35,183 bases of DNA from positions 1 to 35,183 of the forward strand of contig JABHSO010000116.1 in NCBI GenBank assembly GCA_018669845.1, written 5' to 3'. The translations under genes and the position numbers were made by a program. Below are positions 1-35,183 of the stretch, in pieces (position 1 is the stretch's first letter; each line of letters begins with the position of its first letter). A model generated the notes under the pieces. That model made no database searches. It was not told where the DNA came from and worked only from the letters and a program-made list of their open reading frames with translations. Origin of the DNA: Gammaproteobacteria bacterium (GTDB lineage Bacteria; Pseudomonadota; Gammaproteobacteria; GCA-001735895).

Positions 1-1
1 T

Positions 2-133
2 CTGGCAGAATTCTGTTACCGGTTTAATCGTCGTTTTAGCCTGGAAGATATGATTCAAAGGCTAGGTTATGCTGCAGTGCGTACACCACCCATGCCTGAG
101 CGTCTTTTAAAGATAGCTGAGGCTTGGGGGTAA
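2..133 (+). CDS. IS1595-family (ISXO2-like) transposase, C-terminal end, partial
   Basis: An open frame enters from the left edge and stops at TAA 131-133. The 43 visible residues include EFCYRFNRRF and VRTPPMPERLLKIAEAWG, which match the end of ISXO2-like DDE transposases of the IS1595 family (EF.(Y/F)RFNRR, then RTPPMP.RLLK). The catalytic residues lie outside the window. The stop is followed within at most 6 bases by glycogen phosphorylase sequence in the same frame, so the right end of the element must lie between about 131 and 139. I could not identify its terminal inverted repeat because the left end is not visible. Whether the element is complete cannot be judged here. Confidence 0.72.
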   Translation: MAEFCYRFNRRFSLEDMIQRLGYAAVRTPPMPERLLKIAEAWG

Positions 134-1789
134 TCAGGAATCTCTATGGTTCTGTACCCCAATGATGCCAGTGAAAATGGTAAGGAACTCAGGTTACGTC
201 AACAGTATTTTCTTGCATCAGCCAGTTTGCAGGATATTTTGTATCATTATGTTGAGCACAATGGAGAAGACTTTGAGGCCTTCGCCGAGAAAAACTGCTT
301 TCAACTGAATGATACTCATCCGACAGTGGCTGTTGCAGAATTAATGCGTTTATTAATGGATGAGTACTTACTTGGCTGGAATAAGGCATGGGAAATAACC
401 ACCAACTGCATGGCTTATACCAACCACACCCTGTTACCGGAAGCGCTGGAAGCCTGGCCGGTAAGCATGATGAGTGAACTATTGCCGCGTATCTATGAAA
501 TTATTGAAGAAATAAATAAACGGTTTCTGACTGAAATTGAACAGAACTGGCCGGGTGATGTAGATCGTCTGGATAGAATGACTATTATAACCGGTGGCGA
601 TTATCCGCAGGTACGCATGGCATATCTGGCTATTGTCGGTAGTTTTTCTGTGAATGGTGTCGCTGCTTTGCACACGCAATTACTTAAATCAGGTTTATTC
701 AAAGATTTTTATGAGCTGTGGCCGGATAAATTCAATAACAAAACTAACGGTGTAACTCCCAGAAGATGGCTTGCTCACTGTAATCCTGAATTAAAGCAAT
801 TGATTGACGAGGCTATTGGTGATGAATGGATTTCAAATCTTGATCGATTAGAAGAGTTGAGACCATTTGCGCAGGATAAGAAATTTCAATCACGCTGGAT
901 GGATGTGAAATTACAGCGAAAAATCAAACTTTCAAAATTTATAGAACAACAGTGCGATGTACAGTTTGATCCAAAAATGATGTTCGATGTACAGGTTAAA
1001 CGCATGCACGAATATAAACGTCAGTTATTGAATATATTGCATGTTATTCACCTCTACGATCGAATTAGTCGTGGTGATACTGAGGGTATGCAGCCGAGAT
1101 GCGTATTAATTGGTGGCAAAGCAGCACCCGGTTATGCGATGGCAAAAAATATTATTAAGCTGGTGAATAATGTTGCCGAAATAATTAACCAGAATCCACG
1201 TTGTGAAAACTGGTTACGGGTGGCATTTTTACCGGATTATAAAGTCACTGCGATGGAAATGATTTGTCCGGCGACTGATTTGTCCGAACAAATTTCCACT
1301 GCAGGAAAAGAAGCTTCAGGCACAGGTAATATGAAGTTCATGATGAATGGTGCTTTAACGATTGGCACATTGGATGGTGCAAATATTGAAATACTAGAAT
1401 CAGTCGGTGAAGATAATTTCTTCCTGTTCGGACTAGATTCATCTCAGGTAGTAGAAGCTCGAAATGATTATAATCCAGCCGCTATTATTGAAGCTGATGA
1501 AGATTTCTCTCGGGTTATGCAATTGCTTAAGTCCGGTCATTTTAATCGTCATGAAGTCAGTATCTTTGACCCCATTATCAACTCCATATATAACTCAGGG
1601 GATGCGTGGATGACAGCTGCTGATTTTCGCGGTTATATCGATGCACAGCAAAAAGTATCTTTAGCGTATCAGGACGAAGATAACTGGGCCAAAATGAGCA
1701 TACTCAATACAGCGGCGAGTGGCCGGTTTTCCAGTGATAGAACGATCAGTGAATATAATTCAGATATCTGGAATCGGAATAGAAGTTAA
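134..1789 (+). pseudogene. glgP: Glycogen phosphorylase, N-terminally truncated by the adjacent IS
   Basis: The product would be a PLP-dependent glycogen/maltodextrin phosphorylase releasing glucose-1-phosphate. Homology begins abruptly at ISMVLYPND (codons from 140), which in full-length enzymes of about 815-830 residues lies roughly 270 residues in. From there to the stop the frame is intact: LNDTHP, TNGVTPRRWL, FDVQVKRMHEYKRQ, the PLP-lysine region EASGTGNMKF, TIGTLDGANIE and the terminal SSDRTISEY. The first ATG (146) would give 547 residues lacking most of the N-terminal domain, including part of the regulatory and substrate face. No good Shine-Dalgarno precedes it (the IS stop is 15 bases upstream). 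I infer a dead gene unless a short product is made. A chimeric assembly junction is the alternative. Confidence 0.85.
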
Positions 1790-1826
1790 TACCTGAATTC
1801 GGGTATCTGATAATTTCAGGAAGTAT

Positions 1827-1866
1827 AAAAAATCCAGCTGATTACAACCTTCAGCTGGATTTTTCT
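1827..1866. terminator. Bidirectional rho-independent terminator between glgP remnant and DksA-like gene
   Basis: An 11-bp stem, AATCCAGCTGA (1831-1841) pairing with TCAGCTGGATT (1851-1861), has a run of A before it and TTTTT after it, so it can end transcription from both sides. The stop codon of the minus-strand gene (1851-1853) lies inside the stem. Confidence 0.85.
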
Positions 1867-2198
1867 GCACACTCAATACAAAGTGAATTCGCTGGGTCAA
1901 ATTCAAGTCGACGATTATCTATCTCTTCTCCGCATTCCAGGCAATAACCAAATTCATCAGATTGAATGCGGCGTAGAGCCGCTTCAATATTCATCAGTTG
2001 CAATTTGCGTCTACGGGCTGCCTCCATGGCTAACTGCTGACCCTGCATGGCATCCATTCTAGAAAGCCTGCCAACCTTCGATTGATCGAGTTCAACAGGT
2101 TTAGTGTCCTCTAAATAAGATGCTTCTAACTCTTCCAGCTCGACTCTTTGCTGAAGCAACTTGTTTTTCATTTGTTCAAGGTTGTTATTATTCATCAT
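1851..2198 (-). CDS. TraR/DksA-family C4 zinc-finger protein
   Basis: A 115-residue protein with a helical, charged N-terminal part (about residues 7-80) and a C-terminal C4 zinc finger: Cys86, Cys89, Cys107 and Cys110 in CLEC...CIEC. The motif GRLSRMDAMQ (43-52) is typical of short DksA/TraR relatives, which bind RNA polymerase through the secondary channel and alter promoter use. DksA itself is about 150 residues, so this is one of the shorter paralogues. It appears monocistronic; the bidirectional terminator overlaps its stop. An asparagine-rich start (MMNNNN) leaves the exact start open by one codon. Family assignment is firm; target promoters are unknown. Confidence 0.88.
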   Translation of the reverse strand: MMNNNNLEQMKNKLLQQRVELEELEASYLEDTKPVELDQSKVGRLSRMDAMQGQQLAMEAARRRKLQLMNIEAALRRIQSDEFGYCLECGEEIDNRRLEFDPANSLCIECAEKSS

Positions 2199-2252
2199 CT
2201 TAGTTATTTGAGAGGTTATTCCTTACCAGAGCTTTTGATTTTAATAGAAAAT

Positions 2253-3437
2253 TCACTCAGAAGGGTGAATAAGCAAAAAGTAAAAAATTACAGTTAGCAG
2301 TCCCATCAATGCGATCATTGCACTCATTATTAAGGGTGTTCCGTTGTAACCATGACCCACGATAACACCTATAGATCCTGCGGTAGACATTTGAATAAAC
2401 CCGAGCATGCCTGATGCGCTACCAGCCATGTGTGGATAATCAGTAAGCGCACCGGCCATTGATTGGGGCATAACCAACCCAACGCCCATCATGAAAAACA
2501 TCATTGGAATCACAATTGTAGTCACATGCTGGAGATTTAATAAAGTGAATAACAGCATAAGACAACCCGATAGCAGGCAAATAAATGAACCCAGAGCGAC
2601 GAGATTTTTAAACCCCATGGAATGACTTAATTTTCCACCGGTTAATGTGCCTGAAATATAACCGATAACTACCAGGCAAAATAAAAGTCCATAACCAACT
2701 TCTGAAATTGAAAAGTACTCAATGATGACAAATGATGAACCTGATAAATAGCTAAATAATCCTGCAAAAGACATGGTGCAGGTCAAAGTATATCCAAGAT
2801 ATTTTCGATTTTTGAACAGAGCCTTGTAATTTAAAATAATCGTTTTCATTGATTTAGGGTGACGAAATTCTTCTGGTGATGATTCTGCAATTTTAAAATG
2901 TAAAAGCAATGACCCGAGAATACCTAAAAAAGTTAGTAACCAGAACATCGATGCCCAGCCCCAGGCTATATACATAAATCCACCGACGATAGGAGCGATT
3001 GCAGGTGCCAGAGCCATGGCTGAAGCAATGTGTGATAACACTTTTCCTGAGTTTTCAGGGCCATGGATATCTCGTACCATGGCACGGCCTAGCACTGGCC
3101 CGGCGCTGCCGCCAAGTGCCTGTAGGAAACGAAAAAATATTAATGAGTTAATATTGGTTGAAAGAGCGCAACCAATGCTTGATATTACAAATAACAGTAA
3201 TCCAAATTGAAGAACAGGTTTACGTCCAAATCGATCAGATAAAGGGCCATAGACAATTTGAGCGAAAGCAAATCCAGCCATAAATAAACTTAGCGTTAAC
3301 TGAATTTTTCCACTGTCAGTATTAAACTCACTGGCCATGCCGGGCAAAGCGGGTAGGTACATATCGGTAGATAAAGGACCTAAGGCAACCAGAGCGGCGA
3401 GCGATAGAGTGGTGGCAAAAGAAGTTGCTTTAAACAT
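2253..3437 (-). CDS. Bcr/CflA-family MFS drug-efflux transporter
   Basis: A 394-residue polytopic membrane protein with about 12 predicted helices. The N-terminal signature LGPLSTDMYLPALP and the MFS motif A GPLSDRFGRKPV (between helices 2 and 3) are those of Bcr/CflA proton-coupled exporters (bicyclomycin, chloramphenicol, other small molecules). It begins 15 bases after the marR stop and so is the second gene of a marR-efflux operon. The operon shares a promoter region with the divergent VOC-fumarylacetoacetase unit. That placement suggests export of a toxic aromatic or pathway intermediate, but the substrate is not visible in the sequence. Confidence 0.9.
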   Translation of the reverse strand: MFKATSFATTLSLAALVALGPLSTDMYLPALPGMASEFNTDSGKIQLTLSLFMAGFAFAQIVYGPLSDRFGRKPVLQFGLLLFVISSIGCALSTNINSLIFFRFLQALGGSAGPVLGRAMVRDIHGPENSGKVLSHIASAMALAPAIAPIVGGFMYIAWGWASMFWLLTFLGILGSLLLHFKIAESSPEEFRHPKSMKTIILNYKALFKNRKYLGYTLTCTMSFAGLFSYLSGSSFVIIEYFSISEVGYGLLFCLVVIGYISGTLTGGKLSHSMGFKNLVALGSFICLLSGCLMLLFTLLNLQHVTTIVIPMMFFMMGVGLVMPQSMAGALTDYPHMAGSASGMLGFIQMSTAGSIGVIVGHGYNGTPLIMSAMIALMGLLTVIFYFLLIHPSE

Positions 3438-3452
3438 GAATGTTTTATGAAA

Positions 3453-3896
3453 TCAGGATTCGAGAGAGAGGCATAGCTTATGAATCAGATGGTGAAATTG
3501 CTGTAGCTCTTTTTTACTAAATGGTTGAAATATACTTTTCTCTTCCTGCAATACCAGTGGCACGATTTGATGATATATTTTTGAGCCTTTGGCAGTAAGT
3601 GTTAACAGGTTTTGGCGTAGGTCATGCTGGTTTATTTTCTGCTTGATCAATTTCTTTTGGGCCAGGCCATTGATAGCTCGACTCACCGGCATTTTTTCCA
3701 GATAGGTGAACTGGCAAATTTGTTTTGCCGTAATGCCTTCAAACATTGCTAATGTGGCCATAATTCTCCATTCCATTCTGTTTAAGCCAAATTGGTCGGT
3801 GTATTTTTGGGCAATTGTTTTACTGATCTGTTGCTCCAGTATCGACAATCGATAGGGCAGAAATTTTTTTAGATCCAGTGATTGCTTTTCTAACAC
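3453..3896 (-). CDS. MarR-family transcriptional regulator
   Basis: A winged-helix regulator: RMEWRIMATLAMFEGITAKQIC leads into the recognition region MPVSRAINGLAQKKLIKQK and the wing HDLRQNLLTLTAKG. I place the start at GTG 3896-3894 (147 residues, the usual MarR length), with AAGGAAAG 8-9 bases upstream. The frame is open further up to 3980, but that would run through the gene's own probable -10/-35 and the palindrome. MarR proteins are dimeric repressors released by small aromatic ligands. The perfect 18-bp palindrome at 3972-3989 is its most likely operator, controlling both this operon and the divergent VOC-fahA unit. Confidence 0.88.
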   Translation of the reverse strand: MLEKQSLDLKKFLPYRLSILEQQISKTIAQKYTDQFGLNRMEWRIMATLAMFEGITAKQICQFTYLEKMPVSRAINGLAQKKLIKQKINQHDLRQNLLTLTAKGSKIYHQIVPLVLQEEKSIFQPFSKKELQQFHHLIHKLCLSLES

Positions 3897-3921
3897 GATG
3901 AATGACTTTCCTTTTAGCCTG

Positions 3922-3949
3922 AGTATAAACTCTGTTTGACAGTTGTAAA
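3922..3949 (-). promoter_or_regulatory. Probable sigma70 promoter of the marR-efflux operon
   Basis: On the minus strand TTTACA (3949-3944) and TATACT (3927-3922) are separated by 16 bases. Transcription would start near 3915, leaving a leader of about 20 bases before GTG 3896. It overlaps the divergent promoter at 3936-3964, so the two polymerases would compete. Confidence 0.6.
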
Positions 3950-3964
3950 CTGTATTACTAATAT
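3936..3964 (+). promoter_or_regulatory. Sigma70 promoter of the VOC-fahA operon
   Basis: A consensus TTGACA (3936-3941) is followed after exactly 17 bases by TAATAT (3959-3964), predicting a start near 3971, about 54 bases before the VOC gene. This is one of the best core promoters in the window, as expected for a promoter that must be held off by a repressor. Confidence 0.75.
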
Positions 3965-3971
3965 AGCGAGA

Positions 3972-3989
3972 TAGTAACATATGTTACTA
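3972..3989. promoter_or_regulatory. Perfect 18-bp palindrome, candidate MarR operator
   Basis: TAGTAACATATGTTACTA is a perfect inverted repeat located at the predicted transcription start of the VOC-fahA promoter. MarR dimers usually bind palindromes of about this size. A bound dimer here would block initiation directly. A further TAGTAAAC-like half-site occurs near 4001. Confidence 0.7.
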
Positions 3990-4024
3990 CTATGAAAATA
4001 TAGTAAACTCACTCGAGGAATACA

Positions 4025-4561
4025 ATGATAAATTTAAAACAGATTCACCATGTAGCCTATAGGTGTAATGATGCTAAGGAAACGGTTGAGTTTTATCGTG
4101 AATATTTAAATATGGATTTTCTGGTCGCCATTGCTGAAGATCTGGTGCCATCTACAAAAGAGCCGGATCCTTATATGCATGTCTTTCTGGATGCGGGGCA
4201 GGGTAACATACTGGCATTTTTTGAATTACCAACCAAACCTAAAATGGGGCGAGACCCGAATACACCGGAATGGGTTCAGCATATAGCCTTTCAACTGGAA
4301 GATCGTGAAGCTCTGATTTCAGCCAAAAAAGAGTTGGAAGATAAAGGTCTGGATGTTATCGGTATCACTAATCACGGTATTATCCATTCTATTTATTTTT
4401 TCGATCCTAATGGACATCGTCTTGAATTAACGTATCAGTCTGGTACGGCTGAGCAGATGAAACAATTGAAACAAATTGCTCCAGAAATGCTGGAAGAATG
4501 GTCATTGACCAAAAAAGCCCCAAGACAGGCTGCCTGGTTACACGAAGAAGAATTTTCATAA
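4025..4561 (+). CDS. Single-domain VOC metalloprotein; candidate ring-cleaving dioxygenase
   Basis: A 178-residue vicinal-oxygen-chelate protein with two beta-alpha-beta-beta-beta modules. Likely metal ligands are His9 (IHHVAYR), Glu67 (AFFEL), His86 (WVQHIAF) and Glu134 (HRLELTY), a complete site that fits either a glyoxalase-type or a 2-His-1-Glu dioxygenase-type centre. The start has GAGGAA six bases upstream. It heads an operon with fumarylacetoacetase (26-base gap), behind a MarR-type promoter. VOC enzymes such as PcpA and LinE cleave hydroquinone-type rings, so cleavage of homogentisate or a related p-diol, giving the isomerase/hydrolase substrate, is a reasonable inference. It remains unproved: a lyase or isomerase role is possible. 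Confidence 0.75.
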   Translation: MINLKQIHHVAYRCNDAKETVEFYREYLNMDFLVAIAEDLVPSTKEPDPYMHVFLDAGQGNILAFFELPTKPKMGRDPNTPEWVQHIAFQLEDREALISAKKELEDKGLDVIGITNHGIIHSIYFFDPNGHRLELTYQSGTAEQMKQLKQIAPEMLEEWSLTKKAPRQAAWLHEEEFS

Positions 4562-4587
4562 CAATAAACGGTTAAATCAATTTAGCA

Positions 4588-5901
4588 ATGAAACATTTTG
4601 AACTTAACGAAACACACGATATTAACTTAACCAGTTGGGTAGAGTCGGCCAATGAAAAAGGTTGCGATTACCCCATTCAAAATTTACCTTTTGCTCAATT
4701 TAGGCGAAAAAAATCGAATGAAGCTTTTAGAGCCGGAGTGGCCATTGGCGATAAAGTTCTGGATCTGGCATCGGTGTTAACAAGCCATGTATTTCCTGTA
4801 GAACTTAATCATGCACTCGAAGCCTGCTCTGAACCAGCACTGAATCGATTTATGGGTATGGGTGCTGAAATCTGGTCATTGCTACGATTAAATTTATCAC
4901 GAGCATTAGCAACGGGATCTGACTTGCAGGGATCGATTAAAGGCTACCTGATTGAGATGCAGGATGTTGAGTACAGCCTGCCTTGCCGGATTGGAGATTA
5001 CACTGATTTTTATACATCTATCCATCATGCAACGAATGTAGGTAAATTGTTTCGCCCTGATAATCCGCTATTGCCAAATTATAAATGGATCCCTATTGGT
5101 TATCATGGTCGCTCATCTTCGATTAAAGTTTCGGGTCATCCGGTGCATCGACCCACAGGCCAGCTTAAGCCGCCAACTCAGGAAACCCCGACTCTGGAAC
5201 CCTGTAAACGACTTGATTATGAACTGGAAGTAGGTATTTATATTGGTTCAGGTAATGAGCTGGGTAGTCAGATTGCTCTCGATGAGGCTGATCAACATGT
5301 GTTCGGTTACTGTCTGTTTAACGACTGGTCGGCGAGAGATATGCAAGCATGGGAATATGTTCCGTTAGGGCCATTTCTGGCGAAGAGTTTTGCTTCTACC
5401 ATCTCACCCTGGATAGTAACCAGTGAAGCGTTAAACCCCTATCGTAAAAGCTGGAGCAGAGATGAAGCTGATCCTCAACCGCTTGATTACCTGGAGTCAA
5501 AACAAAATCGCGAACAGGGCGCGCTGGATATTAAATTAGAAGTTGCACTGCAAACTGAGGCCATGCAGCAGAAAGGCATAGAGCCAGTCACATTATCGAA
5601 ATCAACTTTTGCATACTCATACTGGACTGTTGCTCAAATGGTAGCGCATCATAGCGTGAACGGTTGCAATCTACAGCCAGGTGATTTCTTCGGTAGCGGT
5701 ACTCAGTCAGGGCCGGGTGAAGAAGAGCTAGGTTCTTTACTGGAATTAACTGAAGGTGGTAAAAAGTCGTTTGAACTACCCGGTGGTGAAAGCAGAACAT
5801 TTTTGCAAGATGGTGATACGGTTATTATGACCGGTTACTGCGAAAAAGAAGGGGCTGCCAGAATTGGTTTTGGTGAAGCTGTTGGAGTTATTGTTCCTTA
5901 A
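4588..5901 (+). CDS. fahA: Fumarylacetoacetase
   Basis: A full-length 437-residue fumarylacetoacetase, the last step of homogentisate degradation (fumarylacetoacetate to fumarate plus acetoacetate). By motif alignment with the mouse enzyme, the metal ligands are Asp140 (DYTDFY), Glu212 and Glu214 (DYELEVG) and Asp246 (FNDWSARD), and the catalytic His is His147 (HHATNVG). The N-terminal SH3-like domain covers about residues 35-130. The length and N-domain separate it from the shorter fumarylpyruvate hydrolases of gentisate pathways. It follows the VOC gene by 26 bases with only a weak ribosome site, so it probably depends on the VOC transcript. maiA, its pathway partner, lies 4 kb away in the next operon. 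Confidence 0.95.
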   Translation: MKHFELNETHDINLTSWVESANEKGCDYPIQNLPFAQFRRKKSNEAFRAGVAIGDKVLDLASVLTSHVFPVELNHALEACSEPALNRFMGMGAEIWSLLRLNLSRALATGSDLQGSIKGYLIEMQDVEYSLPCRIGDYTDFYTSIHHATNVGKLFRPDNPLLPNYKWIPIGYHGRSSSIKVSGHPVHRPTGQLKPPTQETPTLEPCKRLDYELEVGIYIGSGNELGSQIALDEADQHVFGYCLFNDWSARDMQAWEYVPLGPFLAKSFASTISPWIVTSEALNPYRKSWSRDEADPQPLDYLESKQNREQGALDIKLEVALQTEAMQQKGIEPVTLSKSTFAYSYWTVAQMVAHHSVNGCNLQPGDFFGSGTQSGPGEEELGSLLELTEGGKKSFELPGGESRTFLQDGDTVIMTGYCEKEGAARIGFGEAVGVIVP

Positions 5902-5914
5902 AATTAAAAAAATA

Positions 5915-6064
5915 TTCACCACGAAGACACGAAGTTCACGAAGAAAACCTCTGAAATGGAAATAGATACTGATAAACGAGTGTGAAATTTTAAAATTATT
6001 TACACATGTAAAATTAGTGCAAGATAAAAAAACCTTCGTGCGCTTCGTGTCTTCGTGGTGAAAA
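5915..6064. repeat. Long inverted repeat, CACCACGAAG family (copy B1)
   Basis: The left arm starts TTCACCACGAAGACACGAAG at 5915 and the right arm (6033-6064) is its near-exact reverse complement, separated by about 90 AT-rich bases. It sits between the converging fahA and iclR genes. Related copies are at 8021-8108, 20826-20926 and 24227-24317. Each arm repeats CACGAAG about every 9 bases. It could act as a bidirectional terminator. Confidence 0.85.
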
Positions 6065-6101
6065 GGATTTGAAAATAGATTTGCTGGGCAGTTGCTTTTA
6101 A

Positions 6102-6899
6102 TTACTCTGCAATATGCCCCAGCTGACGTGAAATATCCTGTGCCGCCTGTTTTAGCAGACGAGCATTTTTACCATCCCAGTCGGCATCAAAGGTTGATGA
6201 AAACCCAAAAAGTGCCAGAGTTAGAGTGATTTCGCCACGAAAGTCGAAAATAGGTGCAGACAGTGCTGAAATCCCTTGAACGCTGTGACCATCTACTCTT
6301 GAAAGTTGGTGCTTTCTTGTCTCAGTATTAATGATTTCTATATCTCCCATCGATTGAGGAGCCTGTTTGTTACCTTCTTTTTTAAGCATGTCTAACTCTT
6401 TTTCTACAATTGATTGAGTCATCTCTTTGGGTAAATAAGCCAGGAATACGCGACCGGATGCAGACATGGTAGTCAGGAAAGTAGCACCAGGTCGGATACT
6501 CACCGAGATAGGGTGATGTGACTGAAACCAGCGAATAACCGTGGTACCTGATGTGCCCCAGACATTCAGAATAATGCCTTCATCTGTTTTACTGCGCAGG
6601 CGCTCCATGACAGGGTTAGCCACGCTGGTTGGGTCGAGACGGGACAGGTAACCGGTGCTTAATTCCAGAACATAATCACCAAGGTCATACTGCCCGTGAG
6701 CCGTTTTTGCAACTATGCCCGTATGCACCAGGCTGGTGAGATAGCGGTGTATTTTGGATGGGTGTATGCCGGTTTGATCACTCAATTCGTTAAGAGAAAC
6801 ACTGTGACCGTTGGTAGCCAGTGTTTTCAGTATAAACATGCCGACCTCAACAGATTGCACGCCGCCTTTTACCGTTGTTTTAATATTGTTTTTATTCAT
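6102..6899 (-). CDS. IclR-family transcriptional regulator
   Basis: A 265-residue protein with an N-terminal winged helix (about residues 17-75; SLNELSDQTGIHPSKIHRYL is the recognition region) and a C-terminal IclR effector domain (about 90-260, with TTMSASGRVFLAYLP and VDGHSVQGISALSAPIFD). IclR proteins commonly activate or repress aromatic-acid operons in response to a pathway substrate. It is divergent from the metallo-beta-lactamase/FAD-hydroxylase operon with a 132-base shared upstream region holding two inverted repeats, so it most likely controls that operon. The effector is unknown; a hydroxyphenylacetate or homogentisate is my guess from context. Confidence 0.92.
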   Translation of the reverse strand: MNKNNIKTTVKGGVQSVEVGMFILKTLATNGHSVSLNELSDQTGIHPSKIHRYLTSLVHTGIVAKTAHGQYDLGDYVLELSTGYLSRLDPTSVANPVMERLRSKTDEGIILNVWGTSGTTVIRWFQSHHPISVSIRPGATFLTTMSASGRVFLAYLPKEMTQSIVEKELDMLKKEGNKQAPQSMGDIEIINTETRKHQLSRVDGHSVQGISALSAPIFDFRGEITLTLALFGFSSTFDADWDGKNARLLKQAAQDISRQLGHIAE

Positions 6900-6941
6900 T
6901 AAAATTACGCATTACATAATTAATATAGAAAGTATTAACTG

Positions 6942-7010
6942 TTTGTTGTTAAAGAGTCAACAAAAGATTAAATTCAAGCCATAAATTAATCGCTACTATA
7001 ATTACGTAAT
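6942..7010. promoter_or_regulatory. Divergent control region with -10 box and two inverted repeats
   Basis: A perfect TATAAT (6997-7002) lies 30 bases before the MBL start, but only a weak -35 (TTCAAG, 6973-6978, 18-base spacing) is present, the pattern of an activated promoter. TTTGTTG (6942-6948) and CAACAAA (6958-6964) form an inverted repeat with a 9-base spacer just upstream, a possible IclR site. The 10-bp palindrome ATTACGTAAT (7001-7010) overlaps the -10 box. Confidence 0.5.
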
Positions 7011-7031
7011 ATTGAATTTGGAGTTAGATAT

Positions 7032-8003
7032 ATGAGTACGAAGTTTGCATCAGTTGCCGATATGGAAGAGAAAGAAGTCACCTTTGTTCAGTTATCTGAA
7101 CATTGCTGGGCTTTTACAGCAGAAGGTGATCCGAACACCGGTATTATAATTGGTGACGACTCGGTGATGATTATTGATGCGACTGCAACTCCAGTGGCTG
7201 CACAGGATGTCATTCGCAAAGTTAGAGAGCTTACTGATAAACCCATCAAGTATGTCGTGTTAACTCACTATCATGCAGTTCGTGTTCTGGGCGTTTCCGG
7301 TTACAAAGATGAAGGGCTGGAGCAGGTCATTGCCAGCCAGAATACTTATGATTTGATTGTCGAACGTGGGCAACAGGATATGGATTCTGAAATCAGTCGT
7401 TTTCCTCGTTTGTTTAAAGATGTTGAAAGTATCCCAGGGCTGACCTGGCCGACAATGACCTTTACTGATCAGATGACCTTGATGATGGGTGATCTAAAAG
7501 TACAGATTCAACATCCCGGTCGTGGACATACAAAAGGTGACACGATTGTCTGGGTAGAATCTGAAAAAGTGTTGTATTCGGGTGATCTGGTAGAATTTGG
7601 TGCTGCCTGTTATACCGGCGATGCCTATCTAACAAACTGGCCGGGTACTCTGGATAAACTGGCAGAGCTGGGTGCAGAAAAATTAGTGCCTGGACGTGGT
7701 CCAGCACTGGAAACACCTGAGCAGATTGAACAGGGTTTAACTTATACCCGTGATTTTGTGACAGCATTATTCGATAGCGCTAAAAAATCAGTTAAGCAGA
7801 ATCTTGATTTAAAAGGAGCCATGGCCGTAGCACGTGAAATGATGGACCCTGATTTTGGTCATGTATTTATCTATGAACATTGTCTGCCTTTTGACGTGAC
7901 CCGGGCTAATGATGAAGCCAGGGGTGTTGTCGATCCGCAGATCTGGACAGCTGAACGTGACCAGGAAATGTGGCATGGATTGCAACAGGAACAGCCTAAG
8001 TAG
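7032..8003 (+). CDS. Metallo-beta-lactamase-fold hydrolase with degenerate second metal site
   Basis: A 323-residue MBL-fold protein. The core motif that is normally HxHxDH reads His79-Tyr-His81-Ala-Val83-Arg84, so two ligands of the second metal are replaced. His166 (GRGHTKGD) and Asp185 (YSGDLVEFG) are kept, suggesting a one-metal site. The C-terminal part (VPGRGPALETPEQIEQGL) is as in larger MBL hydrolases. GGAG lies 8 bases before ATG. It is the first gene of the IclR-controlled operon, ahead of the FAD hydroxylase. Such proteins recur beside FAD hydroxylase/DUF2783 pairs; a hydrolase for a lactone or CoA-thioester intermediate is plausible, but the reaction is not known. Confidence 0.82.
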   Translation: MSTKFASVADMEEKEVTFVQLSEHCWAFTAEGDPNTGIIIGDDSVMIIDATATPVAAQDVIRKVRELTDKPIKYVVLTHYHAVRVLGVSGYKDEGLEQVIASQNTYDLIVERGQQDMDSEISRFPRLFKDVESIPGLTWPTMTFTDQMTLMMGDLKVQIQHPGRGHTKGDTIVWVESEKVLYSGDLVEFGAACYTGDAYLTNWPGTLDKLAELGAEKLVPGRGPALETPEQIEQGLTYTRDFVTALFDSAKKSVKQNLDLKGAMAVAREMMDPDFGHVFIYEHCLPFDVTRANDEARGVVDPQIWTAERDQEMWHGLQQEQPK

Positions 8004-8020
8004 ATTTAAAGTTTAAAGAA

Positions 8021-8108
8021 TTTCACCACGAAGGCACGAAGTACACGAAGGAAAAATTAATAGAAAAAATTAACTCCTTCGTGATCTTCGTGCCTTCGTG
8101 GTGAGAAG
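8021..8108. repeat. Inverted repeat, CACCACGAAG family (copy B2)
   Basis: TTTCACCACGAAGGCACGAA on the left pairs with the right arm ending GTGCCTTCGTGGTGAGAA. It lies inside the probable MBL-hydroxylase operon, so if it folds in RNA it could reduce or uncouple expression of the downstream genes. Confidence 0.85.
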
Positions 8109-8157
8109 GTTTCTAAAATGTTCGTGTGAAATCAAAAAATAACTCAAGGTAAATTAC

Positions 8158-9831
8158 ATGTTTATAACCTATACGAATCCAGTTTATGAATATAAAAAAT
8201 CACCCGATCAGAGTGCAACTGAGATTGTTCATCATCCTGTAATTGTTGTTGGTGCCGGTCCGGTTGGTATGGGTGCAGCATTGGATCTCGGGCAGTATGG
8301 CAATGATGTGCTGGTGCTTGATGATAATAATACCGTCAGTGTCGGGTCTCGAGCTGTGTGTTATTCAAAACGTGCACTGGAAGTACTGGATCGGCTCGGT
8401 TGTGCTGAGCGTATGATTGAGAAAGGGGTTACCTGGAATGTCGGAAAAATATTCTTTCGTGATGAACTGGTGACTCAGTTTGACCTGTTACCTGAAGCGG
8501 GTCACAAAATCCCTGCCTTCATTAATCTTCAGCAATATTACCTGGAAGAATACATGGTAGACCGGTTGAATGAACTGGATACTGTTGAGACTCGCTGGAA
8601 GAATAAGGTAAGTGCGGTAGAGCAGAATGATGACATAGTGAACGTAACTGTCGATACTCCAGATGGCGAATATCAACTAAGCTGTGACTGGCTTATCGTA
8701 GCAGATGGTGCGAACAGTGATGTGCGAGCCATGATGGGGCTAGAGTCTACAGGCAAGGTCTTTAAAGACCGTTTTCTGATTGCCGACATCGTTATGAAGG
8801 CGGGATTTCCTCCCGAGCGTTGGTTCAACTTTGACCCTTCCTATCATCGTGGTCAGTCTACCTTGTTACACCGTCAGTCGGATGACGTGTGGCGTCTGGA
8901 TTTTCAGCTGGGTTGGGACAAAGATCCAGAAGAAGAAAAGAAGCCTGAAAATGTGATTCCAAGAGTCAAAGCGATGATGGGCGATGATGTTGATTTTGAG
9001 CTGGAATGGGCCAGTGTTTATACGTTCCAGTGTCGGCGAATGGAAAGATTTCGAAAAGGTAGAGTCTTATTTACTGGTGATGCTGCACATCAGGTTTCAC
9101 CCTTCGGAGCACGCGGTGCAAACTCTGGGTTACAGGATACCGATAACCTTATCTGGAAACTTAAACTGGTTATGGAGCAAAAAGCTCCATTGAAGTTACT
9201 GGATACCTATTGTGATGAACGTGAGTTTGCTGCCGATGAAAATATTATGAACTCAACACGGGCAACAGATTTTATTACACCCAAAAGTGCAGCTTCAAAG
9301 TCCTTCCGTGATGCGACCCTGGAGTTGTCTAAACGCTTTGAGTTTGCGCGTAAGTTAACAAACTCTGGTCGTCTTTCTGATACGGCATTTCTGCTGGATT
9401 CCACTTTGAACACACCAGATGAGAATTCCTTTGAAGGTGATATGGTACCCGGAGCAGTAATGAGTGATGCACCTGTATCGGGTCAAAATGGTGAGCAATG
9501 GTTATTAGATTCTCTTGGGAATCACTTTACCTGCCTGATATTTGTAAATTCTGCTGATGACATCAGTTTATCTCAACTTGAAGTACTGGAGACTTTGCAG
9601 CAAGATAAAATTAAGCTGGTACCTTTAGTCGTTATGACGGGACAGGCTAAAACTACAATTGATGAAATACATACTCTGTTAGACACTGGCGGTATATCTA
9701 AACAACGTTTCGATGCCTTGTCTGGAACCACTTATCTTGTTCGCCCTGATCAACACGTATGTGCGCGGTGGCGATCACTGGATGCTGACAAAGTCAGACA
9801 ATCAATGTTACGTGCTACCGCAAACCTTTAA
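8158..9831 (+). CDS. FAD-dependent aromatic-ring hydroxylase (MhpA/PheA-type class A monooxygenase)
   Basis: A 557-residue flavoprotein monooxygenase that would insert one hydroxyl into a phenolic ring using NAD(P)H and O2. Rossmann GAGPVG (Gly32-Gly37) binds FAD, the DG motif is Asp183-Gly184 (VADGANSD), and the GD motif is Gly307-Asp308 (LFTGDAAHQVSPFGARG). A C-terminal thioredoxin-like region (about 430-555), as in phenol hydroxylase and MhpA, follows. The segment YEYKKSPDQ before the FAD fold is typical of the subfamily that sits next to DUF2783 genes. Given maiA and fahA nearby, conversion of a hydroxyphenylacetate to homogentisate, or of a similar acid to a p-diol, is the best inference. 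The substrate cannot be read from sequence. Confidence 0.88.
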   Translation: MFITYTNPVYEYKKSPDQSATEIVHHPVIVVGAGPVGMGAALDLGQYGNDVLVLDDNNTVSVGSRAVCYSKRALEVLDRLGCAERMIEKGVTWNVGKIFFRDELVTQFDLLPEAGHKIPAFINLQQYYLEEYMVDRLNELDTVETRWKNKVSAVEQNDDIVNVTVDTPDGEYQLSCDWLIVADGANSDVRAMMGLESTGKVFKDRFLIADIVMKAGFPPERWFNFDPSYHRGQSTLLHRQSDDVWRLDFQLGWDKDPEEEKKPENVIPRVKAMMGDDVDFELEWASVYTFQCRRMERFRKGRVLFTGDAAHQVSPFGARGANSGLQDTDNLIWKLKLVMEQKAPLKLLDTYCDEREFAADENIMNSTRATDFITPKSAASKSFRDATLELSKRFEFARKLTNSGRLSDTAFLLDSTLNTPDENSFEGDMVPGAVMSDAPVSGQNGEQWLLDSLGNHFTCLIFVNSADDISLSQLEVLETLQQDKIKLVPLVVMTGQAKTTIDEIHTLLDTGGISKQRFDALSGTTYLVRPDQHVCARWRSLDADKVRQSMLRATANL

Positions 9832-9841
9832 GGAGAGCATT

Positions 9842-10066
9842 ATGGAATTAAATACAGACCCTAACTTTTTTCATCCAGGTATAAAAATGTTTCGTGCTTA
9901 TCGTGCTGGAGATGATTTTTATGAAGCATTAATTGAAATGCATCGTGATTTAACTGATGAAGATAGCCAGCGAGTGAATGCCAGATTAATTTTATTACTG
10001 GCAAATCAAATAGGTGACCTGTCTGTTTTACAACAGGCGATGGATGCCGCCAGAAATGATATTTAG
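9842..10066 (+). CDS. Small DUF2783-type protein
   Basis: A 74-residue acidic, mostly helical protein starting MELNTDPNFF, with the helix-rich core GDDFYEALIEMHRDLTDEDS and ARLILLLANQIGD. A strong AAGGAG lies about 8 bases before ATG 9842. It starts 10 bases after the hydroxylase stop and ends 9 bases before maiA, so all three are co-translated. The pattern matches the DUF2783 family, which habitually accompanies class A FAD hydroxylases. Its function is unknown; an accessory subunit or stability factor for the hydroxylase is an inference from this linkage. No signal peptide or metal motif is visible. Confidence 0.78.
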   Translation: MELNTDPNFFHPGIKMFRAYRAGDDFYEALIEMHRDLTDEDSQRVNARLILLLANQIGDLSVLQQAMDAARNDI

Positions 10067-10075
10067 GAGAAACTC

Positions 10076-10711
10076 ATGAAACTGTATAGCTATTACAGAT
10101 CCTCAGCAGCTTATAGGGTTCGAATTGCACTCAACCTGAAAGGCATAAAATATGAACAGGTAGCCGTGAATCTGTTGAAAGAAGAAGAAATGTCTGAATC
10201 TTATGCTGCGGTCAATCCACAAAACATGGTTCCGGTTCTGGAGCATGAAGGGCGAACTTTTTTTCAATCAATGGCAATTCTGGAATATCTTGAAGAGTCT
10301 TTTACACAGCATAAAATCTTACCTGAAGATGCAGTTACACGTGCCAGAGTCAGGGCGTTAGCGAATATTATAGCCTGCGATATTCATCCACTAAATAATC
10401 TTAGAGTGTTGAAGTACCTGGGTAATAACTTTGAAGCAAATGCCAATCAAAAAAATCTCTGGTATAGGCACTGGATAGAGCAGGGTTTTGCAGCCATGGA
10501 AGTACAGCTTAAAGATGTCTCCAATGGCTCGTTTTGTGTGGGTGAAGAAGCCGGTATGGCTGATGTGCTGCTAATTCCACAAGTTTATAATGCCCGGCGT
10601 TTTGAGGTTGATATGTCACAATATCCACTAATATCATCGATTGAGCAACACTGCCTGACCCTGGCTCCATTTATCCAGGCTATACCTGAAAATCAACCAG
10701 ATGCTATTTAA
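10076..10711 (+). CDS. maiA: Maleylacetoacetate isomerase (zeta-class glutathione transferase)
   Basis: A 211-residue zeta GST. The N-terminal thioredoxin fold carries the active-site segment YYRSSAAYRVRIAL (residues 6-19), followed by NPQNMVPVLE (cis-Pro) and the SMAILEYLEE glutathione-binding turn. The C-terminal helical domain ends in PFIQAIPENQPDA, the usual family ending. It isomerises maleylacetoacetate to fumarylacetoacetate, the substrate of FahA at 4588. AGGAGA precedes ATG by 6 bases; it is 9 bases after the DUF2783 gene. Maleylpyruvate isomerase is a close relative, but the neighbouring full-length fumarylacetoacetase favours the homogentisate route. Confidence 0.93.
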   Translation: MKLYSYYRSSAAYRVRIALNLKGIKYEQVAVNLLKEEEMSESYAAVNPQNMVPVLEHEGRTFFQSMAILEYLEESFTQHKILPEDAVTRARVRALANIIACDIHPLNNLRVLKYLGNNFEANANQKNLWYRHWIEQGFAAMEVQLKDVSNGSFCVGEEAGMADVLLIPQVYNARRFEVDMSQYPLISSIEQHCLTLAPFIQAIPENQPDAI

Positions 10712-10757
10712 AGTTATGCTTAAAAATAGATAAATATTTGTGGAATGATATTTGATA

Positions 10758-10824
10758 GTAGGGTGCTCCGTGCGCACCATTGGCCCTGGTACTGAAATCA
10801 AATGGTGCGCGCGGCGCACCCTAC
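10758..10824. repeat. REP-like inverted pair with GTAG foot (copy A1)
   Basis: Left arm begins GTAGGGTGCTCCGTGCGCAC (10758), right arm ends GGTGCGCGCGGCGCACC plus CTAC (10824). Each arm can itself fold as a short hairpin, and the two arms pair with each other. The final CTA provides the stop codon of the minus-strand P-loop gene (10821-10823). Confidence 0.9.
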
Positions 10825-11333
10825 AAAATACTAATGGTGCTTAGAAAATCTTGTACTTCACTTCTAGTCTTTAAAATGATGATTTTTCTGGACTTACCGA
10901 TGACTTTTAATTTTTTCATTACCAGTGGTCTCCGTAGACGTCGAAAAGTCCAGACATAATTTAAAAATTCAAGGGATAATTGTTCACTATTACCTTCAGT
11001 CATATCTGGGCGTGTTGTATTTCGATATTTAAAATAACGTTTTGTCACGCTCGTCAGACAAACCATTGTTGGTAAATCAAGAAAGATGATGGTATCAGCG
11101 TTTTCTAAACGAAGATCCATGGTTTTACCATAATTACCATCCATAACCCATTTATCGCTAACCAAGATGTCTTGCTGTTTTGTAGTAAATTCATCATGTT
11201 TACTGGGTATCCAGCCAGGCTTCCAGAATAAGCAGTCAAGGTGATGCACAGGTAAAGAGAGTAAATTTCCTAATGTTATCGACAGCACAGACTTGCCTGC
11301 TCCTCCGCATCCTATGATTGCAATTTTCTTCAT
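10821..11333 (-). CDS. P-loop NTPase, FlaR/adenylate-kinase-like
   Basis: A 170-residue small kinase-like P-loop protein. Walker A is GCGGAGKS (Gly8-Ser15); then HHLDCLFWKPGW, WVMDGNYG and DTIIFLDLP are the pattern of the topology-modulation (FlaR-like) family. The reaction and substrate are unknown. Its ATG overlaps the stop of a VOC-gene remnant as TAATG (11335-11331), which points to an ancestral two-gene operon. Its stop codon and end come from repeat A1, so the original C-terminus may have been slightly different. It is transcribed away from paaA. Confidence 0.82.
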   Translation of the reverse strand: MKKIAIIGCGGAGKSVLSITLGNLLSLPVHHLDCLFWKPGWIPSKHDEFTTKQQDILVSDKWVMDGNYGKTMDLRLENADTIIFLDLPTMVCLTSVTKRYFKYRNTTRPDMTEGNSEQLSLEFLNYVWTFRRLRRPLVMKKLKVIGKSRKIIILKTRSEVQDFLSTISIL

Positions 11334-11470
11334 TAGAAAGGTAACTCAGCCATTATTCCAATCAGGTTTTTATCTGGATCAATTAAAAATTCAATCCACA
11401 AACCATGATTTTTATTTTGATATGCGAATTCATAGGATGAATTTAATGTAAAACTACAGAAGGTAGACTG
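11333..11470 (-). pseudogene. Remnant of a second VOC/glyoxalase-like gene (C-terminal part only)
   Basis: Reading the minus strand, 45 in-frame codons run from just after a TAA (11473-11471) to TAA 11335-11333, without a start codon. The end, WIEFLIDPDKNLIGIMAEL, fits the C-terminal strand pattern of VOC proteins (EF.DPDGNL..LM). The stop overlaps the ATG of the P-loop gene as TAATG. I infer that the rest of the gene was deleted when the paa promoter region was joined here. A chance frame cannot be excluded. Confidence 0.45.
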
Positions 11471-11550
11471 TTATACAGTCACCGAGCTTAGTTCGCAATC
11501 TATTGCCCTGGAAACTCAATTAACCAATCAATTAAAGTGATACAAAAAAA

Positions 11551-11598
11551 TTGACTGTATGGTTGAAAAACGTATCATAATAGATATTGAATTATGAT
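11551..11598 (+). promoter_or_regulatory. paaA promoter with overlapping inverted repeat
   Basis: TTGACT (11551-11556) and TATCAT (11573-11578), 16 bases apart, form a plausible sigma70 promoter about 35 bases before paaA. ATCATAAT (11574-11581) and ATTATGAT (11591-11598) are perfect 8-bp inverted arms with a 9-base spacer, covering the -10 box and start point, a typical repressor position. The regulator (PaaX- or PaaR-like) is not in the window. Confidence 0.6.
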
Positions 11599-11617
11599 CA
11601 TCTCAGGAGGATGAATC

Positions 11618-12550
11618 GTGGAAATCGATCAGGAACAGAAATTCCAGAACAAGATTGATACCGAAGAAAAGATTGAACCTAAAGACTGGATGCCAGATGC
11701 ATACCGTAAAAATTTGATTCGTCAGATTTCACAACATGCTCACTCTGAAGTGATTGGCATGCAGCCGGAAGGTAACTGGATTTCACGTGCACCGTCACTG
11801 CGTCGTAAAGCCATTTTACTGGCTAAAGTGCAGGATGAAGGGGGGCATGGGTTATACCTTTATAGTACTGCCGAGACTCTGGGCATTACTCGAGAAGAAA
11901 TGATCAATGCGCTACAAGATGGTAGTGCTAAATATGCATCTATTTTTAACTATCCAACACAAACCTGGGCAGACGTTGGGGCTATTGGCTGGCTGGTTGA
12001 TGGTGCAGCTATCGTTAACCAGATTTCCCTGCAACGAACGTCTTATGGTCCATATTCCCGCAGCATGGTGCGTATCTGTAAAGAGGAAAGTTTTCATCAG
12101 CGCCAGGGGTATGAATTGATGCTGGCACTCAGTCGTGGCAGTGAGGCTCAGAAAGAAATGGCGCAGGATTCTCTGAATCGTTTTTACTGGCCAGCATTAA
12201 TGATGTTTGGTCCACATGATACCGAATCTGCTCATTCAGCTTCATCCATGAAGTGGAAAATAAAACGAGAAACTAATGATGACCTTCGCCAGAAGTTTAT
12301 CGACCAGACGGCTCCACAGATTGAGTTTCTGGGACTTTCTCACCCGGATAAAAATTTAAAATGGAATGAAAAACGCAGTCATTATGATTGTGGTGAAATT
12401 AACTGGGATGAATTCTGGCGAGTGATTAATGGTGATGGCCATTGTAACCGTCAGCGTGTGCAGCACCATATCAATGCGCATGAAGAGGGAGCCTGGGTTC
12501 GTGAAGCCCTGGTCAGTTATCAACAAAAGAAAAAAACCAAAGCCGCCTGA
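11618..12550 (+). CDS. paaA: Phenylacetyl-CoA 1,2-epoxidase, catalytic subunit A
   Basis: A 310-residue ferritin-like di-iron oxygenase subunit (E. coli PaaA is 309). The helix pairs carrying carboxylate/His ligands are visible in [20 protein letters not shown] and [26 protein letters not shown] and PHDTESAHS are also family-typical. With PaaC it converts phenylacetyl-CoA to the ring 1,2-epoxide, fed electrons by PaaE. Start is GTG 11618, with AGGAGG 7 bases upstream; the ATG at 11611 is out of frame. It is the first gene of paaABCDE. Confidence 0.96.
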
Positions 12551-12573
12551 GGGTGGAAAACAGGAGATAAAAA

Positions 12574-12861
12574 ATGTCAGCAGAAAATTTACAACTGTTT
12601 GAAATCTTTCTTCGTTCCAGGCGTGGTCTTGATCATAAACATGTTGGTAGTCTACATGCAGAAGATCATGAACAGGCTCTTGAATATGCACGTGATGTAT
12701 ATACGCGTCGAGGTGAAGGGGTCAGTATCTGGGTCGTAAAATCGGATGATATCTGTGCTTCTCAGGAAGACGATAGTGAAAGTTTTTATGATCCCTCAAA
12801 TGATAAACCTTACCGTCTGGCGACTTATTACAAGTTACCGGATGAAGTTAACAACATGTAA
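12574..12861 (+). CDS. paaB: Phenylacetyl-CoA epoxidase subunit B
   Basis: A 95-residue protein (E. coli PaaB is 95) with the family landmarks LFEIFLRSRRGLDHKHVGSL, YTRRGEGVSIWVV and the tail PYRLATYYKLPDEV. PaaB bridges PaaAC heterodimers and is needed for activity although it has no catalytic residues. AGGAGA lies 7 bases before ATG. Its stop overlaps the probable paaC start (TAATG). Confidence 0.96.
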   Translation: MSAENLQLFEIFLRSRRGLDHKHVGSLHAEDHEQALEYARDVYTRRGEGVSIWVVKSDDICASQEDDSESFYDPSNDKPYRLATYYKLPDEVNNM

Positions 12862-13637
12862 TGGTGATGACCATGAATGATGAAACTAAACAGGCTGTTC
12901 TGAATTTCACCGTACGCCTGGGTGATGATGCAGTGGTTATGGGCCATCGTGTTGCTGAGTGGTGTAGAAATGCTCCTTTTCTTGAAGAGGATCTGGCGCT
13001 TAGCAATGTTGCTCTCGACTTTATTGGTCGTGCCAGAATGTTTTATGGTTATGCAGCGGAGCTTGCCAATGATGGTCGTAAAGAAGATGACTTTGCCTAT
13101 ATGCGTGATCATCGTGAATACCAGAATTTATTGATTATGGAATTACCTCGAGGTGATTTTGCCTACACCATGGTTCGTCAATTGCTGGTCGATGTATTCA
13201 ATTTATATTATCTGGAGCAGTTAATGAAATCGACAGATGAAATGCTGGCTGCCATTGCTGCAAAATCCATCAAGGAAACTCGTTACCATCTTCGCCGCAG
13301 CCAGGAATGGGTGCTGCGTCTGGGTTTGGGCACAGAAGAAAGCAAATCTCGTGCGCAGAAAGCACTGGATGATATCTGGGGATTTACCCATGAACTTTTT
13401 GATCTGGATGAATTGGAACAGCAAATGGCAGGTGCCGGTATTGGTGTTGATAATGGAAGTCTAAAAGAAAGTTGGTCTTTAAAAGTTAAGGCTATTCTGC
13501 TGGAAGCTTCGTTGACAGTTCCTGAAGATGGTTGGAAAGTCAAAGGTGGTCGTGAAGGTTATCATACTGAATACCTGGGACAGATGTTAAATGAAATGCA
13601 GTGTGTACATCGGGCTAACCCTGGGCTTGAGTGGTAA
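12861..13637 (+). CDS. paaC: Phenylacetyl-CoA epoxidase structural subunit C
   Basis: A 258-residue ferritin-fold partner of PaaA (E. coli PaaC about 248). LGDDAVVMGHRVAEWC, LALSNVALDFIGRAR and the conserved KEDDFAYMRDHREYQN and MVRQLLVDVF segments identify it; its own metal site is degenerate across the family and it supplies the structural half of the heterodimer. The start at 12861 is translationally coupled to paaB; ATGs at 12867 and 12873 are alternatives that shorten it by 2 or 4 residues. No strong ribosome site precedes any of them. Confidence 0.95.
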   Translation: MVMTMNDETKQAVLNFTVRLGDDAVVMGHRVAEWCRNAPFLEEDLALSNVALDFIGRARMFYGYAAELANDGRKEDDFAYMRDHREYQNLLIMELPRGDFAYTMVRQLLVDVFNLYYLEQLMKSTDEMLAAIAAKSIKETRYHLRRSQEWVLRLGLGTEESKSRAQKALDDIWGFTHELFDLDELEQQMAGAGIGVDNGSLKESWSLKVKAILLEASLTVPEDGWKVKGGREGYHTEYLGQMLNEMQCVHRANPGLEW

Positions 13638-13639
13638 TC

Positions 13640-14176
13640 ATGTCGCAGATTCCGCCACTGGTTGCTGCTGTTTATTCTGAACGTTTAACACGACGAAACG
13701 AATCTGTGCTGACAGAAATATGGGATTTGCTGGATCAGGTTAAAGACCCGGAGATTCCTGTGCTGAGTATTTGGGATCTCGGAGTATTAACCCAGGTAGA
13801 AATGCAGCAGGAAAACCTACTGATTTCAATTACACCGACTTATTCGGGCTGTCCGGCGATGGATACTATTAGAGATGATATCAGCAGTTTATTGGTCGAA
13901 GGTGGATACCAAAATTTTTCTATTAAACTGGTATTGTCTCCCGTCTGGAGTACCGATTTGATGTCTCCGGAAGGTAAAGCAAACTTGCAGCAATATGGGA
14001 TTGCTCCACCCGTTTCTAATGCAAGTTGCAATAGCGATGAATGCTTGAAGATTAGCTGTCCACACTGTGGCTCTTTAAATACGAAAACACTTTCTCAGTT
14101 TGGTTCAACTGCCTGTAAAGCTCTGTATCAGTGCCAGGATTGTAATGAACCCTTTGATTACTTTAAAAATTTTTGA
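13640..14176 (+). CDS. paaD: Phenylacetyl-CoA epoxidase maturation factor D
   Basis: A 178-residue protein with an N-terminal DUF59/MIP18-like domain (residues about 18-110; KDPEIPVLSIWDLGVL and PTYSGCPAMDTI) and a C-terminal zinc-ribbon-like CPHCG...CQDC segment. PaaD is needed to mature the iron centres, most likely Fe-S insertion into PaaE. The upstream in-frame GTG at 13631 overlaps paaC; ATG 13640, two bases after the paaC stop, is the more likely start. Confidence 0.93.
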   Translation: MSQIPPLVAAVYSERLTRRNESVLTEIWDLLDQVKDPEIPVLSIWDLGVLTQVEMQQENLLISITPTYSGCPAMDTIRDDISSLLVEGGYQNFSIKLVLSPVWSTDLMSPEGKANLQQYGIAPPVSNASCNSDECLKISCPHCGSLNTKTLSQFGSTACKALYQCQDCNEPFDYFKNF

Positions 14177-14186
14177 GGATGGACTG

Positions 14187-15281
14187 ATGTCCGATACCAA
14201 ATTTTACTCTCTCACCTTAAAAGACGTACAGCCAGAAACTGACACAGCGGTCTGTTTGACTTTTGATATTCCTGATGAATACAAAAAAACCTTTAAATTC
14301 ATTCAGGGGCAGTTTTTAACCTTAAAAACAACGATAAATGGCGAAGAGGTCAGGCGCTCTTATTCTATCTGTTCCGGTATTGATGATGACTTTATGCGAG
14401 TTGCAATTAAACGAGTAAAAAATGGTTTGTTTTCTAATTGGGCTAATGATTATCTTAAACCCGGTGATCAACTTGAGGTAATGCCACCCCAGGGTAGTTT
14501 CTATTCAGAGCTTAATGTTAAAGCAAAAAATTATATGTGTGTTGCAGTGGGTAGTGGCATTACTCCAATTTTATCTATAATTAAAACGGTGTTGCAGCAA
14601 GAACCTGAAAGCAGGGTGACTCTGGTTTACGGTAACCGTCGAAGTAATTCTGTGATGTTTAAAGATGATTTAAGTTTTATCAAGAATAAATACCTGACTC
14701 GTTTTCAATGGATAAACATCATGAATGAAGAAGATCAGGGGGCTGACCTGTTGAATGGACGCATCGACAATAAAAAAGGTACCGCACTGCATGCCAGTAA
14801 AATGATCGATATTCTGAGTACTGATGAAGCATTCATCTGTGGTCCGGAAGCGATGATGTCTGAAATTTCTCGCGGATTCAGGTCTTCTGGTCTGTCTGAT
14901 GAACAAATTCATTATGAACTGTTTTCTAACTCATCGGAAGATTCTGAAAAGATGATGCAAAAAGCACATCGAAGAATTGAAACCTATGGTGAAGATAAAA
15001 CCAGTAAGGTGACCGTGATTAACGATGGTCGTTCTGTTGCGTTTGATCTGATGACGGTAGGAGAAAACATTCTTGATGCAGGTTTGAATAATGGTCTGGA
15101 ACTACCTTATTCATGCAAAGCAGGCGTCTGTTCAACCTGCAAATGTAAATTGATAAAAGGTAAGGTTGATATGGATATATCCCATGGTCTTGAAGATCAT
15201 GAAGTTGAAGCAGGTTATATCTTAAGCTGTCAGGCGCATCCGATTACCGATGAAGTGGTAGTCGATTTTGATCAGAGGTAA
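14187..15281 (+). CDS. paaE: Phenylacetyl-CoA epoxidase reductase subunit E
   Basis: A 364-residue NAD(P)H reductase (E. coli PaaE 356). It has an FAD domain (RSYS, residues 57-60), a nicotinamide domain (GSGITP, 122-127; ICGPEAMM, 217-224) and a C-terminal plant-type [2Fe-2S] ferredoxin with Cys310, Cys315, Cys318 and Cys348. It passes electrons to the PaaA di-iron centre. I start it at ATG 14187, ten bases after paaD, with GAGGA 7 bases upstream; an open frame further upstream lies inside paaD. It is the last paa gene present: no paaF, G, H, J, K or Z follows; instead there is repeat A2 and an MFS gene. Confidence 0.95.
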   Translation: MSDTKFYSLTLKDVQPETDTAVCLTFDIPDEYKKTFKFIQGQFLTLKTTINGEEVRRSYSICSGIDDDFMRVAIKRVKNGLFSNWANDYLKPGDQLEVMPPQGSFYSELNVKAKNYMCVAVGSGITPILSIIKTVLQQEPESRVTLVYGNRRSNSVMFKDDLSFIKNKYLTRFQWINIMNEEDQGADLLNGRIDNKKGTALHASKMIDILSTDEAFICGPEAMMSEISRGFRSSGLSDEQIHYELFSNSSEDSEKMMQKAHRRIETYGEDKTSKVTVINDGRSVAFDLMTVGENILDAGLNNGLELPYSCKAGVCSTCKCKLIKGKVDMDISHGLEDHEVEAGYILSCQAHPITDEVVVDFDQR

Positions 15282-15318
15282 TTGATTGAACTCGAAAACC
15301 GACAGGTGCAGAGTATTT

Positions 15319-15384
15319 GTAGGGTGTGCCGCGCGCACCATTGAATTTCAGAACCAACATCGATGGTGCGCACGGCGCACCCTA
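15319..15384. repeat. REP-like inverted pair with GTAG foot (copy A2)
   Basis: GTAGGGTGTGCCGCGCGCAC at the left and GGTGCGCACGGCGCACC plus CTA at the right. It closes the paa operon and separates it from the following MFS gene. Confidence 0.9.
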
Positions 15385-15440
15385 TTGATGGTGTATCATT
15401 GAAATTCAGTTTCCCCATTTTAAAAGTTTGAATCTTAAAC

Positions 15441-16634
15441 ATGCAAACATCTCCACCTTCCCACCCCATTAAAGTCATGATAGCAGGGCTCTTTAGCCTG
15501 GTATTAACGATGGGTGTTGCACGCTTTTCCTATACACCATTATTGCCGGTGATGCTGGATGAAACTTTTCTGAACGATGCTTCAGGAGGATGGCTGGCTA
15601 GCATCAATTACATGGGGTATATGTGCGGTGCGCTAATTGCTGCATCCATCAGCAATTTAAAACTTAAAGATACTTTGTATCGTATTGGTTTGCTGATCGC
15701 CATTGTGACCACGATAGGCATGGCTCTCTCAGAGAATTATGTATTGTGGGCAGTGATGCGATTTTTTGCCGGGCTATCCAGTGCAGCGGGTCTTTTAATT
15801 GGTTCCGGTTTAATTCTTAACTGGATGATAAGACATAACCACCGGCTTGAACTGGGTGTGCATTTTGGCGGGGCAGGTTTAGGTATCGCGCTGAGTGCTG
15901 CAGTGGCAATGTTGATGACGAACAAATTTAACTGGGTGGAGCAGTGGCAAGTATTTGCTGTGGTAGGTTTACTTTTAGCTATACCTGCCTGGATGTGGTT
16001 ACCAAAACCAGATAGTTCAGGCGTGACTCGATCAGGAGAAAAACTTCTCGATAAACCCCCTAAAAAAAGCTGGATGATTGTTTTATTTGCCAGTTATTTT
16101 TGTGCTGGTATTGGTTATGTCATCAGTGCTACTTTTCTAGTCGCGATCATTGATCAGCAGGTCGTATTGCAGGGTAATGGTAATCTGGTCTGGCTGGTCA
16201 CTGGTCTTGCAGCAGCACCGGCCTGTATTTTCTGGGATAGAGTGGCCAGAAAAATAGGTGAGCTTAAAGCTTTATTTATTGCCTATGGCTTAAACATTAT
16301 CGGTATTATTTTACCTGCATTTGATAGCAGTCTTAGTGGTGTACTGCTGAGTGGATTTTTATTTGGTGCAACTTTCATTGGAATCGTCAGCCTGATGCTG
16401 ACCATGGTCGGAAAGTTTTATCCGACAAAACCAGCTAAACCAATGGGTAAATTGACATTGAGTTATGGGGTCGCGCAGATTCTTGCTCCGGCAATTTCGG
16501 GAACCATGGCAGAGTCGAGTGGAAACTATAATATGCCTTTGATCATGGCGGCTATTTTTATGGCTGTTGGAATGGTGTTGCTGGTAATTCTGCAGATAAG
16601 TGAAAAATATGAGTCAGTTGAAGTAAAAGTCTAG
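15441..16634 (+). CDS. MFS transporter of the YbfB/YjiJ type
   Basis: A 397-residue carrier with about 12 helices. The N-terminal TMGVARFSYTPLLPVM and GWLASINYMGYMCGAL are the YbfB/YjiJ signature, a family without established substrates. Its start lies about 160 bases beyond paaE across a REP-like repeat, so it may have its own promoter. The position suggests uptake of an aromatic acid feeding the paa enzymes, but the sequence does not show this. No ribosome site stronger than AAAC-rich sequence is visible before ATG 15441. Confidence 0.85.
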   Translation: MQTSPPSHPIKVMIAGLFSLVLTMGVARFSYTPLLPVMLDETFLNDASGGWLASINYMGYMCGALIAASISNLKLKDTLYRIGLLIAIVTTIGMALSENYVLWAVMRFFAGLSSAAGLLIGSGLILNWMIRHNHRLELGVHFGGAGLGIALSAAVAMLMTNKFNWVEQWQVFAVVGLLLAIPAWMWLPKPDSSGVTRSGEKLLDKPPKKSWMIVLFASYFCAGIGYVISATFLVAIIDQQVVLQGNGNLVWLVTGLAAAPACIFWDRVARKIGELKALFIAYGLNIIGIILPAFDSSLSGVLLSGFLFGATFIGIVSLMLTMVGKFYPTKPAKPMGKLTLSYGVAQILAPAISGTMAESSGNYNMPLIMAAIFMAVGMVLLVILQISEKYESVEVKV

Positions 16635-16674
16635 AACTCATGATTTTAAGCAGGGATTGATATCATCAGTCAGT

Positions 16675-16698
16675 AATGGTGCGCGCGGTGCACCCTAC
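16675..16698. repeat. REP-like single arm (copy A3)
   Basis: AATGGTGCGCGCGGTGCACC plus CTAC is one arm of the A family without a partner, in the 110-base gap between the converging MFS gene and gamma-glutamylcyclotransferase-like gene. Confidence 0.8.
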
Positions 16699-16744
16699 AC
16701 AATATTAATCTAAGCTGCGCTGTGCTGAAGGCGCTTTAATTATT

Positions 16745-17071
16745 TTACTTTAACGTATAAATATATGCATTGATCAATGTACTATCTTTGATCTCAACAG
16801 ATGTAAGTACTCGTTCATATGCATCTCCTTCAAATTCATCCAGCTCTGGCCAGTGCTCGAAAATATTGTTGGAACTGAAAATAAATCCTTTAATTGTGTC
16901 GCCACCTTTGTCGAGAGTGATTCCGGGGTAACCCATTTCAGCTCCCCAGCCCTGTTGATGTAAATATCCTTTCACCGTTGCGTTTTCCCAGCTACCACCG
17001 ATGTTTTTCAAGATATGTTCGTTTGGGCGGCCAGGACCTAGTGTTCCATATACGAATAGCTTGTCAGTCAT
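16745..17071 (-). CDS. Gamma-glutamylcyclotransferase-like protein
   Basis: A 108-residue GGCT/AIG2-fold protein. The substrate loop is YGTL (Tyr8-Leu11) near the N-terminus and the catalytic glutamate is probably Glu81 in LDEFEG. Family members remove a gamma-glutamyl group as 5-oxoproline from peptides or gamma-glutamylamines. It is the last gene of the minus-strand operon that begins with a TRAP transporter and glutamine-synthetase-like ligase, so it could release the product of gamma-glutamylation. It starts 17 bases after the paralogous gene upstream. Confidence 0.85.
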   Translation of the reverse strand: MTDKLFVYGTLGPGRPNEHILKNIGGSWENATVKGYLHQQGWGAEMGYPGITLDKGGDTIKGFIFSSNNIFEHWPELDEFEGDAYERVLTSVEIKDSTLINAYIYTLK

Positions 17072-17088
17072 TATTTATTCTAATCACT

Positions 17089-17508
17089 TTAAACTCGTGA
17101 TTTATACAATTTGGCGTGTTCTATTTCATAGCTGGAAAGAGGGCCGCACTGAATATTTTCTGGATCAAGGTGTTCTTTAAGTTTCATGTAACAAAATACA
17201 TCGTGAACATGGAAGTGTTTAAGACTTTTTACCTGTATTTGAATACGTCGATAACCATCTTCCTTGTTGATACTTTCAAGTTTATCCATTTTTTTAAGTT
17301 GCTGTTTGTCGACCTGATAAACTTCCCCATTTATGACTTCTCCATTACCTGCATCATCGACTAGCCAGGGTGAGTGGCGGTCTCCAACCAGGTAAAGTGG
17401 GTAACTATTTTCGGTAGTAAATCTTCCTGGTAATTTTTTCCCCTGATTTAGGTGAAAATTAGGAAAACCATGTTTTAAAGTTGCATAAACAAATACTTCA
17501 TATTTCAT
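17089..17508 (-). CDS. Gamma-glutamylamine cyclotransferase-like (AIG2 family) protein
   Basis: A 139-residue AIG2/GGACT-type protein. VFVYATLKHGFPNFHL matches the glycine-loop region of gamma-glutamylamine cyclotransferases, but the usual YGTL is YATL (Tyr8-Leu11). MDKLESI holds the probable catalytic Glu78. It follows the amidotransferase stop by 14 bases. It differs strongly from its neighbour GGCT-like protein, so this is not a recent duplication. Its likely task is cyclising a gamma-glutamyl adduct to free amine or amino acid plus 5-oxoproline. Confidence 0.82.
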   Translation of the reverse strand: MKYEVFVYATLKHGFPNFHLNQGKKLPGRFTTENSYPLYLVGDRHSPWLVDDAGNGEVINGEVYQVDKQQLKKMDKLESINKEDGYRRIQIQVKSLKHFHVHDVFCYMKLKEHLDPENIQCGPLSSYEIEHAKLYKSRV

Positions 17509-17522
17509 TCAAGTACCTTGGT

Positions 17523-18224
17523 TCAATGTTTGACGAAATCTAAAACCCATTGTGTGAAAAGAGTATTGTCGGGTTTTAATGATAAAGAGTTAATACCTGC
17601 TTCTATTCGGTCAGCAGGAATTATGGCCCGACGCTCGTTCATCAGGGCTTTAGAATAATCCGTATTCCACTCAGGGTGTCCCTGAATGCTCAGTAAATTA
17701 TTGTTCCATTGAACCACAAAGTAGGGACAAAAGTCACTTTCTGCAATGACAATGGCTTCATCAGGTAACGAACTAACCTGATCTTTGTGACTTACAATAA
17801 TATTCAATTCCGACTTTGTTTCATGCATCCAGTCTGGTGTAGCGGTTATACGGTTGATCGCAATGCCAACTCCCCAGCCTTTGGGAGACGGTTTAACGCT
17901 CTTATTTTTAGCCATTGCGATGAGCTGGTGACCAAAGCAAATTCCGATAAGCTTTTTTTGATGTTGATCCAGCAACTGAATAAATTTAATTAGCTGCTGA
18001 ATCCAGTCAATATCTTCATATGCCCCTGCTCGACTTCCTGTGGTGATGTAGAAATCATGAGCATCAATATCATCGGGATATTCATTTAACTGGCAATTGA
18101 ATATATCAATCTCGAAAGTATCATCTATCGCATTAAACATGCGTTGTATCATAAAACTATAAGATACAAATTCGTTCTGGAGGTTATCCAGAACATCATC
18201 ACATTGTAAGATGGCAATTTTCAT
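17523..18224 (-). CDS. Class I glutamine amidotransferase-type gamma-glutamyl hydrolase
   Basis: A 233-residue stand-alone GATase1 domain. The nucleophile elbow GICFGHQL gives Cys96, and QGHPEW supplies His183 and Glu185, so the triad is complete. No synthetase partner is fused or adjacent. In gamma-glutamylation pathways (PuuD in putrescine, IpuF in isopropylamine catabolism) a hydrolase cleaves the gamma-glutamyl amide at the end; this gene, 11 bases after the alcohol dehydrogenase, is the best candidate for that step. GMP-synthase-like proteins of unknown role share the fold, so the hydrolase role is inferred from context. Confidence 0.85.
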   Translation of the reverse strand: MKIAILQCDDVLDNLQNEFVSYSFMIQRMFNAIDDTFEIDIFNCQLNEYPDDIDAHDFYITTGSRAGAYEDIDWIQQLIKFIQLLDQHQKKLIGICFGHQLIAMAKNKSVKPSPKGWGVGIAINRITATPDWMHETKSELNIIVSHKDQVSSLPDEAIVIAESDFCPYFVVQWNNNLLSIQGHPEWNTDYSKALMNERRAIIPADRIEAGINSLSLKPDNTLFTQWVLDFVKH

Positions 18225-18235
18225 TTTATTGAGTT

Positions 18236-19396
18236 TTAAAGATTACCATTTACAGCATCAATGAATATTTGTTGATATTGTTCAGCACTAAAACTGATCG
18301 GGTTACCACCGGCTGATGGGTCTTCAACAGCCATTTTTCCAACGGTTTCTGCCTGATCAGTATCGATATTGATTTCTGCCAGGCTATGAGGAATTTTAAG
18401 TTGTTTTCTCATCTCCAGTACCCAGTTCATGAAACCATCAAAGCCCGTTTCACTTAAGCCCATATATCTCGTCAAACGGTCTATACGCTGTTCAATCTCA
18501 GATCTATTGGCTTTTAAAACGTATGGCATCAAGATTGCATTTAATGTGCCATGGTGAGCATTAAACAAAGCACCCAGTGGGTGAGCCAGTGCATGCATTC
18601 CGCCCAGACCTTTTTGAAATGCGGTAGCGCCCATGCTGGAGCAAACCAGCATTTGAGTTCTTGCTTCAATGTCTGAGCCATCGGCAACTGCTCTGGGTAG
18701 AAATTCCTGTACCAGACGAATTCCTTCAACAGCAATACCTTCGCCCATAGGGTGATAAAAAGGAGAACACAGGGCTTCAAGGTTATGCGATAGAGCATCC
18801 ATTCCGGTTGCCGCAGTAATCATTGATGGTAAACCGACCGTGAGTTCGGGATCGAGGATTACTTCAGTGGGCAGCATGTTTGGGTGGAAGATGATTTTTT
18901 TGAGATGCTTTTCTGCATCGGTAATGACAGATGCACGACCTACTTCAGAACCTGTTCCGGCTGTCGTTGGCACAGCGACAACAGGAGCCATGGCTTCGAC
19001 ATTGACATGAGTCCAGTTGTCACCCACATCTTCAAAATCCCAGATAGGTTTAGTTTGACCAACCATCAGGGCAACCGCTTTAGCTGCATCAAGTGCAGAA
19101 CCGCCACCAAAGGCGATAACACCATCGTGTTTATATTCCTGATAAAAAGCGACACCAGCCTGAACATTTTCTCCCGTTGGGTTAGCCTGTATGCCAGAGA
19201 AAAAACCACAGCGAAGGCCTGATGCATTTACATCGTCCACTATTTTTTTAAGCATGGGCAGGGCAGCAAGTCCCGGGTCGGTAATCATTAGTGGAGCCTG
19301 CATGCCCAGGCCTTTACACAGGTCTGACAGTTCATTAATTCGGCCGGCACCGACCTTGACGTTAGTAGGATAATTCCAGTTTGCAGAATAAGTCAT
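18236..19396 (-). CDS. Iron-containing alcohol dehydrogenase
   Basis: A 386-residue group III ADH. The NAD-binding GGGSALDAAKA (about 97-107) and TTAGTGSEVGR (144-154) precede the metal ligands Asp200, His204, His268 and His282 (GMDALSHNLEA; GGMHALAHPLG; NAHHG). All four are present with the spacing seen in FucO. It would oxidise a primary alcohol to an aldehyde, feeding the adjacent aldehyde dehydrogenase (12-base gap). Next to a glutamate-amine ligase, a gamma-glutamylated amino alcohol is the likely substrate. Confidence 0.93.
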   Translation of the reverse strand: MTYSANWNYPTNVKVGAGRINELSDLCKGLGMQAPLMITDPGLAALPMLKKIVDDVNASGLRCGFFSGIQANPTGENVQAGVAFYQEYKHDGVIAFGGGSALDAAKAVALMVGQTKPIWDFEDVGDNWTHVNVEAMAPVVAVPTTAGTGSEVGRASVITDAEKHLKKIIFHPNMLPTEVILDPELTVGLPSMITAATGMDALSHNLEALCSPFYHPMGEGIAVEGIRLVQEFLPRAVADGSDIEARTQMLVCSSMGATAFQKGLGGMHALAHPLGALFNAHHGTLNAILMPYVLKANRSEIEQRIDRLTRYMGLSETGFDGFMNWVLEMRKQLKIPHSLAEINIDTDQAETVGKMAVEDPSAGGNPISFSAEQYQQIFIDAVNGNL

Positions 19397-19408
19397 TGTA
19401 TTGTGTTC

Positions 19409-20797
19409 TCAAAGTTCAGTTTTGATGTGGAATGATTTTGGTCTGGTGAGTGATTCATAACCCATCACGGATAGCGTACAGCCATGTCCAGAATTTTTAA
19501 CGCCTGTCCAGGCAAGGTCCGGGTCGAGGTAATCACATCGGTTGATGAAAAATGTACCTGTCTCTAACTGTTGACCAAGTTCTACGCCTTTATCGATATC
19601 GGTGGTGAAAATAGAAGCGGTCAGTCCGAATTCACTGTCATTCATTAATTCGATAGCCTGTTCATCGGAACTGACTTTTTGAATGCCGACAATGGGGCCA
19701 AAGCTTTCTTCAGTCATGACCCGCATATTGTGGTTTACTTCGGTAAGAATCTGTGGAGACAGGTAAGTAGAACCGGCTTTATCCAGTGGATCGTCAGCTT
19801 TTATTTGAGCTATGGCTCCTTGCTTAATAGCATCTTGTGTTTGTGAACGTACAAAGTCTGCTGCACTGGATCTAACCAATGGTCCCAGAGTTGTTTCAGG
19901 ATTATCTGATCGACCCAGTTTAAGTTTGTTAACCCATTCGACAGCCTGTTTTACATATTCATCATAAACAGATTCATGCACATAAACACGTTCGACACCA
20001 CAACAGGATTGTCCTGAATTATAGAAAGCACCATCCATTGTTGTATCGACAGCATTGGCCATGTCTGCATCTGCACGAACATAAGCAGGATCTTTTCCAC
20101 CCAGTTCGAGACCTATGCCAATAAAACGACCGGCAACTGCCTTTTCAACCATTTCTCCACCGGGTACTGATCCGGTAAAGGCAACATAGTTAATGCGTTC
20201 ATCTTTGATAACCGTTTCGGTATCGGCATGAGTCAGGTGCAGGTATTCAAAAACACCTTCGGGTACTCCGCCCGCCCTAAAGGCTTCGACCAGACGTTCT
20301 GCACATAAAGGAGTTTGAGCCGAGTGTTTTATGATAACTGAGTTACCCGCAAGAATAGCGGGTAAAACGGCATTGATGGCTGTCAGGTAAGGATAATTCC
20401 ACGGTGCGATAACGAATACAACACCGACAGGCTCACGTTGAATCCAGCGATCAAAACCAGGTTTGTCAGCAATTTTAATAGTCGCTAACCCCTGGTCAGC
20501 CAACTCGATCATTTTACGGGCTCGTTCTTCTGTGCCATTAACTTCACCAGCAGCAGAGCCGATAGGGCGACCCATCTGCCAGGTAATCTCGTTGGCAATT
20601 TCATCTTTTTTTGCTACAAAAGCATCTATGGCTTTTGTGCAAATTGCCTTGCGTTCATCCAGTGGAGTTTTCTTCCAGGCCTTTTGTGCGTTACTGGCAT
20701 TTTCCAGTGCCGTTTGAATATCATCCGTGTTTGCAAAAGGTCTCTCGACGTAAACGGAACCGTCAATAGGGCTGATAGTCTTTAAAGTATTGCTCAT
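19409..20797 (-). CDS. NAD(P)-dependent aldehyde dehydrogenase
   Basis: A 462-residue ALDH. Catalytic Cys265 lies in NSGQSCCGVER and general-base Glu231 in LELGGKDPAYV; APWNYPYL (131-138) and FTGSVPGG (207-214) form the cofactor site. I start it at ATG 20797 (MSNTLKTISPIDG); the frame is open 18 codons further but those codons lie in repeat B3 and have no family similarity. It would convert the aldehyde from the neighbouring dehydrogenase to the acid. The succinate-semialdehyde/gamma-glutamyl-aldehyde dehydrogenase group is closest by eye, but the exact substrate is uncertain. Confidence 0.93.
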   Translation of the reverse strand: MSNTLKTISPIDGSVYVERPFANTDDIQTALENASNAQKAWKKTPLDERKAICTKAIDAFVAKKDEIANEITWQMGRPIGSAAGEVNGTEERARKMIELADQGLATIKIADKPGFDRWIQREPVGVVFVIAPWNYPYLTAINAVLPAILAGNSVIIKHSAQTPLCAERLVEAFRAGGVPEGVFEYLHLTHADTETVIKDERINYVAFTGSVPGGEMVEKAVAGRFIGIGLELGGKDPAYVRADADMANAVDTTMDGAFYNSGQSCCGVERVYVHESVYDEYVKQAVEWVNKLKLGRSDNPETTLGPLVRSSAADFVRSQTQDAIKQGAIAQIKADDPLDKAGSTYLSPQILTEVNHNMRVMTEESFGPIVGIQKVSSDEQAIELMNDSEFGLTASIFTTDIDKGVELGQQLETGTFFINRCDYLDPDLAWTGVKNSGHGCTLSVMGYESLTRPKSFHIKTEL

Positions 20798-20825
20798 TTG
20801 TTTTTCTCTTAAATTGAAAAATTTA

Positions 20826-20926
20826 TCACCACGGAGGACACGGAGGAACACAGAGGTTATGTCATTAAATTAGATATTAAAAAATAAAGGTTTTCCTCTG
20901 TGTACCCTCGTGTCCTCTGTGGTGAA
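20826..20926. repeat. Inverted repeat, CACCACGGAGG variant (copy B3)
   Basis: TCACCACGGAGGACACGGAG at the left pairs with the right arm ending GTGTCCTCTGTGGTGA. It is a sequence variant (GGAGG instead of GAAG) of the B family, between the ligase and aldehyde dehydrogenase genes inside the operon. Confidence 0.85.
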
Positions 20927-20940
20927 AATGGTTTTGGGTT

Positions 20941-22311
20941 TTAAATAATCTCGAAATACCGCTCCATTTCCCAGTCGGTAATGTGTTTTCTGAATTCGCG
21001 TTCTTCCCATTCTCTGGAAGCTGCAAAGTGTTCTACAAAAGCATCTCCAAATAAGGAGCGTGCTGCAGTTGAAGCTTTTAATGCCTGGGCTGAATCCCAT
21101 AATGTTCGGGGCAGGGCAAGGTGCTCAGGGTGTTTTTGGTCATAGGCATTGCCTTTGACCTGTGCTTCGGGTTCGAGTTTGTTTTCGATGCCATATAAAC
21201 CAGCACCCAGAGCCGCAGCTAATGCCAGATAAGGGTTTGCGTCTGCTGACCCTAAACGGTGTTCAACTCTTTGGGATTTTTCACTACCGGGAATGACTCG
21301 TAAAGCTGTGGTTCTGTTTTCAACTCCCCAGGTTGCATCAGTCGGTGCCCAGAAACCGGGAATCAGTCGTGAATAACTATTGATAGTGGGGGAGGTCATG
21401 CATAATAACTGAGGCATCAGTTTTTGTTGTCCGGCCACAAAATGGCGTTGTAAATCACTCATGTTATGTGGCTTATTTGCATCATGAAATGCTGAACCTG
21501 AACCGTCTTTATGTCTAAGTGAAATATGGATATGTCCACTCTGACCCGGATAATCATTCGACCACTTGGCCATGAAAGTCGCCATTAAGCCATTATGCTG
21601 GGCAAGAACTTTCATGAAGGTTTTAAACAGGGCTCCTTTATCAGCAGCATTGAGTGCACTATCGACATTGATAGCAGCTTCAATAACACCGGGGCCTGTT
21701 TCGGTATGTAAACCTTCAATAGGAAAATCCATTTTTTCAGATAATTCCATGATTTCTGTGTATAGATCTGCGTGTACTGAATTACGAATCATGGAATAAC
21801 CAAACCAGCCTGGAGTCATCGGTTTTAGGTCGGTGAAGTTCTTTTCACGGATGCTGTCGGGAGTTTCTTCAAACAGGAAAAACTCATATTCCAGAGCAGC
21901 ATAAGCATCTAACCCCATATCGCTCGCTTTATCGATAACTCGGCGTAATGCCGCGCGAGGGCAGACCGCTTCGGCCTGTTCAGCAAACTCGGCTAGAAAC
22001 AGTAACATACCATCTTCAAATGGAATTTCACGGCAGCTGTCTGGCAGGATTCGTACCGGTGCATCTGGATAACCTGTGTGCCAGCCGGTATAAGTGACAT
22101 TATCGTAAAGTTGATCTTTCACGTCCCAGCCCAACACCACGTCACAGAATGCAAAACCATGATCTAATGAGCTGAGGAATTTTTCACGAGACATATACTT
22201 GCCACGCATCACACCGTCATTATCAAACAGGCCTACTTTAACGTGAGTTAAACCGCGCTCTTCGATGATTTGTTTGGCATCTTGAATTGTTTTAACTTCT
22301 CTTGGATTCAT
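20941..22311 (-). CDS. Glutamine synthetase-like gamma-glutamylamine ligase
   Basis: A 456-residue GlnA-like protein starting MNPREVK. GS landmarks are present in order: ALEYEFFLFE (metal glutamates), HTETGPGVIEAAI, AKWSNDYPGQSGHIHISL (ammonia/ATP site), NRTTALRVIPG and VEHRLGSADANPYLALAA. The adenylylation-loop tyrosine of true nitrogen-assimilating GlnA is not evident, and the context (TRAP, ALDH, ADH, GATase) is that of PuuA/IpuC/GlnA4-type ligases, which join glutamate to an amine or ethanolamine with ATP. It begins 29 bases after the TRAP permease. The substrate amine is unknown; an amino alcohol is favoured by the downstream ADH. Confidence 0.9.
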   Translation of the reverse strand: MNPREVKTIQDAKQIIEERGLTHVKVGLFDNDGVMRGKYMSREKFLSSLDHGFAFCDVVLGWDVKDQLYDNVTYTGWHTGYPDAPVRILPDSCREIPFEDGMLLFLAEFAEQAEAVCPRAALRRVIDKASDMGLDAYAALEYEFFLFEETPDSIREKNFTDLKPMTPGWFGYSMIRNSVHADLYTEIMELSEKMDFPIEGLHTETGPGVIEAAINVDSALNAADKGALFKTFMKVLAQHNGLMATFMAKWSNDYPGQSGHIHISLRHKDGSGSAFHDANKPHNMSDLQRHFVAGQQKLMPQLLCMTSPTINSYSRLIPGFWAPTDATWGVENRTTALRVIPGSEKSQRVEHRLGSADANPYLALAAALGAGLYGIENKLEPEAQVKGNAYDQKHPEHLALPRTLWDSAQALKASTAARSLFGDAFVEHFAASREWEEREFRKHITDWEMERYFEII

Positions 22312-22340
22312 CAATCAAATTCTCTAGTTATTCCTGGGGA

Positions 22341-23663
22341 TTATTTTGGATAGACCATTTCAGGTAGCCATAATGCAACCTGAGGAAAGGCCATAACAAC
22401 AGCCAGCGCAAAAACCATAATCATTACGAAAGGAATAATTGAACCGTAAATATCACGTAAAGAAATTTCAGGTGGTGCCATCGCTTTCATCAGGAACAGG
22501 TTGTAACCAAAAGGTGGGGTCATATAGGCTATTTGACAAGTGATAGTATATAAAACTCCATACCAGATTGGATTAAAACCTAGTTTGATAATCAGCGGGA
22601 TATACAATGGAGCCACTATAACCAGCATGGCAGTATCATCCAGAAACATACCCATTAAAATATAGGTTAACTGCATCAGAATAAGAACTTCCCAGGGTGA
22701 TAGCCCCCATTTATCAAGGAACATGTACTCAATTGCTTTAACTGCACCCAGTCCATCAAATACTGCTCCAAAACATAGTGCTGCGAGGATGATCCACATG
22801 AACATGGCACTGATGTTTAAAGATTTTTTTAAGGTTGCTTCTATCACCTGAAAATTAAGGCGACGTTTAACCAGTGCGGCGAGGGTAGCAGCAACAGCAC
22901 CTACGGCTGAACTTTCCACCAGGCTGGTAATGCCCATAATAAACAGTCCAATAACTGAAAAAATAATTAGAAGTGGAAGGATACCTGCCTGCAACAGGCG
23001 AAATTTTTCTGGCCAGCTTACATTCAACTCTTCAGCTTTCAGCGCTGGCCCGAGTTCTGGTTGTAATTTGCACCGAACAACAATGTAAACAATAAACATA
23101 GTTGCTAACATCAGGCCGGGAATAGCGCCTGCCAGCCATAACTGGCTTACCGGTTGGCGGGCGATCATACCGTAAAGTACTAAAACAATACTGGGAGGAA
23201 CCAGGATGCCCAGTGAGCTGCCTGCCTGTATGACACCGGTGACCATGCGTTTGTCATAACTGCGCTTGAGCATTTCAGGTAGGGCGATGCTGTTGCCTAT
23301 GGCCATTCCTGCAACACTCAAACCATTCATAGCTGAGATGGCAACCATTAACATGATGGTACCAATGGCGAGGCCACCGCGTAACCTGCCCATCCACACA
23401 TGAAGCATATTGTACAGATCACCAGCAATGCCGGATTCAGACATCATGTAACCCATATAAATAAAAAGTGGCAGGGTCAGCAGCGGATACCAGTTTAATA
23501 ACTTTATACTGGCACTGAAGGCCATTTCTGAACCGCCATTACCCCATAACATCAGTGCAGAAACCATGGCAACAAAACCAATAGCTCCAAATACTCGCTG
23601 TCCTGTCAATAGCATGACCATCATGCTGCTGAACATCATTAATGCAATTAATTCATGACTCAT
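22341..23663 (-). CDS. dctM: TRAP transporter large membrane subunit (DctM)
   Basis: A 440-residue permease with about 12 hydrophobic helices. Typical DctM features are the start MMFSSMMVMLLTGQRVFGAIG, the conserved SAMNGLSVAGMAIGNS and the gate-region GSSLGILVPPSIVLVLYG, and DDTAMLVIVAPLY in the C-terminal half. It moves the substrate with the sodium gradient. Its ATG overlaps the dctQ stop (ATGA, 23663-23660), showing translational coupling. Confidence 0.95.
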   Translation of the reverse strand: MSHELIALMMFSSMMVMLLTGQRVFGAIGFVAMVSALMLWGNGGSEMAFSASIKLLNWYPLLTLPLFIYMGYMMSESGIAGDLYNMLHVWMGRLRGGLAIGTIMLMVAISAMNGLSVAGMAIGNSIALPEMLKRSYDKRMVTGVIQAGSSLGILVPPSIVLVLYGMIARQPVSQLWLAGAIPGLMLATMFIVYIVVRCKLQPELGPALKAEELNVSWPEKFRLLQAGILPLLIIFSVIGLFIMGITSLVESSAVGAVAATLAALVKRRLNFQVIEATLKKSLNISAMFMWIILAALCFGAVFDGLGAVKAIEYMFLDKWGLSPWEVLILMQLTYILMGMFLDDTAMLVIVAPLYIPLIIKLGFNPIWYGVLYTITCQIAYMTPPFGYNLFLMKAMAPPEISLRDIYGSIIPFVMIMVFALAVVMAFPQVALWLPEMVYPK

Positions 23664-24199
23664 GAGGCAGTCTCAATTTCAGTTTCCAGTTTAATAGACT
23701 TACCGAGAAAGGTGGCAATGTCGCGAAATAATATGGCGAAAGCCTGCAGTAACATGAGGAAAATTCCTGTGGTCATTATAATTTTAATGGGAGCCATTGG
23801 AGGTGCCCAGGAAGAATAATTTTTTTGTCCATATTGAAGGGCGTATTCAGTGCTTGACCACCCGCCATAAAATAAAACGCCGAGATAAAATATCAGGCAG
23901 AAGGCAGTGATAGAGTCAACGAAAGCCCGTTTTTTAACAGGCCAGCGTTCATACAGTAAATCCATACGAACATGGGCATCATTTTGTAAAGTATAAGCAC
24001 CACCCAGTAGATAATAAGTAGCCATGGTGAACTGAGCCATTTCTATGACCCAGATATAAGGTGCGTTGAAGACAGAGCGGGATATTGCAGAAAAAATTAA
24101 TATACCCATCATCACAAAAATGAGGTACATGGTAATACGACCAACCGTGCGGTTGATTGCATCTACATATTTTACATACAACTTAAAAACTTTTGGCAA
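23660..24199 (-). CDS. dctQ: TRAP transporter small membrane subunit (DctQ)
   Basis: A 179-residue four-helix protein, the usual DctQ size. MYLIFVMMGILIFSAISR is helix 1, and GGAYTLQNDAHVRMDLLYERW is the DctQ signature loop. The reading frame begins with TTG (24199); there is no ATG until inside helix 1, and GAGA lies about 7 bases upstream, so TTG is the likely start. A weak start together with repeat B4 just upstream could keep membrane subunits below the level of the binding protein. Confidence 0.92.
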   Translation of the reverse strand: MPKVFKLYVKYVDAINRTVGRITMYLIFVMMGILIFSAISRSVFNAPYIWVIEMAQFTMATYYLLGGAYTLQNDAHVRMDLLYERWPVKKRAFVDSITAFCLIFYLGVLFYGGWSSTEYALQYGQKNYSSWAPPMAPIKIIMTTGIFLMLLQAFAILFRDIATFLGKSIKLETEIETAS

Positions 24200-24226
24200 G
24201 ATATTTCTCTATATTAGGAAACGAGA

Positions 24227-24317
24227 TTTTCACCACGAAGATCACGAAGAACACGAAGGGTAGAATGAATAAAACATTAATTTTATTTTCTTCGTGCTCT
24301 TCGTGTGCTTCGTGGTT
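24227..24317. repeat. Inverted repeat, CACCACGAAG family (copy B4)
   Basis: TTTTCACCACGAAGATCACG at the left and a right arm ending TTCGTGTGCTTCGTGGTTGA. It lies between dctP and dctQ, the place where many binding-protein operons carry a transcript-processing or attenuating hairpin. Confidence 0.85.
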
Positions 24318-24338
24318 GATTAAAAAATTACAAGTTAA

Positions 24339-25388
24339 CTAACCTCTATAAGGTCGACCTGCTTTTTCCATCGTGGCATTGTAATCTTTGAAAATTTGTA
24401 CCACTTTAGCAGCTCTTGGACTGGTTTTTGCAATTTTATCCCAGTATACATGAGCTGCATCTTCCACTGTTTTCCATTCGGCATCAGGAATAGATGTCAG
24501 TTTCATCTTGGTGCCGGTGGTACGAAGATCAGCTTCTCCACCCCAGTACCAGTACTGGCGATGATAGTGAGAACTATCCATACTCAGCTTGAACAGAGTT
24601 TTTAAATGTTCTGGCACTTTAGCCCATGCATCATCATTAGCGAAATAAGAACCACACCAGGCACCAGAGATATTATTGGTCAGGAAGTAGTTAGTCACAT
24701 CGGCCCAACCTACTGTGTAATCCTCGGTAATTCCAGACCAGGCAATCCCATCCAGCTCACCCGTTTGCATAGCAACTTCGATATCTTCCCACGGTAGAGT
24801 AACTGGAACGACACCGAATTGTGATAGAAAACGACCCGCTGTTGGGAAGGTGAATACACGCTTTCCTTTCAGATCAGCAAGGCTATGAATAGGGTCTTTA
24901 GTTGCAAAGTGGCAAGGATCCCAGGCACCGGCACTTAGCCAGGTAACGCCATCAATTTCATCATAGGACTCTTTCCAGATTTCATTCAAACCATATTGAT
25001 GGAACAGGGTTGGGACATCCAGGCTGTAGCGAGTAGCAAATGGGAAGTAACCTCCAAATACCGCTACATCGGCAGGAGAAGACATGGAATCATCATCTGA
25101 TTGCACAGCATCAATTGTTCCTCGTTGCATGGCACGGAATAATTCACCGGTTGGAACCAGTTGATCAGCAAAATACAGTTCAATTTCCATTTCACCATTG
25201 GCGGCCTTGTTAAATGCATCGATGGATTTTTTGATGACCTGCTCAGCAAGTGCTGGACCGGCATAAGTTTGTAAGCGCCATTTAATCTTTGTTTTTTTCG
25301 CTGCATGCACGAAAGGTGCGTTAACGGTTGCTACTGTCGCAGCGGCACCTATACCTGCTTTTTTAAGAAAGTCACGTCTATTAGTCAT
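24339..25388 (-). CDS. dctP: TRAP transporter periplasmic substrate-binding protein (DctP, Tat-exported)
   Basis: A 349-residue binding protein. The N-terminus MTNRRDFLKKAG followed by an alanine-rich stretch and VHA is a canonical twin-arginine signal, implying export in folded form. The mature part resembles the TakP/mannitol-chloroaromatic TRAP group (FTFPTAGRFLSQFGVVPVTLPWEDIEVAMQTGE region, residues about 180-215; AWSGITEDYTVGW). That group includes binders of carboxylates held with a metal ion, which may explain Tat export. AGGAG stands 9 bases before ATG. It is the first gene of the gamma-glutamylation operon, so its ligand is probably the operon's substrate. Confidence 0.93.
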   Translation of the reverse strand: MTNRRDFLKKAGIGAAATVATVNAPFVHAAKKTKIKWRLQTYAGPALAEQVIKKSIDAFNKAANGEMEIELYFADQLVPTGELFRAMQRGTIDAVQSDDDSMSSPADVAVFGGYFPFATRYSLDVPTLFHQYGLNEIWKESYDEIDGVTWLSAGAWDPCHFATKDPIHSLADLKGKRVFTFPTAGRFLSQFGVVPVTLPWEDIEVAMQTGELDGIAWSGITEDYTVGWADVTNYFLTNNISGAWCGSYFANDDAWAKVPEHLKTLFKLSMDSSHYHRQYWYWGGEADLRTTGTKMKLTSIPDAEWKTVEDAAHVYWDKIAKTSPRAAKVVQIFKDYNATMEKAGRPYRG

Positions 25389-25570
25389 ATTCCGGGCTCC
25401 TGGTAGAGTATCAATTTTGATTGAATTATTATGTTATTAATGAATTCAGCTTTACGGATCCATTAAGTAAAGATTTTTACATAAGATGCTCAAACAGGTC
25501 AAATTATTTATATTAATTGATTTTATTGGTGCATATCGTCATGCTATGTGTACTTCAATAGTGCAATAAT
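25389..25570. promoter_or_regulatory. Divergent control region between dctP and the RpiR regulator
   Basis: This 182-base AT-rich gap must hold the promoter of the 8.6-kb minus-strand operon and that of the regulator. Possible operator arms are ATCAA/TTGAT around 25410-25421 and TGAATT (25422-25427) with AATTCA (25443-25448). None is strong enough to name as a binding site, and I could not fix -35/-10 boxes with confidence. Confidence 0.4.
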
Positions 25571-26455
25571 ATGGCAAAGAAAATCACTAATCACCACAAT
25601 ATTGATGAGCTAATCAAAACTCAGTTTAATGACTTTAAACCCGCTGAGAGGAAGATAGCAAACCATCTTCTGTCTAATTACCCGATGGCAGGCATGGTAT
25701 CGATTACTGAGTTATCCAATGCCTGTGATGTTTCTGCACCGACAGTAATGCGTACTTTAAAACGCATTGGTTTTACCAGTTTTATTGATTTTCAGAAATC
25801 ACTAAAAGCTGAACTGAGCAAAACTTTGTCGGATCCTGTCGCTAAACATGGGCAATGGGCAACCGGAACGCCTAAAGAGCACATATTGAATCAGGCGGCT
25901 GAATCTGTGGTTTCTAATCTTAGAAATACCATGAAACAAATCAGTTTTGATACTTTCAATCAAGTGGTCGATTTACTGGCAGATGATACTAAATCATTGC
26001 ATCTGGTTGGTGGGCGCATAACTCATGCATTCTCAAGCTACCTGGGCACTCACCTGGAAGTTATCCGCAAGGCTGTTTTCAAGTTACCACCATCGGTCAG
26101 CTTATGGCCTCATCATCTATTGAATATCGAAAAAGGTGATGTAGTGGTTGTTTTTGATGTACGTCGTTATGAAGCTGACTTACTGAGCCTGGTTGAGCTT
26201 GCACAAAAAAAGGGGGCTGTTATCGTTTTATTCAGTGATCAATGGTTATCGCCTATTGCCAACCTTGCTGATTATACCTTTCCAATTCGAATTGAAGCGC
26301 CATCAGGCTGGGATTCTGGTGTGGCGACGCTGTTTGTAATAGAAGCACTCATAACGGCTGTGGAAAGTAAATTATGGCCTGATGCGTCAAAACGTATACA
26401 GGAACTTGAAGATGCCTTTGACTTTACCGGTCGTTTTAAACAGGAAGTTAAATAA
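25571..26455 (+). CDS. RpiR-family transcriptional regulator (HTH plus SIS domain)
   Basis: A 294-residue regulator. Residues about 10-85 form the HTH_6 domain (FKPAERKIANHLLSNYP; ITELSNACDVSAPTVMRTLKRIGF), and about 130-260 form the SIS phosphosugar-binding fold (SLHLVGGRITHAFSSYLG; KGDVVVVFDVRRY; VIVLFSDQWLSPI). RpiR proteins usually sense sugar phosphates or related anions, but members also govern amine and taurine-type catabolic operons. Its divergent position makes it the probable regulator of the TRAP/gamma-glutamylation operon. Effector unknown. Confidence 0.92.
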   Translation: MAKKITNHHNIDELIKTQFNDFKPAERKIANHLLSNYPMAGMVSITELSNACDVSAPTVMRTLKRIGFTSFIDFQKSLKAELSKTLSDPVAKHGQWATGTPKEHILNQAAESVVSNLRNTMKQISFDTFNQVVDLLADDTKSLHLVGGRITHAFSSYLGTHLEVIRKAVFKLPPSVSLWPHHLLNIEKGDVVVVFDVRRYEADLLSLVELAQKKGAVIVLFSDQWLSPIANLADYTFPIRIEAPSGWDSGVATLFVIEALITAVESKLWPDASKRIQELEDAFDFTGRFKQEVK

Positions 26456-26470
26456 ACACTTGTTTTAATT

Positions 26471-26537
26471 GTAGGGTGCGCCGTGCGCACCAACGAATTT
26501 TACTACCAACACCAATGGTGCGCACGGCGCACCCTAC
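26471..26537. repeat. REP-like inverted pair with GTAG foot (copy A4)
   Basis: GTAGGGTGCGCCGTGCGCAC at the left and GGTGCGCACGGCGCACC plus CTAC at the right, with about 24 bases between the arms. This is the cleanest copy and can be taken as the family reference. It lies between converging genes. Confidence 0.93.
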
Positions 26538-26565
26538 GAATATTAGCGGGTTTAATCCACAAGGT

Positions 26566-27249
26566 TCAGCGCCTAAGCACGGCCAGCCAGCGCCAGAAAT
26601 TTAACAGGCTGGCAAGTGATCCGGCTACGTAGGTCCAGGCAGCAGCCTGAAGAATTTTTTGTGCTGCCGGATATTGCTGTGAATTGATATAACCACTTTT
26701 GAGCAATGGCAAAGCCTTGTTAAAACTGGCATCGATTTCGACCGGCAGAGTAATTATCTGTACTATTAAAGCAAAACCCATAATAAGAAAAGCACCTGTA
26801 ATATTTAAAAGTGCAACAGAGGGAGCCCTGGTAATGAGTACTAAAAATGGAGCGCTAAACAATAAAAAAGAACCAAGTCGTGCGGCCCACACTGAAAGAT
26901 GAGCAAGCCTGCTGCGTAACATGAAAAGCGGCTCTCTGGCAGCATGTTGTAATGCATGACCGCATTCATGAGTGGCCACGGTAATGGCGGTCAGTGTTTT
27001 GCCGTCAAATTTATCTTTGGTTAATCGCACACAGCTTGCAACCGGGTCATAGTGATCACCCAGTTCTGAGACCTCAACCTGGATGTGTTGTAAATCAAAT
27101 CTATCCAGCAGGTGACGGGCGAGTTCTCCACCTGTTCCGGTGAAGTTTTTTTCATCATGTTGGTTATATTTCTGCAAGATATGTTTAACCCAGAACTGGG
27201 GTAAATAAATAACGAGCAATATAATTATTAGCAGAATCAGGTAGTGCAT
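26566..27249 (-). CDS. YugP-type membrane zinc metallopeptidase
   Basis: A 227-residue membrane protein. An N-terminal helix (residues 2-20) leads to the zinc motif HECGH (His94-His98), preceded by LTAITVATHECGHALQ, and three further hydrophobic segments follow (about 120-150, 150-170, 200-220). This is the Zn_peptidase_2 (YugP) family, whose substrates are not defined. It is a single gene read towards repeat A4, with no operon partner visible. Confidence 0.88.
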   Translation of the reverse strand: MHYLILLIIILLVIYLPQFWVKHILQKYNQHDEKNFTGTGGELARHLLDRFDLQHIQVEVSELGDHYDPVASCVRLTKDKFDGKTLTAITVATHECGHALQHAAREPLFMLRSRLAHLSVWAARLGSFLLFSAPFLVLITRAPSVALLNITGAFLIMGFALIVQIITLPVEIDASFNKALPLLKSGYINSQQYPAAQKILQAAAWTYVAGSLASLLNFWRWLAVLRR

Positions 27250-27368
27250 AAGTAGCTTAGGAGAATATTTATCTTCAAATTATAAGCTTACACCATTGAA
27301 ATTTTATTTATGAGTGTCTTTTGGGCTAGACTGAGTAAATTGTAAAAAATATCAAATTGGAGTTTTTA

Positions 27369-29060
27369 ATGCCCATTACTCAGCACAGTAATCCTTTGAG
27401 TGACATCGAAATTGCTCGCAAGGCCAATGTTAAACCCATTCGGAAGTTAGCTGCAAAAATGGGTATTAAGGAAAAATATCTGCTGCCTTACGGTCATGAT
27501 AAAGCAAAGATTAGCCTGCCTTTTATTGAAACTTTAGCCGATAAACCGGATGGTAAATTAATCCTGGTGGCTGGAATGACACCGACTAAAGCGGGTGAAG
27601 GTAAAACTACAACTTCAGTTGGGCTCAGTGATGCACTCAATAAAATCGGTAAAAACTCTTCTGTGTGTTTACGCGAACCTTCTCTGGGTCCCTGTTTTGG
27701 AATGAAAGGTGGTGCCGCTGGAGGTGGTTATGCCCAGGTGGTTCCGATGGAAGATATCAACCTGCATTTTACCGGTGATTTTCACGCAATTGGGGCTGCA
27801 AATAATTTGCTGGCAGCGATGATAGATAATCATATTTACTGGGGGAATGAACAGAAACTCGATTTTAGACGGGTAACATGGCGCCGTGTAGTGGATATGA
27901 ATGACCGTGCTCTACGCGAAATAACCAATGGACTCGGTGCTGTTACCAACGGGTTTCCACGCACTGATGGTTTTGATATTACGGTTGCTTCCGAAGTCAT
28001 GGCAATTTTCTGTCTGGCAACAGGTCTGGATGATTTGAAGGAACGAATGGCAAATATCATTATCGGAAGTCGTCGTGATAAAACGCCTGTTTTCGTGCGT
28101 GATATTAATGCCCAGGGAGCCATGACCGCATTGCTGAAAGATGCATTACAACCTAACCTGGTGCAAACCATGGAAGGCACTCCGGCTTTTATCCATGGTG
28201 GACCTTTTGCCAATATTGCACATGGTTGTAACTCTATTCTAGCAACTACTACAGCATTAAAGCTGAGTGAGTATGTGGTCACTGAAGCAGGGTTTGGAGC
28301 AGATCTTGGGGCAGAGAAATTCTTTAATATTAAAATGAGAAAAGCCGGGTTAAAACCTGATGCTGCCGTTATTGTGTGCACTGTGCGTGCGCTTAAAATG
28401 CACGGTGGTCTGGATGAACAACAAATCAAAAAAGAAAATATCGGTGCCATGGTGAAAGGTTTTGATAACCTGGCCCGACACGTAGAAAATACCCGAAAGT
28501 TTGGTATTCCTGTGATGGTAGCGATTAATAAATTCAGTGCAGATTCTAAAGCTGAAATAGATTTGTTACGTCAACTTTGCTGTGAAATAGGTGTTAATGC
28601 CATAGTCAGTGATCACTGGGCGATGGGCAGTAGAGGTGCGATGGATCTGGCAAAAAATGTGGTAGAGATGATAGAAAAAGAACCTGCCGAATTCAGGTAT
28701 CTTTATGAAGATGATATGAAACTGTGGGATAAGGTTCGTACTATTGCCCAGGAAATATACGGTGCTCAGGGCATTATTGCGGATAAAAAAATTCGTGATC
28801 AGTTTGCCAGTTTGCAGGAAGATTATGGGCATTTACCGGTCTGTATTGCTAAAACACCGCTTTCTTTTTCTACTGACCCCGCTCTTAAAGGGGCTCCCAG
28901 TAACCATGTTGTACCAATTCGTGAGGTGAGGTTGTCCAGTGGAGCTGGGTTTCTGGTGGTTATTTGCGGTGATGTAATGACCATGCCTGGCTTACCCCGA
29001 GCACCGGCTGCGGAGAAAATCTGTGTGAATGATGAAGGGCAGATTGAAGGTTTGTTTTAA
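27369..29060 (+). CDS. fhs: Formate-tetrahydrofolate ligase
   Basis: A 563-residue enzyme that makes 10-formyl-tetrahydrofolate from formate, THF and ATP. The P-loop AGEGKTTT (residues 75-82), [22 protein letters not shown] region, [13 protein letters not shown] and [17 protein letters not shown] are diagnostic; the length is normal. The start is ATG 27369 with GGAG 6 bases upstream; an in-frame TTG at 27357 overlaps that ribosome site and is rejected. It is a single gene and its 3' end converges on the HDOD gene with only 26 bases between. Confidence 0.97.
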
Positions 29061-29086
29061 GTTTGAAAAATTGCTGATCCTTTTGT

Positions 29087-29938
29087 TTATAAATGGGGAA
29101 AAAGTAACTGGATAACACTGCTAAGACTTTCTTTGGAAGCCAGATCAAGCTCAATTAATTGCTCGCTATTTACATTGGTGAGATTTAAAGCATGTTTATC
29201 TAACTGTTCAATTGTATTGTCAACAACGGGTAACTTTTGAGCATAAAGTCTAGCCATGAATTCAGCTATATGTAAAATGGCAGCATCCATTTGATGTTCT
29301 TCAGTCTGTGAAGGATCTAGCTGATATTTTATTGACGTAGTTAGGTTTTCTGGAAGATTCCATTTATGTAGTAGTTCAGCCCCCATTTGAGCAAAATTGA
29401 AACCAATTAATCGTTCCTCTGATTCATGCATGGGTATTTGTTGCTGCTGAGTAAGTTGTTCGGCTTCTAATATTAATTCAGGGATAGACTGGCGCATCAT
29501 TAAATGCCCTATATTGTGTAACAAGCCTATAATAAACAGTCGTTCACTATTCTTTTCATCACATAATGCAGCCAGGTCTTGTGCAACAATTGCACAATAA
29601 ATGGATTCTCTCCAAAACTGCTGCATATTAAAAGAAGGGGTGTTCATGTCACTGAAGGTATCAGCCATGGAGGTGGCAAGAACCAGGTCATGAACCTGTT
29701 TGGCCCCGAGGTAATTAATGGCATGAGTGACTGTATCTACTTGACTTGCCAGTCCAAAAAATGAACTGTTAACCATGCGTAACAAACGAGCTGTAATCGC
29801 AGGATCAAAGCCAATAATTTCTACAATATCAGCCAGTGAATAATCTTCGCTATAAATGAGTTGCTGAAGTTTTATATAAACTTCTGGCAAAGATATAAAT
29901 TGACTATCGGTTAATACTTTTTCCCAGTTAGTTTGCAT
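29087..29938 (-). CDS. HDOD-domain signalling protein
   Basis: A 283-residue protein made almost wholly of an HDOD domain (about residues 15-215): LPEVYIKLQQLI, DPAITARLLRMVNSSFFG, ITHAIN-like TVTHAINYLGAKQVHDLVLATSM and LLHNIGHLMM are the standard landmarks. HDOD proteins lack the catalytic HD pair of phosphodiesterases and act as adaptors in cyclic-di-GMP, stress or motility signalling. No GGDEF, EAL or receiver domain is attached. Partner unknown. Confidence 0.9.
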   Translation of the reverse strand: MQTNWEKVLTDSQFISLPEVYIKLQQLIYSEDYSLADIVEIIGFDPAITARLLRMVNSSFFGLASQVDTVTHAINYLGAKQVHDLVLATSMADTFSDMNTPSFNMQQFWRESIYCAIVAQDLAALCDEKNSERLFIIGLLHNIGHLMMRQSIPELILEAEQLTQQQQIPMHESEERLIGFNFAQMGAELLHKWNLPENLTTSIKYQLDPSQTEEHQMDAAILHIAEFMARLYAQKLPVVDNTIEQLDKHALNLTNVNSEQLIELDLASKESLSSVIQLLFPHL

Positions 29939-30012
29939 AAGCTAAAAATCAGTAATGTGAGTTCTTATAAGCATAGTTGCTGAGATTTAACTTTCCATAG
30001 AAAATTAAAAAT

Positions 30013-30600
30013 CTATTCTGGTGTTATTCTTTCATGGTCCAAAGCAGGTTTAATAATGTCATAAATAGCCGGCCTGTTTTGTTTGATTTCATCGACAGTC
30101 AGACCTTCCAGTGAAAATGGAAACTTGATCCATTCCTTGGTGGTATGAATAAAATAATCGGGTTCTCGATCTGTTTCATTTCTGGCGGGTTTATACCAGG
30201 GAACCGCAACCCTTATGTCTTCAGGCGTGTTTTTGCGGCATTTTAGTTTTAATTCATTGATTAAAGCTTCGATAGTTTTTCCGGTATCGTAAACATCATC
30301 AACGATGAGCAGTGGATCATCGCGGTTTATATTTTTTATCAGATAGCTGAGGCCATGAATTTTAACCTGGCGTGACTGGTTCTCTATCCCGCTGTAGGAT
30401 GAGGTGCGAATAGCGATATGATCGGACTCTGTTTTACCGTAGTGATCCAGAAATTCCTGTACCGCTATGCCGATGGGTGTGCCACCACGCCACAGTGCAA
30501 TGATGATTTTAGGTCGGAATCCACTGTTAAGAATTTGTTGTGCCAGTTTAAAGGCATCATTATGCAAATCTTCTGAGGTTAAATATATTTTTTTGACCAT
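30013..30600 (-). CDS. Type I phosphoribosyltransferase-family protein
   Basis: A 195-residue protein starting MVKKIYLTSE. ALWRGGTPIGIAVQ (35-48) and the PRPP loop LLIVDDVYDTGKTIEAL (Asp101, Asp102, Asp105-Thr-Gly) are intact, so it should bind PRPP. The family includes purine salvage enzymes such as xanthine/hypoxanthine PRTases. The open frame extends 24 codons upstream but into the promoter region and without similarity, so I start at 30600. It is head-to-head with a paralogue at 30682. Confidence 0.88.
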   Translation of the reverse strand: MVKKIYLTSEDLHNDAFKLAQQILNSGFRPKIIIALWRGGTPIGIAVQEFLDHYGKTESDHIAIRTSSYSGIENQSRQVKIHGLSYLIKNINRDDPLLIVDDVYDTGKTIEALINELKLKCRKNTPEDIRVAVPWYKPARNETDREPDYFIHTTKEWIKFPFSLEGLTVDEIKQNRPAIYDIIKPALDHERITPE

Positions 30601-30681
30601 ACTAAAAAATGCCGGGAATCCTTGGTGGAAAAGAATAGTGATTATATACTTGAAGCCTGTTTTAAGTATCAAAAAAATTTA

Positions 30682-31257
30682 ATGCAAAAACAATTTATAA
30701 CATCAGAACAACTTTTGCTGGATTCCTATCGGCTTTCGATGAAGATTTTTGAAAGTGGTTTTCGCCCTGATTATATCGTCGGTTTATGGCGAGGCGGTAG
30801 TCCGGTGGGAATAGCTGTTCAGGATTGTCTGGATTACCTGGGCATTAAAACGGATCATATTTCAATCCGGACTTCTTATCGTGGGTTGGAGTCTTATCAT
30901 CAGATGATTGAAAACTCGGACTCTATTCGTGTTCACGGAACTCAGTATTTGATCGAAAATATGAATGCCGATGATTCATTATTAATTATCGATGACGTGT
31001 ATAGTTCTGGCCTGAGTGTGCAGGCCGTTATTCAGCGGCTTGAAAAAAAGTGCCGTCAGAACATGCCTTCCGATGTGAGAATAGCCGTGCCCTGGGTTAA
31101 ACCTGCAAAAAATAAAACGAATAGAATTCCAGATTTTTACCTTTATGAAACAGAGGAGTGGCTTGTGCTACCTTATGAATTGAACGGTTTAACGGAGCAG
31201 GAAATAGCAGAAAATAAACCTGTGGTGAAAGCCCTGGCAGATGGGCTTACCTTGTAG
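30682..31257 (+). CDS. Type I phosphoribosyltransferase-family paralogue with altered PRPP loop
   Basis: A 191-residue paralogue of the divergent neighbour: GLWRGGSPVGIAVQDCLDYLG and ADDSLLIIDDVY align throughout, including SEQLLLDSYRLSMKIFESGFRPD near the start. The PRPP loop reads DDVYSSGLSVQ (Asp104, Asp105, Ser108, Ser109, Gly110) instead of DDVYDTGKT, so phosphate binding may be weakened or changed. The start is ATG 30682; the frame opens earlier without similarity. Its stop TAG (31255-31257) lies in the foot of repeat A5, so the native C-terminus may have been lost or replaced. Confidence 0.85.
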   Translation: MQKQFITSEQLLLDSYRLSMKIFESGFRPDYIVGLWRGGSPVGIAVQDCLDYLGIKTDHISIRTSYRGLESYHQMIENSDSIRVHGTQYLIENMNADDSLLIIDDVYSSGLSVQAVIQRLEKKCRQNMPSDVRIAVPWVKPAKNKTNRIPDFYLYETEEWLVLPYELNGLTEQEIAENKPVVKALADGLTL

Positions 31258-31318
31258 GCTGCGCCGTGCGCACCATCAGAAGTAAACAGTTATTATTGGT
31301 GCGCACGGCGCACCCTAC
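31254..31318. repeat. REP-like inverted pair with GTAG foot (copy A5)
   Basis: GTAGGCTGCGCCGTGCGCAC at the left and GGTGCGCACGGCGCACC plus CTAC at the right. The left foot supplies the stop codon of the preceding gene, and the right foot ends one base before GGAG, the ribosome site of the next gene. Confidence 0.92.
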
Positions 31319-31327
31319 GGAGAAAGT

Positions 31328-32176
31328 GTGAAGTTTAATGTTGAACAGTTCCGTGCCTGGGAACATAAAAAAGTAACCCTGTTAGGTATGTCTGGGGTTG
31401 GGAAATCTTACCTGTCGACCATGTTGCGTGATGGCGCCAACTGGTTTCATTATTCGGGTGATTACCGTATTGGGACACGATATCTGGATGAACATATTCT
31501 GGATATGATCAAACAGCAGGCGATGAAAGTACCTTTCCTGAAAGACCTGTTACGCAATGACTGGATCTATATCCGCAATAACATCAAGGTTCATGATCTC
31601 GGGCCGGTGTTAAGTTACGTTGGTAAACTGGGGAATCCTGAACTGGGTGGTGTAGAGCTGGCCGACTTTATCAAACGACAGGCTCACTATCGCGATGCGG
31701 AAATTGCAACCATGTACGATGTGCCTGAATTTATCGACAAAGCACAGAATATTTATGGTTACCCGCATTTTGTGAATGATGTGGGTGGAAGCCTGTGTGA
31801 ACTGGATGAACCGGGTGTTATCGAGTCACTGGCCGAGCATACTATGATTCTTTATATTCAGGTAACCAATGAAGAAGAAGAGAATAAACTCATTAGCAGG
31901 GCTGTCAGTGCACCCAAACCTTTATATTATCGGGAACAGTTTCTAACTGAACACCTGGCAATTTATCTGATTGAAAATGGGCTGGATTTTGCTGCAGAAA
32001 TGAACCCGGATGATTTTGCCCGCTGGGTTTTTCCACGTTTGTTTCACTCTCGTATTCCTCGTTATGAAGAGATTGCGAAACAGGGTTATACCGTGACATC
32101 TGAGGAAGTCTCTCAGGTGAAAAATGAAAGTGATTTTCTTGCTTTACTAGAAAAAGCCATTGAGAGACAAGGCTAA
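31328..32176 (+). CDS. P-loop ATPase encoded upstream of metA
   Basis: A 282-residue protein starting at GTG 31328 (GGAG 5 bases upstream). Walker A is GMSGVGKS (Gly20-Ser27); RYLDEHILDMIK, GYPHFVNDVGGSLCELD and the C-terminal HSRIPRYEEIAKQGYTVT recur in proteins found just before metA in other gammaproteobacteria, as I recall. The role is unknown. Its stop overlaps the metA ATG (TAATG), so the two are translationally coupled, which suggests a link with methionine synthesis or simple co-expression. Confidence 0.8.
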   Translation: MKFNVEQFRAWEHKKVTLLGMSGVGKSYLSTMLRDGANWFHYSGDYRIGTRYLDEHILDMIKQQAMKVPFLKDLLRNDWIYIRNNIKVHDLGPVLSYVGKLGNPELGGVELADFIKRQAHYRDAEIATMYDVPEFIDKAQNIYGYPHFVNDVGGSLCELDEPGVIESLAEHTMILYIQVTNEEEENKLISRAVSAPKPLYYREQFLTEHLAIYLIENGLDFAAEMNPDDFARWVFPRLFHSRIPRYEEIAKQGYTVTSEEVSQVKNESDFLALLEKAIERQG

Positions 32177-33246
32177 TGCCTATAGTTGCACACAATGATT
32201 TACCCGCCTTTGAAAAGCTGAGACAGGAAGGCATTCTCATTCTGGATGAGAAAAGAGCGATGAACCAGCATATTCGTGAATTGCATATTGGTCTGTTGAA
32301 TATGATGCCCGATGCTGCGTTGAAAGCGACTGAGTTGCAGTTTTTTAGATTGATTGGTGATAGTAATCCGATTGCACAATTTTTTGTTCACCCTTTTACG
32401 CTGGATATATTACCCCGAGGTGAAAAAGCGCAGGCTCATATTGATCAGTATTATGAAACTTTTGAACAAATTCGTGAACAGGGTCTGGATGCGCTCATTA
32501 TTACCGGAGCGAATGTCAAAGGTCCTGATCTGTCAAATCAAATTTTCTGGGAGCCGCTGAAGGAAGTGGCTGACTGGGCTTATAAAAATGTAACGTCCAC
32601 TCTGTGTTCGTGCCTGGCGACACATGCTCTGATGGAATTTAGGTATGGCCAGAAACGACATGCCCAGGAAGCAAAAAAATGGGGTGTTTTTAATCACCAG
32701 GTGAGTCAACAAAAACATCCTTTGACTGTTGATATTAATAGTCATTTTGATGTTCCTCACTCACGCTGGAACGCTGTTTATCCGGAGCAGTTTAAACAGG
32801 CTGGCCTACGTATATTGGTGACTGAAGAAGATGATAGTTGTGTACACCTGGCCACCAGTGAAGATGGTATTCGAACTGTGTTTTTTCAGGGTCACCCCGA
32901 ATACGATACGATTTCTTTGTTGAAAGAGTTTAAACGAGAGGTGTATCTTTTTATCGCGGGAGAACTGGACTCATTTCCGCCATTTCCTGAAAACTATTTC
33001 GGTTTGTTCGAACAGGCGATTATGAATGAATACCGCTACTACTTAATAAAGGCCATGCAATCCGGTCAGGATTTACCCGAGTTTCCTGAACTCAAAATCG
33101 TATCCTATTTAAGTAATAGCTGGTGTGATACTGCTGATGCTGTGGTTGGAAACTGGATTGGTTTAATCTATCAGTTGACCCATATAGAACGGGATAAACC
33201 GTTTATGGATCATATCGATATCGAAAATCCTTTAGGTCTGGAATAA
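32176..33246 (+). CDS. metA: Homoserine O-acyltransferase (succinyl- or acetyltransferase), MetA family
   Basis: A 356-residue HTS-family enzyme activating homoserine for methionine synthesis. Cys146 (CSCLATHAL) is the probable nucleophile, with His240 and Glu242 in FFQGHPEYD; LHIGLLNMMPDAALKATE and FDVPHSRW are also conserved. The acyl-specificity segment reads TGANVKGPD (110-118) rather than the usual TGAP, so whether it uses succinyl- or acetyl-CoA cannot be told from this alone. No SAM riboswitch is visible upstream of the operon. It converges on tlpA with 2 bases between stops. Confidence 0.9.
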   Translation: MPIVAHNDLPAFEKLRQEGILILDEKRAMNQHIRELHIGLLNMMPDAALKATELQFFRLIGDSNPIAQFFVHPFTLDILPRGEKAQAHIDQYYETFEQIREQGLDALIITGANVKGPDLSNQIFWEPLKEVADWAYKNVTSTLCSCLATHALMEFRYGQKRHAQEAKKWGVFNHQVSQQKHPLTVDINSHFDVPHSRWNAVYPEQFKQAGLRILVTEEDDSCVHLATSEDGIRTVFFQGHPEYDTISLLKEFKREVYLFIAGELDSFPPFPENYFGLFEQAIMNEYRYYLIKAMQSGQDLPEFPELKIVSYLSNSWCDTADAVVGNWIGLIYQLTHIERDKPFMDHIDIENPLGLE

Positions 33247-33248
33247 GC

Positions 33249-33764
33249 TTACATTGAAGTAAGAGTTGATAGTTTCTTTACCATCTCTTCAGAATCCCAT
33301 TCGATGCCACCGTAGAGGGTAAATAAAATATTCCCTTTTTTATCCAGGATGAAATTTGCGGGCGCTGCGAAGACTTTCCATTGACTTAAAATTGCGCCAT
33401 CACTGTCTAGTAAAACGGGAAAATCAACCGGAACCTGATCTATGAATTTTTGCACATCCGGTTTAGCTTCAGCCATATTAACAGTCAGAATCTTAAATGG
33501 TTTTCCATCCATTTTTTTAATCAGATTGTTCATGGTCGGCATTTCTTTACGACACGGTGTGCAATAGGTTGCCCAGAATTGAAGCAGTACAATATTTCCC
33601 TGGTAATCTGACAGAGAATGTTTATTTCCCTGCATATCAGTCAGGTTGAACTCGGGTGAAGATAGATTACCTTTGTAAAGTTTAAGTGTTCCACTGGCAC
33701 TGCTAGCCTGGGCTGAAAACAGGGCAATGAAACAGCTCAGAATAAAAATATTGAAGGCTTTCAT
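33249..33764 (-). CDS. TlpA-like periplasmic thioredoxin-family protein
   Basis: A 171-residue secreted thioredoxin. Residues 1-23 form a Sec signal peptide (KAFNIFILSCFIALFSAQASSA), and the redox site is Cys68-Thr-Pro-Cys71 in FWATYCTPCRKEMP. The TlpA/ResA group reduces disulfides in the periplasm, often for cytochrome maturation. It overlaps the preceding alpha/beta-hydrolase-like gene by 4 bases (33764-33761), so the two are made together; the partner may be its substrate or a separate envelope protein. Confidence 0.9.
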   Translation of the reverse strand: MKAFNIFILSCFIALFSAQASSASGTLKLYKGNLSSPEFNLTDMQGNKHSLSDYQGNIVLLQFWATYCTPCRKEMPTMNNLIKKMDGKPFKILTVNMAEAKPDVQKFIDQVPVDFPVLLDSDGAILSQWKVFAAPANFILDKKGNILFTLYGGIEWDSEEMVKKLSTLTSM

Positions 33765-34558
33765 GGTTTGATGTTTTCCAGTTTTTTGATATTGCTGTCT
33801 ATTAATTGATCCAGATTTCGAGTCATTTCATCTTCTTCTGGTGTTTTTTCAGTTCGTAAATAGAAAAAACCTCTAACGCCTTTGATGAGACCAGATTGAA
33901 CTATGCTACCAGATTTTGACAGGATGTTTACCAGGTGAGGCAATCCCCATCTGTTAGGTGTTCTCTCGCCTTCCAGTACCAGAATAGGGTGAGTAGATAA
34001 TCCTGCTTCAGAGATATAAATGGGCTCTGCACCGGGTTCGGGAGTTTTACTGTTAATTCGCGGAGTAATGAGTAATGCACCATTTAATTTGGACCCGGGA
34101 GTTTTTAGTTTTTTATCAGACAGTCCCTTAAGCACTGGCACAGCGGCTCGTGCGCCTCCAATAAGATACACTTTTTCAGACTTAGTGGTGTTTAAAATAT
34201 GCTGAATGACCGTGCTGATTTCAGCGGTTGGTACACGAGCAATATTCGAAGGAGTAGGTGACAGGAAGTGAGCACTCAACATATCAGGAAAATAAAACTG
34301 ATAACCCTGACTGGCCAGTTTACGGGCTGTAATGACCTCGGCCGTTTCATCACCCTGATTGCAGGCAAACCAGATGATTGAACGAGGTGAGGGCTCTCCG
34401 ATTGTTAAGATATCAATTTCAATATCTTCATCAATTTCAATATCTTCATCAATTTCTAATGTAATATGATTATCAGCCAGCACCTGAAAAAAAGAGGTGC
34501 TAGTCAGTAGCAACAGCATATTGATTATCCAACGGATGTTGAATGGATAAGTAATCAT
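33761..34558 (-). CDS. Exported alpha/beta-hydrolase-like protein lacking the nucleophile serine (DUF3530-like)
   Basis: A 265-residue protein with a hydrophobic N-terminus (about 9-28) that looks like a Sec signal. The fold pattern is alpha/beta-hydrolase: SIIWFACNQGDET, GYQFYFPDML, and YLIGGARAA at the nucleophile elbow, where GxSxG is replaced by Gly134-Gly-Ala136-Arg-Ala. It therefore probably binds rather than cleaves. It ends in an acidic and lysine-rich tail. Residues about 35-50 are an acidic repeat (EIDEDI twice) encoded by an 18-bp tandem repeat. It precedes and overlaps the tlpA-like gene. Function unknown. Confidence 0.72.
   Translation of the reverse strand: MITYPFNIRWIINMLLLLTSTSFFQVLADNHITLEIDEDIEIDEDIEIDILTIGEPSPRSIIWFACNQGDETAEVITARKLASQGYQFYFPDMLSAHFLSPTPSNIARVPTAEISTVIQHILNTTKSEKVYLIGGARAAVPVLKGLSDKKLKTPGSKLNGALLITPRINSKTPEPGAEPIYISEAGLSTHPILVLEGERTPNRWGLPHLVNILSKSGSIVQSGLIKGVRGFFYLRTEKTPEEDEMTRNLDQLIDSNIKKLENIKP
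34413..34448. repeat. 18-bp tandem repeat inside the alpha/beta-hydrolase-like gene
   Basis: TCAATTTCAATATCTTCA occurs twice in tandem (34413-34430, 34431-34448), followed by a partial third copy TCAATTTC. It encodes EIDEDI repeats near the mature N-terminus. In-frame unit gain or loss would not break the gene. Confidence 0.92.
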
Positions 34559-34589
34559 GAGAGTCGTTATTATTGATTTAGATTAATAG

Positions 34590-34618
34590 ATAATAGCACG
34601 GATATAAGAGTTTGCTAA
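34590..34618 (-). promoter_or_regulatory. Probable extended -10 promoter of the alpha/beta-hydrolase/tlpA pair
   Basis: On the minus strand TTAGCA (34618-34613) is followed after 17 bases by TATTAT (34595-34590), with TG one base before the -10 box. The start of transcription would be near 34583, about 25 bases before the gene. Confidence 0.6.
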
Positions 34619-34677
34619 TATTGAGTTATGTTAGATTGATGTGAGTCATAATTAATATCGAGGTTGTAGAATGATTT

Positions 34678-34733
34678 TGGTGCGCACGGCACACCCTACC
34701 AATAAAGTAAAGTAGGGTGCGCCGCGCGCACCA
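34678..34733. repeat. REP-like pair in opposite arm order (copy A6)
   Basis: Here the arm order is reversed: GGTGCGCACGGCACACC plus CTAC comes first (34678-34699), then 12 bases, then GTAGGGTGCGCCGCGCGCAC plus CA (34712-34733), so the GTAG feet face each other. It is a tail-to-tail pairing, unlike A1, A2, A4 and A5. Confidence 0.88.
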
Positions 34734-34810
34734 TTGGTACTTAAGTAACTATCAACAGTACAAGCCCTTCTAACTCCTTTTAAGCTTTTTATTAAGAAGT
34801 TATCTGTTTG

Positions 34811-34940
34811 AATACTGCTCGTTGCCATTCTTGGTCTCCCAGCATAAGCACAATAGTTTCGATAAATACTAAATAAATATTAAATTATCGGGCTTCGGTG
34901 AAAATACTGCTCGTTGCCATCCATGGCCTCCCAGCATAAG
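34811..34940. repeat. Two direct copies of a ~38-bp element (family C)
   Basis: AATACTGCTCGTTGCCAT starts at 34811 and again at 34903 (92 bases apart), each followed by a 9-base variable part and CCCAGCATAAG. The second copy contains GCCATCCATGGC-type symmetry. Apart from these, the A6 pair and the terminator, I see no gene in 34559-35095: no convincing reading frame or RNA. Confidence 0.75.
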
Positions 34941-34953
34941 GCCATCCCTGGCC

Positions 34954-34981
34954 AAAAAAAAGACGGGCTAAAGAGCCCGTC
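34954..34981 (-). terminator. Rho-independent terminator of the minus-strand gene entering from the right
   Basis: GACGGGCTAAAGAGCCCGTC (34962-34981) forms an 8-bp GC-rich stem with an AAAG loop, preceded on the plus strand by eight A (34954-34961), which is a U-tract for minus-strand transcription. It lies 115 bases after the stop at 35096. A second stem, CCTGAAGAG/CTCTTCAGG (35058-35080), lies between. Confidence 0.9.
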
Positions 34982-35095
34982 AAAATCACCAAGAGGATAA
35001 AACTAAATCAGGCCGCTCCTAAAGGAGGAGTAAAAACGGAGAGACCTGAGTTAGTTCCCTGAAGAGATAGGCTCTTCAGGAAACCAGCAAGCTAA

Positions 35096-35183
35096 TTACT
35101 TAGCTGCTTCAACCGCAGGAGCAGCTGCTACTGGAGCAACAGGAACCTGTGGAGCGTAACCGTATTGTGGAGCATAACCGTAA
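35096..35183 (-). CDS. C-terminal end of an Ala/Pro/Tyr-rich repeat protein, partial
   Basis: The minus-strand frame stopping at TAA 35098-35096 encodes a tail of YGYAPQ repeats followed by PVAPVAAAPAVEAAK. It enters from the right edge, so size and start are unknown. Low-complexity YGYAP tails occur in several envelope and storage-granule proteins, including sulfur-globule-type proteins, but 28 residues are too few to assign a family. A well-formed terminator follows, arguing that this is a real, expressed gene. Confidence 0.6.
   Translation of the reverse strand, partial: YGYAPQYGYAPQVPVAPVAAAPAVEAAK

Follow-up and report, generated by a model that had tools for sequence, protein, structure and literature searches.

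Genetic organization of the locus

The window, a stretch of 35,183 nucleotides of the gammaproteobacterial contig JABHSO010000116.1, carries nine consecutive open reading frames (ORFs) between positions 16745 and 25388, all of which are located on the minus strand and show a main Pfam match above the curated cut-off (Table 1). The arrangement described in a sequence-only reading of this DNA, i.e. nine genes in a row for TRAP uptake, a GlnA-like ligase, an aldehyde dehydrogenase (ALDH), an iron-containing alcohol dehydrogenase (Fe-ADH), a class I glutamine amidotransferase (GATase) and two cyclotransferase-like (GGACT) proteins, was borne out by the ORFs and the Pfam matches. The search for the same gene set in other genomes that this reading had recommended detected the core set again in other genera, so that the nine-gene row is not a chance arrangement. 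With the ORFs as listed, neighbouring genes are separated by -4 to 26 bp, with the exception of the gaps between the binding protein and DctQ genes (139 bp) and between the ligase and ALDH genes (89 bp). The listed ALDH reading frame begins at a GTG codon; the true start is probably an internal ATG at position 20797, which would widen the gap to the ligase gene.

Table 1. Genes of the operon and the divergently oriented regulatory gene
Predicted product	Position	Strand	Profile matches
EtoX-like TRAP substrate-binding protein (DctP) with Tat signal, predicted ethanolamine binder	24339..25388	-	PF03480, TIGR01409
TRAP small permease DctQ (EtoV-like)	23660..24199	-	PF04290, 92.3 bits
TRAP large permease DctM (EtoW-like)	22341..23663	-	PF06808, 240.4 bits
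GlnA-like ligase of the type B clade, predicted gamma-glutamylethanolamide synthetase	20941..22314	-	PF00120, 339 bits
ALDH, predicted to convert the gamma-glutamyl aldehyde to gamma-glutamylglycine	19409..20851	-	PF00171, 417.1 bits
Fe-ADH, predicted gamma-glutamylethanolamide dehydrogenase	18236..19396	-	PF00465, 171.2 bits; PF25137, 138.1 bits
Class I GATase, predicted gamma-glutamylglycine hydrolase	17523..18224	-	PF00117, 42.7 bits
GGACT-family protein 1, predicted gamma-glutamylamine cyclotransferase (accessory)	17089..17508	-	PF06094, 73.7 bits
GGACT-family protein 2, short	16745..17071	-	PF06094, 57.1 bits
RpiR/MurR-type regulator, divergent from the operon	25571..26455	+	PF01380, PF01418

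The divergently encoded RpiR/MurR-type protein is likely the regulator of the operon. In the gap between its gene and the EtoX-type gene, the search for an operator yielded short near-palindromes only. Promoter-like sites were not above the level of shuffled sequences (17 versus 22.3), and terminator-like sites were in slight excess (10 versus 7.8).

Binding protein and ligase

The primary paper on the Chromohalobacter system is reportedly that of Vetting et al. 2015. The published Chromohalobacter content considered here stems from the accessible parts of PMC10132767, PMC4646407, PMC12410723, PMC6529630 and PMC9397018. According to these sources, the gamma-glutamylation of ethanolamine has been described for Chromohalobacter, Agrobacterium and Phaeobacter with an enzyme set consisting of PF00120, PF00465, PF00171 and PF05013 proteins; the Chromohalobacter pathway is presented as an in silico prediction in PMC6529630 and as demonstrated in PMC10132767, and the latter reports induction of the Phaeobacter operon on phosphorylethanolamine.

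The binding protein encoded in the window matches PDB entry 4UAB (phmmer E-value 8.1e-164) with 73% identity (234 of 321 aligned positions). The available parts of the papers describe 4UAB as the ethanolamine-bound Csal_0678 protein, which is devoid of the carboxylate-binding arginine. At the corresponding alignment column, the window protein contains a phenylalanine, which fits ethanolamine as ligand, and five of the six correctly read DctP paralogs of the same genome contain an arginine. The glutamate of the GITEDY motif (E222) is also present in the aligned 4UAB sequence and invariant in all 14 alignment rows; from a hand count with an offset of 3, it probably corresponds to Glu220, the acidic platform residue of 4UAB according to the accessible text of PMC12410723. 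The Tat signal was recognized by TIGR01409 with 24.1 bits (cut-off 16.7). The expected novelty of a TRAP importer with Tat export for this kind of compound was not supported, since the name of 4UAB already designates it as a Tat-signal protein and the EtoX protein of Phaeobacter binds ethanolamine with a Kd of 7.9 uM (PMC10132767, as far as accessible, which also describes EtoX as common and expressed in ocean data). The window protein can probably be assigned to the EtoX group of TRAP binding proteins, with ethanolamine as its predicted ligand.

In a phylogenetic tree, the ligases fell into two separate clades with a support of 100/99, designated type A (the published type) and type B, the latter including the window ligase. 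It is 30-32% identical to three type A ligases, and the PDB ligase 5dm3, which we take to be the Chromohalobacter neighbour ligase, scored 636 bits with the one type A ligase tested and 228 bits with the window ligase. The PF00120, PF00465 and PF00171 enzymes of the published set occur together in the window, and the ligase among them is of type B and not of the 5dm3-like type A. That it might be an ammonia-using glutamine synthetase with unrelated neighbours is extremely improbable: the protein matches PF00120 across nearly the whole profile, but it reaches only 225.4 bits with the GlnA model (cut-off 429.15), the genome has a separate canonical GlnA (C129, 463.7 bits) to which it is 24% identical, and the cluster is conserved. 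The FDGSS motif of this GlnA, presumably the ammonium site, is aligned with YDNVT in the window ligase. An identity as ammonia-type GlnA was rejected on the basis of the model score and the low identity.

Two enzyme versions in EtoX loci

The distribution of the enzymes was compared in 80 of at least 583 confirmed EtoX loci, to which all counts for EtoX loci refer, and in a second survey of 21 loci from other genomes that were selected by the ligase alone. Among the 80 EtoX loci, DctQ homologues were detected in 75 and DctM homologues (69-81% identical) in 76. A type A ligase is encoded in 27 loci, a type B ligase in 26, and 27 are without ligase. Other routes beside EtoX in the ligase-free loci were considered from ORF beginnings, inspected visually in seven of these loci and in three of type B, and were set aside. 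A PF05013 gene is located near 20 of the 27 type A loci and none of the 26 type B loci, whereas a GATase gene accompanies 15 type B loci and no type A locus. RpiR homologues lie no more than 8.5 kb away from EtoX in 18 type A and five type B loci. ALDH genes and Fe-ADH genes are each present near 25 of the 26 type B ligases; in the ligase-selected set, the respective numbers are 16 and 15 of 21. Type B sets beside EtoX were found in genomes of Pseudomonas, Halomonadaceae, Vibrionaceae, Thalassospira and Sedimenticola.

A linked hydrolase is absent from 11 of the 26 type B EtoX loci, in which GATase and PF05013-type profiles detected none on six-frame ORFs. Five of these 11 genomes were searched as a whole, yielding a GATase (34% identity) elsewhere in four and only a weak partial match in the fifth (L051). 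In the ligase-selected set, a GATase gene is near 10 of 21 ligases and was not found near the other 11, some of which are on short contigs. Since many type B ligases are without a GATase gene nearby, this gene is no constant member of the cluster. On the EtoX tree, types A and B interchange with eight changes (AU test, p = 9.7e-5), as expected if both types serve one substrate. Only four independent pairs with good support back the association of ligase and hydrolase, a number insufficient to reach significance.

An independent pointer to ethanolamine is provided by homologues of the ethanolamine permease (TIGR00908) that are encoded directly before a type B ligase gene. This was observed in three of the 21 ligase-selected loci, which belong to two lineages, two of them being from one genus with 99% identical permeases; neither ALDH nor Fe-ADH genes were detected beside these ligases within the available stretch. 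The permease of locus L182 scored just under the cut-off (371.4 versus 381.75). The same gene order is present in EtoX locus L084, where the permease homologue (550.7) is accompanied by the TRAP transporter and the whole enzyme set.

Proposed pathway and alternative readings

We consider it quite probable that the operon imports ethanolamine by an EtoX-type TRAP system and converts it to glycine via gamma-glutamyl intermediates. The Tat-exported binding protein would capture ethanolamine for import by DctQM, and the GlnA-like ligase would join it to glutamate at the expense of ATP. The Fe-ADH would then oxidise the hydroxyl group to the still tagged aldehyde, which the ALDH would convert to gamma-glutamylglycine. 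Finally, the GATase may act as gamma-glutamyl peptidase that frees glycine and regenerates glutamate, and the GGACT proteins may clear stray gamma-glutamyl amines or provide a second release route via 5-oxoproline. All enzyme activities and the regulation by RpiR are predictions from sequence. The earlier proposal that an amino alcohol is taken up, gamma-glutamylated, oxidised and released is supported by protein families and gene context. Its first example, ethanolamine, is likewise supported as predicted substrate by the similarity to 4UAB, the phenylalanine in place of arginine and the permease homologues. A Pfam profile search detected no amine oxidase among the nine genes, in line with the suggested first oxidation by an Fe-ADH, which family and context also favour. 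No gamma-glutamylputrescine oxidase is encoded by these genes either, and a polyamine (Puu-type) route was rejected as they include no oxidase. The Eut ammonia-lyase route was rejected because EutB had no match in the draft genome. Glycine decarboxylase is encoded in the genome.

The best PDB match of the GATase is 9k7i (1.4e-22), named Gamma-glutamyl peptidase 1 and presumably of plant origin; the window protein keeps the Cys and His-Pro-Glu motifs, and its substrate is predicted from this relationship. PF05013, the final enzyme of the published route, had no match in the whole draft genome (97% completeness). For GGACT protein 1, entries named AIG2-like domain-containing protein 1 and the entry 1vkb ranked best in PDB; the A2LD1-type entries are presumably from mouse and human. 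A search with GGACT protein 2 at 1e-3 returned no PDB entry, and just 20 residues are covered in the best local alignment of the two GGACT proteins. GGACT protein 2 was found only in the operon of this genome, being absent from the locus L117 of the same genus. It is doubtful that glycine is released by the GGACT proteins together with 5-oxoproline, leaving another role to the GATase. This alternative draws on the retention of a GGACT protein 1 homologue beside the GATase gene in five of six testable family genomes (GATase at least 49% identical) and on a hydantoinase/5-oxoprolinase-type ORF in the genome. Nevertheless, no GGACT hit was obtained in any of the 21 ligase-selected loci, in which GATase genes are near 10, and one lies near EtoX in only one of the 80 EtoX loci, and a profile search detected no PxpA-family match in the genome; the GGACT proteins were rejected as main release enzymes on these grounds. 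The relative with a named activity, moreover, acts on gamma-glutamyl amines according to the accessible part of PMC2954230.

In a further alternative, a different small amino alcohol or amine (L-alaninol, 3-aminopropanol or isopropylamine) is the substrate of the operon, in the manner of the isopropylamine route Ipu, with ethanolamine as just one ligand. We regard this as improbable, although alaninol and aminopropanol, being primary alcohols, could also be oxidised by an ADH and an ALDH. A gene cluster of the Arthrobacter plasmid pZXY22, ipu-like in our reading, shares a GlnA-like ligase (37-39% identity), an ALDH and a GATase with the window, and the window ligase is slightly closer to this plasmid ligase (37%) than to type A. 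However, the plasmid carries a short-chain dehydrogenase beside the ligase, a P450 and a ferredoxin, its ADH is of the zinc type with no Fe-ADH annotated, and its GATase is of the Peptidase_C26 type with 18% identity; no such oxygenase components (P450, ferredoxin) are encoded by the nine window genes. The relationship to ethanolamine-bound 4UAB and the permease homologues beside type B ligases also argue against this alternative. The enzyme set might instead mainly salvage internal ethanolamine from phospholipid turnover or detoxify amines, the TRAP system being an occasional neighbour. It is found without an adjacent TRAP system in L117, in L121 and on a Legionella lytica plasmid, and true EtoX occurs in one of the 21 ligase-selected loci, but the co-directional and mostly tightly spaced window genes and the three permease-linked loci make this reading rather unlikely.

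The preferred reading of ethanolamine import and conversion to glycine relates the operon to several known systems. EtoXVW of Phaeobacter sp. MED193 with the enzymes ETAGA, GAADDH, GETADH and GGAH (PMC10132767; compared by its accessible description) and Csal_0678 of Chromohalobacter salexigens resemble the window in the TRAP binding protein, the ligase, the ALDH, an alcohol-oxidising dehydrogenase, RpiR and the predicted intermediates. The window differs by its separate ligase clade, the missing PF05013 match, an operon that ends with a GATase gene and two GGACT genes, and the binding protein gene that is in first place instead of in the middle. The GlnA4 cluster of Streptomyces coelicolor, again compared by description, includes a gamma-glutamylethanolamide synthetase, an ALDH and a 'glutamine amidotransferase' according to the legend of Figure 2 in PMC6529630, whereas the accessible Discussion assigns SCO1615 to the formylglutamate amidohydrolase family; a short-chain dehydrogenase replaces the Fe-ADH, and the legend lists no TRAP system. 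In E. coli K-12, the Puu route for putrescine follows the same sequence of tagging, oxidation, ALDH reaction and release, but uses the oxidase PuuB, and its ligase and PuuD are 31% and 19% identical to the window ligase and GATase, respectively.

The idea of the pathway itself is accordingly not new; new is a distinct version with a separate ligase clade, a GATase in the operon and no PF05013 enzyme found. With evenly divided confidence, we propose that there is a second ethanolamine-to-glycine module, characterized by a ligase clade of its own and by a cysteine-type gamma-glutamyl peptidase replacing PF05013, that this module and the published one have repeatedly been exchanged under EtoX, and that this family additionally gained a gamma-glutamylamine cyclotransferase recycling mis-tagged amines. 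Ethanolamine from membrane lipids is a source of nitrogen and carbon, and the type B version would be overlooked by annotation geared to the published ligase and PF05013. To our knowledge, the substrates of bacterial GGP1-like GATases and GGACT proteins are mostly unassigned; the operon suggests a candidate role for both, and the type B set offers a clear test case for the assembly of a single pathway from two different sets of enzymes.

The nine-gene operon and its importer

The nine genes extending from position 25388 down to 16745 are all located on the minus strand, and the main Pfam match of each deduced product was above the cut-off. The gene content proposed by the sequence-only reading (TRAP transporter, GlnA-like ligase, ALDH, iron ADH, GATase and two cyclotransferase-like (GGACT) proteins) was thereby confirmed. 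The features are listed in the table. The two divergent ORFs with overlapping starts are paralogs with 48% identity across 186 residues and, judged by eye, look like phosphoribosyltransferases.

Coordinates of the operon and of further features in the window and in compared genomes
Feature	Location	Position	Strand	Remark
Operon	window	16745-25388	-	from 25388: EtoX-like DctP, DctQ, DctM, GlnA-like ligase, ALDH, Fe-ADH, class I GATase, GGACT1, GGACT2
GGACT1	window	17089-17508	-	
GGACT2	window	16745-17071	-	
RpiR-type regulator	window	25571-26455		divergent from operon
ORF	window	30013-30672	-	divergent from next ORF, starts overlap
ORF	window	30622-31257	+	
Phenylacetate catabolism genes	window	11618-15281	+	two PaaA/PaaC-family proteins, PaaD, PaaE-like reductase; past MFS gene
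Enzyme set without TRAP beside	L117	5378-10514		ligase-ALDH-Fe-ADH-GATase
Enzyme set without TRAP beside	L121	6079-10789		ligase-ALDH-Fe-ADH-GATase
Enzyme set without TRAP beside	L125	9001-13648		ligase-ALDH-Fe-ADH-GATase
DctP gene and 1226-aa open frame	contig C121 of the window's genome	40167-46668		about 4 kb apart

A search of the PDB with DctP yielded 4uab at 8.1e-164, with 234 identical residues in 321 aligned positions, and the second-best match reached only 2.9e-15. The accessible text of two papers (PMC4646407, PMC12410723) describes 4UAB as Csal_0678 with ethanolamine bound and without the carboxylate-binding Arg. The corresponding column contains Phe in DctP of the window, Arg in five of six correctly read paralogs of this genome and Trp in the remaining one; the genome yielded eight DctP matches, from which the window protein and one mis-read protein were left out. 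Because of the kinship with 4uab and the Phe replacing the carboxylate Arg, the importer is classified from its sequence as EtoX-like. A Tat-exported TRAP importer for an amino alcohol had been expected to be new, which did not hold, since 4uab carries a Tat-signal protein name in the PDB match and is ethanolamine-bound according to these papers.

Two ligase types beside EtoX

The available text on Phaeobacter MED193 lists a gene set of RpiR, GGAH, EtoV, EtoW, EtoX, ethanolamine gamma-glutamylase, aldehyde dehydrogenase and gamma-glutamylethanolamide dehydrogenase that is induced on phosphorylethanolamine, and an EtoX protein binding ethanolamine at 7.9 uM (PMC10132767). The enzymes of Chromohalobacter belong to PF00120, PF00465, PF00171 and PF05013 (Table 2, PMC9397018), and the ligase of Streptomyces is GlnA4 (PMC6529630), as far as the accessible parts of these papers state. 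The window operon would share the mode of working with the published pathway and its transporter is of the EtoX kind, but it differs from the published enzyme set in two tested features. The final amidohydrolase family PF05013 had no match in the genome that contains the window as contig C114, a 4.5 Mb draft with 97% completeness and 5.3% contamination; absences from this genome apply to the draft.

Scanning of genome contigs revealed at least 583 stretches encoding an EtoX relative, of which the best 80, each at least 74% identical and hence narrower than the full diversity, were analyzed for genes within 8.5 kb of EtoX. The published (type A) ligase, 29.5-34.7% identical to that of the window, occurred in 27 loci and the window (type B) ligase, 67-80% identical, in 26, while 27 loci, several of them short contigs, had no ligase nearby. 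PF05013 was present in 20/27 type A, 0/26 type B and 7/27 ligase-less loci, and a GATase in 0/27 type A and 15/26 type B loci (13 window-like, two of another kind from Thalassospira). In two of the seven type A loci without PF05013, the available DNA upstream of EtoX spanned less than 1.6 kb, and the profile search detected no linked hydrolase in 11 of the 26 type B loci (ten Pseudomonas, one Oceanibacterium). Both types were separated in the ligase tree with support of 100/99, and the PDB ligase 5dm3 scored 636 bits against L012, the single type A ligase compared with it, and 228 bits against the window ligase. Two Pseudomonas loci (L054, L057) carry a type A ligase set on the strand opposite the transporter genes, while further Pseudomonas of the sample have type B.

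On the best EtoX tree (83 rows, quick method), eight changes between type A and type B were required, and a single type B clade was rejected (AU p 9.7e-5; 29 rows against 27). Hydrolase and ligase type were never in conflict on this tree; their association was not significant, because only four well-supported independent pairs were available. The openly accessible literature covered on ethanolamine TRAP transport, gamma-glutamylation and EtoX yielded no description of a type B set beside EtoX.

Ligase neighbourhoods and the candidate substrate

Selection by ligase similarity (E <=1e-120) within the class retrieved 22 genomes out of 369, including that of the window. In the stretches of 5 to 18.5 kb available from the other 21, ALDH was detected in 16/21, Fe-ADH in 15/21 and GATase in 10/21, and neither PF05013 nor GGACT was detected in any of them. 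Of the three TRAP-less enzyme sets in the table, two belong to different genomes of the same genus and the third to a Legionella lytica plasmid.

A true EtoX was found in one of the 21 stretches, leaving a further match at 24% identity out of the count, and a homologue of the ethanolamine permease TIGR00908 directly precedes the ligase in three (L182, L184 and L186, with 371.4, 388.5 and 390.4 bits; cut-off 381.75). L184 and L186 belong to one genus and their permeases are 99% identical, so that the pairing represents two lineages, one with further enzymes, as neither ALDH nor Fe-ADH was found in the stretches of L184 and L186. In the Litchfieldella locus L084, a permease gene (550.7 bits) separates EtoX from a type B ligase, and ALDH, Fe-ADH and GATase come after the ligase. 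That the same ligase is accompanied by ethanolamine transporters of two unrelated kinds provides the best evidence that ethanolamine would be its substrate; 17 of the 21 loci, with neither transporter in the stretch examined, argue against it.

The end of the operon and the proposed route

The top PDB match of the GATase is 9k7i, named Gamma-glutamyl peptidase 1, and the Cys and His-Pro-Glu motifs are kept. In many genomes from the same family (L094-L116, for example L095), GATases with 31-38% identity to that of the window occur in a different recurring neighbourhood, often adjoined by a 236-aa ORF. GGACT1 matched best the AIG2-like domain-containing protein 1 and 1vkb in the PDB; mouse A2LD1 is a gamma-glutamylamine cyclotransferase according to the accessible text of PMC2954230. 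Among family genomes whose GATase shares 49% identity or more with that of the window, GGACT1 adjoins the GATase gene in five of six testable ones (the window's own, G004, G006, G008 and G010) and is absent from G002; G007 was not counted, its contig ending too soon. GGACT2 was confined to the window's genome among those compared. The draft genome encodes a hydantoinase/5-oxoprolinase-type ORF and contains no match to the PxpA family. On contig C121, the open frame near a DctP gene carries a hydantoinase/5-oxoprolinase domain, possibly marking another uptake cluster.

Protein families and gene context suggest that ethanolamine would be imported by the EtoX-like TRAP transporter and tagged with a gamma-glutamyl group by the ligase, that the tagged alcohol would be oxidised by Fe-ADH and ALDH, and that glycine would be released in the last step. 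A formate-tetrahydrofolate ligase gene nearby may be a coincidence. The released glycine could feed the glycine cleavage system, the P protein of which is encoded in the genome.
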